64,000 nucleotides of DNA from Lachnospiraceae bacterium (lineage in GTDB: Bacteria; Bacillota; Clostridia; Lachnospirales; Lachnospiraceae), in the NCBI GenBank assembly GCA_017624235.1, contig JAGANL010000045.1, forward strand, positions 1-64,000. Reading direction: 5' to 3'. Under the pieces are notes generated by a model that made no database searches, was not told where the DNA came from, and saw only the letters and a program-made list of their open reading frames with translations. Positions 1 to 64,000 of this stretch are shown here, one piece after another (position 1 is the first letter of the stretch; every line of letters starts with the position of its first letter). Position numbers and translations under genes: made by a program.

Positions 1-50
1 GCACCTGACTTTTAATCAGGTTGTCGGGGGTTCGAATCCCCCGTGCTTCA
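1..50 (+). tRNA. tRNA-Lys (anticodon TTT), 5' part cut off by window edge
   Basis: The 3' part of a tRNA is visible. The anticodon stem CCTGA/TCAGG (4-8, 16-20) holds a loop with TTT at 11-13, which reads lysine codons. The T-arm has GGGGG/CCCCC around TTCGAAT (31-37). The 3' acceptor strand is at 43-49 with discriminator A at 50. CCA is not encoded. The D-arm and 5' acceptor strand lie outside the window. Confidence 0.93.
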
Positions 51-57
51 TGATAGA

Positions 58-100
58 AGGTTGTAACAGATTCTATAATCTGGATACAGCCTTTTTTCTT
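58..100 (+). terminator. rho-independent terminator of the tRNA transcript
   Basis: An interrupted hairpin starts 7 bases after the tRNA. AGG, GTA and CAGATT pair with AATCTG, TAC and CCT across small internal loops, and a T-run (92-97) follows. The position directly after the tRNA supports the call. Confidence 0.65.
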
Positions 101-227
101 TCTGAAAATTTGATAAACAAGATGCAAAAACAAGAAAAACAATTATATAGTCCCATTTATAGTACACTGAATCATGTATTCTTATTTCAACAGGAAAAGT
201 GCAATGTTGAAAAGGAAGGTGTTTATT

Positions 228-335
228 ATGAAAGGATACTGGGTCGGAGATGGATATATGGGATATGTGAATGGAAATTATATGTTGTTTGCATGTGAAG
301 AGGATTATCTGGATTATATTTGTGAGGCGGCATAA
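228..335 (+). CDS. small hypothetical protein, 35 aa
   Basis: A 35-codon ORF with AAGGAAGGT about 7 bases before ATG. The peptide is rich in Gly and Tyr and begins MKGYWVGDGYMGYVNG, followed by an acidic, aromatic tail ending in CEAA. It has no signal peptide and no membrane segment. The Y/W-G-x-G-Y pattern followed by a YMLF segment and an acidic-aromatic end resembles small unnamed proteins I associate with clostridial genomes, but I cannot name a family. It sits alone between the tRNA terminator and the next promoter. Function unknown. Confidence 0.5.
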   Translation: MKGYWVGDGYMGYVNGNYMLFACEEDYLDYICEAA

Positions 336-381
336 GATGTATCAGTTTTATTCTGCGAGAAATGAATCCTTGTGCTGTATA

Positions 382-411
382 TTGCACGATAAAGCAGTAG
401 TATGGTATAAT
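382..411 (+). promoter_or_regulatory. sigma-A type promoter before the MFS gene
   Basis: TTGCAC (382-387) and TATAAT (406-411) are separated by 18 bases. The promoter lies 78 bases before the GTG start of the transporter. Confidence 0.6.
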
Positions 412-488
412 TTCCGTGTTTTAAAGTGTAAGGCTTAGAAGGTAAGGAACCATATCATTAGAATGAGGAACAGGCGGAGGAAAAAAGA

Positions 489-1676
489 GTGAGGTTATCA
501 TTTCGGCAGACAAAGTATGCAAGTTATATTGGCTATGTGACACAGGCAATTATTAATAATCTGGCGCCACTTTTGTTTGTAATATTTCAGGATGAATATC
601 AGATTTCAGTGGAAAAGATTGGACTACTGATTTCGGTTAATTTTGGAGTTCAGATTATTGTAGATTTTCTGGCAGCAAAATATGTAGACCGTATCGGATA
701 TCGAATCAGTGTGGTAGCAGCACATATTTTCTGTACGGTCGGGCTGATAGGACTGGGTCTTCTGCCGGTTATTTTCCCTTCTGCTTATGCAGGATTATTG
801 ACAGCAGTTATTATCAATGCAATTGGAGGAGGTCTGATCGAGGTTTTAATCAGTCCGATTGTAGAGGCGCTTCCAGGCGATGAAAAGGAGTCAGCGATGA
901 GTATGCTGCATTCCTTCTATTGTTGGGGCCATGTGGGAGTTGTTGTATTTTCTACGGTATATTTTAATGTAACAGGAATTGCAAATTGGCATTTTCTTCC
1001 TGTAATATGGGCAGTTGTGCCACTGTTTAATACGGTGCTTTTCAGTATGGTGCCGATTAAGACATTGGTAGAGGAAGGGGAAGAAATTCCGCTTCGTAAG
1101 CTTTTTCAGGTAAAAATATTCTGGCTGTTGTTTCTTATGATGGTATGTTCCGGTGCATCTGAGCAGGCGATGTCACAGTGGTCTTCCTATTTTGCAGAAA
1201 AGGGTCTGGGTGTTTCCAAGACCATGGGTGATTTGCTGGGACCGTGTGCATTTGCCTTGATGATGGGAATCTGCAGGATGATTTATGGGATACGCGGTTC
1301 TAAAATGAATTTGCGCAAGACGATAATGAGCTGCAGCGCTCTCTGTATTATCAGTTATTTGCTGGCTGTTTTTGCTCCGCATCCGCTGTTGGGACTGTTG
1401 GGATGTGCTATGTGTGGTTTTTCGGTAGGTATCATGTGGCCGGGAGTGTTTAGTCTCTCTGCGAAATGTTATCCGCAGGGAGGAACCGCTATGTTTGCGA
1501 TTCTGGCACTGGCCGGGGATCTTGGATGTTCATCCGGGCCGGGACTGGTAGGGTTATTGTCGAATATGAGCGGCGAATTAAAGTGGGGACTGTTATCTGC
1601 CATTATTTTCCCAATTCTGCTAATACTTTCTATTAAATTGCTCTTTTTTTTCATGCGGAATGATGATAAAATCTAA
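489..1676 (+). CDS. MFS family transporter
   Basis: A 395-residue protein made almost entirely of hydrophobic helices, the usual size of a 12-helix major facilitator. An MFS-like loop (DRIGYR, about residues 73-78) follows helix 2, and a Gly-rich segment (GFSVGIMWPG) lies in the C-terminal half. Substrate cannot be told; the overall look is of the sugar/organic-solute branch of MFS. The start is GTG, chosen for the purine-rich AGGCGGAGG at 472-480. The L,D-transpeptidase gene begins 30 bases downstream with no terminator, so the two may be cotranscribed from the promoter at 382-411. Confidence 0.82.
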   Translation: MRLSFRQTKYASYIGYVTQAIINNLAPLLFVIFQDEYQISVEKIGLLISVNFGVQIIVDFLAAKYVDRIGYRISVVAAHIFCTVGLIGLGLLPVIFPSAYAGLLTAVIINAIGGGLIEVLISPIVEALPGDEKESAMSMLHSFYCWGHVGVVVFSTVYFNVTGIANWHFLPVIWAVVPLFNTVLFSMVPIKTLVEEGEEIPLRKLFQVKIFWLLFLMMVCSGASEQAMSQWSSYFAEKGLGVSKTMGDLLGPCAFALMMGICRMIYGIRGSKMNLRKTIMSCSALCIISYLLAVFAPHPLLGLLGCAMCGFSVGIMWPGVFSLSAKCYPQGGTAMFAILALAGDLGCSSGPGLVGLLSNMSGELKWGLLSAIIFPILLILSIKLLFFFMRNDDKI

Positions 1677-1706
1677 GACAACAGAGTAGCATAGGTGCAG
1701 AAGCAG

Positions 1707-3152
1707 ATGGATAAGGAAAGACTGGAAGAAACGCTGGAAGGAACGAAAGAGAAGGAAAAGAGAAGAAGTCCGGATAAGTGGAAAAAGACGGTTTGGATCG
1801 GCATATCCGTGAGTCTGGTAATTGTGGCGGTGCTTTATGTTAGCGGCGCCATATTCTTTCAACAGCATTTTTATCCGAATACCTGGATTGATGGGGAAAA
1901 TTACGGATGGAAAAATGTAATACAGGTAGAAGACGATATTCGTAATCAGACAAAAAGCTACGAATTGGTCATATATGGACGGGACGGTGTGACGGATCGG
2001 ATACGAGGTGACGAGATTGAAATGGAACCTCTCTTTGATGGAAGTCTGGAAGAGATTCGGGAGAAACAGAATGGCTTCTTCTGGGTTCCGGCTTTGTGGA
2101 GTCCGAAAGACTATGAGATTCCCCGGCTGGTGAGTTATGACGATGCGTTGTTTCAAAGGAAGCTTTCTGAATTAGAAATATTTCAGAAAAGAAATATTGT
2201 TTCGCCGCAGGATGCGTACATAGGAGAATACGATGAGAAGACAAACAGTTATTCCATCATAGCGGAAAAGCCCGGCAGTGATATACATAGGGAGGAAGTA
2301 GTACAGGCAATAGAGGAGGCTCTTTCCTGTCTTCAGGAGGAATTGGATCTGGAGACGATAGACTGCTTTACCAAACCGGCTGTTACCAGTACGACAGCCT
2401 GGTTGAATCGTGTGGTGAATACGTTGAATAAATACGTATCGGCTAAAATTATTTATGACTGGAATGGAGCCAGAGAGGTCATTGATGGAACACAGATTCA
2501 TAATTGGCTTATGGTGAAGCAGAAGAATGTCGTTATTGATGAGGAGAAGGTCAGGGGTTATGTGAATGAGCTGGCCAAACGGAATGATACATTTGGTAAA
2601 AAGCGGGAATTTCAGACGACAGAGGGAGAAACCATTACCTTAAGCAGTGGGTCCTATGGATGGTGGAGTGATCGTTCCGGGGAAACAAAGGAACTGGTCG
2701 AGTTGATAAAAAAAGGGGAAACGGTGGAACGGGAACCGCTTTATCATGCCAGAGGTTATGTAAAGGGACAGAATGATATTGGAAATTCCTATGTAGAAAT
2801 TGATCTGGGACGGCAGCATCTGTATCTTTATATAGAAGGAGAGCTCGTGTTGGAAAGTGACTTTGTATCAGGCAATGTAGCCAGAGGCTTTGCCACACCG
2901 GCAGGGGTTTTTGGCTTGACCTATAAGGAACGTCATGCGACACTAAAGGGTACCAATTACGCGACTAAGGTGGATTACTGGATGCCGTTTAATGGTAATA
3001 TAGGAATGCACGATGCAGGATGGCGCAGCAGCTTTGGTGGAGATATTTATCAGACCAATGGTTCGCATGGATGTATCAATTTGCCGAAAGAGGCTGCAGC
3101 ACAGATATATGATAAGATAGAGCAGGGGTTTCCGATTGTCTGCTATCATTGA
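1707..3152 (+). CDS. L,D-transpeptidase (YkuD domain) with N-terminal membrane anchor
   Basis: Predicted cell-wall enzyme that forms 3-3 peptidoglycan cross-links or attaches proteins to the wall. A basic, charged N-terminus is followed by one membrane helix (about residues 32-54), a long extracellular region resembling the tandem PG_binding_4 domains found in clostridial enzymes of this type, and a C-terminal YkuD domain. The catalytic signature SHGCINLP is present with Cys at 456, and the upstream conserved His lies in GMHDAGW. ATG 1707 is preferred because AGGTG lies 9 bases before it; GTG 1695 in frame lacks a good ribosome site. The stop is followed closely by the HD-domain gene. Confidence 0.9.
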   Translation: MDKERLEETLEGTKEKEKRRSPDKWKKTVWIGISVSLVIVAVLYVSGAIFFQQHFYPNTWIDGENYGWKNVIQVEDDIRNQTKSYELVIYGRDGVTDRIRGDEIEMEPLFDGSLEEIREKQNGFFWVPALWSPKDYEIPRLVSYDDALFQRKLSELEIFQKRNIVSPQDAYIGEYDEKTNSYSIIAEKPGSDIHREEVVQAIEEALSCLQEELDLETIDCFTKPAVTSTTAWLNRVVNTLNKYVSAKIIYDWNGAREVIDGTQIHNWLMVKQKNVVIDEEKVRGYVNELAKRNDTFGKKREFQTTEGETITLSSGSYGWWSDRSGETKELVELIKKGETVEREPLYHARGYVKGQNDIGNSYVEIDLGRQHLYLYIEGELVLESDFVSGNVARGFATPAGVFGLTYKERHATLKGTNYATKVDYWMPFNGNIGMHDAGWRSSFGGDIYQTNGSHGCINLPKEAAAQIYDKIEQGFPIVCYH

Positions 3153-3174
3153 CAGACAGAACAGGCGGGAGTTT

Positions 3175-3714
3175 ATGGTTAGAAGGATTTTTTTCTGGGA
3201 ACAGCGGGAAGCGCGGCGTGAACGGAGACGGGCAAAGCAGAGAGCTATTATAGAAGAGGTCAGAAGAGAGGGCAGAGATATTCTGGAATCTCGAAATTAC
3301 AGACGGACGAGGGAGCACATCCAGCATGGCGATATGACGGTGCAGAGACATACGATGGATGTGGCCAGATACAGTGTCTTTATCAGCCAGAAGCTTAGAA
3401 TTTCATGTGACAGACAGGCGCTGATACGCGGAGCATTGCTGCATGATTATTTTCTCTATGACTGGCATGATAAGGAACATGTTAATATTGCACGGCTGCA
3501 TGGTTTCAGGCATCCGGGAATTGCGCTTAAAAATGCGGAGCAGGAATACGACCTGACAGATCGTGAAAAGGAAATCATTGAAAAGCATATGTGGCCGCTG
3601 ACGGTTGTTCCGCCTATGTGCCGAGAGGCGTGGATCGTAACGGCAGCAGATAAATACTGCTCTCTGATGGAGACGCTGCATCTGCATAAAAGATATAAAA
3701 GGAATAAAGAGTAA
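3175..3714 (+). CDS. HD domain-containing protein (predicted phosphohydrolase)
   Basis: A 179-residue protein with a very basic N-terminus (many Arg/Glu, likely helical) followed by an HD fold. The metal-binding pattern is visible: an early His (QRHTMDVAR), the HD doublet in ALLHDYFLYDWHD, a later His in IEKHMWP, and Asp in AADKYCS. HD proteins of this small clostridial group are usually annotated as phosphohydrolases; substrate is unknown. ATG 3175 is preferred over a TTG at 3136 because AGGCGGGAG precedes it. The decarboxylase gene starts 4 bases after the stop, so an operon with flanking genes is likely. Confidence 0.82.
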   Translation: MVRRIFFWEQREARRERRRAKQRAIIEEVRREGRDILESRNYRRTREHIQHGDMTVQRHTMDVARYSVFISQKLRISCDRQALIRGALLHDYFLYDWHDKEHVNIARLHGFRHPGIALKNAEQEYDLTDREKEIIEKHMWPLTVVPPMCREAWIVTAADKYCSLMETLHLHKRYKRNKE

Positions 3715-3718
3715 GAGA

Positions 3719-5212
3719 ATGAATTTTCCCGAACCTTATTTGTATGACAGATTAAAAGCATTGGCAGAGTCGGATTATTATCCGTACCATATGCCGGGAC
3801 ATAAACGAAATATGAAAGGGCGCCGTATGGACGCCCTTTATGAAATTGATATTACGGAAATTGATGAATTTGATAATCTGCATGCTCCAGAGGGTATCCT
3901 AAAGGATGCCATGAGGCGGGCAGCGGATTTTAATGGATCTGAGCATACTTATTTTCTGGTGAACGGAAGCAGCTGCGGTATACTTAGTGCATTGATGGCA
4001 TGTGCAGCAGGAGGCGGCAGAGTTCTCATGGGAAGAAATGCGCATAAATCTGCCTATCATGCTCTGTATCTCGGAGCGATGCAGCCGGTATATGTCATGC
4101 CTGAAATTGTGCGGGAATATGGGTTTCCGGGTGGAATCAGACCGGATAGGGTGCGCCTGTTGCTGGAGCGGGAAGAAAACATAGATGCAGTGTTTATCAC
4201 CTCTCCGACCTACGATGGAATATTGAGCGATATCAAAGAAATCGTTCGGATTGCGCACGAAAAAAAAATTCCTGTCATTGTAGATGAAGCGCATGGAGCA
4301 CATTTCCCACTGTTTTCGGAATATGAAACGGCGGTATCCTGTGGGGCGGATCTGGTTATCCAAAGTATACATAAGACTTTGCCGGCACCGACTCAGACAG
4401 CGTTGCTGCATGTGAACGGAACATTGGTGGATCGGGAAAAGGTGGAGCGTTATCTACAGATTTTTCAGACTTCGAGCCCTTCTTATGTGCTGATGAGCGG
4501 CATGGATGAATGTTTCCGCCTGTTGAAGGGGGAGGGAGCTGTACTGACAGAACGTTTTCGGGAGCGGCGAAGGATGTTTGATCACGGGATGCAGGGGTTG
4601 TCCTGTCTTCGGGTATATGGCGGCAAAGAGGATCGGAGTCTTTGGGCAAGCTATGGCATAAAGAACGTAGATATGGGAAAACTGGTCATATCTGCTAAGA
4701 ATATGCTAATAACCGGAAAAGAGCTTTACGAGAGACTGCGTATGAAGTATCATTTACAAATGGAGATGTCAACGCAGGCTTATGTACTGGCAATGTTGAC
4801 AATTCTGGACAGCCGGGAGGGCTGGAAACGTCTGGCAGAGGCAGTGATCCAGATTGACAGGGAGCTTTTAGAGGTATCCGGGGAAGGCTGTAGTATCAAT
4901 GAAGGACAGATGGAACAGAGGCGACGGCTTGGTGAGTTGTCCTGTTACGGGGAGAAAAATCCCGTCAGAATGCCTGTTTTTGCAGCGCAGAATGCAGAAA
5001 AGGAATGGATACCGATTGCAGAAGCGGAAGGAAGGATTGCGGCGGGAATGGTAAATCTGTATCCGCCCGGAGTTCCGATCCTGGTACCGGGAGAGGAAAT
5101 TATCGACGCCTTGATAGAATTTGCAGGAGGATGTCTGCAGGCAGGATTGAATTTACAGGGTATCTGCAATAAGGAAGAGGTGTTAATTCCTGTAGTACGG
5201 GAATTTCAATAA
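3719..5212 (+). CDS. Orn/Lys/Arg decarboxylase-type PLP enzyme
   Basis: A 497-residue fold-type I PLP enzyme of the SpeA/Orn-Lys-Arg decarboxylase group, which decarboxylates basic amino acids to polyamine precursors. Visible signatures are the N-terminal YHMPGHKRN, the substrate/cofactor segment FLVNGSSCGILSA, DEAHGAH with the cofactor Asp, and SIHKTLPAPTQ with the Schiff-base Lys at 219. The C-terminal decarboxylase domain ends with NLYPPGVPILVPGE. The length matches the short Bacillus SpeA type rather than the long inducible enterobacterial enzymes. Exact substrate (arginine, lysine or ornithine) cannot be decided from sequence. Confidence 0.88.
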   Translation: MNFPEPYLYDRLKALAESDYYPYHMPGHKRNMKGRRMDALYEIDITEIDEFDNLHAPEGILKDAMRRAADFNGSEHTYFLVNGSSCGILSALMACAAGGGRVLMGRNAHKSAYHALYLGAMQPVYVMPEIVREYGFPGGIRPDRVRLLLEREENIDAVFITSPTYDGILSDIKEIVRIAHEKKIPVIVDEAHGAHFPLFSEYETAVSCGADLVIQSIHKTLPAPTQTALLHVNGTLVDREKVERYLQIFQTSSPSYVLMSGMDECFRLLKGEGAVLTERFRERRRMFDHGMQGLSCLRVYGGKEDRSLWASYGIKNVDMGKLVISAKNMLITGKELYERLRMKYHLQMEMSTQAYVLAMLTILDSREGWKRLAEAVIQIDRELLEVSGEGCSINEGQMEQRRRLGELSCYGEKNPVRMPVFAAQNAEKEWIPIAEAEGRIAAGMVNLYPPGVPILVPGEEIIDALIEFAGGCLQAGLNLQGICNKEEVLIPVVREFQ

Positions 5213-5264
5213 AAAGCTTTAACAGTAAAAATATAAGAATCCAGAAAGGAGTAATTTTTATTTT

Positions 5265-6683
5265 ATGAGAAAAACAAAAATTATCTGTACCATTGGACCA
5301 GCATCCCAGAGTGTGGAAAAACTGAGGGAACTGATGCAGGCAGGTATGAATGTGGCAAGATTCAATTTTTCCCATGGTTCGCACGAGGAACAGAAAGGAA
5401 AACTGGCCAATGTACTCAAAGTGAGCCAGGAACTGAATCTGCCGGTAGCCACTTTATTGGACACAAAGGGGCCTGAAATCCGTCTGGGAGATTTTGCAGA
5501 CGGAAAAGTCCAGCTGGAGGCAGGCGCTAAATTCGTGCTGACAACCGAGGAAATCCTTGGAACAGCAGAGCGTGCTACCATTACCTATAAGAATCTCCGA
5601 AACGATGTAGAGACCGGAATGTCTATTTTGATTGATGATGGTCTGATTGAAATGGTTGTGGAGGAGATTACAGATACAGATATTGTTTGTAAGGTGGTAA
5701 ACGGGGGGCCGGTATCCAATCATAAAGGTGTGAATGTACCGGGTGCAAAGCTGTCTATGCCGTTTATCAGTGAAAAGGATAAGAGCGATATTTTATTTGG
5801 TATCGAGATGGGCTTTGATTTCATTGCGGCTTCCTTTACAAGGACAAAAGAGGATATTCTGGAAATCCGTGATATTCTGAAGGAGCATAAGAGTCCAATT
5901 AAGATTATTGCAAAAATAGAAAATCAGCAGGGTATTGAAAATATCGATGAGATAATTGATGTAGCAGACGGCATTATGGTTGCAAGAGGAGACATGGGAG
6001 TAGAGATTCCGCTGGAAGAGGTGCCGATTTTACAGAAGAAGATTATTAAGAAAGCTGTTTCCAAAGGAAAACATGTCATTACCGCAACACAGATGCTGGA
6101 TTCCATGATGAAGAATCCAAGACCGACCAGAGCCGAAGCAACGGATGTAGCCAATGCCATTTATGATGGTACGACAGCAATCATGCTTTCCGGAGAAAGT
6201 GCAGCGGGCTTATATCCGGTGGAAGCTGTAAAGACGATGGCCAGAATCGCAGAGCGTGCAGAGGCAGATATTGATTATCGCGCACGTATGATCCGGTTTA
6301 AGAATAAAGATGAAAAAATGGATGTAACCGGCGCAATCTCTTATGCGACATGTTCGACCGCCATGGAACTGGATGCTGCCGCGATCATAACGGTTACGAT
6401 GTCGGGATTCACAGCAGAAATGGTATCCCGCTATAAACCGGGCTGCCGAATTATCGGATGCAGTGTTAATCCGCGTGTATGCAGACAGATGGCATTAAGC
6501 TGGGGAGTATCTCCGGTGCTTATGACCAGAGAGGAGACGACGGAGGCGCTGTTTGATGAAGCAGTTCATGCTGCAAAAAAGGCGAAGCTGATCAAAACGG
6601 GTGATACGGTTGTATTGACAGCAGGTGTGCCGGTAGGTATTCCGGGAAGAACAAATATGATTCGTGTCATTGAAGTGGAGTAA
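5265..6683 (+). CDS. pyk: pyruvate kinase
   Basis: Converts phosphoenolpyruvate and ADP to pyruvate and ATP, the last step of glycolysis. The 472-residue protein opens with RKTKIICTIGPAS, carries the active-site stretch RFNFSHGSHEE, the signature IAKIENQQGIENID with the catalytic Lys, the metal-binding region VARGDMGVEIP and the ATATQMLDSM segment. It lacks the extra PEP-utiliser C-terminal domain found in some Bacillus enzymes. AGAAAGGAG lies before the ATG. A terminator follows directly, so it probably ends its transcription unit. Confidence 0.97.
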   Translation: MRKTKIICTIGPASQSVEKLRELMQAGMNVARFNFSHGSHEEQKGKLANVLKVSQELNLPVATLLDTKGPEIRLGDFADGKVQLEAGAKFVLTTEEILGTAERATITYKNLRNDVETGMSILIDDGLIEMVVEEITDTDIVCKVVNGGPVSNHKGVNVPGAKLSMPFISEKDKSDILFGIEMGFDFIAASFTRTKEDILEIRDILKEHKSPIKIIAKIENQQGIENIDEIIDVADGIMVARGDMGVEIPLEEVPILQKKIIKKAVSKGKHVITATQMLDSMMKNPRPTRAEATDVANAIYDGTTAIMLSGESAAGLYPVEAVKTMARIAERAEADIDYRARMIRFKNKDEKMDVTGAISYATCSTAMELDAAAIITVTMSGFTAEMVSRYKPGCRIIGCSVNPRVCRQMALSWGVSPVLMTREETTEALFDEAVHAAKKAKLIKTGDTVVLTAGVPVGIPGRTNMIRVIEVE

Positions 6684-6711
6684 AGAAAAGTGTATAATAA
6701 GTAATGCAGAC

Positions 6712-6753
6712 ACCCTGTGCTCATCGGGGATGATGAGCACAGGGTTATTTTCA
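6712..6753 (+). terminator. terminator after pyk
   Basis: A perfect 14-bp stem (ACCCTGTGCTCATC pairing with GATGAGCACAGGGT) is followed by TATTTTCATTTT. It separates pyk from glpK. Confidence 0.88.
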
Positions 6754-6759
6754 TTTTAA

Positions 6760-8304
<1,545 letters not shown>

Positions 8305-8345
8305 AGGAATAGCTGTGATAAAAGTCGAAACAGGAGGTGAGAGCG

Positions 8346-8786
8346 GTGGATATCAGGGTCAATCAGGCTGCGCAGGCCAATCAGGTGGAGCAGCAGAGAC
8401 AGGCGGCACAGGCAGATGGAACCTTTAAATTTACGTTGGCAAGTCGTGTAGAGGAAGAAGGACTGCAGGCCCGTCTGAATCTGATGATGGAAGAAATAAC
8501 CAGACAGGGAGACCGTATTTCCAGAAAGATGGATATCCGGGATATGAAACGCTACCGGGGACTCATCAAAGAATTTATGAATGAGGTTGTAAGCCGTTCC
8601 CACTCATTTTCAAGAGAAAATTTTCTGGACAGGAGAGGCCGTCACAGGGTTTATGGAATCATACGTCTGGTGGATGAGACGTTGGATGAGCTGGCACAGG
8701 AGCTTGTAAAGGATGAAAAGGATCATATAGCGATTTTAAATAAAATTGGAGAAATCCGAGGACTGCTGTTAGATATTTTTACATGA
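8346..8786 (+). CDS. yaaR: YaaR-like protein (DUF327)
   Basis: A 146-residue, mostly helical, highly charged protein without membrane segments. It matches the YaaR/DUF327 family in length, the central helical R-x-Y-x-G-L-I-x-E-F-M pattern ([14 protein letters not shown]) and the C-terminal [13 protein letters not shown]. The Bacillus subtilis order is yaaR-holB-yaaT(ricT)-yabB, and the same order follows here, which strongly supports the call. Molecular role is not established. GTG 8346 is chosen because AGGAGGTGA ends 5 bases before it; GTG 8337 in frame lies inside that ribosome site. Confidence 0.88.
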
Positions 8787-8822
8787 TGGATAGAAAAAGA
8801 AACGGAAAGAGGTGGACGGATT

Positions 8823-9815
8823 ATGGCAGCATTTAAAGATATTATCGGTCAGGAACAGTTAAAGGAGCATTTACAGACCGCAATACGTACCAATAAGGTG
8901 TCGCACGCATACATCATCAACGGAGAGAGAAGCTCCGGTAAGGAATTTATTGCGCAGGTTTTTGCGATGGCACTGCAGTGTGAGAGAGGAACGGAGGAGC
9001 CGTGTCAGGAATGTCATTCCTGCAAACAGGCATTGTCTCACAATCAGCCGGACATTATCCGGGTGACGCATGAAAAGCCAAATACGATCGGTGTCGAGGA
9101 TATCCGCAGTCAGATCAATGGTGATATTGCCATTAAACCGTACAGCTCACCGCGAAAAATCTATATTATGAACGAAGCGGAGAAAATGACCGTGCAGGCT
9201 CAGAATGCTCTGTTAAAAACTCTGGAGGAGCCGCCGGAGTATGCGGTTATCCTGTTACTCACGACAAATGTGGATGCCCTGCTTCCGACGATTGTAAGCC
9301 GGTGTGTCGTATTGAATATGAGGCCGGTACAGGACGAGCTGGTAAAAAAATATTTAATGGAAGAGCTTCAGATACCGGATTATAAGGCGAAGATTTGCGT
9401 AGCCTTCGCAAGAGGCAATATCGGCAAGGCAAAGATGTTAGCTTCCAGTGAGGAGTTTGACAATATTCGGGAAGAGGCAGTCACTTTGTTGAAATATATT
9501 GATGAAATGGAAATCAGTGAAATTACGGCCGCGATAAAGAAAATTATGGAATATAAAATTGATATCAATGATTATCTGGACATTTTATCGGTCTGGTATC
9601 GGGATGTTTTGCTGTTCAAGGCAACAAATGATGTCAATCACTTGATTTTTAAAGAGGAAATACAGTATATTAGAAAGGTAGCAAATAAGTCTGCTTACGA
9701 AGGCATCGAAAAAATCATTGATGCAATGGAAAAAGCCAAGAACAGGCTGAATGCAAATGTCAATTTCGATTTGACGATGGAATTGCTTTTGCTGACAATA
9801 AAGGAGAACTCATAA
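8823..9815 (+). CDS. holB: DNA polymerase III delta' subunit
   Basis: Clamp-loader subunit of the replicative DNA polymerase. The 330-residue protein begins with the typical FKDIIGQEQLKEHLQ, has an AAA+-like core with NGERSSGKEFIA, a four-cysteine zinc module (CERGTEEPCQECHSC), and the arginine-finger SRC motif (TIVSRCVVLNM). The sequence NALLKTLEEPPEYAV is diagnostic for the DnaX/HolB family. Its stop overlaps the ricT start (TAATG), so the two are translationally coupled within the yaaR-holB-ricT-trmN6 unit. Confidence 0.95.
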   Translation: MAAFKDIIGQEQLKEHLQTAIRTNKVSHAYIINGERSSGKEFIAQVFAMALQCERGTEEPCQECHSCKQALSHNQPDIIRVTHEKPNTIGVEDIRSQINGDIAIKPYSSPRKIYIMNEAEKMTVQAQNALLKTLEEPPEYAVILLLTTNVDALLPTIVSRCVVLNMRPVQDELVKKYLMEELQIPDYKAKICVAFARGNIGKAKMLASSEEFDNIREEAVTLLKYIDEMEISEITAAIKKIMEYKIDINDYLDILSVWYRDVLLFKATNDVNHLIFKEEIQYIRKVANKSAYEGIEKIIDAMEKAKNRLNANVNFDLTMELLLLTIKENS

Positions 9816-10729
9816 TGACGAAAGTAATCGGTGTACGATTCAGAACGGCGGGGAAGATTTATTTTTTTGACCCGGGAAAATTCAACATAAAGAAGGGTGA
9901 CAATGTCATCGTGGAAACGGCCAGAGGCGTGGAATTCGGAACGGTGGTAGGTGATCCAAGAGAGGTAGAGGACCATAAGGTGATTCAGCCGTTAAAACCG
10001 GTGCTGCGTATTGCGAATGAACGTGACAGGGCACAGGAAGAGGCAAATAAGCAGAAGGAGAAGGAAGCCTTTCGGATTTGTCTGGAAAAGATCAGGAAGC
10101 ATGGGCTGGAAATGAAGCTGATTGATGCAGAATATACCTTTGACAACAATAAGGTGCTTTTTTACTTTACAGCAGACGGAAGAATCGACTTCCGTGAGCT
10201 GGTAAAGGATCTGGCCAGTGTATTTAAGACCAGAATAGAGCTGCGCCAGATTGGTGTGCGTGATGAGACAAAGATCATGGGCGGAATCGGTATCTGCGGC
10301 AGGCCGCTGTGCTGCCACAGCTATCTGTCCGAATTTGCTCCGGTATCCATCAAGATGGCCAAGGAACAGAATCTGTCCCTGAATCCGACCAAGATTTCAG
10401 GAGTCTGCGGCAGACTGATGTGTTGTCTGAAAAATGAAGAGGAGACCTATGAGGAGTTAAACAGAAAGCTTCCGAATGTAGGGGACTATGTGACAACGGA
10501 CGATGGCCTGAAGGGAGAGGTGCAGAGTGTCAATGTGCTGCGCCAGCTGGTCAAGGTCATTGTCGAGACAAACGATGAAAAGGAAATCCATGAGTATCGT
10601 GCAGAACAGCTGCGGTTTCGGAAGAAGCATAAAAAAGAGAAAAAGGATATGTCCGATACCGAATTAAAAGAGTTAAAAGAGTTAGAGAAGCTCGAAAAGA
10701 AGGAGAAGCAGGAAAATCGTAACCTGTAA
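9815..10729 (+). CDS. ricT: RicT/YaaT, PSP1-domain regulatory iron-sulfur protein
   Basis: Homolog of Bacillus YaaT (RicT), which with RicA and RicF forms an Fe-S complex that promotes RNase Y-dependent mRNA maturation and stimulates sporulation and competence. The 304-residue protein contains a PSP1 domain; cysteines in GICGRPLCCHSY and GVCGRLMCCLKNE match the cluster-binding region. The last about 35 residues are an extreme Lys/Glu stretch likely to be disordered or coiled coil. It overlaps holB by one base. Family assignment is firm; the RicAFT role here is by homology. Confidence 0.93.
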   Translation: MTKVIGVRFRTAGKIYFFDPGKFNIKKGDNVIVETARGVEFGTVVGDPREVEDHKVIQPLKPVLRIANERDRAQEEANKQKEKEAFRICLEKIRKHGLEMKLIDAEYTFDNNKVLFYFTADGRIDFRELVKDLASVFKTRIELRQIGVRDETKIMGGIGICGRPLCCHSYLSEFAPVSIKMAKEQNLSLNPTKISGVCGRLMCCLKNEEETYEELNRKLPNVGDYVTTDDGLKGEVQSVNVLRQLVKVIVETNDEKEIHEYRAEQLRFRKKHKKEKKDMSDTELKELKELEKLEKKEKQENRNL

Positions 10730-10736
10730 AAGTGCA

Positions 10737-11474
10737 ATGGAAGTCAGCCTGAAGGAAAATGAGCGAATAGACGATCTTCAGCGGAACAATTACCGTATTA
10801 TTCAGAATCCCCAAAAATTCTGTTTTGGGATGGATGCTGTTCTTTTATCCGGTTTTGCGCGTGTCCGGGACGGAGAAAGAGTTCTGGATCTGGGCACCGG
10901 AACAGGCATTATTCCGCTGCTGCTCTCCGCTAAGACAGGTGCGTCACATTTGACCGGATTGGAAATTCAGGAGGAGAGTGCAGATATGGCGGCGCGGAGC
11001 GTTGCCTTAAACGGACTGGAAGAAAAAATAGATATTATCCGGGGTGATATCAAAGAGGCAGGCACAATATTTGGGGCTGCTTCTTTTGACGTTGTGACAT
11101 GTAATCCCCCTTATATGATTGGTCAGCATGGTCTGAAAAATCCGGATGCGCCTAAGGCAATCGCAAGACATGAGGTACTGTGTACGTTAGAGGATGTAAT
11201 CAGTCAGGCAGCAAAGCTATTAAGACCGGGAGGAAATTTCTTTTTGGTGCACAGACCATTTCGTCTGGCAGAAATTATGACGCTGTTAGTCAAGTATCGT
11301 CTGGAGCCGAAGCGGATGAAGCTGGTTTATCCGTTTATCGATAAGGAGCCTAATATGGTGCTGATCGAAGCGAACCGCGGAGGGAAGTCGCGGCTTACGG
11401 TGGAAAAGCCGCTGATCGTTTATCAGGAGCCGGGGGTGTATGCACCGGAAATTTATGAAATCTATGGATATTGA
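10737..11474 (+). CDS. trmN6: tRNA1(Val) (adenine(37)-N6)-methyltransferase-like
   Basis: Predicted SAM-dependent N6-adenine methyltransferase, YabB/TrmN6 family. The 245-residue Rossmann-fold protein shows motif I in VLDLGTGTGIIPLLL, an acidic residue after motif II (GLEIQEES), and the catalytic motif NPPY in VTCNPPYMIG, typical of N6-adenine modification. The opening ERIDDLQRNNYRIIQNP and KFCFGMDAVLLSGFA are characteristic of YabB. It starts 7 bases after ricT. The ribosome site is weak, which fits translational coupling to ricT. Confidence 0.9.
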   Translation: MEVSLKENERIDDLQRNNYRIIQNPQKFCFGMDAVLLSGFARVRDGERVLDLGTGTGIIPLLLSAKTGASHLTGLEIQEESADMAARSVALNGLEEKIDIIRGDIKEAGTIFGAASFDVVTCNPPYMIGQHGLKNPDAPKAIARHEVLCTLEDVISQAAKLLRPGGNFFLVHRPFRLAEIMTLLVKYRLEPKRMKLVYPFIDKEPNMVLIEANRGGKSRLTVEKPLIVYQEPGVYAPEIYEIYGY

Positions 11475-11507
11475 CGGAAAAGTGTTCTGTGGGGGCAGAG
11501 TAAACCA

Positions 11508-12881
11508 ATGAAAAAGGGTAATAAAAGGAAAAATGGGCTTCGATTCGTCCAGATGCTTCTGACAGCAGTCATTTTGATGACTTTGAACGGCTGCGGAACG
11601 AAAGAGGCCAGACCGGTAATGCAGCAGAAAGAAAATAAGCTGGTTTCCGGGAATGAAATCGTGTTGGAACCGGAGACGGTATCTGAGAATAGCAGCATTT
11701 CCGGCAATGAGACCGTTTATGAGGAGATGTCGGAAGCGGAAGAACAGGCAGTGGCCGGAGAGGGAACCGTATCCGGAAACCAGATCGATGGAGACAGGAA
11801 GATAAAAGGTATCTATGTATCCGGCCCGATTGCCGGACATCCCAAAATGGATGAGCTGATTGAGCTGGTGGATGAGACAGAGCTGAATGCGCTTGTCATT
11901 GATGTGAAAAATGATGATGGCAGGATTACCTATCATATGGACAGTGGACAGGTAAAGGAGCTTGGAGCTTCTATGAATCTGGTCTCTGACATGGATGGTC
12001 TGATTCGTAAATGTAAGGAAAAGGATATTTACCTGATTGCCAGAATTGTGGCCTTTAAGGACCCGTATTTGGCGGAACAGAGGCCGGAGCTCTGCATACG
12101 TAGAAAGACCGGAGAGATGTTTCGGGATAAGAATGGTCTTGCCTGGGTGAATCCGTACCGGAAGGAGGTATGGGACTATCTGGTCGAGGTCGCTTCGCAG
12201 GCGGCAGCAGACGGATTTGATGAAATACAGTTTGATTACATACGGTTTTCAACAGATTTAAAGCCGGATCAGCTGGACTTTGGGCCGGAGGCAGAGGAGA
12301 AGGGCCGGACGGATGTGATTACGGAATTTACTGGATATGCTTATGAGAAGCTGTCTCCGCTTGGAGTGAAGGTGGCAGCGGATGTATATGGAACGGTCAT
12401 TGACAATCAGGTGGATCAGGATCTGGTCGGACAGCAATATGGGACTATGGCAGAGCATCTGGACTATATCTGTCCGATGGTTTATCCGTCGCATTACGGC
12501 CCCGGAAATTTCGGCCTGAGCGTACCGGATGCAGAGCCATATGAGACCATTTTTGCAGCTATGACCCGGTCAAGGGAGGTACTGGAGCAGATACCGGGGG
12601 AAAGGCGTGCCGGTGTGCGTGTCTGGCTGCAGGCATTTACGGCAAAGTGGGTGAAGGGACATATATCCTATGGGCCGGAGCAGATTCGTTCCCAGATTCA
12701 CGGCGCTTATGATGCAGGCTATGAAGAATGGATTTTGTGGAATGCGGCCGTGAATTATAAGAGAGAAGCGCTGCTTACGGACGAAGAAGCAGCGGAAGAG
12801 ACAGGAAAATGGGCTGAGGAAAAGGCTGAGAGAGCCGCAGTGCAGGAGAATGTTTCTGGGAATGATGAAGGGGGATTCTAA
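11508..12881 (+). CDS. DUF4015 putative glycoside hydrolase, lipoprotein
   Basis: A 457-residue exported lipoprotein with a basic start, hydrophobic helix and lipobox LNGC (Cys about residue 28). A low-complexity linker follows with recurring VSGN/ISGN tetrapeptides, one of which recurs near the C-terminus (NVSGND). The main domain starts at KGIYVSGPIAGHP and matches the DUF4015 TIM-barrel family, annotated as putative glycosyl hydrolase; conserved stretches are ALVIDVKNDDG, FDEIQFDYIRF and YICPMVYPSHY. Substrate is unknown. It lies within the otherwise conserved trmN6-rsmI neighbourhood. Confidence 0.82.
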   Translation: MKKGNKRKNGLRFVQMLLTAVILMTLNGCGTKEARPVMQQKENKLVSGNEIVLEPETVSENSSISGNETVYEEMSEAEEQAVAGEGTVSGNQIDGDRKIKGIYVSGPIAGHPKMDELIELVDETELNALVIDVKNDDGRITYHMDSGQVKELGASMNLVSDMDGLIRKCKEKDIYLIARIVAFKDPYLAEQRPELCIRRKTGEMFRDKNGLAWVNPYRKEVWDYLVEVASQAAADGFDEIQFDYIRFSTDLKPDQLDFGPEAEEKGRTDVITEFTGYAYEKLSPLGVKVAADVYGTVIDNQVDQDLVGQQYGTMAEHLDYICPMVYPSHYGPGNFGLSVPDAEPYETIFAAMTRSREVLEQIPGERRAGVRVWLQAFTAKWVKGHISYGPEQIRSQIHGAYDAGYEEWILWNAAVNYKREALLTDEEAAEETGKWAEEKAERAAVQENVSGNDEGGF

Positions 12882-12913
12882 TGGACGAAAGAATGATCTT
12901 TTAAGACGAAAGC

Positions 12914-13594
12914 TCAGGGAATAGTTAAAAGGCTTTGCGAATGAGGATTGATTCCGGGACAGAGAAAGAAGGCTTCCGTAGGGAGCATAGCCGGAGCAAG
13001 CAAAAGCTCCAGAGCAGGAGTAATGAGGTAAGGCAGCTGTGCTTGCCAGCTTTTGTGATAAACAAAGCCGGGTGTGGTACTGAAGGAAATAATGCCATGT
13101 ATGGTAGATAAATAAGACAGGATTCGCAGCTCCTGCAGTTCACGCGGACAGCCGGAGGCCTCCAGTGCACGGCAGCAGGATTGGTAAAGCCGTAAAAAGG
13201 GTGATCTGCGGCCGGTCAGGGCTTCGGAAAGAGAGAGAGGAAGTCTGGTTTTGCAGGTATGAAACAGAAAGTCAAAATAGTGGGGATTTTCTAAAAAGAA
13301 GGTTATATAGGAAAGGGAAAGCTGCATCAGCTGTTCTTTGGAGGCTGTTTTGGGGAAGGTACGCAGAATCGGAAAGAGGCGCCATAAGAGCTTGGAATTG
13401 ACGTGATTCTCCATAGCGTGAAGCAGCTCCTTTTTACCGGAAAAATAAGTATATGGAGCGGAACTGCTGACCCCGCAACGGGATGCGACCTTTCTGAGAG
13501 AGAATCCTTCCATACCGTTGCTGTTTAAAAGACGGATACCGGATTCAATCATGGCATTTTTCAGATGACCGTGATGATAGGCTTTCTTTTTCAT
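12914..13594 (-). CDS. TetR/AcrR family transcriptional regulator
   Basis: A 226-residue regulator. The N-terminus KAYHHGHLKNAMIESG and the helix-turn-helix SLRKVASRCGVSSSAPYTYF are typical of TetR proteins; the C-terminal ligand domain is helical, resembling the TetR_C_33/WHG-type domain. The start at 13594 is chosen because AAAGG lies upstream and the TetR domain begins immediately; an in-frame extension to 13675 adds residues unlike the family. It is divergent from rsmI across about 200 bases, and convergent with the DUF4015 gene. Its target is unknown; self-regulation is usual. Confidence 0.88.
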   Translation of the reverse strand: MKKKAYHHGHLKNAMIESGIRLLNSNGMEGFSLRKVASRCGVSSSAPYTYFSGKKELLHAMENHVNSKLLWRLFPILRTFPKTASKEQLMQLSLSYITFFLENPHYFDFLFHTCKTRLPLSLSEALTGRRSPFLRLYQSCCRALEASGCPRELQELRILSYLSTIHGIISFSTTPGFVYHKSWQAQLPYLITPALELLLAPAMLPTEAFFLCPGINPHSQSLLTIP

Positions 13595-13798
13595 GATGGG
13601 GTAATCCTTTCTAAGATGTGAAATGTCAGCCACAGCGGCTGTGATGACCGGCGGCCGAGTTGCTTTGTGATACAACGAAAAGCAGAATAGAATTATTCTG
13701 TCAGGTGAGAAGCATTTTTGCTATAGAATATAGTTACTTATGTGATAATGCACGGAAACAAAAAGCGGTTTGAAGCAGGAAAAGGATGGATAATAAAT

Positions 13799-14635
13799 AT
13801 GACCGGAAAATTATATTTGTGTGCGACACCGATCGGAAATCTAAATGATATGACCTTCCGCGTTTTAGAGACTTTGAAGGAAGTGGATCTCATTGCGGCA
13901 GAGGATACACGAAACAGCATCAAGCTGTTGAATCATTTTGATATCCATACGCCGATGACCAGCTATCATGAATATAATAAAATAGAAAAGGCAGAGGTGC
14001 TGATTGCTCAGATGCAGGCAGGTAAAAATGTGGCGCTGATTACGGATGCCGGAACCCCTGCTATTTCCGATCCCGGGGAAGTGCTGGTGGCCATGTGCCA
14101 GCAGGCTGGTATTACCGTGACCTCTCTTCCGGGACCTGCCGCCTGCATTACTGCATTGACGTTATCGGGGCTGCCTACCAGGCGCTTTTGCTTTGAAGGC
14201 TTTCTGCCCTCGGATAAGAAGGAGAAAAAGGCCGTTCTGGAGGAGCTTTCCGGGGAAAGCCGCACGATGATTCTCTATGAGGCGCCTCATCATCTGGTGC
14301 GGACGCTGGAGGAATTGAAGGTAGTGCTGGGAGATCGTAAAATTTCGATTTGCAGGGAGCTTACCAAGAAGTTTGAAACGGTTTTTCCGACGACTCTGTG
14401 CGGCGCTCTGGAGTATTATGAGCAGAATGAGCCGCGTGGGGAATATGTGCTTGTCATTCAGGGAAAGAGTCTTGCCGAAAAGCGGGAGGAAGAGAAGGAA
14501 GGATGGCAGCAGCTTACGGTAGAGGAGCATATGGCTCACTATGAAGAGCAGGGGATTTCCCGGAAAGAGGCGATGAAATTAGTAGCAAAGGATCGGGGTG
14601 TCAGTAAGAGGGACATTTATCAGCAGCTTTTGTAA
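13799..14635 (+). CDS. rsmI: 16S rRNA (cytidine(1402)-2'-O)-methyltransferase
   Basis: Methylates the 2'-O of C1402 in 16S rRNA using SAM. The 278-residue protein has the family opening GKLYLCATPIGNLNDMT, the AAEDTRNS segment, ALITDAGTPAISDPGE and SLPGPAACITALTLSGL, all hallmarks of the RsmI tetrapyrrole-methylase fold. ATG 13799 follows AAAGGATGG; an ATG further upstream (13748) adds a non-family extension. In the intergenic region 13595-13798 I see no clear terminator; AT-rich sequence around 13715-13740 could contain promoter elements. Confidence 0.95.
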   Translation: MTGKLYLCATPIGNLNDMTFRVLETLKEVDLIAAEDTRNSIKLLNHFDIHTPMTSYHEYNKIEKAEVLIAQMQAGKNVALITDAGTPAISDPGEVLVAMCQQAGITVTSLPGPAACITALTLSGLPTRRFCFEGFLPSDKKEKKAVLEELSGESRTMILYEAPHHLVRTLEELKVVLGDRKISICRELTKKFETVFPTTLCGALEYYEQNEPRGEYVLVIQGKSLAEKREEEKEGWQQLTVEEHMAHYEEQGISRKEAMKLVAKDRGVSKRDIYQQLL

Positions 14636-14645
14636 AGGGGAAGGT

Positions 14646-15602
14646 ATGTCAGGAAAACGCAAGGAGCAGATCGAATTTCGGTATTATGAGATGCCGGAAA
14701 ATCTGCCGATTTTAGCCCTGATGGGTGACAGCTGGAAAATGGAATATGGCAAGGATACGCCGGGACTTCATTTTCACAATTTTATGGAAATTGGATATTG
14801 CCATTATGGGGCCGGAACGATGACCGTGGAAAACGATGAAATCCGTTTTGAGCCGGATACCTTCACGATTATTCCCAAGAATGTGCCGCATAAGACGCTC
14901 AGTGATAAGGGTGATGTAGGCTTTTGGGAGTATCTGTTTGTGGATGTGGATTCCTTTGTAAAGGAAATCTATCAGGATAATGCGGCATTTGCCAGAACTC
15001 TGATAAAACGGATCAATTCGCAGGTGCATTTTATCGATGCGGACAGAAATCCGGGACTGGCGGAGCCTGTCAAGCAGCTGTTTCAGGAGATGTCGGAAAA
15101 GAAGGAGTTTTATCGGGAAAAGTGTAGGGGAATTTTACAGGTACTGCTTCTGGAAATTGCCAGAAACAGCAGGGAAAAGCAGCCTGCTAATGACAGGAAT
15201 GTGAGAAAGCAGACATCGGAACCGGAAAACCATCATGTACAGATAACGGCGGCACTTCACTATATTGAGGCACATTATGCAGAGGAATTGAAAATAAGAA
15301 AGCTGGCGGATGTGTGCCATATGAGCGAGACACACTTTCGCAGAGTATTTCATGAAATTATGAATATGACTCCGTCTCAATATGTCAATCTGGTGCGGAT
15401 TGAGGCAGCCTGTGAGCTCATGCAGAGAAGCGACCTGTCTATGACACGAATCTCGGAACAGACCGGCTTTGGGGCAACCTCTACATTTAATCGAAATTTT
15501 AAAGAAATGACAGGTATGTCACCCTATCAGTGGAAAAGGAATCCGGAAAAGCTTACGGGAAGAAATAAGTATCGGATTTCTGCTCTCAGAGGATGGTATT
15601 AA
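14646..15602 (+). CDS. AraC family transcriptional regulator
   Basis: A 318-residue regulator with an N-terminal cupin-like sensor (HFHNFMEIGYCHYGAG near residues 41-56, and IIPKNVPHKT) and a C-terminal pair of helix-turn-helix motifs: ELKIRKLADVCHMSETHFRRVF and MTRISEQTGFGATSTFNRNFK. This class usually senses sugars. It lies directly before a family-2 beta-galactosidase on the same strand, so it likely controls that gene. ATG 14646 follows AAAGGGGAAGG and lies 10 bases after the rsmI stop. Confidence 0.92.
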   Translation: MSGKRKEQIEFRYYEMPENLPILALMGDSWKMEYGKDTPGLHFHNFMEIGYCHYGAGTMTVENDEIRFEPDTFTIIPKNVPHKTLSDKGDVGFWEYLFVDVDSFVKEIYQDNAAFARTLIKRINSQVHFIDADRNPGLAEPVKQLFQEMSEKKEFYREKCRGILQVLLLEIARNSREKQPANDRNVRKQTSEPENHHVQITAALHYIEAHYAEELKIRKLADVCHMSETHFRRVFHEIMNMTPSQYVNLVRIEAACELMQRSDLSMTRISEQTGFGATSTFNRNFKEMTGMSPYQWKRNPEKLTGRNKYRISALRGWY

Positions 15603-15613
15603 GGTATGGTATG

Positions 15614-15660
15614 AAAAGAAGCATGGAACCTGTAAAAAGGTCGAAAATGCTTCTTTTTTC
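15614..15660 (+). terminator. terminator between araC-type gene and beta-galactosidase
   Basis: AAAAGAAGCAT (15614-15624) pairs perfectly with ATGCTTCTTTT (15647-15657), and a T-run continues. A small inner ACCT/AGGT pairing lies in the loop. Confidence 0.75.
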
Positions 15661-15665
15661 ATTGA

Positions 15666-18956
<3,291 letters not shown>

Positions 18957-18990
18957 AATAGAGGAAGAGAAATTCTGGCGGAGGTGGACG

Positions 18991-19857
18991 ATGGGCAATA
19001 CCATGAAAAGCATTTATGACTGCTATACCTTAAACAACGGTGTAAAGATTCCCTGTGTGGCATACGGAACCTATAAGGCAGCGGACGGAAACAGCGCGGA
19101 AATCATCCGTATGGCGATAGAGGCAGGATACCGGTATTTTGATACGGCTTCCTTTTATGGAACGGAGAGCTATCTGGCAGAGGCAATCCGGGAGAGCGGA
19201 GTGAAAAGAGAAGAGTTCTTTATCGCATCTAAGGTCTGGAAGGACGAGATGGGCTATGAAGAGACAAAGCAGGCCTTTGAGCGAACCTTGCACAATCTGC
19301 AGACGGACTATCTGGATCTTTATCTGATTCACTGGCCGCTTCCTTCGGTGGATTATAAAGAATGGAGGCAGCTTGATCTGGATACCTGGCGTGCAATGGA
19401 GGAGCTGTATGAAGCCGGAAAGATACGGGCAATCGGTCTGAGCAATTTTCTTCCGCATCATATGGAAAATATTCTGGAGAAGGGAAGGGTGCGGCCGGCG
19501 GTTGATCAGCTGGAGTTTCATCCGGGTTATATACAGAAGGAAGCGGTAGAATACTGCAGGAAGCAGGATATACTGGTACAGGCATGGAGTCCGATTGGAA
19601 GAGCCAGGGTATTGCAGGAGCCGCTTATTCTGGAGCTGGCAGGGAAATATCAGGTATCACCGGCACAGATCTGTCTGCGCTTTGTGCTGCAGGAGGGCGT
19701 GATTCCGCTGCCCAAGTCTTCCTCTATGGAGAGAATGAAGCAGAATCAGGATATTTTTTCCTTTGAGCTTTCTAAGGAGGATATGGCAAGGCTTGAGTCT
19801 ATGCCGCAGACTGGGTGGTCGGGAGAGCACCCGGATAGAGAACGGGTGAGATTTTAG
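18991..19857 (+). CDS. aldo/keto reductase
   Basis: A 288-residue NADPH-dependent oxidoreductase of the AKR superfamily. The catalytic tetrad is visible: Asp in YFDTASFYG, Tyr in the same segment, Lys in ASKVWKDE and His in LIHWPLP. The signature IRAIGLSNFLPHH and C-terminal IPLPKSSS (cofactor binding) are present. Substrate unknown. Its position 34 bases after the beta-galactosidase suggests cotranscription and a role with sugars or aldehydes. ATG 18991 follows GGAGGTGG. Confidence 0.9.
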   Translation: MGNTMKSIYDCYTLNNGVKIPCVAYGTYKAADGNSAEIIRMAIEAGYRYFDTASFYGTESYLAEAIRESGVKREEFFIASKVWKDEMGYEETKQAFERTLHNLQTDYLDLYLIHWPLPSVDYKEWRQLDLDTWRAMEELYEAGKIRAIGLSNFLPHHMENILEKGRVRPAVDQLEFHPGYIQKEAVEYCRKQDILVQAWSPIGRARVLQEPLILELAGKYQVSPAQICLRFVLQEGVIPLPKSSSMERMKQNQDIFSFELSKEDMARLESMPQTGWSGEHPDRERVRF

Positions 19858-19914
19858 GATTGACAAATACTTCGCTTGTAGGTAAGATATCCTTATTCAG
19901 AATATTTTAATTCC

Positions 19915-20047
19915 AATAAGAGGGAGTAGTTTACACCAGAAAAAGCGGATGAAGTTCTGTATCACGCAGGAAAGCATTTGCAAAGTGGTGTCATGTCGGT
20001 CGTCATCACGTAGAAATACCGGTCGGCATACCGTAGGAACGGCAAAC
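19915..20047 (+). ncRNA. structured RNA leader, probable yybP-ykoY (Mn2+) riboswitch aptamer
   Basis: The 308-base gap before the antiporter gene has no ORF of merit but shows the elements I associate with the yybP-ykoY class: GGGAGTAG (19922-19929), a variable stem (ACACCA pairing with TGGTGT), GTCGTCATCACG (19999-20010), and a small closing stem ACCGTAGGAACGG-type segment (20030-20042). A strong terminator follows at once. The class is known to sense Mn2+ and to precede cation transporters. Boundaries are approximate; a covariance-model search would settle it. Confidence 0.6.
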
Positions 20048-20091
20048 AAGACTTTTATTGTGCATTTCGTGCGCAGTAAAGGTCTTTTTTT
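20048..20091 (+). terminator. expression-platform terminator of the leader RNA
   Basis: AAGACTTTTATTGTGCA pairs (with G-U wobbles) with TGCGCAGTAAAGGTCTT around a TTC loop region, followed by a run of T. It sits 74 bases before the antiporter start, as expected for transcription attenuation. Confidence 0.85.
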
Positions 20092-20165
20092 GTGCACGTT
20101 TGCGGGCGTGGAATACGCTGTCCGACAGTATATGCGCCGCAGAGCAGACATAGGAGGAAACGGGA

Positions 20166-21086
20166 ATGATGTATGGATTATTAGTAGTAGGTTTTGTGCT
20201 TCTGATCAAGGGAGCGGATTTTTTTGTAGAAGGCAGTTCATCTGTTGCAAAGTTGTTACGTGTTCCGTCGGTCATTATTGGACTTACCATTGTGGCGCTG
20301 GGGACAAGTGCACCGGAGGCTGCCGTCAGTGTGACAGCCGGATTATCAGGCAGCAATGACATTGCATTGGGAAACGTACTTGGCTCTAACCTGTTCAATC
20401 TGTTGGTGGTAGTAGGTGTGTGTGCGCTGATCAAACGGTTTGTGCCGGATGAATCCATTATGAAGAGAGATTTTGGAATTAGCATTTTGGCCGCAGTCCT
20501 CTTATTTATATTTATACTGGATCAGAAGCTTGGAAGAGTGGAGGGACTGATTTTACTGACAGGCATGGCCGCTTATATTATTATGACCGTAAGGGTAGCG
20601 ATTAAGAACCGGGAAGAGGCCGAGGAAGAGATCAAAACGTTGTCTCCGGTCATGAGCATACTTTATATCGTGGGTGGCGTGGCAGCAGTCATTTTGGGAG
20701 GTGATATGGTTGTGGATAATGCGTCTGCCATTGCCGCTGAGTTTGGACTCAGCCAGAATCTGATTGCGCTTACCATTGTAGCAATCGGTACTTCTCTGCC
20801 GGAGCTGGTGACATCCATAGTAGCAGCGAAAAAGGGAGAGAGCGGTCTGGCGCTTGGAAATGTGGTCGGCTCCAATATTTTCAATATTCTGCTGATTCTG
20901 GGAATGTCATCAGGGGTGCATGCCATTACGGTTTCGCAGGAGTCTGTTATTGATGTAATCGTGCTCATTATTATGAGCATTGCAGTATTTCTGGGTTGCA
21001 GGATTAAGGGAAGCATGGGGAAGGCAGGCGGTGCTGCAACAGTCCTTGCCTATCTTGTGTATACTGTTTATATTATCATGAGATAG
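20166..21086 (+). CDS. calcium/sodium antiporter (CaCA family, YrbG-like)
   Basis: A 306-residue membrane protein of about 10 helices in the Ca2+:cation antiporter family. The two inverted alpha-repeats are clear: ALGTSAPEAAVSV with GNVLGSNLFNLL in the first half, and AIGTSLPELVTSI with GNVVGSNIFNIL in the second. The central linker is short and acidic (REEAEEEIKT). AGGAGGAAACGGGA precedes the ATG. The leader RNA with terminator upstream suggests metal-dependent control, so Mn2+ could also be a substrate; that is inference. Confidence 0.92.
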   Translation: MMYGLLVVGFVLLIKGADFFVEGSSSVAKLLRVPSVIIGLTIVALGTSAPEAAVSVTAGLSGSNDIALGNVLGSNLFNLLVVVGVCALIKRFVPDESIMKRDFGISILAAVLLFIFILDQKLGRVEGLILLTGMAAYIIMTVRVAIKNREEAEEEIKTLSPVMSILYIVGGVAAVILGGDMVVDNASAIAAEFGLSQNLIALTIVAIGTSLPELVTSIVAAKKGESGLALGNVVGSNIFNILLILGMSSGVHAITVSQESVIDVIVLIIMSIAVFLGCRIKGSMGKAGGAATVLAYLVYTVYIIMR

Positions 21087-21153
21087 CATAGAAGAAACGA
21101 AACAAAGCTGATATATCAGGATGGAAGAGAACCGAATGGAATGGAACAAAAAG

Positions 21154-21193
21154 GGACAGGCGGGCAGCCCATAGGGGAACTGTCCGCCTGTCC
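21154..21193. terminator. bidirectional hairpin between convergent genes
   Basis: GGACAGGCGGGCAG pairs with CTGTCCGCCTGTCC around a 12-base loop, between the convergent antiporter and CAP-protein genes. A-rich sequence on the left gives a T-run for the minus strand. Confidence 0.7.
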
Positions 21194-21208
21194 ATTGTGT
21201 CGGAGGGT

Positions 21209-21898
21209 TTAGTAGGTAAATAACTGTACCCAGTAAGGAGTACCGTTGCTTACATGATAACCGACGCCGATTTTGGTAAACTTGTCATTCAGAATATTAG
21301 CACGATGTCCCGGGGAGTTCATCCAGCCTTTTACAACCTCTTCCGGGGTTTTCTGTCCCCAGGCAATGTTTTCACCGGAGCCTCGGTAACTCACGCCATG
21401 CTCCTTCAAGGCAGTGCTGAAGCTGCTTCCATTGGGACGTGTGTGGGAAAAGGATTGTACAATTTCCTTTGCACGGGTATTGGCTGCAGATGTTACAGCG
21501 GTATCCATGGTAAGCGGTGCTAAATTATTTTTGGCACGCTCTGCATTCACAAGCTCGACTACCTTGGCCGCATAGCTGGAAGCAGAAGGATCGGTGGTGC
21601 CGGAGCCGTTCTGATTGCCGGAGCCGTTCTGGCTGCCGGAATTGTTCTGGTTGCCGGAGCCGTTCTGAGTACCGGAACCGTTGTTTCCGCATCCCGGCAG
21701 CTTATGGATTACGACGTTGCAATTTTTCAGAAGTTGGGACAGCTCTTCAGAGCTGCTCTGATTGATCTGTCCGGCATAATATTTCACCGATACCGGTTTG
21801 GCTGAATTGGAATTACAATCCGTCGTGGCCTGGCTGCCTCCTAAAGAAGCGGTTGTAAGAGCTGCGCTTGTGAGCATGGTTGCTGCTAAAAGATTCAT
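21209..21898 (-). CDS. CAP-domain (SCP/PR1) secreted protein
   Basis: A 229-residue protein with a hydrophobic N-terminus (signal-like, but without the usual basic residues), a short conserved region, a Gly/Ser/Asn/Gln-rich linker encoded by an 18-base repeat, and a C-terminal CAP domain. CAP signatures are VELVNAERAKNNLAPLT, the His in FSHTRPNGS, GENIAWG, and WMNSPGHRANIL. Function of such clostridial proteins is unknown; extracellular wall-associated roles are proposed. AAAGGAGG precedes ATG by 10 bases. Three 11-bp-spaced TGTAAY boxes lie just upstream. Confidence 0.9.
   Translation of the reverse strand: MNLLAATMLTSAALTTASLGGSQATTDCNSNSAKPVSVKYYAGQINQSSSEELSQLLKNCNVVIHKLPGCGNNGSGTQNGSGNQNNSGSQNGSGNQNGSGTTDPSASSYAAKVVELVNAERAKNNLAPLTMDTAVTSAANTRAKEIVQSFSHTRPNGSSFSTALKEHGVSYRGSGENIAWGQKTPEEVVKGWMNSPGHRANILNDKFTKIGVGYHVSNGTPYWVQLFTY
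21600..21683. repeat. 18-bp tandem repeat inside the CAP-protein gene
   Basis: About 4.7 units based on CCGGAGCCGTTCTGATTG (plus strand). It encodes the NGSGNQ/NNSGSQ linker of the CAP protein. Confidence 0.85.
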
Positions 21899-21922
21899 AA
21901 TTATGTATCCTCCTTTTTAAAT

Positions 21923-21950
21923 ATTACAAAAGTGTTACAAATATGTTACA
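21923..21950 (-). promoter_or_regulatory. three direct TGTAAY boxes (WalR-like) before the CAP gene
   Basis: On the minus strand TGTAAC (21950-21945), TGTAAC (21939-21934) and TGTAAT (21928-21923) recur at exactly 11 bp. The Firmicute WalR (YycF) consensus is TGTWAH-N5-TGTWAH. The nearest box is only 25 bases from the start codon, so the position relative to the promoter is unusual. Confidence 0.45.
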
Positions 21951-22037
21951 AACAAATCATATCACAAAGGGAAGAGAAAAAGACTTCCAATATTTTGCAA
22001 AGGTTTTAAGTGCTGCATATTTTTATAAAAGAAACAG

Positions 22038-22066
22038 TTGACAAACCCACAGACCAATAATATACT
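22038..22066 (+). promoter_or_regulatory. promoter of acpP-fabK
   Basis: TTGACA (22038-22043) and TATACT (22061-22066) are 17 bases apart, 69 bases before the acpP start. Confidence 0.85.
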
Positions 22067-22078
22067 TTGAGTGTCAAA
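22066..22078 (+). promoter_or_regulatory. FabT-type operator at acpP transcription start
   Basis: TTTGAGTGTCAAA is a perfect TTTGA-N3-TCAAA inverted repeat touching the -10 box and covering the expected start of transcription. FabT of streptococci and lactococci binds TTTGATTATCAAA-like sites. Position fits repression. Confidence 0.65.
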
Positions 22079-22134
22079 CTATTCAGGAACAGTTTTATAA
22101 ATTCAATTAGTATGGTTAAAGGAGACAACGCACA

Positions 22135-22368
22135 ATGTTAGAAAGAGTAAAAGAAATCATTCAGGAACAGTTAAACTTAGACGGAGTTGAAATCACAGAG
22201 GAATCTTCCTTCAAGGATGATCTGGGAGCAGATTCTCTTGACTTATTTGAGCTGGTTATGGCTTTTGAAGAGGAATATGGCATTGAAATCCCGTCTGAAG
22301 ATTTAGAGCAGATTACAACAGTTGGAGCTGTAATCGAATATATGAAGAATAAAGGCGTAGAAGCATAA
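22135..22368 (+). CDS. acpP: acyl carrier protein
   Basis: Carries growing acyl chains on 4'-phosphopantetheine in type II fatty-acid synthesis. The 77-residue acidic protein has the attachment site [12 protein letters not shown] with Ser at 34, and the recognition helix region [32 protein letters not shown] precedes the ATG. It is the first gene after a strong promoter with a FabT-type operator; fabK follows 32 bases later. Confidence 0.97.
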
Positions 22369-22400
22369 AATCTCCAGACATTGAAAGAGTAAGGTAAGCT

Positions 22401-23327
22401 ATGAAAACAAGAGTAACGGAATTACTGGGAATCCAGTACCCGATTTTTCAGGGCGGCATGGCATGGGTAGCTGAGTATCATCTGGCAGCTGCGGCTTCTG
22501 AGGCAGGTGGTCTTGGAATCATCGGTGCAGGCGGTGCTCCGGCAGAATTTGTTCGTGATCAGATCCGTAAGACCAAAGAGCTGACAGATAAGCCGTTTGG
22601 TGTAAATGTCATGCTGATGAATCCGGAAGCAGATGCGATTGCACAGGTAATCGTAGAAGAAGGTGTGAAGGTCGTTACGACCGGAGCAGGCAATCCGGGT
22701 AAGTATATGAAGCTTTGGAAGGAAGCCGGTGTGAAGGTCATTCCGGTTGTGGCCAGTGTGGCGCTTGCAAAGATGATGGAGCGTTCCGGTGTGGATGCGG
22801 TCATTGCAGAGGGAACAGAATCCGGTGGACACATCGGATCTGCTACAACCATGACACTGGTGCCTCAGGTCGTGGATGCTGTTTCGATTCCGGTTATTGC
22901 GGCAGGCGGAATTGCAGACGGAAGAGGCTTTGCGGCATCGATGATGCTGGGAGCCGAAGCGGTACAGATGGGTACCCGTTTCCTCGTAGCAAAAGAGTGT
23001 GTCGTACATGAAAATTATAAACAAAAGGTTCTTGCAGCCAAGGATATTGATTCGGAGGTAACCGGTATGAGTACCGGTCATCCTGTTCGTCAGATTCGCA
23101 ACAAGATGACGAGAGAATATCTGAAAATGGAAAAGGAAGGTGCAACTCTGGACGAGCTGGAGCATCTGACCTTAGGCTCTTTACGGAAGGCCGTTGTAGA
23201 CGGCGATGTCGTAGAAGGCACGATTATGGCAGGCCAGATTGCAGGCATGGTCAAAAAGGAGCAGACCTGCAGGGAGATCATGGAAGAAATCATGAGCGAG
23301 GCAAAGGGACTGTTAAAAATTCAGTAA
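22401..23327 (+). CDS. fabK: enoyl-[acyl-carrier-protein] reductase II (FabK)
   Basis: FMN-dependent enoyl-ACP reductase that completes each elongation cycle; the FabK type replaces FabI in many Firmicutes. The 308-residue TIM-barrel starts LLGIQYPIFQGGMAWVA, has the flavin-binding segments AEGTESGGHIG and IPVIAAGGIADGRG, and GAEAVQMGTRFLVAKE. It follows acpP closely and is terminated by a strong hairpin before fabD, so acpP-fabK forms a separate unit from fabD onward. Confidence 0.95.
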   Translation: MKTRVTELLGIQYPIFQGGMAWVAEYHLAAAASEAGGLGIIGAGGAPAEFVRDQIRKTKELTDKPFGVNVMLMNPEADAIAQVIVEEGVKVVTTGAGNPGKYMKLWKEAGVKVIPVVASVALAKMMERSGVDAVIAEGTESGGHIGSATTMTLVPQVVDAVSIPVIAAGGIADGRGFAASMMLGAEAVQMGTRFLVAKECVVHENYKQKVLAAKDIDSEVTGMSTGHPVRQIRNKMTREYLKMEKEGATLDELEHLTLGSLRKAVVDGDVVEGTIMAGQIAGMVKKEQTCREIMEEIMSEAKGLLKIQ

Positions 23328-23339
23328 AAGAAGTACATA

Positions 23340-23369
23340 GGAGGTCTGTAACGACAGACCTCCGTTTTA
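23340..23369 (+). terminator. terminator after fabK
   Basis: A perfect 10-bp stem (GGAGGTCTGT pairing with ACAGACCTCC) with an AACG tetraloop is followed by GTTTTAT. It splits the fab cluster into two transcripts. Confidence 0.9.
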
Positions 23370-23381
23370 TCCGTTTATTAG

Positions 23382-23394
23382 TTTGAAAATCAAA
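23382..23394 (+). promoter_or_regulatory. FabT-type operator before fabD
   Basis: TTTGAAAATCAAA, again a perfect TTTGA-N3-TCAAA inverted repeat, lies 63 bases before fabD. An AT-rich stretch (23395-23430) should contain the promoter, but I cannot assign clean -35/-10 boxes. Confidence 0.62.
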
Positions 23395-23456
23395 ATATTT
23401 GATATTATTTACATTATAGAGAAAAGAAAAAATGGAACAAGGGAAGGATGGTAGTT

Positions 23457-24377
23457 ATGGGAAAAATTGCATTTATGTTTCCGGGACAGGGAGCACAGTA
23501 TGTCGGAATGGCAAAGGATTTTTATGATGCGGTTCCGGTCAGCAGGGAGATGTTTGAGCTGGCAGGAAAGGCAAGCGGGCTGGATGTGACTGCGCTTTGC
23601 TTTGAGGAAAATGAGAAAATCAATATTACAGAATATACACAGATCTGTATGCTGGCAGCCGAGGTTGCTATGTACAAGGCTTTGGAAGAAAAGGGCATCA
23701 AGCCGGATGTAACAGCCGGCTTAAGTCTTGGTGAGTATGGTGCACTTGTGGTAAGTGGTGCGATGACCCCTGAAGAGGCCTTTCAGGTCGTAAGACAGAG
23801 AGGTCTTTTCATGCAGGAGGCCGTTCCGACCGGAGGTGCTATGACCGCTGTGCTCGGACTGGATACGGAGACGATTGAAAAGGTGTGTGCCGAGACAGAG
23901 GGGACGGTCAGCGTGGCCAATTATAACTGCCCGGGACAGACCGTCATTACCGGAGAGGAAAAGGCCGTTGCTGCCGCCACTGAGGCTTTAAGTGCGGCAG
24001 GAGCAAAGAGATGTGTACCGCTTAAGGTCAGCGGGCCGTTCCATTCTCCGATGCTGTCCGGTGCCGGAGAAAAGCTGGGAGAGGTATTGGCAGACGTAGA
24101 AATCCATGATATAACCGTTCCGTATCTGGCTAATGTAACAGCGGATTATGTAACGGACAAAGCGCAGGTAAAGGAGCTTTTGACGAAGCAGGTAGCATCT
24201 TCTGTAAGATGGCAGCAGAGTGTGGAGCGAATGATTGCGGATGGTGTGACTACCTTTGTGGAAATCGGACCGGGCAAGACACTGGCAGGCTTCATGCGTA
24301 AGATCAGCAGAGATGTAACTGTCTATAACGTAGAAAAGCTGGAAGATGTAGAGAAGGTAGCAGAGGCATTAAAATAA
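23457..24377 (+). CDS. fabD: malonyl CoA-ACP transacylase
   Basis: Transfers malonyl from CoA to ACP. The 306-residue acyltransferase begins [16 protein letters not shown], has the nucleophile Ser at 90 in [12 protein letters not shown], the conserved Arg in [11 protein letters not shown], and His in [13 protein letters not shown] 23457 is preferred over ATG 23448 because AAGGATG lies at a workable distance; the upstream ATG touches it. First gene of the fabD-G-F-Z-oxidoreductase-fabH unit, whose genes are 0-40 bases apart. Confidence 0.95.
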
Positions 24378-24402
24378 GATATTTTTTGGACAGGAGGTAC
24401 AT

Positions 24403-25143
24403 ATGTTAACAGGAAAAGTGGCACTTGTGACAGGTGCGAGCCGCGGAATCGGCAGGCAGATCGCATTGACACTGGCAGGCTATGGAGCAGAGGTCATTGT
24501 CAATTATAACGGTTCCAAAGAGAAAGCAGAAGCCGTTGTCAAGGAAATCGAGGAAAAGGGTGGCAGAGCAGTTGCAGTACAGTGTTCCGTAGCCGATTAT
24601 GAAGCATGCGGAGTGATGATCACACAGATGCTAGAGCAGTTCGGCCATATCGATATTCTGGTAAACAATGCCGGCATCACAAAGGATAATCTGATGATCA
24701 AGATGTCTGAGGCTGATTTTGATGCGGTGATTGACACGAATTTAAAAGGTACGTTCAATACGATCAAGCATATGTACCGCCCATTCTTAAAACAGAAGTC
24801 CGGCAGAATCATCAATATGTCTTCCGTATCCGGTGTGCTTGGAAATGCAGGACAGGCAAACTATGCTGCCTCCAAGGCGGGAGTCATCGGTCTGACCAAG
24901 AGCATGGCAAGAGAGCTTGCCAGCAGAAATATTACGGTCAATGCGGTAGCGCCCGGTTTTATTGATACCGACATGACACAGGCTATGACGGATGCGGCAA
25001 AAGAGGCAACGCTGCAGCAGATTCCGCTTAAGCGAGTTGGAAAGCCGGAGGATATTGCAGAGACAGTGGCATTTTTAGCAAGTGACAAAGCAGGCTATAT
25101 CACAGGGCAGGTCATTTCCGTGGATGGCGGTATGGCGATTTGA
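24403..25143 (+). CDS. fabG: 3-oxoacyl-[acyl-carrier-protein] reductase
   Basis: NADPH-dependent reduction of beta-ketoacyl-ACP. The 246-residue short-chain dehydrogenase has the nucleotide-binding [26 protein letters not shown] typical of FabG, the catalytic Tyr154 and Lys158 in ANYAASKAG with Ser in the preceding SSVSGV, and the C-terminal [24 protein letters not shown] provides a very strong ribosome site. It lies between fabD and fabF in the standard order. Confidence 0.97.
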
Positions 25144-25184
25144 TATATGTGGTTTTGAGAAAACAGGTGAAAAGGAGATAGAAA

Positions 25185-26420
25185 ATGAGCAGACGTGTAG
25201 TTGTAACAGGTATGGGTGCGATCACTCCAATCGGTTTAAGCGTAGAGGAATTCTGGGCCGGTGTGAAGGAAGGAAAGACCGGGTTTGCAGAGATCAGCAA
25301 ATTTGATGCTTCCGAATATAAGTGTAAGATTGCAGCAGAAGTAAAGGGCTTTGAAGGCAAAAACTTCATGGATTTTAAGGCGGCCAAGCGAATGGAGCTG
25401 TTCTGCCAGTATGCAGTAGCAGCTACGAAAGAGGCTATGGAGGACGCAGGACTGGATATGGAACAGGAGGATCCGTATAAGGTAGGTGTTTCCGTGGGTT
25501 CCGGCATCGGCTCTCTGCAGGCTATGGAAAGAGAGCACAGCAAGCTGTTGGAGAAGGGGCCGAATAAGGTGAATCCTCTTCTGGTACCGATGATGATCTG
25601 CAATATGGCAGCAGGCAACGTATCCATTCAGTTTGGTTTGAAGGGCAAAAGCATTAACGTAGTGACAGCCTGTGCAACCGGTACAAACTGTATCGGTGAG
25701 GCCTTCCGTACGATTCAGTATGGTGATGCGGATGTCATGATAGCAGGCGGTACGGAGAGCAGCGTAACACCGATCGGTATCGCAGGCTTTACTGCTCTGA
25801 CCGCACTTACCTCTTCCGATGATCCGGCAAGATGCTCGATTCCGTTTGATAAAGAGAGAAGCGGCTTTGTCATGGGTGAAGGTTCTGCCATTGTGGTACT
25901 GGAGGAATTAGAGCATGCAAAGAAGCGCGGTGCGAAGATTTATGCAGAGGTAGTCGGCTATGGCTGCAGCTCCGATGCTTATCATATCACCTCCCCGGCA
26001 GAGGATGGTGCAGGAGCGGCAAAGGCTATGGAAAATGCGGTTGCTGATGCAGGAGCAAAGCCGGAGGATATTACTTATATCAATGCACACGGCACCAGCA
26101 CACACCACAATGATCTGTTTGAGACGAGGGCAATTAAGCTGGCATTCGGTGATCATGCAAAGGATATGAAGATCAATTCTACGAAATCCATGATTGGTCA
26201 TTTATTAGGCGCAGCAGGTGCAATTGAGTTTATCACCTGTGTAAAGGAACTGCAGGAAGGATATATCCACCAGACAGTAGGCTATCAGGTGCCGGACGAG
26301 GAATGTGATCTGGACTACTGCAAGGAGCCGGTAACAGGCGAGTTTACCTATGCGCTGTCCAATTCCCTTGGATTTGGCGGTCACAACGCAAGTATTTTGG
26401 TAAAAAAATATGAGGGCTAA
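25185..26420 (+). CDS. fabF: 3-oxoacyl-[acyl-carrier-protein] synthase II
   Basis: Elongating condensing enzyme. The 411-residue thiolase-fold protein opens RRVVVTGMGAITPIG, has active-site Cys163 in VTACATGTNCIG, and the two catalytic histidines in NAHGTSTHHND and SMIGHLLGAAGA. The C-terminal NSLGFGGHNAS is standard. AAAAGGAGAT precedes the ATG. Only one condensing elongation enzyme is present in the window. Confidence 0.97.
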   Translation: MSRRVVVTGMGAITPIGLSVEEFWAGVKEGKTGFAEISKFDASEYKCKIAAEVKGFEGKNFMDFKAAKRMELFCQYAVAATKEAMEDAGLDMEQEDPYKVGVSVGSGIGSLQAMEREHSKLLEKGPNKVNPLLVPMMICNMAAGNVSIQFGLKGKSINVVTACATGTNCIGEAFRTIQYGDADVMIAGGTESSVTPIGIAGFTALTALTSSDDPARCSIPFDKERSGFVMGEGSAIVVLEELEHAKKRGAKIYAEVVGYGCSSDAYHITSPAEDGAGAAKAMENAVADAGAKPEDITYINAHGTSTHHNDLFETRAIKLAFGDHAKDMKINSTKSMIGHLLGAAGAIEFITCVKELQEGYIHQTVGYQVPDEECDLDYCKEPVTGEFTYALSNSLGFGGHNASILVKKYEG

Positions 26421-26438
26421 ATAAGGAGGGGGAAAATT

Positions 26439-26876
26439 ATGTCAGTTTTATCTGCAAAAGAGATTATGGAAATCATCCCGCACAGACAGCCCTTTATGCT
26501 CATAGATACCATTGAGGAGCTGGAAACAGGAAAAAGAGCAGTTGGAAAAAAATGTGTTTCTTATAATGAGCCGTTTTTTGCCGGACATTTTCCGCAGGAG
26601 CCGGTTATGCCCGGGGTACTTATCATTGAAGCGCTGGCTCAGGTCGGTGCGGTAGCCATCCTTTCCCAGCCGGAAAACAAAGGAAAGCTGGCTTTCTTTG
26701 GAGCTATCAATTCCGCGAAATTTAAAGGGAAGGTAGTTCCGGGTGATGTACTGATGCTGGAGACCGAGATTATCAAGTCCAAAGGCCCGATTGGTGTAGG
26801 AAGCGCTAAGGCAACGGTAGACGGTAAGGTCGTAGCGCAGGCTGAGCTTACCTTTGCGATAGGAGATGCAAAATGA
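26439..26876 (+). CDS. fabZ: 3-hydroxyacyl-[acyl-carrier-protein] dehydratase FabZ
   Basis: Removes water from 3-hydroxyacyl-ACP. The 145-residue hotdog-fold protein carries [15 protein letters not shown] at the start and the catalytic His50 and Glu64 in [32 protein letters not shown] precedes the ATG. Its stop overlaps the next gene's start by 4 bases (ATGA), so translation is coupled. Confidence 0.96.
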
Positions 26877-27919
26877 AACCACTTGTCATAGGTGACTTAG
26901 TTGCCAAAATTCCTGTGATTCAAGGCGGAATGGGTGTCGGCATCAGCCTGCATAAGCTGGCCGGTGCCGTGGCGGCAGAGGGAGGAATCGGCATTATTTC
27001 CACAGCGCAGATCGGTTTCCGCTATCCCGAATTTGATGAACATCCGATTGAAACGAATCTTCGTGCTATTGCAGATGAGATTGCCAGGGCGAGAGAGATC
27101 GCAAAGGGCGGTATCATCGGTGTAAATATTATGGTAGCCACCAGAAAATATGAAGAGTATGTCAAAGCAGCCGTGGCAGCCGGAGTGGATCTGATTATTT
27201 CGGGTGCCGGACTTCCCATGACTCTGCCGGCTTTGGTCGGAAAAGCAAAAACAAAGATTGCGCCGATTGTCAGCAGTGTGAAATCGTCAGAGGTAATCTG
27301 TAGATACTGGCTGAAAAAGTATGACAGGCTGCCGGATCTGGTTGTAATTGAAGGCCCGAAGGCAGGAGGGCATCTGGGATTTTCCAGAGAACAGCTGGAT
27401 GCTTATACGGATGAAAGCTATGATGAAGAAATCCGTCAGATTATAGAGCATGTGAATGATTATGCACAGAAGCATGGAGTGGAAATCCCGGTAGCCGTAG
27501 CAGGCGGCGTATACACCAGAGAGGATGCAGAGCATTGTATGGAACTGGGAGCAAGCGGCGTACAGATGGCAACCCGTTTTGTAACCACCTATGAGTGTGA
27601 CGCACCGGATGCTTATAAACAGTCTTATATCCGTGCAAAAAAAGAGGATATCGTAATCGTGAATAGTCCGGTAGGTATGCCGGGGCGGGCGATTTTGAAT
27701 CCTTTTATGGAAAAAGCAAAGCAGGGGCGGATTCCGCATGGAAAATGTCATTTGTGTGTCAGCACCTGTAAGCCGGCGGAAACACCGTATTGTATTACGG
27801 AAGCATTAGTGAATGCGGCCGAAGGCAGGGTGGATGATGCGCTTTTATTCTGCGGCAGCAATGCGTATCGTGCAAAGAAGCTGGAGCATGTGGCAGATAT
27901 TATGAAGGAATTTCAGTAA
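26873..27919 (+). CDS. FabK/nitronate-monooxygenase-like flavin oxidoreductase with C-terminal Cys cluster
   Basis: A 348-residue FMN-dependent TIM-barrel protein of the 2-nitropropane dioxygenase/FabK superfamily, about 40 residues longer than the FabK of this cluster. Core motifs are [41 protein letters not shown] and [16 protein letters not shown]. The extra C-terminal part holds Cys292, 295, 299 and 307 in a C-x2-C-x3-C-x7-C array, which FabK lacks and which could bind an iron-sulfur cluster. It overlaps fabZ by 4 bases and precedes fabH by 10. Its role in fatty-acid synthesis is suggested only by position. Confidence 0.85.
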
Positions 27920-27932
27920 AAGGAGGCTAATG

Positions 27933-28895
27933 ATGACCAGCAGAATCGTTGGAACAGGAAGTTATTTACCGGAAACGGTAGTAACAAACGATGATTTATC
28001 AAAGATCATGGACACTTCCGATGAATGGATTTCCAGCCGTACCGGAATCCGTGAACGGAGACTTGTAAAAGAAGAAACAACGGCGTCTATGGCAGCAGAG
28101 GCTGCAAAACGAGCCCTGGAAAATGCCGGGGTAAGTGCCGATGAGATAGACCTGATTATTGTAGGGACGATTACAGGGGATTATGTGACCCCTTCGACAG
28201 CCTGTGAGGTGCAGGCCGCAATCGGTGCGGAGCATGCACTGGCATTTGATTTGAATGCAGCATGTTCAGGCTTTATGTTTGCTTTAAGCAGTGCACATGC
28301 CTATTTACAGGCAAATCTGGCGAACGCTGCACTTGTGATTGGTGTGGAAACGCTTTCCAAAATCATGGACTGGAATGACAGAAGCACCTGTGTACTGTTT
28401 GGAGACGGTGCCGGAGCTGCGGTTGTCAAAAGGGACGAAGTGGGTCTTTCGGGACTGGACCTGGGCTCCGATGGTGCAAAGGGCATGGTACTGGCCTGTC
28501 CGAACCGTACCAACAACAATCCGCTCGTGCAGACGGATAAGGCGCTCGGATATACCTATATGGATGGACAGGAGGTCTATAAGTTTGCGGTGACCACTGT
28601 GCCGGAGAGTATTCATAAGGCAGTGGAGCATGCCGGACTGGAAATCGGGGATATCAAATATTTTGCCCTGCATCAGGCCAATATCCGTATCATACAGTCC
28701 GTTGCCAAGAGATTGAAGGTAAGTGTGGATAAATTCCCAATCAGTCTGGATCACTGTGGAAACATTTCCGCAGCCAGCGTGCCGATTCTCTTGGATGAGA
28801 TGAACCAAAAGGGGATGCTTGAGAGAGGCGACAAGATTGTAATGAGCGGCTTTGGCGGCGGACTTACCTGGGGAACGGCGGTACTGACCTGGTAG
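27933..28895 (+). CDS. fabH: 3-oxoacyl-[acyl-carrier-protein] synthase III
   Basis: Initiating condensing enzyme joining acyl-CoA to malonyl-ACP. The 320-residue protein has IVGTGSYLPETVVTNDDL, active-site Cys111 in LNAACSGFMFAL, the catalytic His in FALHQANIRII and Asn in HCGNISAASVP, and ends GFGGGLTWGTAVLTW. Two ATGs occur in tandem (27930 and 27933); the second is better spaced from AGGAGG. It is the last gene of the cluster, before a terminator; fabH usually comes early in Firmicute fab clusters, so the position is notable. Confidence 0.96.
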   Translation: MTSRIVGTGSYLPETVVTNDDLSKIMDTSDEWISSRTGIRERRLVKEETTASMAAEAAKRALENAGVSADEIDLIIVGTITGDYVTPSTACEVQAAIGAEHALAFDLNAACSGFMFALSSAHAYLQANLANAALVIGVETLSKIMDWNDRSTCVLFGDGAGAAVVKRDEVGLSGLDLGSDGAKGMVLACPNRTNNNPLVQTDKALGYTYMDGQEVYKFAVTTVPESIHKAVEHAGLEIGDIKYFALHQANIRIIQSVAKRLKVSVDKFPISLDHCGNISAASVPILLDEMNQKGMLERGDKIVMSGFGGGLTWGTAVLTW

Positions 28896-28931
28896 GGATG
28901 AATCAGGTAGTTATATATTGTTTTAGTATGG

Positions 28932-28972
28932 AACGCATCAGAGAAAAAGGGATTTGTCTGGTGCGTTTTTAT
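28932..28972 (+). terminator. terminator of the fab cluster
   Basis: AACGCATCAGA pairs with TCTGGTGCGTT (one G-U) and a T-run follows. The rest of the gap 28973-29236 is AT-rich without an assignable element. Confidence 0.8.
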
Positions 28973-29236
28973 TGATTTTGTAAAAAGTAAAATAAATATA
29001 AAATTAAAAATAAGAATTGACGGTATTAAGAATGGCCTGCTATAATAAAATAAAGCCAGTCATTCTAATGCACATCATTTCAGTTTATCTGTTTTCTAAT
29101 ATGTATCCGGTATATGGATACATTATCTGTTTTAGAATCCTTGCTTAAAATACCAATTTATTTCACAGCAGGGAAAAGCAGATCCATACCGATGGATGAG
29201 CAGAATTCCTGCATATTCAGAGGGAGGAAGAAAGCT

Positions 29237-30187
29237 ATGAATGTAACCAAAGAAGAAAGACAAACCTATGGAACCTACAAAGACCGTGTATTTCGTATGC
29301 TGTTTCAGAAAAAGGAAGCACTTTTGGAGCTGTATAATGCTTTGAATCAGACCGCTTATACGGATTTGGAAGCCTTGACAGTGAATACGCTGGATAATGC
29401 TATCTTTATTAAGATGCGGAATGATGTGTCGTTTATCATTGACTGCAATATGTGCTTATACGAGCACCAGTCCACCTATTGTCCTAATATGCCGCTACGT
29501 GGATTTTTCTATTTCGCTGATTTGTATAAGAAGCTGACAAAAGGAATTGATTTAAGTGTGCGAAAGCAGGTTAAAATTCCAACACCGCATTATCTGGTTT
29601 TTTATAACGGCATGGAACGGCAGGAGGAAGAGTATGTCCAACATTTATCGGATGCCTTTGCAGAGGGAAAGAATGGATGTATGGAATTGACTGTGCGGAC
29701 TCTTAATATCAATTTTGGACATAATCAGCAACTTTTGGAACAATGCAGGACTTTGTATGGATATGCTTATTTTGTGGCAGCGGTACGGAGAAATATGCAG
29801 ACGATGGAGATGCGGGAGGCTGTAGAGTCGGCCATAGATCAATGTATTCAGGCAGATATATTGCGGGAATTTCTGTCAGAGCAGAAGGCGGAGGTGGTAG
29901 CCATGTCAATTTATGAGTATAATGAAGAATATGTGCGAAAGACTTTTTTTGAAGAAGGAAGAGAGACAGGCTATGATGAAGGACTTGCCGATGGAGCGGA
30001 AAAGAAGCTGATTATTCAGATTTGTCGCAAGCTGCAAAAGGGAAAGACTCCAGAGCAGATTGCAGAAGAGTTGGATGAGGAGCTTTCCGATGTGAAGAGA
30101 ATATGCAGGGCGGCAGAAGCCTGCAGACCGTATTATGATTGTGATGCAATCTATGAAAGAATGAAAGGCACTGCGGTAAAAATTTAA
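29237..30187 (+). CDS. Rpn family recombination-promoting nuclease / PD-(D/E)XK transposase-like protein
   Basis: A 316-residue protein of the Rpn/transposase_31-like group common in multiple copies in Lachnospiraceae. The N-terminal YGTYKDRVFRMLFQKKEALLELYNAL is typical; a PD-(D/E)XK core is suggested by DVSFIIDCNMCLYEHQS, with the acidic residues preceding E-x-Q. The C-terminal region (EGRETGYDEGLADGAEK, then a charged helical end) matches the family tail. Whether it is an active nuclease is unknown. ATG 29237 follows GGGAGGAAG; upstream in-frame ATGs give a non-family extension. No inverted repeats flank it. Confidence 0.8.
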   Translation: MNVTKEERQTYGTYKDRVFRMLFQKKEALLELYNALNQTAYTDLEALTVNTLDNAIFIKMRNDVSFIIDCNMCLYEHQSTYCPNMPLRGFFYFADLYKKLTKGIDLSVRKQVKIPTPHYLVFYNGMERQEEEYVQHLSDAFAEGKNGCMELTVRTLNINFGHNQQLLEQCRTLYGYAYFVAAVRRNMQTMEMREAVESAIDQCIQADILREFLSEQKAEVVAMSIYEYNEEYVRKTFFEEGRETGYDEGLADGAEKKLIIQICRKLQKGKTPEQIAEELDEELSDVKRICRAAEACRPYYDCDAIYERMKGTAVKI

Positions 30188-30196
30188 GTCGAATAG

Positions 30197-30224
30197 TTGC
30201 ATTTTCAAAAATTCATGGTAAAAT
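30197..30224 (+). promoter_or_regulatory. promoter of the amino-acid ABC transporter
   Basis: TTGCAT (30197-30202) and TAAAAT (30219-30224) lie 16 bases apart, 60 bases before the binding-protein start. Confidence 0.6.
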
Positions 30225-30283
30225 AGTCTCGATTAGTGCATATTTATTCAATTTATTTCAGGAGCAGTAAGGAGGAGACTATT

Positions 30284-31135
30284 ATGAAGAACATGAAAAA
30301 AGTGGCAGCAGCGGTTTTAGCTGTATGTATGGCAGCATCCTTAACGGCATGTGGCAGTAAAGCACCGGCAGATACAGCAGCGCCGGCAGAGACAGAGGCT
30401 GCAGAGAGCACAGACGGAAGCGCAGCAGCGGTTGCCGGTGTAGATGACCTTCCGGGTAAGACAATCGGTGTGCAGCTTGGTACAACAGGTGATATCTATG
30501 CAAGTGATTACGAAGCAGAGGGTTCTACCATCGAGCGTTACAATAAGGGTGCGGATGCCGTTCAGGCATTAAAGCAGGGCAAGCTGGATTGTGTGATCAT
30601 CGATAATCAGCCGGCACAGGCCTTTGTGGAAAAGAACGATGACTTAAAGATTCTGGATGAAGAATTTGCAGTAGAGGATTATGCCATCTGCATTTCCAAG
30701 GATAATAAGGAGCTGACAGAAGCAATTAACGGCGCTCTGGCAGAGTTAAAGGCAGAAGGAATCTTGGACAGTATTATTGCAAACTACATCGGGGATGATA
30801 CCAAGGGACAGTCTCCGTATGTTTCTCCGGAAGGAGTGGATCGTTCCAACGGTACACTGACCATGGCTACCAATGCAGCTTTTGAGCCGTATGAGTACTA
30901 TGATGGAGATAAAGTAGTCGGTATTGATGCAGATATGGCACAGGCCGTATGTGACAAGTTAGGCTATGAGCTGAAAATTGAGGATATGGAGTTTGATTCC
31001 ATCATCAATGCAGTACAGTCCGGTAAGGCAGATATGGGTGTAGCAGGTATGACGGTAACTGAGGATCGTCTGACCAGCGTAGATTTTACAGAGCCTTACA
31101 CTACAGCAAAACAGGTTATCATTGTAAGAAAATAG
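30284..31135 (+). CDS. circularly permuted amino-acid ABC transporter substrate-binding lipoprotein
   Basis: A 283-residue lipoprotein (lipobox LTAC, Cys about residue 23) followed by a Ala/Glu-rich linker. The SBP_bac_3 fold is present but in swapped order. The half that normally follows the hinge (DDLPGKTIGVQLGTTGD to AELKAEGILDSIIANYIG) comes first; the half that normally begins the mature protein (GTLTMATNAAFEPYEYYDG to VDFTEPYTTAKQVIIVRK) comes last, and the protein ends at the hinge. A short linker (about residues 181-198) joins the old C- and N-termini. Both lobes look complete. Permease and ATPase genes of the polar amino-acid type follow after an attenuating hairpin. AAGGAGGAG precedes the ATG. 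Confidence 0.92.
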   Translation: MKNMKKVAAAVLAVCMAASLTACGSKAPADTAAPAETEAAESTDGSAAAVAGVDDLPGKTIGVQLGTTGDIYASDYEAEGSTIERYNKGADAVQALKQGKLDCVIIDNQPAQAFVEKNDDLKILDEEFAVEDYAICISKDNKELTEAINGALAELKAEGILDSIIANYIGDDTKGQSPYVSPEGVDRSNGTLTMATNAAFEPYEYYDGDKVVGIDADMAQAVCDKLGYELKIEDMEFDSIINAVQSGKADMGVAGMTVTEDRLTSVDFTEPYTTAKQVIIVRK

Positions 31136-31159
31136 TTTTTGGTGTATGATATAAGAGCA

Positions 31160-31197
31160 ATGGGGCTGTTGCAGCTATGCACAGCCTCATATTTTAT
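31160..31197 (+). terminator. intercistronic hairpin terminator after the binding-protein gene
   Basis: ATGGGGCTGT pairs with ACAGCCTCAT (one mismatch) and ATTTTAT follows. It likely lets the binding protein be made in excess over the permease and ATPase. Confidence 0.65.
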
Positions 31198-31244
31198 GTA
31201 ACGGAAAAGATTTTTGTATTACAGTCGGAGAAGGAGTGAATCAA

Positions 31245-31931
31245 GTGAGTGATTTTCAGCTGAAATTTTACACGAACTTTATTAAGGAAGACAGATATCT
31301 TTATCTGTTAAAGGGATTGGGGAATACGCTTATCATTACGCTGTTTGCGGTCATTATCGGTGTAGTACTTGGTTTTCTGGTAGCTATCATACGCTCGACC
31401 TATGCCAAGACGGGTAAGCTGAAGCTGTTAAATACACTCTGCGGCATTTACCTGACGGTCATCCGGGGTACACCGATGATGATTCAGCTCATGATTATGT
31501 TTTATGTTGTATTCGTAAGCTCCAATAATAAGATACTGGTAGCTGTCATAGCCTTCGGTATCAACTCCGGCGCTTATGTGGCAGAGATTGTCCGCTCCGG
31601 TATCATGTCCATCGACCAGGGACAGTTTGAGGCGGGCAGGAGCCTTGGTTTCAGTTATCCGCAGACCATGTGGTACATCATTATGCCGCAGGCATTCAAG
31701 AATGTTCTTCCGGCCCTGGCAAATGAGTTTATCGTGCTTTTGAAGGAGACGTCCATCTGCGGTTATATCGGTCTGATGGATTTGACCAGAGGCGGCGATA
31801 TTATCCGCAGCCGTACTTATGAGGCATTCATGCCCCTTATTGCGGTTGCAATTATTTACCTGATTATGGTAGTAGGGCTGACGGCCCTTGTCGGAAAGCT
31901 GGAAAGGAGGCTGCGTGCGAGTGAGCGATAA
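31245..31931 (+). CDS. polar amino-acid ABC transporter permease
   Basis: A 228-residue inner-membrane permease of the His/Glu/Gln/Arg family. Visible features are [20 protein letters not shown] near the start, [18 protein letters not shown], and the EAA-loop-like coupling motif [22 protein letters not shown]. About five helices. GTG 31245 is preferred because AAGGAG lies 8 bases upstream; GTG 31236 is inside it. The end overlaps the ATPase gene by 11 bases. Confidence 0.94.
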
Positions 31932-32679
31932 CAAGGAAATCAAGAACGGAGACGTTTTATTTGAAATAGAGCATTTACAGAAAAACTTCGGAGATCTTCA
32001 GGTTCTGAATGATATATCCACGAAAATCAGAAAAGGTGAGGTTGTGGTAATCGTAGGGCCATCCGGTTCCGGTAAATCGACCTTCTTACGTTCTCTGAAT
32101 TTGCTGGAGGAGCCGACGGGCGGTGTCATTAAGTTCGAGGGACGTGATATTACAGATAAGCATTCCAATATCAACCTGTATCGGCAGAAAATCGGTATGG
32201 TATTCCAGCATTTTAACCTTTTCCCTCATAAGACCATTTTGGAAAATATGACTTTAGCGCCAATCAAGCTGTTGAAGATACCAAAAGCAGATGCGGAAAA
32301 GGAAGCCATGGAGCTGTTGGAGCGTGTCGGCCTGACAGAGAAGGCGGAGGCATATCCCAGCCAGTTATCGGGCGGGCAGAAGCAGCGTATCGCTATCGTG
32401 CGTGCACTTTGCATGCACCCTGATGTCATTTTGTTTGATGAGCCGACTTCTGCGTTGGATCCGGAAATGGTAGGAGAGGTTCTGAATGTTATGGCCGATC
32501 TGGCCAGAGAGGGGATGACCATGGTTATAGTGACTCACGAGATGGGCTTTGCCAGGGAAGTGGGTACGAGGGTCATGTTTGTGGATGAAGGCCAGATCAA
32601 AGAAGAAAATACACCGCAGGAATTTTTTGCGAATCCGAAGAATGAACGTCTGCAGGAGTTTTTGTCTAAAATTATATAA
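31921..32679 (+). CDS. polar amino-acid ABC transporter ATP-binding protein
   Basis: A 252-residue ABC ATPase of the GlnQ/HisP type. Walker A is GPSGSGKST, the Q-loop is in [13 protein letters not shown], the signature [15 protein letters not shown], Walker [16 protein letters not shown] and the switch His in [12 protein letters not shown] 31921 is chosen with AGGAGG at 31905-31910. It overlaps the permease stop, so the two are coupled. Substrate probably a polar amino acid, but the permuted binding protein prevents a closer call. Confidence 0.95.
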
Positions 32680-32706
32680 AAGGATTGAGCGAAAGAAGCG
32701 ATGATG

Positions 32707-32748
32707 GAGCAGCTGCACGGGAATTTGTCCTGTGTGCTGCTCTATTTT
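32707..32748 (+). terminator. terminator of the amino-acid ABC operon
   Basis: GAGCAGC pairs with GCTGCTC, with an inner CACGGG/CCTGTG stem, followed by TATTTT. Confidence 0.75.
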
Positions 32749-32778
32749 GGTTCCATAAAATATTCCTCTGAAATAAAT

Positions 32779-32837
32779 ATGTAAAATGCACTTGACATGA
32801 AATGTAAAGCATACTATACTACAAATGTAAAGCAAAC
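32779..32837 (+). promoter_or_regulatory. promoter embedded in three 23-bp-spaced direct repeats (XRE operator)
   Basis: TTGACA (32792-32797) and TATACT (32815-32820) are 17 bases apart. Direct repeats ATGTAAAATGCAC (32779), ATGTAAAGCATAC (32802) and ATGTAAAGCAAAC (32825) recur at exactly 23 bp: one before -35, one in the spacer and one over the start of transcription. This is a repressor-like layout, probably for the XRE protein encoded next. Confidence 0.72.
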
Positions 32838-32925
32838 CATACATCTGATGCAATATCAGGAGTGAGGCTACGGTGTTGGATATATGAATTGCAGCGAAGC
32901 AAAAGAGGCAGGAAGGAGGAGCAGG

Positions 32926-33135
32926 GTGCGGACAAAAATTCAGGAGCTCCGAAAGGAGCACAGGATTACACAGAGTGAGCTGGCAGATGCTCTGGATGTG
33001 ACCAGGCAGACGATTATATCGCTTGAAAATGGAAAGTATAAGGCATCTCTGGTACTGGCGCATAAGATTGCGCAATATTTTGGAACAACGATAGAAGAGA
33101 TTTTTATATTTGAGGAGGAAGAAAATTTATGTTAG
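32926..33135 (+). CDS. XRE-type helix-turn-helix regulator
   Basis: A 69-residue protein consisting of a single HTH_3 domain: KIQELRKEHRITQSELADALDVTRQTIISLENGKYKASLVLAHKIA, followed by the acidic tail typical of small YozG/Cro-like regulators. GTG 32926 is chosen because GGAGG lies 6 bases upstream; ATG 32884 would add a non-family extension. The stop overlaps the next ATG by 7 bases. It likely represses its own operon through the three repeats upstream; a second role, with the membrane protein as partner, is inference. Confidence 0.88.
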   Translation: MRTKIQELRKEHRITQSELADALDVTRQTIISLENGKYKASLVLAHKIAQYFGTTIEEIFIFEEEENLC

Positions 33136-33608
33136 GATTATTTTGCAGCGTATCATGTACCGATAATGAGGAATATCGGAAATGTATTCAAAAACGTATG
33201 TGGTTATGGAGAGGAATGCTGGCAGCGGGCATTCTGACTTTTATCATTGCGTTTCTTGCAGGCAATTACTGGCAGATAGAGCTGGAAGACTTTATGCTGG
33301 GAATGTATCAGGGCGTTGGCGCAGGGCTGATTGGGGCAAGTGTTGCGCTGCTATTCAAGAACGGCAGACTTTTAAAGGACGAAGAAAAGCTTCGCAGGGC
33401 ACGGATTGCCGCATCGGATGAACGGAACATGGAAATTGTATCCAGAGCCATGCGCGCAGCGTTAGTCGTTCTTTTAGTTGCCATTTATTTTGTGATGTTG
33501 ATTGGGGGATTGTGGTATCCGCAGATTGCGTGGGTGCTGGCCAATCTGGTCTGCCTGTTTTTGCTTGCCTACGTGGCAGCATATAAAATCATTGCCAGAA
33601 AAATGTGA
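33129..33608 (+). CDS. hypothetical membrane protein paired with XRE regulator
   Basis: A 159-residue protein with about four membrane helices (around residues 28-45, 60-77, 109-128 and 132-153) and a basic cytosolic loop RRARIAASDERNMEIVSRAMRAA between the second and third. The DERN sequence in this loop recurs in small membrane proteins found next to XRE regulators in Firmicutes (DUF2178/DUF3796-like), but I cannot assign a family with certainty. It overlaps the regulator gene by 7 bases, so both are coupled. Function unknown. Confidence 0.75.
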   Translation: MLGLFCSVSCTDNEEYRKCIQKRMWLWRGMLAAGILTFIIAFLAGNYWQIELEDFMLGMYQGVGAGLIGASVALLFKNGRLLKDEEKLRRARIAASDERNMEIVSRAMRAALVVLLVAIYFVMLIGGLWYPQIAWVLANLVCLFLLAYVAAYKIIARKM

Positions 33609-33684
33609 ATATTTTCAGTAACAGTTTTCAAAGAATGGTATACTATAAAATAGAGCGAAAAAGAAGGAATAGGAGGAGCGTGTT

Positions 33685-34479
33685 ATGAGAGAGGCATTGC
33701 TTTGGGCAGCAGGAGGAACTGGATTTACTTTCGGAATGACAGCATTGGGAGCGGCTGTGGTATTCCTGTTCCGAAAGGAGTCAAACGAAACCATGCAGAG
33801 GGTCTTTCTGGGATTTGCAGCCGGAGTCATGATTGCCGCTTCGGTTTGGAGTCTGTTGATTCCGGCTATTGAGGAAGCAGAGAGCACCGGACAGATCGGA
33901 TGGATTCCGGCGGCCGGAGGCTTTGTACTGGGGGTTCTGTTTCTGATGGCACTGGATTTTTTCATGCCGCATTTACACATCGGCTCGGATGAGCCGGAAG
34001 GAGTCAGTTCTACATGGAAACGCACAACCCTTTTGGTACTGGCGGTTACACTGCATAATATACCGGAGGGAATGGCAGTCGGCCTGTCTTTTGCATTGGC
34101 GGCACAGCATGGCGGTGATCCGGCTCTGTATGCTTCGGCGATGGCACTTGCAATCGGTATCGGTATCCAGAATTTCCCGGAGGGAGCCGCGATTTCTCTT
34201 CCAATCCGACAGGGAGGGGCTACGCCTCTTAAGGCTTTTTGCTGCGGAAGCCTTTCCGGTCTGGTAGAACCGGTTTTTGGTATAGCAGTCGTGCTCATTG
34301 CAGCCTTTATTACGCCGTATATGCCGTGGATGCTGGCATTTGCAGCCGGAGCCATGCTTTATGTAGTGGTGGAGGAGTTGATTCCAGAGGCACATTTGGG
34401 GGAGCATTCTCATATTGGCACGCTCGGAGTCATGGCTGGGTTTTTAATCATGATGATTTTGGATGTGGCCTTAGGATAA
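33685..34479 (+). CDS. ZIP family divalent metal transporter
   Basis: A 264-residue protein with about eight helices, similar to ZupT/GufA. The metal-binding helices are visible as TLHNIPEGMAVGL and IGIQNFPEGAAISL, with VVVEELIPEAH in a later helix. The cytosolic loop contains FFMPHLHIGSDEP. Substrate is probably zinc with possible iron or manganese. ATAGGAGGAGCG precedes the ATG. It is convergent with the DtxR-type regulator; a shared hairpin terminator lies between them. Confidence 0.92.
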   Translation: MREALLWAAGGTGFTFGMTALGAAVVFLFRKESNETMQRVFLGFAAGVMIAASVWSLLIPAIEEAESTGQIGWIPAAGGFVLGVLFLMALDFFMPHLHIGSDEPEGVSSTWKRTTLLVLAVTLHNIPEGMAVGLSFALAAQHGGDPALYASAMALAIGIGIQNFPEGAAISLPIRQGGATPLKAFCCGSLSGLVEPVFGIAVVLIAAFITPYMPWMLAFAAGAMLYVVVEELIPEAHLGEHSHIGTLGVMAGFLIMMILDVALG

Positions 34480-34490
34480 AACAGGAACAG

Positions 34491-34522
34491 AAAAAGCATG
34501 TCAGCTATTTGACATGCTTTTT
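34491..34522. terminator. bidirectional terminator, ZIP gene and dtxR-type gene
   Basis: AAAAAGCATGTCA pairs perfectly with TGACATGCTTTTT around a 6-base loop. The stop codon of the minus-strand regulator gene lies in the loop, so the right arm is coding for its last residues. Confidence 0.85.
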
Positions 34523-34864
34523 GATTGCTTCAAAGCTTTCTTTGCTGATAACATGCTCGATCCGGCAGGCATCCTCCGCCGCAATATCGGCATCCACGCC
34601 AAGACGGATGAGCCAGGAGGTCAAAAGCTGATGCCGTTCATAGATCATCTCTGCAATTTCCTTCCCGGATTCGGTCAGATAGATAAACCCTTCTTTGGTC
34701 ACTGTAATATGATTTTTCTCCCGAAGATTTTTCATCGCAACGCTGACGCTGGATTTCTTGAATCCCAGTTCCTCGGCAATATCAACGGATCGGACAACCG
34801 GACGCTTTTGGCTCAGGATTAATATTGTTTCCAGATAATTTTCGGCAGATTCATTTACGTTCAT
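34505..34864 (-). CDS. DtxR/MntR family metal-dependent repressor
   Basis: A 119-residue regulator, shorter than MntR/DtxR with an SH3 domain, containing the winged helix (SAENYLETILILSQKRPVVRSVDIAEELGFKKSSVSVAMKNLR) and the metal/dimer domain ending IEHVISKESFEAIKKH. Metal-ligand candidates are Glu and His residues in AEMIYERHQLL and AEDACRIEHV. It is divergent from the feoA-feoB operon, and TTAG/CTAA-type inverted repeats occur in that operon, so it likely represses iron uptake in response to Fe2+ or Mn2+. Confidence 0.92.
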   Translation of the reverse strand: MNVNESAENYLETILILSQKRPVVRSVDIAEELGFKKSSVSVAMKNLREKNHITVTKEGFIYLTESGKEIAEMIYERHQLLTSWLIRLGVDADIAAEDACRIEHVISKESFEAIKKHVK

Positions 34865-34897
34865 GGATATTACCTCATCTCTAAAAGTATTATGGTG

Positions 34898-34926
34898 ATT
34901 ATAGCATATTTTCTACATGTCATCAA
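34898..34926 (-). promoter_or_regulatory. promoter of the dtxR-type gene
   Basis: On the minus strand TTGATG (34926-34921) and TATAAT (34903-34898) are 17 bases apart, 33 bases before the start codon. Confidence 0.7.
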
Positions 34927-34961
34927 ACTCCATAAAATCCAATATTTTCTAATTTTTATTA

Positions 34962-34994
34962 TTGACAACTAATAAATGTTAGCATATACTAACA
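34962..34994 (+). promoter_or_regulatory. feo promoter with overlapping inverted-repeat operator
   Basis: TTGACA (34962-34967) and TATACT (34985-34990) are 17 bases apart. TGTTAG-CATATA-CTAACA (34977-34994) is a perfect inverted repeat covering the -10 box. The TTAG/CTAA arms recall DtxR-family sites. Confidence 0.75.
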
Positions 34995-35056
34995 GTGCAA
35001 AAAGAAAGCTTCTTATTGGTAAACCGCATAATAGATCAGGAAAGAAGGAATGTATG

Positions 35057-35269
35057 ATGCCGTTAACAATGGTAAGAACAGGAGAAAAAAGCATTATCCG
35101 TAAGGTGGGTGGCAAAGAGGAGACAAGACGTTTCCTGGAAAATCTGGGATTTGTAGCAGGAGGAACCGTTACGGTTGTATCCGAAACAGGTGGAAATATC
35201 ATTGTAAATGTAAAGGAATCCAGAGTGGCGATTGGAAAAGATATGGCAAATAAAATCATGGTGGGCTAA
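35057..35269 (+). CDS. feoA: FeoA-domain protein (first copy)
   Basis: A 70-residue SH3-like FeoA protein: PLTMVRTGEKSIIRKVGGKEETRRFLENLGFVAGGTVTVVSE, ending with the RVAIGKDMANKIMV strand. FeoA proteins support FeoB in Fe2+ uptake. ATG 35057 is preferred over ATG 35054 by spacing from AAGGAA. Divergence from the second FeoA (35310) suggests separate roles. Transcript is a leader of about 60 bases from the promoter at 34962-34990. Confidence 0.9.
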   Translation: MPLTMVRTGEKSIIRKVGGKEETRRFLENLGFVAGGTVTVVSETGGNIIVNVKESRVAIGKDMANKIMVG

Positions 35270-35309
35270 TCTGTCCGTTATGTATAGATCAGAAAAAGGA
35301 GAGGAAAAG

Positions 35310-35549
35310 ATGACACTGAAGGATGTAAAATGCGGCCAGACAGTGAAGGTTGCAAAATTAACCGGGGAAGGACCGGTCAAGAGGCGTATCATGGATATGG
35401 GTATTACAAAAGGAATTGAAATTTTTGTCAGGAAGGTTGCTCCGCTTGGCGATCCGGTAGAAGTAACGGTCAGAGGATATGAGCTGTCATTGCGAAAGGC
35501 CGATGCGGAAATGATTCTTGTCGAAGAATTTTTATTGAACAAAGGTTAG
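35310..35549 (+). CDS. feoA: FeoA-domain protein (second copy)
   Basis: A 79-residue FeoA protein: TLKDVKCGQTVKVAKLTGEGPVKRRIMDMGITKGIEIFVRKVAPLGDPVEVTVRGYELSLRK is read in pieces as the usual five-stranded fold with the R-M-x-DMG motif. AAAGGAGAGGAAAAG precedes the ATG. Two small FeoA proteins before FeoB are common in Clostridia. The stop codon lies within an inverted repeat (35546-35559). Confidence 0.9.
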   Translation: MTLKDVKCGQTVKVAKLTGEGPVKRRIMDMGITKGIEIFVRKVAPLGDPVEVTVRGYELSLRKADAEMILVEEFLLNKG

Positions 35550-35559
35550 TTAGAACTAA
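35546..35559 (+). promoter_or_regulatory. second TTAG/CTAA inverted repeat before feoB
   Basis: TTAGTT-AG-AACTAA is a perfect inverted repeat spanning the end of feoA2. It may be a second regulator site or an RNA element in the feoA-feoB junction. Confidence 0.45.
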
Positions 35560-35632
35560 TTATAGTGAGATAAGTAAAATCAAAGAGAGCAAGGAACCTG
35601 ACGGAGAATGTCAGGCGGAAAAGAGGTAATAT

Positions 35633-37816
35633 ATGTCAATCAAAATTGCATTAGCAGGAAACCCTAACTGCGGTAAAACAACATTATTCAATGCCTTGAC
35701 AGGATCGAATCAGTTTGTGGGAAACTGGCCGGGTGTTACGGTAGAGAAAAAGGAAGGGAAATTAAAGGGGCATAAGGATGTCATTATTATGGATCTGCCG
35801 GGTATTTATTCCCTGTCGCCCTATACGCTGGAGGAAGTGGTAGCCAGAAATTATCTGATTGAACAGAGACCCGACGTGATTTTAAATATTGTGGACGGAA
35901 CCAATATAGAGCGTAATCTGTATCTTTCCACACAGCTGATGGAGCTTGGAATCCCGGTCGTCATGGCAGTCAACATGATGGATGTCGTAGAAAAGAACGG
36001 CGATCATATCGATACAGCAAAGCTTCAGGAAAAACTGGGATGCGAGGTCACAGAGATTTCCGCTTTAAAAGGCAGGGGTATTGAAGCTGCGGCAGAAAAG
36101 GCGGTTCGGGCTGCCGGAAGCAAGGAAGCATTACAGCCGGTACATAAATTTGCCCCGGAGGTAGAAAAGGTATTAGAGTCCGTTGAACAGAAGCTTGGCA
36201 GTGAGATTTTAAAGGAGCAGAAGCGATTTTTTGCAATCAAGCTTCTGGAGAAGGATGATAAGATTGCAGAACAGATGCAGAAGGTTCCGGATGTATCCGC
36301 AGAGATTGCCCATATGGAAGAGGAGATGGACGATGATACGGAAAGCATCATCACCAATGAAAGATATGTTTATATTTCTTCTATTATAGGAGAGTGCTAT
36401 AAAAAGGGCAATAAAGAGAAGCTGACTGTATCGGATAAGATAGACCGCATCGTGACAAACCGTTTTCTGGCCCTTCCGATTTTTGCCCTTGTTATGTTTC
36501 TGGTATACTATATATCTGTAACGACGGTAGGAACCTGGGCAACGGATTGGGCAAATGACGGAGTATTTGGTGAAGGTTTTCGTCTCTTTGGTTTGGAGAT
36601 TCCGGGCATTCCGGTGCTGGTAGAATCCGCTCTTAACGCTGTGGGATGTGCTGACTGGCTGTCCGGGCTGATTCTGGATGGTATCGTGGCCGGTGTAGGA
36701 GCTGTCCTTGGCTTTGTACCGCAGATGCTTGTGCTCTTTATCTTTCTGGCATTTTTAGAGGCGTGCGGTTATATGGCACGAGTAGCATTTATCATGGATC
36801 GTATCTTCCGAAAGTTCGGTCTTTCCGGGAAATCCTTTATTCCGATGCTTATCGGTACCGGATGCGGTGTGCCGGGAGTTATGGCTTCCAGAACGATTGA
36901 AAATGACCGTGACCGTAAAATGACCATTATGACCACTACCTTTATTCCGTGCGGTGCGAAGCTTCCGATTATTGCACTGATTGCAGGAGCTTTATTCGAT
37001 GGGGCATGGTGGGTATCGCCAAGTGCCTATTTTGTGGGAATTGCAGCAATCATCTGCGCCGGTATCATTTTAAAGAAGACAAAAATGTTTGCAGGTGATC
37101 CAGCGCCGTTTGTGATGGAGCTTCCGGCCTACCATATGCCTACCGCAGGCAATGTGCTTCGAAGCATGTGGGAGCGGGGATGGTCTTTTATCAAAAAAGC
37201 TGGTACAATTATCCTGTTATCTACTATTGTAATCTGGTTTACAACCTATTTTGGATGGGTGGATGGACAGTTCAGAATGCTGGAGGATCTGGAGATCGAT
37301 CATAGCATTCTGGCTGCAATCGGCAATGCCATTGCATGGCTCTTTATCCCGCTTGGATGGGGAGACTGGAAATCTGCTGTAGCAGCGATTACGGGACTGG
37401 TAGCCAAGGAGAATGTAGTTGGTACCTTTGGTATCCTTTTCGGATTTGCAGAGGTAGCTGAGGACGGTGCAGAATATTGGGGGACTCTTGCAGGAAGTAT
37501 GACCGCTGTAGCAGCCTATTCCTTCCTGGTATTTAACCTGTTATGTGCACCCTGCTTTGCAGCTATGGGCGCTATTAAGAGGGAAATGAATAATGCGAGA
37601 TGGTTCTGGTTTGCAATTGGTTATCAGACGCTGCTTGCTTATGTTGTTTCTTTGTGTGTATACCAGCTTGGTACCCTGTTTACAACAGGCGTATTCGGCA
37701 TCGGAACAGTGGCGGCTATTATACTGGTAGCAGGTTTTCTCTATCTGTTAGTCCGGCCGTATCAGGAAAGCAGGGCTCTGAGGATGAATTTGAAAAAAGC
37801 GGCGAAGGCAGAGTAA
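35633..37816 (+). CDS. feoB: ferrous iron transport protein B
   Basis: A 727-residue Fe2+ transporter with an N-terminal G-protein domain (G1 GNPNCGKTT, G3 DLPGIYSL, G4 NMMD), a helical guanine-dissociation-inhibitor-like spacer, and a membrane domain with two Gate motifs (MLIGTGCGVPGVMASR; NLLCAPCFAAMGAIKRE). Length is typical. AAGAGGTAATAT precedes the ATG. It is followed by the Cys-rich small membrane protein usual for clostridial feo operons. Regulation is likely by the divergent DtxR-type protein. Confidence 0.97.
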   Translation: MSIKIALAGNPNCGKTTLFNALTGSNQFVGNWPGVTVEKKEGKLKGHKDVIIMDLPGIYSLSPYTLEEVVARNYLIEQRPDVILNIVDGTNIERNLYLSTQLMELGIPVVMAVNMMDVVEKNGDHIDTAKLQEKLGCEVTEISALKGRGIEAAAEKAVRAAGSKEALQPVHKFAPEVEKVLESVEQKLGSEILKEQKRFFAIKLLEKDDKIAEQMQKVPDVSAEIAHMEEEMDDDTESIITNERYVYISSIIGECYKKGNKEKLTVSDKIDRIVTNRFLALPIFALVMFLVYYISVTTVGTWATDWANDGVFGEGFRLFGLEIPGIPVLVESALNAVGCADWLSGLILDGIVAGVGAVLGFVPQMLVLFIFLAFLEACGYMARVAFIMDRIFRKFGLSGKSFIPMLIGTGCGVPGVMASRTIENDRDRKMTIMTTTFIPCGAKLPIIALIAGALFDGAWWVSPSAYFVGIAAIICAGIILKKTKMFAGDPAPFVMELPAYHMPTAGNVLRSMWERGWSFIKKAGTIILLSTIVIWFTTYFGWVDGQFRMLEDLEIDHSILAAIGNAIAWLFIPLGWGDWKSAVAAITGLVAKENVVGTFGILFGFAEVAEDGAEYWGTLAGSMTAVAAYSFLVFNLLCAPCFAAMGAIKREMNNARWFWFAIGYQTLLAYVVSLCVYQLGTLFTTGVFGIGTVAAIILVAGFLYLLVRPYQESRALRMNLKKAAKAE

Positions 37817-37837
37817 GGAATGGTTAGGAGGCAGAGC

Positions 37838-37978
37838 ATGGGAACTTTGATTGTTGGACTTTTAGTGCTTGGTGTGGTAGTATTAGTCATACGCAGCATG
37901 ATACGTGACAAAAAAAACGGAAAATCTCTTCAGTGCGGCGAAGATTGTAAACACTGTGGAGGAGGCTGCTGTCATTGA
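37838..37978 (+). CDS. FeoB-associated Cys-rich membrane protein
   Basis: A 46-residue protein too short for many gene finders. It has one membrane helix (GTLIVGLLVLGVVVLVIRSM) and a C-terminal cysteine-rich tail CGEDCKHCGGGCCH. This matches the FeoB-associated Cys-rich family, whose role in Fe2+ transport is not established. TTAGGAGG precedes ATG by 6 bases, and it starts 21 bases after feoB. Confidence 0.9.
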   Translation: MGTLIVGLLVLGVVVLVIRSMIRDKKNGKSLQCGEDCKHCGGGCCH

Positions 37979-38055
37979 AGCCGGCAGATGGAAAACGGAT
38001 TTCAGGAAAGCCTGTATAGTCTGTACGGCGCCTGGAAAGGAGCATGGTTATAGAA

Positions 38056-38484
38056 ATGCAGGAATATACAGCAACTCATCTTGTAAAAGGAGAGGATCTG
38101 AATCATCATGGCACATTGTTTGCAGCCCGCGGCGCAGCCTGGTTTGTGGAGTCTGCTTTTATTGCGGCCGCCTGTGCACAGGGAGATACTTCGCAGGTCG
38201 TGTGCAGGAATCTGCACGGAATGTCTTTCCGAAAACCGGTGAAAAAAGGATCGGTGCTTCAGTTTAAGAGCCGGATCGTGCATGCCGGACGCACCAGCCT
38301 GATGGTGCATGTAAGCGGCGGGGATGCCCTGACGGGTGAGACGGCCATAGAAGGCTACGTCACCTTTGTTACGGTAGAGGAAGGAAGCGGCAGAAAGCTG
38401 GTGCATGGAATCGTGCTGGATGAGCCGCAGGATGAGGAAGAGAAAAGGCAGCGGGAGGAAGCAGCAGAGCTTCTGAGAGTATAA
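38056..38484 (+). CDS. hotdog-fold acyl-CoA thioesterase
   Basis: A 142-residue protein of the YciA/BFIT-type acyl-CoA thioesterase group. The HLVKGEDLNHHGTLFAARGAAWFVESAFIAA segment matches the N-H-x-G-T-L-FGG pattern of the family with a modified ending, and FRKPVKKGSVLQFKSRIVHAGRTSLMVHV is the conserved second half. Substrate unknown. ATG 38056 has AAAGGAG 13 bases upstream; ATG 38044 also in frame lies one base after it, too close. The start is therefore uncertain. Confidence 0.82.
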   Translation: MQEYTATHLVKGEDLNHHGTLFAARGAAWFVESAFIAAACAQGDTSQVVCRNLHGMSFRKPVKKGSVLQFKSRIVHAGRTSLMVHVSGGDALTGETAIEGYVTFVTVEEGSGRKLVHGIVLDEPQDEEEKRQREEAAELLRV

Positions 38485-38505
38485 ACTGTTCTTTTTAAGA
38501 GAGGC

Positions 38506-38553
38506 TGAGCATATGCTTTAGAGAGACCGGAAACGGGGAAAAGCATATGCTCA
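38506..38553 (+). terminator. large inverted repeat: terminator of thioesterase gene or spmA translation hairpin
   Basis: TGAGCATATGCTTT (38506-38519) pairs perfectly with AAAGCATATGCTCA (38540-38553), followed by ATTTTATTT. The spmA start codon (38547-38549) lies in the right arm and its GGGGAA ribosome site in the loop. It can therefore act as terminator, as a translation block, or both. Confidence 0.6.
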
Positions 38554-39212
38554 ATTTTATTTGGGCGTTCATGATTCTGATTGGTATACTGTACGGTGCT
38601 TTGACCGGGCAGATGGAGCAGGTCACGAATGCGGCGCTGGATTCGGCCGGAGAGGCGGTATCTTTGTGTATTACCATGTTTGGAGTGATGGCGCTCTGGG
38701 TGGGACTGATGGAGATTGCACAGAATGCAGGTATCATTACCAGACTGACCAGGGGGATTCAACCCTTTATCAGCTTTATGTTTCCCGAAATTCCAAAGGA
38801 GCATCCTGCCAGAGAATATATTGCAACGAATCTGATTGCCAATATACTGGGACTTGGCTGGGCCTGTACGCCGGCAGGGCTAAAGGCTATGGAGGCATTG
38901 GCACAGCTGGAAGGTGAACGGGGAAATCCGGAATATGTGGAACAGGAAGCCAAAAAATTCCCGGCCGGCAGCCGGCGGAGCCGATCAGCCAGTCGGGAAA
39001 TGTGTACCTTTTTGATCTTAAATATTTCATCCCTGCAGCTCATACCGGTCAATATGATTGCTTACAGAAGCCAGTACGGCAGTGTGAATCCGGCACGCAT
39101 TATTGCACCGGCGATTGTGGCAACCTTTTGCAGTACCATAGCTGCAGTCCTGTACTGCAAACTGATGGATAGAAAAAAATTCCTCCGAAAGACTCAGGTT
39201 TCCTCCAAATAG
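38547..39212 (+). CDS. spmA: spore maturation protein A
   Basis: A 221-residue membrane protein of the nucleoside-recognition (Gate) family, needed with SpmB for spore core dehydration in Bacillus. Typical segments are MFGVMALWVGLMEIAQNAGI, PFISFMFPEIPKEHPA and NLIANILGLGWACTPAGLKAME. The ATG sits in an inverted repeat that may control translation. The 3' end overlaps the convergent mgtC-type gene by 19 bases. spmB, normally directly downstream, lies 1.7 kb away beyond two other genes. Confidence 0.93.
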   Translation: MLNFIWAFMILIGILYGALTGQMEQVTNAALDSAGEAVSLCITMFGVMALWVGLMEIAQNAGIITRLTRGIQPFISFMFPEIPKEHPAREYIATNLIANILGLGWACTPAGLKAMEALAQLEGERGNPEYVEQEAKKFPAGSRRSRSASREMCTFLILNISSLQLIPVNMIAYRSQYGSVNPARIIAPAIVATFCSTIAAVLYCKLMDRKKFLRKTQVSSK

Positions 39213-39880
39213 CTGACACCATCCACATGGCTTAGTTCCGTCAGGACATCCTGATGCTTTTTGCGACAGCCAAGATCCATTTCCAGCAGAAGAATCAGAT
39301 CGGAGTTTTTAGAAAGCTTTTGTTTTTCCAGAGAGGTAACAGCATAACCGGCCTGACGGATGTACTCGAACAATGGCCGGGAGCCGGTATCGGAATCCAC
39401 CTCCAGATAAAGGCCGATGATACGGTTGGATTCCCGCTGTCGGTTATCCAGATAGGGAAGAAAATGTATCGTGATAATGATCAGTACAAAGGCAATGGTG
39501 GACATGACAATCATACCGGAGCCGACTGCAATGCCCAAGGTGGCGGCAACCCACAGACCTGCTGCAGTAGTCAGTCCCCTTACCTGATTTTTGTGTGTGA
39601 TGATGATTGTCCCGACACCCAGAAAGCCGATTCCGCTGATGACACCCGAGGGAATACGGGCCGCATCGGCGGCTCCTCCGGTAATGTCCCAGAGATGGAT
39701 GTTGACAATCGTAGCGAGCGCTGCCCCAAGACAGACTAAAGCGAAGGTCTTGATTCCCGCAATCTGGCGCTTGGCAGCCCGTTCCATTCCGATAAAGCAG
39801 CCAAACAGCGTGGCCAGTATGAGGCGCAGAAGGATGGAAAGGTCATTCCAGCTTTCTGCATATTCGATCCAGTGAGTCAT
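39194..39880 (-). CDS. MgtC/SapB family membrane protein
   Basis: A 228-residue protein with an N-terminal MgtC membrane domain (LILATLFGCFIGMERAAKRQIAGIKTFALVCLGAAL, split here by its helices; GVISGIGFLGVGTIIITHKNQVRGLTTAAGLWV) and a C-terminal ACT-like cytosolic domain (YLEVDSDTGSR onward). MgtC proteins are linked to Mg2+ limitation and membrane potential; a transport function is not proven. ATG 39880 follows AGGAGGTGTTCTGC. The GTG at 39889 is inside this site. Confidence 0.9.
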   Translation of the reverse strand: MTHWIEYAESWNDLSILLRLILATLFGCFIGMERAAKRQIAGIKTFALVCLGAALATIVNIHLWDITGGAADAARIPSGVISGIGFLGVGTIIITHKNQVRGLTTAAGLWVAATLGIAVGSGMIVMSTIAFVLIIITIHFLPYLDNRQRESNRIIGLYLEVDSDTGSRPLFEYIRQAGYAVTSLEKQKLSKNSDLILLLEMDLGCRKKHQDVLTELSHVDGVSYLEET

Positions 39881-40011
39881 GCAGAACACCTCCTTATGTG
39901 GGATATAGGATATATACTATTATAACAAAAAATCTTGTTCTTTAAAATATTATATGAGATAATTACAGCAGGTGTATGCTTGAAATCACAGGTGACTTTA
40001 GGGGAATTTTC

Positions 40012-40854
40012 ATGAAGCAGATTATGAGAAAAAAGTGGGGGCTGCTTTTCGCAGGGGCGCTTTGTGCGGCGCTGTTATGGGCAGTCTGCACAGATGGAGG
40101 CGCCGGCTATGCCGGGCCGGAAGTGGGACAGCCCTGTATCTGCTTTCTACAGACACAGGACGACGCGGATTGTATTCTGATCTGGCAGGGCGAGGATGCG
40201 GTTATGATCGATACCGGCGAGGCGGCCGATGCCACAAGTATTCTGGTGTCAATGGAGCAGCTTGGGATTGAGAAATTGGATGCCCTGATTCTTACCCATC
40301 CGGATAAGGATCATATTGGAGGAGCTACGGCTGTGGTACAGGAAATTCCAGTGGAACGGGTGTTTGAACCATATTATGCACTGGAAAATGAACGCCTGGA
40401 TGAGCTGCATGAGTTGTTTGACAGGCTGCAGCTTTCTGTGGAGATTGTGGAGGAGGATTTCAGGATGGAGCTTGACAGTTTTACGCTGACGGTGTATCCT
40501 CCACAGGAAAAGGAATACAAAAAGGATAATAATTATTCGCTTGCGGTGCTTTTCCAGTCAGGAGACAGCTACGCTTTCTTTACCGGAGATGCCATGAAAA
40601 AGAGGCAGAAGGAGCTGTTAGAGCTGAATTTGCCACAGACAGGACTTTTGAAGGTGCCGTATCATGGAAGATATGTAAAGGATGAAGAGGAGCTCATTCG
40701 TAAAATGGCTCCTGAATATGCCGTGATTACCGCGGCAGAAGCCGCCCCGGAAGTGGAGCGCGCATTGGATACGGTGGGATCTGAGGTTTTTTATTCCGGA
40801 AGGGAGAATGTACTGTTTCAGACAGACGGACGGAATTTCAGGCTGGTAGAGTAA
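40012..40854 (+). CDS. secreted metallo-beta-lactamase-fold hydrolase (ComEC-C-terminal-like)
   Basis: A 280-residue protein with an N-terminal signal/anchor helix (KKWGLLFAGALCAALLWAV) and an MBL fold like the C-terminal domain of ComEC. Metal-binding signatures are VMIDTGEAA, THPDKDHIGG (the HxxxDH motif), FFTGDA, and VPYHG. Such stand-alone secreted proteins are common in Clostridia; nuclease or phosphodiesterase activity is likely but unproven. AGGGGA precedes ATG 40012. It sits between the opposing mgtC-type gene and spmB. Confidence 0.88.
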   Translation: MKQIMRKKWGLLFAGALCAALLWAVCTDGGAGYAGPEVGQPCICFLQTQDDADCILIWQGEDAVMIDTGEAADATSILVSMEQLGIEKLDALILTHPDKDHIGGATAVVQEIPVERVFEPYYALENERLDELHELFDRLQLSVEIVEEDFRMELDSFTLTVYPPQEKEYKKDNNYSLAVLFQSGDSYAFFTGDAMKKRQKELLELNLPQTGLLKVPYHGRYVKDEEELIRKMAPEYAVITAAEAAPEVERALDTVGSEVFYSGRENVLFQTDGRNFRLVE

Positions 40855-40921
40855 GGAAGAGAATAAGCGGCCGTGCAGATTCATATAATGGTGATGAGCT
40901 TAACATGCGGGAACAGAGTCT

Positions 40922-41449
40922 ATGGTGAATGTACTCACGAATCTTTCTAACATCATCATTCCTATGATTATCTTTTATATCGTGGCCACCGGAATTGCTG
41001 CAAAGCAGGATATCTACAGTGATTTCATCAAGGGTGCGAAGGACGGCCTGATGACGGTAGTGCAGATCATGCCAACTCTGATTGGTCTGATGGTAGCGGT
41101 TGGAATACTCAGGGCATCCGGCTTTCTGGGCTTTTTGGGAGAGCTGCTCGGCAGGGTGACAGAGCCGCTTGGACTTCCGGCAGATGTGATGCCGCTTATT
41201 TTTGTCAAGCTGTTTTCTTCCTCTGCGGCCACCGGATTGGTATTGGATTTGTTTAAGGAGCACGGGACGGATTCCTATACCGGGCTGTTTGTGTCGATTA
41301 TGATGAGCTGTACGGAAACCGTGTTTTATACAATGAGCGTCTATTATATGGCGGCCAGGGTAACAAAGACCCGCTATACGCTTACAGGAGCGCTTTTTGC
41401 TACGCTTGCAGGCATTGCGGCCAGCGTGATACTGGCAGGAATGATGTAG
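40922..41449 (+). CDS. spmB: spore maturation protein B
   Basis: A 175-residue membrane protein partner of SpmA. It shows the nucleoside-recognition/Gate motif FVKLFSSSAATGLVLDLFKEHG and SIMMSCTETVFYTMSVYYMA. About five helices. The ribosome site before the ATG is weak. The gene is on the same strand as spmA but separated from it by the mgtC-type gene on the other strand and the MBL gene, so coexpression with spmA would need separate promoters. Confidence 0.93.
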   Translation: MVNVLTNLSNIIIPMIIFYIVATGIAAKQDIYSDFIKGAKDGLMTVVQIMPTLIGLMVAVGILRASGFLGFLGELLGRVTEPLGLPADVMPLIFVKLFSSSAATGLVLDLFKEHGTDSYTGLFVSIMMSCTETVFYTMSVYYMAARVTKTRYTLTGALFATLAGIAASVILAGMM

Positions 41450-41503
41450 CGGAATGATACAGAGAGAAAAGGGGTATTTTAAGATACCGGAAGGGATGAA
41501 TAA

Positions 41504-42424
41504 ATGAAAAAGATTACATTAGGAAAAAGTGGTATTCAGGTTCCGGCAGCAGCGGTCGGCTGTATGCGAATGGATGAACTGGGACCGAAGGAGGCCGCAG
41601 AATACATAGAAGGATGTCTAGAGGCAGGTGCCAATTTCTTCGATCATGCGGATATCTATGGCAGCGGCATGTGTGAGGAGATATTCGGTCAGGCATTCCG
41701 TATGCTGGGACAGCCGAGGGAAAATGTTTTTCTGCAGTCCAAATGCGGTATTATACCGGGGAAAATGTACGATCTGTCCAAAGAGCATATCCTACAGTCT
41801 GTGGATGGTATACTGAAAAGACTGGATACGGAGTATCTGGACATGCTTGTGCTGCACAGGCCGGATGCGCTGATGGAGCCGGAGGAGGTTGCGGAGGCAT
41901 TTGACTGCTTAGAGGCAAGCGGCAAGGTTAAATATTTCGGTGTATCAAACCAGAAACCGATGCAGATAGAGCTTTTGAAAAAATGTGTAAAGCAGGAGCT
42001 TTTGGTGAACCAGCTGCAGTTCAGCCTTCCGGTATCGAATATGGTTGCCAATGGTCTGGAGGTTAATATGACCAGTGAGGGCAGTGCGGACCGGGACGGA
42101 AGTGTGCTGGATTACTGTCGTTTACATGACATTACGATTCAGGCATGGTCACCCTTCCAGATGGGAAACTGGAAAGGCCTGTTTTTGGGAAGCAGTGAAT
42201 ATCCGGAGCTAAATCAGCTCATGCATGAGCTGGGTGAGAAATACGATGCAACCGACAACATGATTGCAACGGCCTGGATCATGCGGCATCCGGCCAATAT
42301 GCAGATGATTGCAGGTACGATGCACTTAAAGCGACTGCAGGAAATTGCAAGAGCCACAGAGCTTGAAATTACAAGGGAAGAATGGTATCAGCTGTATCTT
42401 GCGGCAGGGCATATCCTGCCGTAA
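41504..42424 (+). CDS. aldo/keto reductase (YdhF-like)
   Basis: A 306-residue AKR. It carries ITLGKSGIQVPAAAVGCMRM, the Asp/Tyr of the tetrad in FFDHADIYGSG, Lys in FLQSKCGI, and His in LVLHRPDALMEP, a pattern close to E. coli YdhF. VKYFGVSNQKPMQ is the AKR signature. Substrate unknown. It is preceded by AAGGGATG and ends 7 bases before the convergent response-regulator gene. Confidence 0.92.
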   Translation: MKKITLGKSGIQVPAAAVGCMRMDELGPKEAAEYIEGCLEAGANFFDHADIYGSGMCEEIFGQAFRMLGQPRENVFLQSKCGIIPGKMYDLSKEHILQSVDGILKRLDTEYLDMLVLHRPDALMEPEEVAEAFDCLEASGKVKYFGVSNQKPMQIELLKKCVKQELLVNQLQFSLPVSNMVANGLEVNMTSEGSADRDGSVLDYCRLHDITIQAWSPFQMGNWKGLFLGSSEYPELNQLMHELGEKYDATDNMIATAWIMRHPANMQMIAGTMHLKRLQEIARATELEITREEWYQLYLAAGHILP

Positions 42425-42431
42425 GCGCAGG

Positions 42432-43139
42432 TCAGCAGGAGGTGTCATCCTCCAGCATACGGTAGCCGATACCGATCTCGGTCATGATGTAGACCGGTTC
42501 GCCCGGATTTTCTTCCATTTTCCGGCGGATATTTGCCATATTGACGCGTAGGATACGATTGTTCGTATCCGTATAGGGGCCCCAGATTTCGGACATAATT
42601 GCATCGTAGGTCATAACCTTGCCGGAATTGCGGGCGAGCAGAGCTACAATCTTAAATTCCACCTGTGTCAGGTGGATTTCTTTTCCCCGAAGCGTGACCA
42701 GATGGCGTTCAAAGTCGATGGTCAGGTCACCGGCATGATAGGGACGGTTATAAAGCGCTGAAGTAGTATTTAAGCGGTTGCTGTGACGCAGCGCCGTGCG
42801 CATTCTGGCAAACAGCTCTCTGGAACCGAAGGGTTTGACGATATAGTCATCGGCTCCGGTGTCCAGCGCCAGTACCTTATCCTTTTCCTGTGTTCTGGCT
42901 GAGATAACGATAATCGGGGTGCTGGACCATTCCCGTACCTTTTTGATCAGCTGTATGCCGTCCAGATCAGGCAGACCCAGATCTAACAGGACAATATCCG
43001 GCTGGATGGAGGTAAACAGGGAAAGACCTTCCGTACCGCTGTATGCAGTGACGGTTTTATAGTCCTGTGCAGAAAGGGTCGTGGAAATAAAATCGCAGAT
43101 ATTCTTTTCGTCTTCTATAATCAGGGCAGTCAGTTTCAT
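42432..43139 (-). CDS. KdpE-like OmpR-family response regulator
   Basis: A 235-residue regulator with REC domain (IIEDEKNICDFIST; phospho-acceptor Asp in DIVLLDLGLPDLDG; Lys in YIVKPFGSRELFARM) and winged-helix DNA-binding domain (HLTQVEFKIVALLARNSGKVMTYDAIMSEIWG, RVNMANIRRKME). The whole is nearest KdpE. It overlaps the histidine-kinase stop by 4 bases. No kdpFABC is near; the divergent neighbour is an NhaD/ArsB-type permease, the best candidate target. Confidence 0.92.
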   Translation of the reverse strand: MKLTALIIEDEKNICDFISTTLSAQDYKTVTAYSGTEGLSLFTSIQPDIVLLDLGLPDLDGIQLIKKVREWSSTPIIVISARTQEKDKVLALDTGADDYIVKPFGSRELFARMRTALRHSNRLNTTSALYNRPYHAGDLTIDFERHLVTLRGKEIHLTQVEFKIVALLARNSGKVMTYDAIMSEIWGPYTDTNNRILRVNMANIRRKMEENPGEPVYIMTEIGIGYRMLEDDTSC

Positions 43140-44215
43140 GTGCTGTGTTCCTCCTCTTTTGGCAGAGTAAAATAAAATTCGGCGCCATCCGTGTGGTTTA
43201 TGGCCTCAATGGTGCCCTTGTGTGCCGTAATAATGGTTTTGCAGATGGAAAGTCCGATTCCCATGCCACGGTGTCCGTCACTTTGGTCGCTGCTGTAGGA
43301 GGTGCCGTCAAATATGGTTTCCAGTTTAGCCTCCGGAATACCGTTCCCGTAGTCACGGACACGGAAAATGACACAATTGTCAGAATCTTCAATATGGCAT
43401 TCGATTGGTCTGCTGCCGCCGCCATGGATGGCAGCATTTTCGACCAGATTGATAATGACCTGTTCGATTAAAATGGCATCCATCGGAACCATCAGAAAAT
43501 TCTCAGGTACACGTACGTTGATTTTTAAATCAGGCAGACGTTTGCGGACTCTGCTGACCGCCTCGGACAGTACCTCCTCCACGGGTTCTGAGGAGGTGGT
43601 GATGGAAGTGCCTTCGCTGCCGATACGTGTGACGGAGAGCAGATTTTCCACCATATGCAGCAGCCAGTTGGAATCCTCGTTGATGTGGGAAACCAGATCA
43701 CGTCTGCTGTCTGCGTCCAGAGAATCTTCGTTTTCCAGATAGGAATAGCTGGCGCCGATAATGCTGGTCAGCGGCGTGCGCAGATCGTGGGATATGGCGC
43801 GCAGCAGATTAGCGCGCATTTTTTCCTTTTCAGCTGCAGCCAGAGCAACCTCACGTTCCTTCAGAATCTGCCCCTGCCGTTTGATGCTTTTGACCGCTGC
43901 GCTGGAGATGGACAGAATCGTGAACATGAACAGGAAAGAGACCGGATAGCCGGATAAGGTAAAATTCAGTTCCCGGAAGGGATAGGTAAACAGGTAATTG
44001 ATACAGATGACAGCAATGGTCGCTGCAAAGATCCAGTAGAAGTACCCTTCTGTAAACCATACGATCAGAATGAGCATCAATATGTATATGAGAGCGATGT
44101 TGCCGGTATTAAACGACTGATAGGAAAACAGCAGAAAGGAAATGGCGGTTCCCGCTGTCATAAGAAGCAGCGTAAGCAGCGTATATTTTATATGAATTTT
44201 CATTTTTTTCTGCAT
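43136..44215 (-). CDS. KdpD-like histidine kinase lacking the N-terminal KdpD/Usp domains
   Basis: A 359-residue kinase with four membrane helices of the DUF4118 type (about residues 13-100), a coiled linker, HisKA with the phospho-His in ISHDLRTPLTSIIGAS, and HATPase (NLVENAAIHGG, DYGNGIPEA, GHRGMGIGLSICKTI). It corresponds to the C-terminal half of full-length KdpD (about 890 residues); the K+-sensing N-terminal cytosolic domains are absent. ATG 44215 follows AGGGGC; an in-frame extension upstream has no family support. Confidence 0.9.
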   Translation of the reverse strand: MQKKMKIHIKYTLLTLLLMTAGTAISFLLFSYQSFNTGNIALIYILMLILIVWFTEGYFYWIFAATIAVICINYLFTYPFRELNFTLSGYPVSFLFMFTILSISSAAVKSIKRQGQILKEREVALAAAEKEKMRANLLRAISHDLRTPLTSIIGASYSYLENEDSLDADSRRDLVSHINEDSNWLLHMVENLLSVTRIGSEGTSITTSSEPVEEVLSEAVSRVRKRLPDLKINVRVPENFLMVPMDAILIEQVIINLVENAAIHGGGSRPIECHIEDSDNCVIFRVRDYGNGIPEAKLETIFDGTSYSSDQSDGHRGMGIGLSICKTIITAHKGTIEAINHTDGAEFYFTLPKEEEHST

Positions 44216-44351
44216 GGTTCTTGCCCCTGTGATATAATATAAATGGTGCTGTTGTGTCATTATAACGTATTTTGATAAAGGAGAACAGAGGAAGCACGCT
44301 AAAAAAATGTTAAGAAATCGCAGGTGTCCCGCAGATGTTACGATTTTGCGC

Positions 44352-44381
44352 TTGACGGTATATCCCTGTTTGTAGTAAAAT
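44352..44381 (+). promoter_or_regulatory. promoter of the NhaD/ArsB-type permease gene
   Basis: TTGACG (44352-44357) and TAAAAT (44376-44381) are 18 bases apart, 57 bases before the ATG. Confidence 0.6.
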
Positions 44382-44438
44382 TCAGCGTTGAGATAAAAGT
44401 GTTTTATTACAAATGTGATATAGGAGGAGAAAGTAACT

Positions 44439-45794
44439 ATGATGGCACAAGTATTAGCCGCTGTGATCTTTGTCGCAATGTTCTTACTGATCGTTTCCGA
44501 CAAGATCGAGAGGCACATTGTTACACTGGTATGCGGACTGCTCACTCTTGTTTTGGTATTCGGAGTGGCCATGCAGAGTATGCCGGCTGTGATTGAAACA
44601 TTAAATGTAAAAAGTATCTTTACTCTGCAGTTCTGGTATGCTGCAGGCAGTGCAGAGGAATCGACGTCCGGTATTAACTGGGCGACCATCATCTTCATTC
44701 TCGGAATGATGATCATGGTAGAAGGCATGGCAAAGGCAGGCTTCTTCCGCTGGCTGTGCATGAAGCTGGCAAAGGCTGTCAACTATAAGCCGATTCCGCT
44801 GTTTGTTACCTTTATGATCATGTCAGCAATTCTGGCTATGTTCATCGACAGTATTACCGTAATCCTGTTTTTGGCAGCCGTTACGGTGGAGCTGGCAAAG
44901 CTGCTGAAGATCGATCCGGTTCCGATGATCCTGTCAGAAATCTTCTGTGCGAACCTAGGCGGCTCGGCAACCATGTGCGGTGATCCGCCAAATATCATCA
45001 TCGGTACTTCCCTCGGATATTCCTTCGGAGATTTCCTGACCAATACGGGTCTGATGGCAGGTGTCAGCCTGATTCTCATTATTGTGTACTTCTATCTGGT
45101 ATACCGCAAGGAACTGATTTCGGAAAATGCCATGACAGTGGATGCCTCCACGATGCCGGATCCGAAGGAAGCGATTACGGATAAGAAGGAGTTCATCATC
45201 AGCAGCATTATTTTCGCATGTGCGGTCGTTATGCTCGTAACGCATGCACAGACTGGACTTACGGTAGCATTTATCGGAGCAGTCGTTGCAATCGTAACCC
45301 TTCTTACTGCAGGAAAGTATGCAGTAGAGTTATTGAAAAAAGTAGATTATAAGACAGTTCTTTTCTTTATCGGTCTGTTTGTCGTAGTAGGCGGACTGGA
45401 GCAGACAGGAATCCTGGAGATTATTGCGGGCTTTATTGGAAAAGTCAGTGGCGGCAACACCATATTGATGTTAGCTATCATCATCTGGGTATCTGCGATT
45501 GCCAGCGCCTTTGTAGATAATATTCCGTTTGCGGCAACTATGATTCCGGTCATCAAGAGCCTTGCGATGACACAGGGTGTAGATCTTGAGACACTGGCAT
45601 GGACTTTATCCATGGGAACGGACATCGGTGGAAGTGCTACTCCGATCGGTGCATCTGCCAATGTAGTAGGTACCTCCGTAGCAGCAAAGAACGGATACAT
45701 AATCGGATGGGGAAAATATTGTAAGACAGCAGCTCCGGCAACTATTATCGTAGTTGCAGTATCTATGGTTATCATTTTCGTAAGATATTGTTAA
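44439..45794 (+). CDS. SLC13/ArsB/NhaD family permease, probable Na+/H+ antiporter-like
   Basis: A 451-residue membrane protein of the ion transporter (IT) superfamily. The two re-entrant motifs are visible: GGSATMCGDPPNIIIGTSLG in the first half and TDIGGSATPIGASANVVGTS in the second, with IDSITVILFLAAVTVEL and FVDNIPFAATMIPVI as the matching D-(N/S)-x-P helices. This pattern fits NhaD/ArsB-type permeases. Substrate is not decided; a cation or arsenite/anion role remains possible. GGAGGAG precedes the ATG. A kinase-like gene and another antiporter follow at short distance. Confidence 0.88.
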   Translation: MMAQVLAAVIFVAMFLLIVSDKIERHIVTLVCGLLTLVLVFGVAMQSMPAVIETLNVKSIFTLQFWYAAGSAEESTSGINWATIIFILGMMIMVEGMAKAGFFRWLCMKLAKAVNYKPIPLFVTFMIMSAILAMFIDSITVILFLAAVTVELAKLLKIDPVPMILSEIFCANLGGSATMCGDPPNIIIGTSLGYSFGDFLTNTGLMAGVSLILIIVYFYLVYRKELISENAMTVDASTMPDPKEAITDKKEFIISSIIFACAVVMLVTHAQTGLTVAFIGAVVAIVTLLTAGKYAVELLKKVDYKTVLFFIGLFVVVGGLEQTGILEIIAGFIGKVSGGNTILMLAIIIWVSAIASAFVDNIPFAATMIPVIKSLAMTQGVDLETLAWTLSMGTDIGGSATPIGASANVVGTSVAAKNGYIIGWGKYCKTAAPATIIVVAVSMVIIFVRYC

Positions 45795-45809
45795 GGAGGT
45801 TTCATTACA

Positions 45810-46400
45810 ATGGGAAAACAGGTTATTATTTCGATTGGCCGTGAGTTCGGAAGCGGCGGTCATGAGATCGGTGAAAAGCTGGCCGAGAGACTGGGCTTTA
45901 AGTTCTATGACAGAAAGATGCTCGATGAGCTGGCAGAGACCAAGAACATCTCAATCGAATATCTGGAAAAGTACGATGAGAAGCCGAAAAGATGGTTTGG
46001 CTCCAGAACAGTCGGTGCGCATACGAATTCTATGGAAGAAATTGTGGCAGAGATGCAGTTTGAATATATCCAGGAGAAGGCTGACTCCGGCGAGTCCTTT
46101 GTAATCGTAGGACGCTGCTCCGAGGCGGTATTAAAGGGCCATGAGGGTCTGATTTCCATCTTCATTCTGGGTAACAGACAGGAGAAGCTGGAGCGTGTTA
46201 AGGAACGTTACCAGTTAGGAGATCAGGAGGCGCTTGCCAAGATGAAGCGTCATGACTATAAGAGAAAGCAGTACCACAACAGACATGCGGACGGCAAGTG
46301 GGGCGATTCCAGAACCTACGATCTGTGTATCAACAGCAGCCATCTCGGAGTGGAAAAGACCGTTGATATCTTACAGAAGTATGTGGAAGAAAGAATGTAA
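45810..46400 (+). CDS. cytidylate kinase-like protein
   Basis: A 196-residue P-loop protein of the cytidylate-kinase-like (AAA_26) family. It begins IISIGREFGSGGHEIGEKLAERL, a variant P-loop with GSGGHEI in place of the classical GSGKST, and continues with FYDRKMLDELAE, VIVGRCSEAVL and RVKERYQ. It lacks some features of true CMP kinase. AAGGAGG precedes the ATG and it starts 15 bases after the permease, 38 bases before the next antiporter, so it is embedded in a transporter operon. Its substrate is unknown. Confidence 0.85.
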   Translation: MGKQVIISIGREFGSGGHEIGEKLAERLGFKFYDRKMLDELAETKNISIEYLEKYDEKPKRWFGSRTVGAHTNSMEEIVAEMQFEYIQEKADSGESFVIVGRCSEAVLKGHEGLISIFILGNRQEKLERVKERYQLGDQEALAKMKRHDYKRKQYHNRHADGKWGDSRTYDLCINSSHLGVEKTVDILQKYVEERM

Positions 46401-46438
46401 TATACGGCAATAAAATAAAGAGAATCAGGAGGAGTTCT

Positions 46439-48028
46439 ATGGAGCTGATGCTGTTGCTGTGTGCAGGTGTGATCTTATCGTGTATGGCGGCCAACCGGTT
46501 TTCCAATAAATTCGGAATGCCGGCCCTGCTGCTGTTCATGGCACTCGGTATGCTGTTTGGCTCTGACGGGCTCCTTCGGATATCCTTTGACAATTACAAA
46601 GTGACAGAACGTATCTGTGCAGTAGCGCTTACTTTTATTATGTTTTACGGCGGTTTCTGTACAAAATGGGAGATGGCAAAGCCGGTGGCCGGAAAGGCGG
46701 TTGTGCTTACTACGGCAGGAACAATCCTGACTGCTCTCCTGACAGGTGCGTTCTGTCATTTTGTACTTCGGATGAACTGGGCGGAAGGCTTTCTGGTCGG
46801 AGCGGTCATCAGCTCTACAGATGCCGCATCAGTCTTTTCCATCCTGCGTTCCAAAAATCTGGATTTAAAGAATGGCACCTCTTCGTTGCTGGAGGTGGAG
46901 AGCGGCAGCAATGACCCCATTGCTTTTATGTTGACGATGATTGCCATGATGCTTTTAAAGGGGCAGGAGCTGCAGGCGGTAGGATATATGGTATTCAGCC
47001 AGATTGCATTTGGTATTCTGACAGGTATTGCTGTGGCGGTGCTTGGCATCTTTGCTTTTCGGAAATTTGCTTCCTTTACGGATGGTGTGGAAAATATCTT
47101 TGTCATTGCGCTGGTACTGCTTGCCTATGCTCTTCCGACGCTGGTAAACGGGAACGGATACCTGAGCGTCTATCTCATGGGTATTGTGTTGGGCAATAGT
47201 AAGATTCGCAATAAAATCGTGCTGGTGCACTTTTTTGATGGCATCAACGGTCTGGCACAGATCGTCATCTTCTTCCTGCTGGGCCTTCTGTCTTTCCCGC
47301 ACAGGATACCGCAGATTTTCTTTCCGACGTTGTTGATTGCTCTTTTTCTGACCTTCGTGGCACGGCCGGCGGCGGTTTTTGCACTCCTGCGCCCGTTCGG
47401 ATGCAGCAGGCGGCAGTGTCTGGTGGTAAGTATGGCAGGATTGAGAGGAGCGGCATCCATTGTGTTTGCGATTATGGTGATTGCGGATGGCGTGGCGGTG
47501 CAATATGATCTGTTCCATACCGTCTTTCTGATTTCGCTGCTTTCTGTGGCATGTCAGGGATCGCTTCTGCCATGGGTGGCCAGAAAGCTTGATATGGTAG
47601 AGCCTGAATCGGATGTGCGTAAGACCTTCAATGACTATCAGGAGGAAGCGTCCTTAACGCTCATGCGCCTGTTTGTGCCCAGGGGTCATCACTGGGAGAA
47701 CCGTACCATCGGGGAGGTCAGTCTGCCTGCGGACTCGCTGGCGCTTATGATCAAGAGAGAGGGAGAAACCCTGATTCCGAGGGGTGATACGAAGATTCTG
47801 GCGAATGACAGTATCATATTAAGTGTACCTGTATACCGGGGCGATAACAATGAGGAGCTGGAGGAGATCAGGCTGGATAAGCACCATGGCTGGTGCAATC
47901 ACTGTATTGAGGAGCTGGCTCTGCCGGAAAATATCCTGATTGCCATGATTAAGCGGGGCGATGAGAATATCATTCCGAGAGGTAAAACGGTACTCAGAGA
48001 GAACGATGTGGTCGTGCTGTACCACTAA
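46439..48028 (+). CDS. CPA1 K+/H+ or Na+/H+ antiporter (NhaP2/CvrA-like) with C-terminal TrkA-C domains
   Basis: A 529-residue antiporter with 12-13 helices of the CPA1 type (AVISSTDAASVFSILRS and EVESGSNDPIAFML carry the conserved acidic residues) and a cytosolic C-terminus with two RCK-C/TrkA-C-like repeats: each has NRTIGEVSLPADSLALMIKREGETLIPRGDTKI-type sequence read in parts (LALMIKREGETLIPRG; ILIAMIKRGDENIIPRG). In other Firmicutes such domains can bind cyclic di-AMP. AGGAGGAG precedes the ATG. Confidence 0.92.
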   Translation: MELMLLLCAGVILSCMAANRFSNKFGMPALLLFMALGMLFGSDGLLRISFDNYKVTERICAVALTFIMFYGGFCTKWEMAKPVAGKAVVLTTAGTILTALLTGAFCHFVLRMNWAEGFLVGAVISSTDAASVFSILRSKNLDLKNGTSSLLEVESGSNDPIAFMLTMIAMMLLKGQELQAVGYMVFSQIAFGILTGIAVAVLGIFAFRKFASFTDGVENIFVIALVLLAYALPTLVNGNGYLSVYLMGIVLGNSKIRNKIVLVHFFDGINGLAQIVIFFLLGLLSFPHRIPQIFFPTLLIALFLTFVARPAAVFALLRPFGCSRRQCLVVSMAGLRGAASIVFAIMVIADGVAVQYDLFHTVFLISLLSVACQGSLLPWVARKLDMVEPESDVRKTFNDYQEEASLTLMRLFVPRGHHWENRTIGEVSLPADSLALMIKREGETLIPRGDTKILANDSIILSVPVYRGDNNEELEEIRLDKHHGWCNHCIEELALPENILIAMIKRGDENIIPRGKTVLRENDVVVLYH

Positions 48029-48053
48029 AAGCAAAGGAAGTAGGAAGTGGAAC

Positions 48054-48512
48054 TTGAATAATACAACGATAATCCTTCTGGCAGCAGTGGCAATCCTGCT
48101 GTCTGTCCTGTTTCTGTATGCGGTATTTCGGTTTTCCAGACGGTTTCTGAAATCCTGCCGCAGCGGAAGCATGGATGAGCTGGAGGGGCATGAATTTGAA
48201 TATTACTGTGCGGATCTTCTGCGGGATCATGGCTTTTTAGAAGTAGAGGTCACGAGAGGCAGCGGAGATTACGGGATTGATATACTGGCGGAAAAGGATG
48301 GTGTCACTTATGCCATCCAGTGTAAATGTTATAATGCTCCTGTCGGAGTCTCCTCGGTGCAGGAGGCATATGCGGGCAGGGACTATTATGACCGGATGGT
48401 CGGTGCAGTTATGACCAATCAGTATTTTACGGAGCCGGCGGTAAGGATGGCAAAAAAGCTGGGTATTCTGCTCTGGGACAGGGGATATCTGGAAGAAATG
48501 CTGGAAGAGTAA
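48054..48512 (+). CDS. membrane-anchored Mrr-like restriction endonuclease-fold protein
   Basis: A 152-residue protein with one N-terminal membrane helix (TIILLAAVAILLSVLFLYAVF) and an Mrr_cat-like PD-(D/E)XK domain. Motifs are HEFEYYCADLLRDHGF, the catalytic Asp in GSGDYGIDILA and Q-x-K in YAIQCKCYNAPVG, then AGRDYYD and GAVMTNQYFT. Proteins of this kind with membrane anchors are widespread and their substrate is unknown. TTG 48054 with AGGAAGTGG is taken as start; ATG 48006, which would overlap the antiporter gene, is the alternative. Confidence 0.82.
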   Translation: MNNTTIILLAAVAILLSVLFLYAVFRFSRRFLKSCRSGSMDELEGHEFEYYCADLLRDHGFLEVEVTRGSGDYGIDILAEKDGVTYAIQCKCYNAPVGVSSVQEAYAGRDYYDRMVGAVMTNQYFTEPAVRMAKKLGILLWDRGYLEEMLEE

Positions 48513-48560
48513 GCGATAAAAGGGATAGGGAAAAGAAAAAGGATAAAGAGGGATAAGAAG

Positions 48561-49223
48561 ATGCTTGAACTGACAGAGGTGTCAAAAATGATCGTCTTTT
48601 TCATTGAGATGGCAGGGACAGCAGCATTTGCGCTGTCCGGTGCGATGACAGCCATACGTAGAAAATTTGATTTGTTTGGAGTCATGATTCTGGGAATTAC
48701 AACGGCAGTCTGCGGCGGACTGACGCGGGATATTATACTGGGCATTACGCCTCCGGCCATGTTCAGACAACCGGTTTATGTCATAACGGCAGCAGTCTGT
48801 TCCCTGCTTCTGTTCTGTGGCATACGTATTCGCAGGGATATCTTAAAAACGAGACGTAAGGAGCTGTATAAGCAGGTTTTGAATATATTGGATGCCGTCG
48901 GTCTGGGAGCTTTTACGGTAATCGGAATCAATACGGCATGCGAGGCCGGATTTGGCGATAATGGCTTTTTGCTGGCGGCAGTAGGTACGATTACCGGTGT
49001 AGGCGGTGGGCTGCTGCGTGACATCATGGCACAGGAGCCGCCACAGATTTTTGTAAAGCATATCTATGCGGTGGCCTCCATTGCGGGTGCTCTGGTCTGC
49101 ATCCTGCTTCGGAAATACATTTCGATGGATCTTGCAATGTGCAGCGGGGCTGCTGTTGTGGTGCTGATTCGCCTGCTGGCGGCTCATTTCCAGTGGGATT
49201 TGCCGAAGGCTATCATCGAATAA
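48561..49223 (+). CDS. trimeric intracellular cation channel family protein (YadS/UPF0126)
   Basis: A 220-residue membrane protein with the two homologous UPF0126 halves: GTAAFALSGAMTAIRRKFDLFGVMIL with CGGLTRDIILG, and LDAVGLGAFTVIGINTACE with GVGGGLLRDIMAQEPP. About seven helices. Prokaryotic TRIC homologs conduct K+ and other monovalent cations. ATAAAGAGGGATAAG precedes the ATG. It continues the ion-transport theme of this region. Confidence 0.92.
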   Translation: MLELTEVSKMIVFFIEMAGTAAFALSGAMTAIRRKFDLFGVMILGITTAVCGGLTRDIILGITPPAMFRQPVYVITAAVCSLLLFCGIRIRRDILKTRRKELYKQVLNILDAVGLGAFTVIGINTACEAGFGDNGFLLAAVGTITGVGGGLLRDIMAQEPPQIFVKHIYAVASIAGALVCILLRKYISMDLAMCSGAAVVVLIRLLAAHFQWDLPKAIIE

Positions 49224-49277
49224 GGTAAACTCAGCCCATGCCGTTTTCCGTTCCTCTGTTCTGCGGAGAAAATAAAT

Positions 49278-49307
49278 CTTGATATTCAAAGTATTTTTGG
49301 GTATAAT
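49278..49307 (+). promoter_or_regulatory. promoter of the MarR gene with FabT-type operator over -35
   Basis: TTGATA (49279-49284) and TATAAT (49302-49307) are 17 bases apart. CTTGATATTCAAAG (49278-49291) covers the -35 box and matches TTTGA-N3-TCAAA in nine of ten arm positions. This suggests self-repression and shared control with the fab cluster. Confidence 0.65.
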
Positions 49308-49363
49308 ATCTCTGATAAAATGGACAGATGATCTGTTGGCGAATCGTTCACGGGAAAGAAAGT

Positions 49364-49813
49364 ATGGATATCAATCAGGCACTGAATGAAATATTAGTCC
49401 GGCTCTTCCACAGTATCAATGCAATTGAGGAGCAGGCAATCAAAACGGAAGAATTTAAAAATGTTACGACGAACGATATGCACGTCATAGAAGCCATCGG
49501 AACAGGAGAACCAAGGAATATGACTTCGGTGGCCCGTATGCTGTCTGTTACAACGGGCACTCTGACTATTTCTGTCAACAGTCTGGTCAAAAAGGGCTTT
49601 GTCGAGCGCAGCCGCAGTGAGGAAGACCGGAGAGTCGTATTGGTATCTCTGACCGAAAAGGGAAAGCAGGCTTACGAACATCACAGACAGTTTCATGAGA
49701 GGATGATAGAGGAAATTGTCGGGGAGCTGAATGAGGAGGAAAAGCAGGTACTCATAAAGTCTCTGACCCGGATGGGTGTCTTCTTTGAAGAGATGAAAAA
49801 GAAAAAATCATAA
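49364..49813 (+). CDS. MarR family regulator, FabT-like
   Basis: A 149-residue MarR protein. Helix-turn-helix and wing: MTSVARMLSVTTGTLTISVNSLVKKGFVERSRSEEDRRVVLVSLTEKGKQ, given here in outline. The start (MDINQALNEILVRLFHSINAIEEQ) and FKNVTTNDMHVIEAIG resemble streptococcal FabT (FKDISIKEMHTIDVIG), as do TTGTLTISVNSLVKKG and RSEEDRRVV. Its own promoter and two fab promoters share TTTGA-N3-TCAAA repeats. FabT with acyl-ACP represses fatty-acid genes. The ribosome site (GGGAAAG) is weak. It is the best candidate for regulator of the fab genes 20 kb away. Confidence 0.88.
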   Translation: MDINQALNEILVRLFHSINAIEEQAIKTEEFKNVTTNDMHVIEAIGTGEPRNMTSVARMLSVTTGTLTISVNSLVKKGFVERSRSEEDRRVVLVSLTEKGKQAYEHHRQFHERMIEEIVGELNEEEKQVLIKSLTRMGVFFEEMKKKKS

Positions 49814-49820
49814 GTACGTA

Positions 49821-49858
49821 AAAAGGGATTTCAACCGAACAGGTCTGGAATCCCTTTT
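49821..49858. terminator. bidirectional terminator between MarR gene and DUF885 gene
   Basis: AAAAGGGATT pairs with AATCCCTTTT around a loop of 18 bases, with T-runs on both strands. Confidence 0.8.
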
Positions 49859-49864
49859 CAGCAT

Positions 49865-51715
49865 TCAGTCCGTATATTCCGGAATCCTCTCCCGCAGAAG
49901 AGCAAAGCTGCAGGGGCCGCTCTCCAAAAAGAAGGTATGGAACCGTTTATCGCTGTATTGCTCGCCCCAGATTTCTTTGGCATATTCCCGGCACTCTAAA
50001 ATTTCCAGATAACCGACAAAATATTTCAGATAGTTTGACGGTTCTTCTGCGATATAGCGGTATACTGCCGCCCCGGTCTGGCTGGAGAGACCAAATTGGG
50101 CAAGCACCTCCTGTACTTCCTGCCGGGATGCACCATCGTAATGGATGGCAATGTCCAACAGGGAATAAAGACATAGCTGCATATCACGGTTTAAGCGTTC
50201 CAGCGTACAGGTGAGACTGGCAGCAGAGGCATCCGATCCAGCGGAAAGAAGGGTTGTTTTGGCAAAGTCATAGGAGAGCATTTCCACATACAACGCCCAG
50301 CCCTCTATATAGCCACCGTAATAATATAGGGAGCGGACTGGCGGCAGGTCTGGTTCCTCATAAAGCTGGAAAAATACGGATTGGTAAAGGTGTCCCGGAT
50401 AGCCCTCGTGTGCCAGCGTGGTATAGAGTGGAAGTCCATGCGGGGTCTGGCTTTGGTTGATATAGATGGTATTATCCTGTATGTTGTCGCAGGGAGGAGT
50501 AAAATAATATGCCGGACTGACATAGTCCTCCAGACTTTCGGATACAGATTTAATCCGGCAGCGTATGTAAGTATCGGGAAGCGGAGAGCCGTCCAGAGTC
50601 AGGAGCGGAAAATCCGCTTTCATCTGCTGTTTCAAATCCTGAAGCATTTTTTCCGGAGTAGAGGGCAGAAGAGCATCTGTCTGTGATGACATGGCAGCTA
50701 TAGAAGCCGGGTCGGAAAGAAGCTCGTTATGGGAGGCAGAAAGCGCCGCCAGAGCATGAAAATCTTCCTGCAGCCGGTTCGTCAGCAATTTTTTTAATTC
50801 CGGAATGGATTTGGAAGAACCGGTGGAACGGGAGACTAAATACTGATAATATTCCCTGCCTTTCGGAAGTGCGGCAAGCCCTTCGGTTTCCGGTTTGCTG
50901 CCGGAGAGCACGAACAGAGCATCTGCCAGCTTTTCGTAAGCGGGAGCAACAATTGTGGTCAGGATGCGGCTGTTTTCGGCAATATAATGTTCCTGCTCGG
51001 TTTTTGTAATCCGGCCTTGCTTCAGGAGAGGTTCCAGCCGTTCCTCGAAGGTTTGGCAGAGGAAGTGGCTGCCGTCCTGAAGCCTGGCGGCATCTGGAAT
51101 AGAGCTGCACTGTGCCATGACTGCCTGAGCGCTTTCGTCTGACATGAACAGTCCGGCGGCAGCCTTTTCCTGCTCGTACTGGATCAGGCCGTCAAAATAA
51201 ACCTCCGTCTGTTCCAGAAGGGCAAGATAATGTTCCACATCCTCCCTGTCACGGAAGGCGTATTCTGCAAACAGTACGGGCAGCTGTGACTGTGCGCCTG
51301 AGGAGGGGGAGAGGGGCTCTTCATAATAGGGAAAAGCCAAGGCATCCTGTGCTTGGCTAAGGTGCTCTTCCAAGAGACGGAAGCGTAAGGATTCTGCCTC
51401 GGGAAGAAGGGCTTCATGGATATCGGAGCAGTCGTTGGCCTGCTGCTTTAAAAGCTCTGCTGCCTGTTCGTAATCTTCTTTGGAATAGACAGGAAGGGAG
51501 GCCTTTTCCTCTGACAGACTCCACTTTTCAGGCTCGGTCAGTGCAAAGTGCAGACTGAGCGTATCGTTTTCATAGGAGTCCTGCAGGAGTGCGGTTTCCA
51601 GCTTATTCAGCCGGACGGTGTCCATTCTGCCGGACAAAACGGTATAGAGAAGTACGGAACAGAGCAGGAGAAACGGGAAAATGGCCCAGAGGTATTTTTT
51701 CTTCTTTTTTTTCAT
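49865..51715 (-). CDS. DUF885 family putative zinc metalloprotease, membrane-anchored
   Basis: A 616-residue protein with a very basic start (MKKKKKKYLW) and one membrane helix, then a helical extracellular domain of the DUF885 family. The probable zinc-binding motif HEGYPGH is present (an H-E-x-x-x-x-H variant) with the later EGWALYVEML segment supplying a third ligand. The family is annotated as putative dipeptidyl/carboxypeptidase-like; activity is unverified. ATG 51715 follows AGGAAGCATAC; longer in-frame starts lie in the divergent promoter region of the response-regulator gene. Confidence 0.86.
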   Translation of the reverse strand: MKKKKKKYLWAIFPFLLLCSVLLYTVLSGRMDTVRLNKLETALLQDSYENDTLSLHFALTEPEKWSLSEEKASLPVYSKEDYEQAAELLKQQANDCSDIHEALLPEAESLRFRLLEEHLSQAQDALAFPYYEEPLSPSSGAQSQLPVLFAEYAFRDREDVEHYLALLEQTEVYFDGLIQYEQEKAAAGLFMSDESAQAVMAQCSSIPDAARLQDGSHFLCQTFEERLEPLLKQGRITKTEQEHYIAENSRILTTIVAPAYEKLADALFVLSGSKPETEGLAALPKGREYYQYLVSRSTGSSKSIPELKKLLTNRLQEDFHALAALSASHNELLSDPASIAAMSSQTDALLPSTPEKMLQDLKQQMKADFPLLTLDGSPLPDTYIRCRIKSVSESLEDYVSPAYYFTPPCDNIQDNTIYINQSQTPHGLPLYTTLAHEGYPGHLYQSVFFQLYEEPDLPPVRSLYYYGGYIEGWALYVEMLSYDFAKTTLLSAGSDASAASLTCTLERLNRDMQLCLYSLLDIAIHYDGASRQEVQEVLAQFGLSSQTGAAVYRYIAEEPSNYLKYFVGYLEILECREYAKEIWGEQYSDKRFHTFFLESGPCSFALLRERIPEYTD

Positions 51716-51862
51716 GTATGCTTCCTGAAGATGCTTTGTATTCAGTATATGAATTGGAAAACATAAAAATGAAGGGGAATGTTTCTGGTTGAATTTAGAA
51801 AGGCCATAGTATAACATGATACATAAAAGAGGTACTGACAGGGAAAGGGCAGGGTTGTAAAA

Positions 51863-53497
51863 ATGATCAAGGTATTTTTGGTAGAAGATGAAATTGTTAT
51901 GCGGGAAGGAATCAAGAGTACGGTTCAGTGGGAAAGAGAGGGCTATGACTTTATCGGGGAAGCCAGTGACGGGGAACTGGCATATCCGATGATACAGAAT
52001 CTGAAGCCGGATATTGTGATCACGGACATCCGTATGCCGTTTATGGACGGGCTGGAGCTGAGCCGGATGGTAAAAAAGGAGCTGCCGGAAACGAAGATCA
52101 TCATTTTGAGCGGCTACAGTGATTTTGAATATGCCAAGCAGGCAATTGGAATCGGTGTGACAGATTATCTGCTGAAGCCTATTTCTTCAGCCAAGCTGCT
52201 GGAGGCAGTGAACCGGGTAGCGGAAATGATCCGGAAGGAGCGTGCGGAAAGGGAGCACAGCGGACATTCCCAGCGGGTACTGGAGGAATATGAAAAGCTG
52301 GAAAGACAGAGATTTTTTACGGATCTGATGTTTAACCGCATGAGCATGAGCGAGGTGCTGGAGAAGGGAAGAGATCTGGAGATCGATCTGATGGCGCAGG
52401 ATTACCGGATCCTTCTGTTTGGCATCCGTCAGCCGGAGGAGCTTGGACAGGTGTATTCCAAGGAGCTGGTAGCCGCAGCGCAGGAAATTGAAGATGCTTT
52501 TTTGGAGCGCGAGGGTGTTTATATGTTTGAACGCGGAACAGAGGGCTGGGCCTTTTTGGTGAAGGCGGATTCGGAGGAAGAGCTGGAAGAGAGGACAGCG
52601 GAAACGGTGGGCCTTTTGACGGATCTTGCGGTAGGCAAGGAAAAGGTGGAATATTTCGGAGGGATCGGAAAAGCGGTCAAGAGGCTCAGGGAGCTTCCGG
52701 AATCCTACAACGGAGCTAACCGTGCCATGTCCTTACGCTATATGGGCAGAAGCAATGAGATCATTTCCGTTGATCAGATGCAGAAGATCAGTCTGCTGCA
52801 GGAGGATGATATCGATCTGAGCACTCTGGATATTGGAAAGATTGACCGGAAGATTCTGCAGAACTTTTTAAAGAGCGGCCTGGCAGAGGATGTACGGCAT
52901 TTTATTGAAGATTATTTTGAGGGTCTGGGAGAATCCAATGTCAATTCCATGCTGTTTCGACAGTATATCACAATGGATATGTATTTCTGTACGGCGGCCT
53001 TTATCGAGGAGCTGGGGCATGATTCGCAATGTATTGTGGAGCACTGCGGTGACTTTAAGGGCGTAGGGGATGTGCTTTCCGGTGTGGAGAGCACCAAGGA
53101 TTATCTGGAAAGGATTATTGGGGAGGCCATCCGGCTCAGGGACAGTGCTTCCATGAAAAAGTACGGTACGCTGCTGGATACGGCAAAGGAATATATTTTA
53201 CAGAATTATGATAAGGATGATATTTCCCTGAATGCGGTAGCGGCCAGTGTAAATTTAAGTCCAAGTCATTTCAGCACCATATTTTCACAGGAGACAGGGG
53301 AAACCTTTATTGAATATCTGACCCGTGTACGAATGGAGAAGGCGAAGGAGCTTTTGCGCTGTTCCAATATGAAGAGCACCGAAATTGCCTATGCGGTGGG
53401 TTATAAGGATTCCCACTATTTCAGCTACCTGTTCAAGAAGACGCAGGGCTGTACGCCGAAGGAATTTCGCATGAAAGGACTGAGTCAGACGGTATGA
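51863..53497 (+). CDS. YesN-type response regulator (REC + AraC DNA-binding domain)
   Basis: A 544-residue response regulator. REC domain: FLVEDEIVMREGIKS, phospho-acceptor Asp55 in VITDIRMPFMDG, Lys in DYLLKPISSAKLLEAV. A long helical middle region follows, and the C-terminus has paired AraC helices (ISLNAVAASVNLSPSHFSTIF; STEIAYAVGYKDSHYFSYLFKK). With the adjacent kinase it forms a two-component system of the sugar-sensing YesMN type. Its stop overlaps the kinase start by 4 bases. Likely target is the YtfQ-type ABC operon downstream. Confidence 0.94.
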   Translation: MIKVFLVEDEIVMREGIKSTVQWEREGYDFIGEASDGELAYPMIQNLKPDIVITDIRMPFMDGLELSRMVKKELPETKIIILSGYSDFEYAKQAIGIGVTDYLLKPISSAKLLEAVNRVAEMIRKERAEREHSGHSQRVLEEYEKLERQRFFTDLMFNRMSMSEVLEKGRDLEIDLMAQDYRILLFGIRQPEELGQVYSKELVAAAQEIEDAFLEREGVYMFERGTEGWAFLVKADSEEELEERTAETVGLLTDLAVGKEKVEYFGGIGKAVKRLRELPESYNGANRAMSLRYMGRSNEIISVDQMQKISLLQEDDIDLSTLDIGKIDRKILQNFLKSGLAEDVRHFIEDYFEGLGESNVNSMLFRQYITMDMYFCTAAFIEELGHDSQCIVEHCGDFKGVGDVLSGVESTKDYLERIIGEAIRLRDSASMKKYGTLLDTAKEYILQNYDKDDISLNAVAASVNLSPSHFSTIFSQETGETFIEYLTRVRMEKAKELLRCSNMKSTEIAYAVGYKDSHYFSYLFKKTQGCTPKEFRMKGLSQTV

Positions 53498-54960
53498 GAA
53501 GAAAAAACAGTAAGAGACTTTCCCTGCATTTGAAACTGATGCTTTTTTCCTTTGGCATTCTGATTCCATTTTCGCTTCTGATTCTGTATCTGATCTATGC
53601 ACTGTCTGCCTACAGCAGGGATTATAACCAGATTGTCAGTAATATTACGGCAGCCAGTGCCTATAATATTAATTTGAAGGATGATATTGACTATGCGCTG
53701 TATCAAATGGTCAGCGCTTCTATTACAGCGGAGGAGTTTGGAGAGAAGTTCGGAGAGGAATACCGGAATCCGTATGATGAGATTGACCAGGCCAGAGCCG
53801 CATTTTCCAGACTGGCAGAGATTACGACGGCACCGGGCAATGCGCGTCGTATTCAGATGATACAGAAAAATCTGAATACGCTGGAACGGCGTATGAAGGA
53901 GATAGAGGAGGACTGCCAGAAGAGCGGACATTATGATGAGAATATGATCCGTCTGGACAATAATATCTATGTGCTGACAGAGCTTCTGCAGGAAAATATC
54001 CAGCAGTATATCTATTATGAGACAAGGGGACTGGAGCATATACGTATAGAACTTGAAAAGCAGCGTCAATATGTAGTCCAGGTCAGCGTGATTGCTTTTG
54101 CCTGCGTGTTTGTAAGCTGCGGATTTTTGTCTACCATGCTGTCCAGGAGCATATCCAGACCAATCGAGGAGATGTGCAGGATGACAGAGCTTGTGGCAAA
54201 GGGAAATTTTGACGCCCGGATCGATGCGGAGAGCGGAGATGAAATTTCCGTGCTCAAGGCGAGCTTTAACAGCATGGTAGGACAGATTGGAAATCTGGTG
54301 CAAAATATCAAAACAGAACAGCGCAATCTGAGAGATACCGAACTGAGGCTTTTGCAGGAGCAGATCAATCCCCACTTTCTGTATAATACGCTGGATACGA
54401 TTATCTGGCTGGCAGAGGCGGGTCAGAATAAGCAGGTAGTGGATATGGTCACCTCGCTGTCCCAGTTCTTCCGCACGACCTTAAGCGAGGGCCGGGATCA
54501 CATTACCATCCGGGAGGAGGAGGTACATATCCGCAGCTATCTGGAAATACAGCAGTTCCGCTATCGTGACATTCTGGACTATGAAATCGCTATTCCCGAA
54601 CAGCTCTATCCGTATTCTATTATGAAGCTGACGCTTCAGCCACTCGTAGAGAATGCCCTGTATCATGGCGTGAAAAATAAGCGGGGAAAGGGCAGGATAC
54701 GCATCTGTGGAGTGCTGGAGGGTGAAAATATCCGTCTGACTGTGGAGGATAACGGAATCGGGATGAAGCCGGAGGAGGTAGAGGCGCTGGAAAAAAGGAT
54801 ACGTACCTCGGCAGAGGAGAGGACAGGCTCCTTCGGTCTTGCCAATGTACAGGAGCGTATCTGCTTAAATTATGGGGAGCAATATGGACTTTCCTTCCAA
54901 AGCAAGTATGGAAAAGGAACGATTGTGACGGTACAGATACCGGCGGTCGAAAGAAAATGA
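53494..54960 (+). CDS. YesM/LytS-type sensor histidine kinase
   Basis: A 488-residue membrane kinase. Two membrane helices (about residues 15-36 and 190-210) flank an extracellular sensor, then HAMP (SRSISRPIEEMCRMTELVAKG), the His_kinase domain with phospho-His294 in QEQINPHFLYNTLD, and HATPase_c (LVENALYHGV, DNGIGMKPEE, GSFGLANVQERI). Usual partner of YesN-type regulators, here coupled through a 4-base overlap. A terminator starts at its stop codon. Confidence 0.94.
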   Translation: MRRKNSKRLSLHLKLMLFSFGILIPFSLLILYLIYALSAYSRDYNQIVSNITAASAYNINLKDDIDYALYQMVSASITAEEFGEKFGEEYRNPYDEIDQARAAFSRLAEITTAPGNARRIQMIQKNLNTLERRMKEIEEDCQKSGHYDENMIRLDNNIYVLTELLQENIQQYIYYETRGLEHIRIELEKQRQYVVQVSVIAFACVFVSCGFLSTMLSRSISRPIEEMCRMTELVAKGNFDARIDAESGDEISVLKASFNSMVGQIGNLVQNIKTEQRNLRDTELRLLQEQINPHFLYNTLDTIIWLAEAGQNKQVVDMVTSLSQFFRTTLSEGRDHITIREEEVHIRSYLEIQQFRYRDILDYEIAIPEQLYPYSIMKLTLQPLVENALYHGVKNKRGKGRIRICGVLEGENIRLTVEDNGIGMKPEEVEALEKRIRTSAEERTGSFGLANVQERICLNYGEQYGLSFQSKYGKGTIVTVQIPAVERK

Positions 54961-54998
54961 ACAAATTTCCAAAAAAAATCACAGTTTGTTCATTTTTT
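54956..54998 (+). terminator. terminator of the two-component operon
   Basis: AATGAACAAA pairs with TTTGTTCATT, and a T-run follows. The kinase stop codon lies in the left arm. The gap 54999-55148 before the binding protein contains TAGAAT-like boxes but no promoter I can assign with confidence. Confidence 0.75.
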
Positions 54999-55148
54999 AT
55001 TTACAAATTCGAAAAAATTACCACTCATCACGAAAGAATTTCCGTAGCCGAAACCATAGAATCAGGGTAGAATCATACTTGTAAATGAGATAGCCCACAC
55101 GACAAGGGAAGGGCGGTCAAGAAACTCAAAAGATTGGGAGGAAAAGGA

Positions 55149-56228
55149 ATGAAGAGAAAAGTATTAAGCGCATTACTTAGCGTAGCTATGGTAGCTACCA
55201 TGTTGGTTGGATGTGGATCTTCCAGTGAACCGGCAGCAGCACCGGCAGAGGAAGCAGCACCGGCAGAAGAAGCAGCTCCTGCAGAGGAAGCAGCACCGGC
55301 AGAAGAGGCAGCTCCTGCAGAAGCAGCAGACGGCGATCTGATCGTAGTTGGTTATGCACAGGTTGGTGCAGAGTCTGACTGGAGAACAGCTAATACAGAA
55401 TCCTTTAAGAGCACATTTACAGAAGAAAACGGCTATCAGCTGATTTTCGATGATGCACAGCAGAAACAGGAGAACCAGATTAAGGCAATCCGTTCCTTCA
55501 TTCAGCAGGAAGTTGACTACATCGTAGTTGCTCCGGTTGTTGAGACAGGTTGGGAAACCGTTCTGGAAGAAGCTAAGGAAGCTGGAATCCCGGTTATCCT
55601 TTCCGACAGAATGATGGATGTATCTGATGATTCCTTATATACCTGCTGGGTAGGCGGTAACTTCGTAAAAGAAGGTCAGGATGCAGCAAAATGGCTGGCT
55701 GACAAGTTAGAGGCAGACGGAAGAGGCGATGAGGAAATCAACATCGTAACACTTCAGGGTACCATCGGTGCTTCCGCACAGGTTGGACGTACAGAAGGCT
55801 TTGCTGAAGGAATGCAGGACAACTGGAACATGTTAGCAATGCAGACAGGTGAATTTACACAGTCCAAAGGACAGGAAGTTATGGAGTCCTTCTTAAAACA
55901 GTACGATGACATCGACGTAGTTGTATGTGAGAATGATAACATGGCATTCGGTGCAATCGACGCTATCAAGGCAGCTGGTAAGACATGCGGACCGGAAGGC
56001 GACATCATCATCATCTCCTTCGACGCAGTAAGCGCAGCATTCGATTCCATGATCGCTGGTGACATGAATGCATCCTTCGAGTGTAACCCGTTACACGGAC
56101 CTCGTGTAGCTGAGATCATCCAGAAGCTGGAAGCTGGCGAATCAGTTGATAAGGTTCAGTACGTAGATGAAGCATACTTCGATACCACAATGGATCTGAA
56201 AGCAATCCAGGCTGAGCGTTTATACTAA
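55149..56228 (+). CDS. ytfQ: sugar ABC transporter substrate-binding lipoprotein (YtfQ-like)
   Basis: A 359-residue CUT2 binding protein. Signal peptide with lipobox LVGC (Cys about residue 22), then a PAEEAA repeat linker, then a periplasmic-binding-like domain: VVGYAQVGAESDWRTANTES, DDAQQKQENQIKAIRSFI and VVAPVVETGWETVLEEAK match E. coli YtfQ, which binds galactofuranose. Substrate here may be the same or another aldose. GGGAGG lies 7 bases before the ATG. A terminator separates it from the ATPase gene. Confidence 0.9.
   Translation: MKRKVLSALLSVAMVATMLVGCGSSSEPAAAPAEEAAPAEEAAPAEEAAPAEEAAPAEAADGDLIVVGYAQVGAESDWRTANTESFKSTFTEENGYQLIFDDAQQKQENQIKAIRSFIQQEVDYIVVAPVVETGWETVLEEAKEAGIPVILSDRMMDVSDDSLYTCWVGGNFVKEGQDAAKWLADKLEADGRGDEEINIVTLQGTIGASAQVGRTEGFAEGMQDNWNMLAMQTGEFTQSKGQEVMESFLKQYDDIDVVVCENDNMAFGAIDAIKAAGKTCGPEGDIIIISFDAVSAAFDSMIAGDMNASFECNPLHGPRVAEIIQKLEAGESVDKVQYVDEAYFDTTMDLKAIQAERLY
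55236..55325. repeat. 18-bp repeat (5 units) in the ytfQ-like linker
   Basis: Five units of GCAGCACCGGCAGAGGAA and variants (55236-55325) encode AAPAEE repeats between the lipid anchor and the binding domain. Confidence 0.85.
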
Positions 56229-56256
56229 GAACAGGCAGGCTGAATAAGCAGAAGCT

Positions 56257-56291
56257 GGGTGCAGGGCGGAATCCCGACCTGCACCCTTTTT
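56257..56291 (+). terminator. intercistronic terminator after ytfQ-like gene
   Basis: GGGTGCAGG pairs with CCTGCACCC and TTTTT follows. It should lower expression of the ATPase and permeases relative to the binding protein. Confidence 0.85.
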
Positions 56292-56358
56292 ATCTAAATA
56301 AAAGCATAGTAATTTTTATACAAAAAGGAAAGAAACAGATAGAAGGGATGGAGTCCAC

Positions 56359-57876
56359 ATGGATAATGGAGTAGTACTGACAATGCGGCACATCGACAAA
56401 AATTTCCCCGGCGTAGTAGCTCTTTCAAATGTAGACTTTACGCTGAGAGCAGGAGAGGTTCATGCTCTGATGGGGGAGAACGGTGCCGGGAAATCAACTC
56501 TGATCAAGGTTCTGACCGGTGTAGAAGAATTTGAGTCAGGCGAAATTCGTATTGAAGGCAGAGAAGGTGCCATCATTAACAGATCTCCGCAGGAAGCACA
56601 GGCAAACGGCATTTCCACTGTGTATCAGGAGGTAAACTTATGTCCCAACCTTTCGGTTGCGGAAAACCTGTTTATCGGCAGAGAGCCGAAGAAAGCAGGC
56701 CTAATTGACTGGAAAACAATGAATAAAAAATCCAAAGAAATTCTGGATAATCTTGACATACATATCGATGTTACACGGACACTGGACAATTATTCCATCG
56801 CAATCCAGCAGATGATTGCGATTGCGAGAGCGGTAGATATGTCCGCAAAGGTTCTGATTCTGGATGAGCCGACCTCTTCTCTGGATGACGGTGAAGTAGA
56901 AAAGCTGTTCGTCCTGATGAGAAAGCTGAAGGATCAGGGAGTAGGCATTATCTTTGTAACGCATTTCCTGGAGCAGGTATATGAAATCTGTGACCGTATC
57001 ACGGTGTTAAGAAACGGTACGCTGGTAGGTGAATATGAGGTAGAAAACCTTCCGAGAGTACAGCTTGTAGCAAAGATGATGGGCAAGGACTTTGACGATC
57101 TGGCAGCCATTAAGAAAGAGGGCGTCAGCACCGTGAAGAAGGATCAGGTGGTTATTGATGCCAAAGGTCTGTCTCATACAGGTACGATTAAACCGTTCGA
57201 TATTGAAATTCACAGAGGCGAGGTTATTGGTCTGACCGGACTGCTTGGTTCCGGACGTTCCGAACTGGCAAGAGCCATTTACGGTGCGGATAAGGCGGAT
57301 AAGGGTGAACTGAAGGTCAACGGCAAGAAGCTTTTGGTAGGTGCGCCGATTGATGCCATGATGGCGGGTATGGGCTATCTGCCGGAAAACCGTAAGGAAG
57401 AAGGTATCATTGCCGATCTTTCCGTGCGTGAAAACATCATTATTGCGTTACAGGCAAAACGCGGTATGTTCAAGCTCCTGAGCAGAAAAGAGCAGGAAGA
57501 ATTTACCGACAAATATATTGATATGCTGCAGATCAAGACGGCAGACCGTGAGACCCCGATCAAGCAGCTTTCCGGTGGTAATCAGCAGAAGGTTATTCTG
57601 GGAAGATGGCTTCTGACCAATCCGGATTTCCTCATTCTGGATGAGCCGACCAGAGGTATTGATATCGGTACCAAGACCGAGATTCAGAAGCTGGTACTGA
57701 AATTTGCAGCAGAAGGAATGGCTGTCATGTTCATTTCTTCGGAAATTGAGGAAATGATTCGTACCTGCAGCCGTATGGCAGTTTTGAGAGACGGCATGAA
57801 GGTAGGAGAATTGGAAGAGAATGAGCTCAATCAGGTAAATATTATGCAGGCTATTGCAGGAGGTGACAAAGGATGA
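56359..57876 (+). CDS. ytfR: sugar ABC transporter ATP-binding protein (YtfR/MglA-like)
   Basis: A 505-residue tandem ABC ATPase of the CUT2 family. First domain: Walker A GENGAGKST, Walker B VLILDEPTSSLDD. Second domain: degenerate Walker A GLLGSGRSE, signature LSGGNQQKVILGRWL, Walker B FLILDEPTRGIDIG. The start has FPGVVALSNVDFTLRAGEVHAL. The end overlaps the permease gene by 4 bases. Function as YtfR is inferred from the operon composition of one ATPase and two distinct permeases. Confidence 0.93.
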   Translation: MDNGVVLTMRHIDKNFPGVVALSNVDFTLRAGEVHALMGENGAGKSTLIKVLTGVEEFESGEIRIEGREGAIINRSPQEAQANGISTVYQEVNLCPNLSVAENLFIGREPKKAGLIDWKTMNKKSKEILDNLDIHIDVTRTLDNYSIAIQQMIAIARAVDMSAKVLILDEPTSSLDDGEVEKLFVLMRKLKDQGVGIIFVTHFLEQVYEICDRITVLRNGTLVGEYEVENLPRVQLVAKMMGKDFDDLAAIKKEGVSTVKKDQVVIDAKGLSHTGTIKPFDIEIHRGEVIGLTGLLGSGRSELARAIYGADKADKGELKVNGKKLLVGAPIDAMMAGMGYLPENRKEEGIIADLSVRENIIIALQAKRGMFKLLSRKEQEEFTDKYIDMLQIKTADRETPIKQLSGGNQQKVILGRWLLTNPDFLILDEPTRGIDIGTKTEIQKLVLKFAAEGMAVMFISSEIEEMIRTCSRMAVLRDGMKVGELEENELNQVNIMQAIAGGDKG

Positions 57877-58916
57877 ATAAATTGAAAAAAATTACATCAT
57901 ATCGTTTATTTTTACCGCTCGTCTGCCTCGCATTTGTGTTGCTTCTGAATGTGATCAAAACACCGTCCTTCTTTCAGATTTCCGTGAACAACGGTGTATT
58001 GTACGGTTACGTCATTGATGTTATCAACCGTGCCAGCGAGCTGGTGATTCTGGCAGTCGGCATGACGCTTGTGGTTGCGGCATCCGGCGGTACCGATATT
58101 TCGGTCGGTGCAGTCAGCGCACTGTCCGGTGCAGTATGCTGTTGTGTATTATCCGGCGGCGAGCAGAGTACCAATGAATACCATGCTCCTTACATTCTGG
58201 GTGTACTCGTTGCTGTTCTGGTTGGTCTGGTATGTGGTGCATGGAACGGCTTCCTTGTAGCAAAGATGAGGATTCAGCCGATGGTTGCGACTCTGATCCT
58301 CTTTACGGCAGGACGTGGTATCGCACAGCTGATTACCGACGGACAGATGATTTATGTTCGTGTGGAGCATTTCAAGCAGCTGGGCGCCTTCATTAAAGGT
58401 ATTCCGCTTCCGACTCCGGTATTTGTAGCAGTCATCGTAGTAATACTTACAACATTGCTGTTAAAGAAAACGGCTCTCGGACTTTACATCGAAACAGTCG
58501 GCATTAACGCAAAAGCAGCCAGACTGGTGGGACTTAATTCGGTTATGATTCAGTTTTTGACCTATGCTTTCTGCGGACTCTGCTCCGGTATTGCAGGTCT
58601 GATTATTACCTCGCGAGTTTATTCCATCGATGCGAACAATGCAGGACTGAACATGGAGCTGGATGCGATTCTCGCGGTTGCTCTGGGTGGAAACAGCCTG
58701 GGAGGCGGTAAGTTCTCCCTGCTCGGAAGCGTAATCGGTGCATATACGATTCAGGCGCTTACGACGACACTTTATGCAATGAGCGTTCCCGCAGACCAGA
58801 TTCCGGTATATAAGGCAATCGTCGTCGTAATCATCGTATCCTTACAGTCACCGGAGTTAATGAGAATGTGGAAGAACTTTAAGAACAGAATCGGTGCAGG
58901 AAAGAAGGTGGCATAA
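57873..58916 (+). CDS. ytfT: sugar ABC transporter permease (YtfT-like)
   Basis: A 347-residue CUT2 permease with about nine helices. It has GMTLVVAASGGTDISVGAVSALSGAVCC and AVALGGNSLGGGKFSLLGSVIGA, the conserved segments of RbsC/YtfT permeases. AGGAGGTGACAAAGG-type ribosome site precedes ATG 57873, which overlaps the ATPase stop. The next permease begins at its stop codon. Confidence 0.93.
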   Translation: MNKLKKITSYRLFLPLVCLAFVLLLNVIKTPSFFQISVNNGVLYGYVIDVINRASELVILAVGMTLVVAASGGTDISVGAVSALSGAVCCCVLSGGEQSTNEYHAPYILGVLVAVLVGLVCGAWNGFLVAKMRIQPMVATLILFTAGRGIAQLITDGQMIYVRVEHFKQLGAFIKGIPLPTPVFVAVIVVILTTLLLKKTALGLYIETVGINAKAARLVGLNSVMIQFLTYAFCGLCSGIAGLIITSRVYSIDANNAGLNMELDAILAVALGGNSLGGGKFSLLGSVIGAYTIQALTTTLYAMSVPADQIPVYKAIVVVIIVSLQSPELMRMWKNFKNRIGAGKKVA

Positions 58917-59935
58917 TGAAAGATAAATTGAAGAAAATTGAAGGCAATCAGTTCCTTTTAATGATTACCATCCTGCTGTTTGTTGTCATGTATGTCATCG
59001 GACTGGTTGTGTTCAAGGATAAGAATTTCGGAAGGCTTCAGGTATTTTTGAATCTGTTCATTTCCAATGCGGGTCTGATCGTCATAGCGGTTTCCATGAC
59101 GATGGTGCTCTTAACAGGTGGTATTGATATTTCGGTTGGTTCTGTCGTGGCCATGACCTGTATGCTTTTGGCATGGATGATGGAAAACAAGGGAATGGGT
59201 GCTATTCCGTCCCTGATTATCGTACTTCTGATTGGTGTCGTTTTCGGTCTGGTTCAGGGCTTCCTGATTTCGTATCTGAAGATACAGCCGTTTATTGTAA
59301 CGCTGGCAGGTATGTTCTTTGCGAGAGGTATGACCTCCGTCATCAGTACTGAAATGATCAGTATCAAAAACGAAATGTTCCTTGCATGGGCGCAGGCAAA
59401 GATTTATCTTCCGTTCGGCGGCTATGTCAATAAGAAGGGTGTTATGGTATATCCTTATGTTTACCCGAGCGTTATCATGGCTCTGGCAGTACTGATCATC
59501 GTATTTATCGTATTGAAATATACAAAGTTCGGACGTTCTGTTTATGCAGTGGGCGGTAATGAGCAGTCTGCACTGTTAATGGGTCTGAATGTAAAAAGAA
59601 CCAAGTTGAAGGTTTATATCATTGACGGATTTTTAGCAGCCTTTGGAGGATTCTTGTTCTGCCTGAATACCTGTTCCGGTTTCGTAGAGCAGGCAAAGGG
59701 CTTTGAGATGGAAGCGATTGCCGGTGCCGTAATTGGTGGAACACTTCTGACAGGTGGTGTCGGAAATGTGGTTGGTTCCCTGTTTGGTGTATTGATCAAG
59801 GGTACGATTGAAACCTTTATCAATTTTCAGGGTACCTTATCCTCCTGGTGGACCAAGATTACCATTGCAGCTCTGTTGGCATTCTTCATCATTTTGCAGA
59901 GTGTGCTTGCATCCGTTAAGGAGAAGAGAAAGTAA
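58916..59935 (+). CDS. yjfF: sugar ABC transporter permease (YjfF-like)
   Basis: A 339-residue CUT2 permease, second in the operon, distinct from the first. Segments AVSMTMVLLTGGIDISVGSVVAM, TKFGRSVYAVGGNEQSALLMGL and AVIGGTLLTGGVGNVVGSLFG match the YjfF/RbsC family. The ATG overlaps the previous stop by one base (TAATG). The two-permease arrangement is the hallmark of YtfQRT-YjfF systems. A GC-rich hairpin follows the gene. Confidence 0.93.
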   Translation: MKDKLKKIEGNQFLLMITILLFVVMYVIGLVVFKDKNFGRLQVFLNLFISNAGLIVIAVSMTMVLLTGGIDISVGSVVAMTCMLLAWMMENKGMGAIPSLIIVLLIGVVFGLVQGFLISYLKIQPFIVTLAGMFFARGMTSVISTEMISIKNEMFLAWAQAKIYLPFGGYVNKKGVMVYPYVYPSVIMALAVLIIVFIVLKYTKFGRSVYAVGGNEQSALLMGLNVKRTKLKVYIIDGFLAAFGGFLFCLNTCSGFVEQAKGFEMEAIAGAVIGGTLLTGGVGNVVGSLFGVLIKGTIETFINFQGTLSSWWTKITIAALLAFFIILQSVLASVKEKRK

Positions 59936-59982
59936 GTTTTAGATTTTACCATCCCTTATTATAAACAATGTGTTATTCAGAG

Positions 59983-60013
59983 ACCGCCGCTGTCGGATAT
60001 GGACAGCGGCGGT
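59983..60013 (+). terminator. hairpin after yjfF-like gene
   Basis: ACCGCCGCTGTC pairs perfectly with GACAGCGGCGGT. The T-run is poor (TTTCG), so it may be a 3' end stabiliser or weak terminator. Confidence 0.55.
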
Positions 60014-60050
60014 TTCGACAGTACAAAATCTGACAATATGACAAAACTGC

Positions 60051-60079
60051 TTGTTCATTCTGCAATTATTCGATATAAT
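60051..60079 (+). promoter_or_regulatory. promoter of the chemoreceptor gene
   Basis: TTGTTC (60051-60056) and TATAAT (60074-60079) are 17 bases apart. The CGATAT within the -10 region recalls sigma-D (FliA) sites, but no matching TAAA element was found at the right distance. Confidence 0.5.
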
Positions 60080-60117
60080 GCAAGTATGGAGGAACAATAG
60101 CAAGGGAGGAATGGCTT

Positions 60118-61956
60118 GTGAAAGAAAAGAAGGAAAAGGCTGGAAGGTCGGCAAAAGGATTCAGTATCCGGTGGAAAATTAACGGCTGTATTTTGGGGAT
60201 CACCGCGATTTTTCTGGCACTGATTGCCATGCTGATGTTAAAATCTGCGGAATACAGCGGGAAATACAGTCAGGTATTAGACAATATCAGTAAGATTACG
60301 TATATTAAAACGAACTGCAGCAAGCTCTCTCGAACGGTAGTCAATATGTGCGGAATAGGTGCGGATATTGAATCCAGCGGACACAAGGAGACTGTGGATA
60401 CGATTCGTACCTATATTGTGGACATTGGCGAGAATATCGGCGAAGAGGCTGAGTACAGCCAGAACCGCAATCAATACAGCAGTCTGGCAGGCGAGGTGGA
60501 TAAGTTTGTCACGGCCTATGATCAGATTGTTGCGGCCTGTGGCGAAAAGTATTCTTCGGCAGGCTTAGAATACGCCAAGACGATGGACAGCAATTCCACC
60601 TTTTTATCGACCAGCGCAGAAACCCTGTTGACTCTGGAAATTTCCAGAAGTGAGGAAATCCAGAAGCAGATCAACAGTGATTTTCAGAAAATGCTCTGGC
60701 TTGTCATTGTGATTGTGGTTGTAACGGTGGTGGTAGTACTGGCGGTTACGCTGCTCGTATCCAGAAGCATTACCGTACCAATCAGACAGCTCCAGAAGCA
60801 TCTGGCTGTTATGTCCGAAGGTGATTTGTCCCGTGCGGATGTGGCAATACGTTCCAGAGATGAAGTGGGACATGTGGCGGTTGCTTTTAATAAGATGAAA
60901 AGTAATCTGGTTCGTATCATCGGAAAGGTCATGAGCGGAACCAATGATTTGAAAATGGCGACCTCCACGGTTAATGTGAGTGTGGAAGAAAATGCGGCAG
61001 GCAGCAACCGGATTGCCTCCGCGGTGGACGGAATGCTTAAGAGTCTGGAGCAGCAGCATGCAGAGGTTAAGAGGATTTCGGAGCAGATTAGTGAGATGGA
61101 CAGCCTTTCCAGAGAGGTGGCCGATGAGGCGGAGAAAATTTATCAAAACTCGGAAAAGACAAAGCAGAATGCCGGAGCGGGCATGGAGCAGCTTATTGCA
61201 TATGTAGGGCAGTTGGATGAAATCAACCGGTCGATGCAGGAAATGGCAGAGGTGTTCGGAAGCTTTGGAGAAAGTACCAAGGAGATGACTACGGCACTGG
61301 ATGCCATTACGGAAATTGCATCCCAGACCAATCTGCTGTCACTGAATGCCTCTATTGAAGCGGCACGTGCGGGAGAAGCCGGAAGAGGCTTTGCGGTCGT
61401 GGCATCTGAGATTCGCAATCTGGCAGATGATTCCCAGAATGCGGCTGGCAGAATCGGCGAGATGATTGAACGCGTGCGTGGACAGGCGGAAGAGATGCAG
61501 GCGAAGCTGGAAACCAGTCTGGAACAGTTGGAAAAAGGAAACCGGATGACGGAGGAGACAAAGAGCAGCTTTCAAATTATACGTGAGGGCACCGGCGAGG
61601 TCGGCAGGAGCGTAGAGGATATTATGCACCGGGTAGAACGACTGACAGAAAAGATTTCAGAGGCTGTGGAAAGCACCGGTACGATCAGGCAGGCGTCGGA
61701 TGACAATGTGACCGAGATCAATGAGATTAGTGCGATCGTGACCGAAGAATCGGCGAATCTGGCAGAGGTGTCGGATGCTACGAATAAGCTTCTGGGGCTG
61801 ACCGGAGAGCTGGAGGGACTTGTTTCAGAGTTCCGGCTTACGCAGAGCGATGATGCGGCTGCGGTGGAAGCACGGAAAAACAGCAAAGGAGAGACAGAAA
61901 AATGCAGCAGGAAAACGAAAAAGAAAAAAAATATCTTCCCACAAAAGCAACACTGA
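60118..61956 (+). CDS. methyl-accepting chemotaxis protein
   Basis: A 612-residue transducer. Two membrane helices (about residues 22-42 and 190-215) bracket an extracellular sensor of about 145 residues, mostly helical. HAMP follows ([21 protein letters not shown]), then a long coiled-coil signalling domain with the canonical hairpin tip [21 protein letters not shown]. The start is GTG with AAGGGAGGAA. It lies between two CUT2 sugar operons, suggesting a role with sugar uptake. The last 55 bases overlap the next gene. Confidence 0.95.
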
Positions 61957-62228
61957 CGATCCGGGTATTGGTCGGCGGTTATCTGTTATATACCGCTTAT
62001 TCTCTTATTGATGCACTGAAAAGCAATACCGGACAGCAAAAGCTGTTCTTTGGGGCTTTTCTGGTGCTGTTTACGGTGGCAGGAGGTTTCCTGGTCATAC
62101 AGGGTGTACGTGCCCTGGCAGCCGGAAAATATGCTGGCGGTGCAATGGATACCTCTATAGAGGAAGATTGCGCTGCAGAAGTGTCATCGAAGGAACAGGA
62201 AACAGACGAAGCGAATCAGGATCATTAG
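61902..62228 (+). CDS. hypothetical two-helix membrane protein
   Basis: A 108-residue protein with a highly charged start ([20 protein letters not shown]), two membrane helices (about residues 21-39 and 49-71) and an acidic Glu/Asp-rich tail. It starts 55 bases before the chemoreceptor stop with AAAGGAG upstream, so both are cotranscribed and probably coupled. I recognise no family. The overlap suggests a functional partner of the receptor, which is inference. Confidence 0.72.
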
Positions 62229-62251
62229 AACCAAAACCATAAGTTGTATCG

Positions 62252-62298
62252 AAAAAGAGGGCATATGCACAGGATGTTGTGTATACGCCCTCTTTTTT
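62252..62298 (+). terminator. terminator of the chemoreceptor operon
   Basis: AAAAAGAGGGC pairs with GCCCTCTTTTTT with additional TGCACA/TGTGTA pairing inside; a T-run follows. Confidence 0.85.
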
Positions 62299-62334
62299 GT
62301 CTATATTTGTGATTTTTGTCATAAAACCGGAATA

Positions 62335-62590
62335 TTGTACATGTACAACTTATGCAAAATGTACAGTAAAAACAGAATAAAAGGTTGACAAAAAGTGCAG
62401 AGTGATATATAGTATATACATAACTTGATTGGATAGAAGTTCCGAATCAAGGAAAAATGTACAGAAAACTTGATAATTCAGCCCGTATGCGAAACATAAT
62501 GTACAAAATAAAGCTGATAATAAAAAGAAATTATTTTTTTAGTCGGGAAATGTTGTACAACATGAACAAGCAGAAAGGTTGTAAGTACAA
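62335..62590 (+). promoter_or_regulatory. cluster of TGTACA motifs and promoter of the ChvE-type operon
   Basis: TTGACA (62385-62390) and TATAGT (62408-62413) are 17 bases apart. Around them lie TTGTACATGTACAA (62335-62348), ATGTACA at 62359, 62457 and 62499, ATGTTGTACAACAT (62550-62563) and TTGTA-AG-TACAA (62579-62590). Several are perfect palindromes. The leader is about 210 bases. A sugar-responsive repressor is expected; similarity to AraR-type TTGTACGTACAA sites is suggestive only. Confidence 0.6.
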
Positions 62591-62627
62591 GTTTTCAAAA
62601 ATTACATATTTAGGGAGGAATAGAAAC

Positions 62628-63803
62628 ATGAGAAAAAAACTTTTAGGCGCTTTACTTAGCGTGGCAATGGTTGCTTCCATGCTGGTAGGATGTGGCAGCA
62701 CAGCTGAACCGGCAGCAGCAGATTCCGCAGCTCCGGCAGCAACAGAAGCAGCTCCGGCAGCAGACGCAGACGCAGATGCGGGCGAAGCAGCAGCTCCGGC
62801 ATCCGCAGGCGGCAAGGTTGGTGTTGCGATGCCGACACAGTCTTCCGAAAGATGGATCAATGATGGTGCTAACATGAAAGCAAAGCTGGAAGCACTTGGC
62901 TACGAAGTAGACCTTCAGTATGCAGAGGATGACGTACAGATGCAGGTATCCCAGATCGAAAATATGATCGCAAGCGGTGTTAACTGCCTCGTTATCGCTT
63001 CCATCGACTCCGGCGCATTAGTAAACGTTGAAGAGCAGGCTAAGGCAGCAGGTATCCCGATTATCGCATATGACCGTCTGTTAATGGACACAGATGCAGT
63101 TTCCTACTATGCAACCTTTGATAACAAGGGTGTTGGTACAGCAATCGGCGAATACATCAAAGAAGCTAAGAAATTAGACGATGCAAAAGCAAACGGCGAA
63201 TCTTATACAATCGAGTTCTTCATGGGCTCCCCGGATGATAACAATGCACATATGTTATATGCAGGTGTTATGGAAGTATTACAGTCGTACCTGGATGATG
63301 GCACACTCGTATGTAAGTCCGGCAGAACATCTTTTGATGACACATGTATCTTAAGATGGTCTCAGGAAACAGCTCAGCAGAACTGTGAGAACTACTTAAC
63401 AGGATTCTACGCTGACGAGAAGCTTGACATCTGCTGTACAGCATTCGATGGTTTCGCATATGGATGTAAGGCAGCTCTGGAAGGTGCTGGATATACAGTT
63501 GGAGAAGACTGGCCGTTAATCACAGGACAGGATGCAGAGCTTATGGCTACCAAGAACATCATCAGCGGATATCAGACAATGTCTATCTACAAAGATACAC
63601 GTCTCCTTGCTGACAAGTGTGTAACCATGGTACAGGCAGTGTTAGAGGGTGCTGAACCGGAAATCAACGATACAGAGCAGTACAACAACAACAAGATCGT
63701 TGTTCCGTCTTATCTGTGCACACCGGTAGCTGTTGATCAGTCCAACTACAAAGAGATTATTGTAGACGGTGGCTACTATACAGAAGAGCAGTTAGCTGAG
63801 TAA
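62628..63803 (+). CDS. chvE: multiple-sugar-binding lipoprotein (ChvE-like)
   Basis: A 391-residue CUT2 binding protein. Signal with lipobox LVGC (Cys about 22) and an Ala/Pro/Glu/Asp linker. The domain VGVAMPTQSSERWINDGANMK, DLQYAEDDVQMQVSQIENMI, CLVIASIDSGALVNV, AYDRLLMDTDAVSYYATFDN and GSPDDNNAHMLY closely follows Agrobacterium ChvE, which binds arabinose, galactose, xylose and glucose. AGGGAGG precedes ATG 62628. The leader peptide is nearly the same as that of the ytfQ-like protein, hinting at gene duplication of the leader. Confidence 0.93.
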   Translation: MRKKLLGALLSVAMVASMLVGCGSTAEPAAADSAAPAATEAAPAADADADAGEAAAPASAGGKVGVAMPTQSSERWINDGANMKAKLEALGYEVDLQYAEDDVQMQVSQIENMIASGVNCLVIASIDSGALVNVEEQAKAAGIPIIAYDRLLMDTDAVSYYATFDNKGVGTAIGEYIKEAKKLDDAKANGESYTIEFFMGSPDDNNAHMLYAGVMEVLQSYLDDGTLVCKSGRTSFDDTCILRWSQETAQQNCENYLTGFYADEKLDICCTAFDGFAYGCKAALEGAGYTVGEDWPLITGQDAELMATKNIISGYQTMSIYKDTRLLADKCVTMVQAVLEGAEPEINDTEQYNNNKIVVPSYLCTPVAVDQSNYKEIIVDGGYYTEEQLAE

Positions 63804-63822
63804 TCAGTTGTTTAGAACCTTT

Positions 63823-63857
63823 CGGGCGGCGGCAGAAAAACCGCCGCCCGTTGTTTT
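63823..63857 (+). terminator. intercistronic terminator after chvE-like gene
   Basis: GGGCGGCGG pairs with CCGCCGCCC and GTTGTTTT follows. Third binding-protein gene in this window followed by such a hairpin. Confidence 0.8.
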
Positions 63858-63891
63858 GAGTAAGAAAAGACAATGAAAGGAAGCTGAGAGA

Positions 63892-64000
63892 ATGTCTGAT
63901 TATATCTTGGAAATGAATCACATAACGAAGGAATTCTCCGGCGTAAAGGCTTTGGATGATGTTAATCTGAAGGTAAAGCGCGGGGAGATACACGCGTTAT
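63892..64000 (+). CDS. gguA: sugar ABC transporter ATP-binding protein (GguA-like), cut by window end
   Basis: The first 36 residues of a CUT2 ATPase are visible: [36 protein letters not shown], typical of MmsA/GguA, shown here only in part ([18 protein letters not shown]). AAAGGAAG precedes the ATG. It follows the ChvE-like gene as in the chvE-gguA-gguB operon. The rest lies outside the window. Confidence 0.85.

Follow-up and report, generated by a model that had tools for sequence, protein, structure and literature searches.

A gene for a solute-binding protein of the SBP_bac_3 family, found in a 64,000-nucleotide stretch of DNA from a Lachnospiraceae bacterium (hereafter the window), raises the question of how such a protein can carry its two halves in the reverse of the usual order, how the arrangement came about, and what it changes for the importer to which the protein belongs. 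Our analysis makes it very likely that the gene product, P0001, is a lipid-anchored subunit of a polar-amino-acid importer that was circularly permuted by way of duplication, at a cut that has been used recurrently.

The permuted gene heads an ordinary importer operon

The gene is an uninterrupted frame of 283 codons plus a stop codon at window positions 30284-31135 on the forward strand, and it reads as a lipoprotein, with the start ATG at 30284 and the stop at 31133-31135. It heads an operon of binding protein, permease, and ATPase, in which the 5′ end of the ATPase gene overlaps the 3′ end of the permease gene. The features are as follows.

30270..30275, forward strand: Shine-Dalgarno sequence AGGAGG, read directly, 8 bases ahead of the ATG
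30284..31135, forward strand: circularly permuted SBP_bac_3 lipoprotein, 283 aa, arranged D2-linker-D1 (the order termed CP1); from profile, GlnH alignment, rotation test, and AlphaFold2
30284..30352, forward strand: lipoprotein signal peptide with lipobox LTAC and lipidated Cys23; motif recognized by eye
30425..30799, forward strand: D2 half, residues 48-172; from GlnH alignment and profile segments
30668..30682, forward strand: hinge strand 2, residues 129-133, equivalent to GlnBP 181-185, intact; from GlnH alignment, with limits from the available part of PMC7400645
30800..30847, forward strand: new linker (residues 173-188) bridging the former C- and N-termini; from ORF comparison, rotation test, and pLDDT
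30848..31132, forward strand: D1 half, residues 189-283; from Pfam profile and GlnH alignment
31236..31931, forward strand: ordinary permease (BPD_transp_1, HEQRo_perm_3TM); from ORF list and Pfam and NCBIfam profiles
31918..32679, forward strand: ordinary ATPase (ABC_tran, GlnQ-like), its start picked by eye within the ORF 31888-32679; from ORF list and Pfam and NCBIfam profiles

The profile searches thus agree with a preliminary description of this locus, which had called the permease and the ATPase ordinary. Directly upstream of the operon lies a 357-aa frame (29114-30187, forward strand) to which no Pfam family aligns at E ≤ 0.001. In the same genome, four further SBP_bac_3 genes (L001, L002, L003, and L005) match the family profile in one normal-order run.

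Two intact halves stand in reversed order

In P0001, the part starting VDDLPGKTIGVQLGTTGD comes first and the part starting GTLTMATNAAFEPYEY comes second. The leading D2 half corresponds to the C-terminal half of GlnH, comprising the larger part of lobe 2 together with hinge strand 2 and the C-terminal helices that belong to lobe 1, and the trailing D1 half corresponds to the mature N-terminal half, comprising lobe 1, hinge strand 1 (residues 272-276), and the strand with which lobe 2 begins. The Pfam SBP_bac_3 profile (PF00497) is matched at 120.6 bits, with a cut-off of 26.4, in two stretches of reversed order rather than linearly. Specifically, the best stretch places residues 192-283 on profile positions 1-92, and, in the genome search, window positions 30614-30793 (residues ~111-170) match profile positions 86-131 upstream of the 1-92 part. 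The chains of AncQR and TmArgBP likewise align in two reverse-order stretches in the printed PDB alignments. When all 236 circular rotations of residues 48-283 were scored against Escherichia coli GlnH, the rotations starting at residues 187-192 came out on top with a score of 286, compared with 183 for the native order and a median of 215. Altogether, the profile stretches and the rotations confirm what the preliminary description had read from the sequence, that both SBP_bac_3 halves are intact and reversed, and they support its reading of a circular permutation in which the old ends are joined through a new linker.

The other Pfam matches of P0001 at E ≤ 0.001 are Lig_chan-Glu_bd and Phosphonate-bd, the latter below its cut-off. 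None of the NCBIfam models TIGR01096, GlnH, ArtJ, HisJ, and cystine SBP reaches its curated cut-off on P0001; TIGR01096 comes closest (138.9 vs 256.35), and GlnH scores 108 vs 303.

The cut lies within lobe 2 and leaves both hinge crossings intact

The hinge of GlnBP is formed by residues 85-89 and 181-185, with residues 90-180 as the small lobe, according to the available part of PMC7400645. By the GlnH alignment, these hinge strands correspond to P0001 residues 272-276 and 129-133, respectively. The chain of P0001 ends at about GlnBP 95-98, and its D2 half begins at about GlnBP 99-101, which puts the cut inside lobe 2, 6-9 residues beyond hinge strand 1. The preliminary description had the gene ending right at the hinge, which is corrected by this mapping, and had suggested that hinge motion could differ; because both hinge crossings are intact, such a change is not implied. 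Mapping onto GlnBP likewise led us to reject a reading in which the cut would delete one of the two crossings between the lobes. Since the cut falls within lobe 2, both crossings survive and the tethered end shifts from lobe 1 to lobe 2. As far as the alignment indicates, this relocation of the tether point is the more direct consequence of the permutation.

The old ends that the linker joins both sat on lobe 1. The linker is 15-16 residues long in 112 of 131 ORFs, some loci being counted repeatedly, and its Tyr179 is identical in 81 of 81 rows of alignment A2.

A single two-lobed fold is predicted, with the amino-acid contacts kept

Using 81 natural permuted sequences, AlphaFold2 predicted P0001 with a mean pLDDT of 89.8 and a pTM of 0.79. 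Blocks from residue 51 onward have pLDDT values of 94-99, including the linker (94 for block 171-180 and 97 for block 181-190), and 43 residues fall below 70. A single-sequence prediction was poor (mean pLDDT 46.7) and was discarded. The structure prediction proposed in the preliminary description therefore yields a confident model, from which we infer one bilobed fold; this two-lobed shape draws on confidence scores, secondary structure, and homology. Foldseek, a sequential aligner, returned the tandem 6h30 as its first PDB match and no TMq above 0.45 among the 50 matches listed, which is expected if no solved chain has the permuted order. Searching with the permuted profile, we found 65 distinct PDB sequences at E ≤ 1e-20, of which 60 were listed. 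Among the top stretches in that listing and the five alignments shown in full, the tandem 6h30 alone runs through the permuted order without a break.

The GlnBP ligand contacts G68, T70, R75, G119, and D157, as named in the available part of PMC7400645, align with P0001 G255, T257, R262, G69, and D107, so that the alpha-amino-acid contacts of GlnBP are all kept in the sequence. Asp107 and Arg262 are invariant in 19 of 19 rows of alignment A1 and in 81 of 81 rows of A2, and Asn197, Phe200, and Tyr272 are also invariant in the 19 rows of A1. A2, unlike A1, was gathered with sequence patterns, and the invariance of the GVQxxTTGD residues in A2 is therefore biased.

The permuted order is widespread among relatives

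Matches that span the junction of P0001 at ≥50% identity occur in 12 of 61 genomes, the window's own included. Across the sampled family, junction-spanning matches were found in at least 81 of 397 genomes, again including its own; this lower bound counts rows with E ≤ 1e-57 in the family search and excludes G220 (a normal-order tandem), G192 (where a contig end cuts the match), and the weaker matches G227:C49, G105, G419, and G234. Such a locus was fetched and mapped in 44 of these 81 genomes, with D2 ahead of D1, and for the remaining 37 the order was deduced from a single junction-spanning match. A frame of ≥490 aa, long enough for a fusion to the permease, is present in 26 of the 81. Farther out, 40 of 392 genomes of the order sample match P0001 at E ≤ 1e-45 (a count that takes in the window's own genome and the normal-order tandem G220), as do 4 of 398 genomes of the phylum sample at E ≤ 1e-35 (its own included).

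Among named relatives, the best 80 of 538 in the contig scan all have D2 before D1, a proportion that should not be read as a frequency, since the scan sorted the relatives by their similarity to P0001 (a single assembly contributes both L149 and L150, and some loci duplicate genome-sample records). All 80 loci translate without a stop; the stretches contain the permease in 80 cases and the ATPase in 77. Carriers of CP1 include Kineothrix sp. MSJ-39, Parasporobacterium paucivorans DSM 15970, Roseburia hominis An869, Blautia schinkii DSM 10518, Ruminococcus bromii YE282, and Ruminococcus sp. FMBCY1, the last with a complete chromosome; the complete chromosome NZ_CP074197 carries the CP1 order. 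The genome survey that the preliminary description had called for has thus returned the same order in at least 81 family genomes, in named isolates, and on a complete chromosome, and a rearrangement confined to the window's genome, which would have spoken against its reading, was looked for and is ruled out by the many carriers. A search of plasmids gave one weak match, 30.6% identical, from E. faecalis, annotated as substrate-binding protein/permease.

Some records stood out. Those of L143 and L166 are titled uncultured Bacteroides and Methanocorpusculum and contain a Clostridia-type operon; they are probably mis-binned contigs. For L051, L052, L091, and L092, the profile match to the first D2 part is broken in two, which would fit a small insertion of residues there.

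The permutation arose at least twice

A second permuted protein, P0002 of genome G794 (same phylum and, by its kinship label, a different class), has the D2-D1 order and is 35% identical to P0001. Its nearest relatives among the 61 genomes are of normal order; that of G830, from the same family as G794, is 77% identical in D2 and 79% in D1. At the DNA level, the flanks of the two loci are colinear on both sides (68-84%) and the halves are swapped inside the gene: G830 positions 3872-4131 correspond to G794 positions 8486-8745, and G830 4156-4524 to G794 8059-8427 (coordinates of loci L226 and L229, respectively), with DNA identities of 80.8% for D1 and 70.5% for D2. In the stretches fetched for G794 (L229) and G830 (L226), no ATPase was found alongside the genes for the permease and the binding protein. 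G794 is the only genome seen to carry its permutation.

In a 92-row tree built with the halves in one order, a single clade of the 24 CP1 rows is rejected (log-likelihood lower by 271, p-AU 9.7e-58), and one clade is still rejected for the 22 CP1 rows that remain without L022 and L191 (log-likelihood lower by 247, p-AU 3.1e-6). Without G794 and its kin, a single CP1 origin is not rejected (p-AU 0.34). The tree test and the synteny therefore establish that CP1 arose independently at least two times. Further origins are likely. The starred branches of the 92-row tree force at least three CP1 changes; L022, L073/L074/L084, and L191 may be additional origins and were not counted. A permease tree, in which the CP1 permeases were thinned at random, lacks the resolution needed to date the swap in the main group.

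Duplicate rows were removed (L004, L010, L023, L030, and L050), L006 was unclassifiable and left out, and rows were thinned by identity ahead of the trees. The 92-row tree excludes L001-L003, L005, L007, L072, L073, tandem units, and L217, and its CP1 rows were reduced to 24 (18 random and 6 named). The tree that gave p-AU 0.34 excludes L001-L003, L005, L007, L072-L074, L084, and one L162 unit. The random thinning of CP1 permeases applies to the permease AU test as well.

Fusions, tandems, and a second cut position

The 80 best named loci comprise 57 separate genes, 21 single permuted domains fused to the permease, one double fusion (L139), and one triple fusion (L162). The latter two have the arrangements (D2-D1)x2-TMD and (D2-D1)x3-TMD, so that permuted domains are fused to a permease in tandem. 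The normal order occurs in tandem too: G220 encodes a 973-aa frame (L067, 2913-5831, reverse strand) of the form (D1-D2)x3-TMD, whose domains are very similar to one another, and which looks like a recent duplication. A 1,149-aa frame of G013 (L084, 4088-7534, forward strand) joins a pair of D2-D1 units to a permease and an ATPase (SBP_bac_3, BPD_transp_1, and ABC_tran), apparently a whole importer in one predicted chain. In G234 (L069, 2892-4485, forward strand), a CP1-permease gene lies in two overlapping frames, a split that is apparently due to a frameshift.

A second permuted order, CP2, runs D2b-D1-D2a and was found at nine distinct loci:

L023/L080, L031, L032, L034-L037, L070, L071: CP2 loci

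By the GlnH alignment, its cut lies near P0001 residue 120, in a loop of lobe 2. One CP2 origin is not rejected (AU p 0.485, and 0.386 on permeases), and starred branches in the trees force two CP2 changes; CP2 is perhaps of two origins.

Duplication as the proposed route, weighed against other explanations

We propose that unequal exchange would have produced a tandem D1-D2-D1-D2, often fused to the permease, and that loss of the outer D1 and the outer D2 would have left D2-D1, with a new linker that perhaps descends from the inter-domain linker of the tandem. Of the possible routes, this one fits best, given that permease-fused tandem domains exist in both orders; tandem forms were found among the relatives in G220, L139, and L162. 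Likewise, both halves are homologous to one normal-order gene, as seen in the GlnH alignment and in the comparison of G794 with G830. The preliminary description had already suggested that a duplicated ancestor lost its outer halves. The route it proposed is the one that fits best, and the ancestor itself was not observed: a tandem gene that could be the direct parent of the P0001 gene was not found in the sample of fetched loci. The resulting chain would fold as a single two-lobed Venus-flytrap protein and would, as GlnH does, bind an alpha-amino acid in the pocket typical of the family before passing it to the permease homodimer. Its anchor would sit on lobe 2 rather than lobe 1, and in the fused relatives the C-terminus, which is in lobe 2, would run straight into the permease.

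The same fetched loci, by yielding no duplicated direct parent, leave some room for D2 and D1 having come from two different binding-protein genes joined by recombination; for TpMglB-2, the authors of the work considered another gene as a possible source of its permuted part (available part of PMC4990184). We regard this as unlikely, because both halves of the G794 protein are nearest to one and the same G830 gene (77% and 79%) at a syntenic locus, because normal-order relatives match both halves of P0001 (70% in D1 and 59% in D2 for G028, and 73% and 60% for G233), and because tandems exist in both orders. Even more improbable is that the halves of one chain stay unpaired, giving a domain-swapped dimer or two loosely joined domains. 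Swapping would be favored by the shortness of the new linker, the two-lobed shape is drawn from confidence scores, and TmArgBP, a close solved relative, forms swapped dimers. Against it, the pTM is 0.79 over the whole chain despite the 43 low-scoring residues, the linker is predicted at pLDDT 94-97, and its length varies little (14-16 residues for 123 of the 131 ORFs, with some loci entering more than once).

The direction of change could also be the opposite, with the Lachnospirales group starting from the swapped order and its sister genes having reverted to the normal one. A tree that contains long outgroup rows points this way, as it puts the nearest normal-order genes with seven CP1 rows (support 87/96), amid CP1 branches. 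Without the long rows, however, 50 of 51 CP1 rows fall on one side of a branch with support 90/77, and both the SBP_bac_3 profile and the solved single-domain chains whose alignments were shown have the normal order, which leaves a reversal with little probability. As for an assembly or gene-model artefact, the window's genome is indeed a draft of 51 contigs that is 80% complete, but the order recurs in junction-spanning matches of at least 81 of 397 family genomes, in the named isolates, and on NZ_CP074197, and none of the 80 named matches is interrupted by a stop. We give this explanation practically no weight: being common in relatives and having an independent second origin, the permutation is a real evolutionary event and not a sequencing error. 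We thus retain the reading of a duplication whose outer halves were later lost.

Relation to known binding proteins and significance

Both halves of P0001 align with proteins of the GlnH/HisJ/ArtJ type (SBP_bac_3, TIGR01096; AncQR 4zv1, TmArgBP 6svf, and GlnBP 1ggg/1wdn), with which it shares the alpha-amino-acid contacts, both hinge strands, and the operon type. It differs from them in the reversed halves, in the chain end, which lies in lobe 2 rather than lobe 1, in the extra conserved linker, and in the replacement of GlnBP D10, K115, and H156 by N197, Q64, and I106. In the tandem GlnP of Lactococcus lactis (SBD1-SBD2, 6h30), D2 of SBD1 and D1 of SBD2 match the permuted profile in one stretch, which shows how a tandem already contains the permuted order; here D2 and D1 belong to two separate complete domains.

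Natural permutation of a lipid-anchored ABC binding protein is also represented by TpMglB-2 (Tp0684; Type Ic/Cluster Bc) of Treponema pallidum. According to the available part of PMC4990184, ligand binding and conformational change have been demonstrated for this protein, and its authors named the class Type Ic, described relatives in Gram-positive, often gut, bacteria, and raised a possible adaptation to anchoring. TpMglB-2 differs from P0001 in its sugar-binding Type I fold, a cut in the N-lobe, a fourth hinge crossing, and its protein family; P0001 does not match a Type I sugar-binding family, its Pfam matches at E ≤ 0.001 being confined to SBP_bac_3, Lig_chan-Glu_bd, and, below its cut-off, Phosphonate-bd. 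Similarly, "inversed" lobes are reported for OpuAC-related glycine-betaine proteins, also from ABC importers (Smits 2008 and Wolters 2010, cited through the available part of PMC5818414), and they belong to the betaine family, unlike P0001. No report of permuted SBP_bac_3 proteins appeared among the matches listed for the open-access literature searched.

The permutation at the syntenic locus of G794 and G830, whose proteins are 77-79% identical, together with tandems in both orders, makes a natural test system, which could be used to study the choice of the tethered lobe and the way in which duplication leads to permutation, and to develop amino-acid sensors based on permutants. Order-dependent annotation sees only partial matches in what is a common transporter component of gut bacteria. 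More tentatively, the permutation may be a recurrent and selected switch in the amino-acid importers of Clostridia and their kin, one that tethers lobe 2 and leaves hinge and pocket untouched, a possibility that we consider doubtful at present. If it is true, duplication beside, or fused to, the permease would repeatedly move the tether to lobe 2 through two different cut loops, both of them in that lobe.
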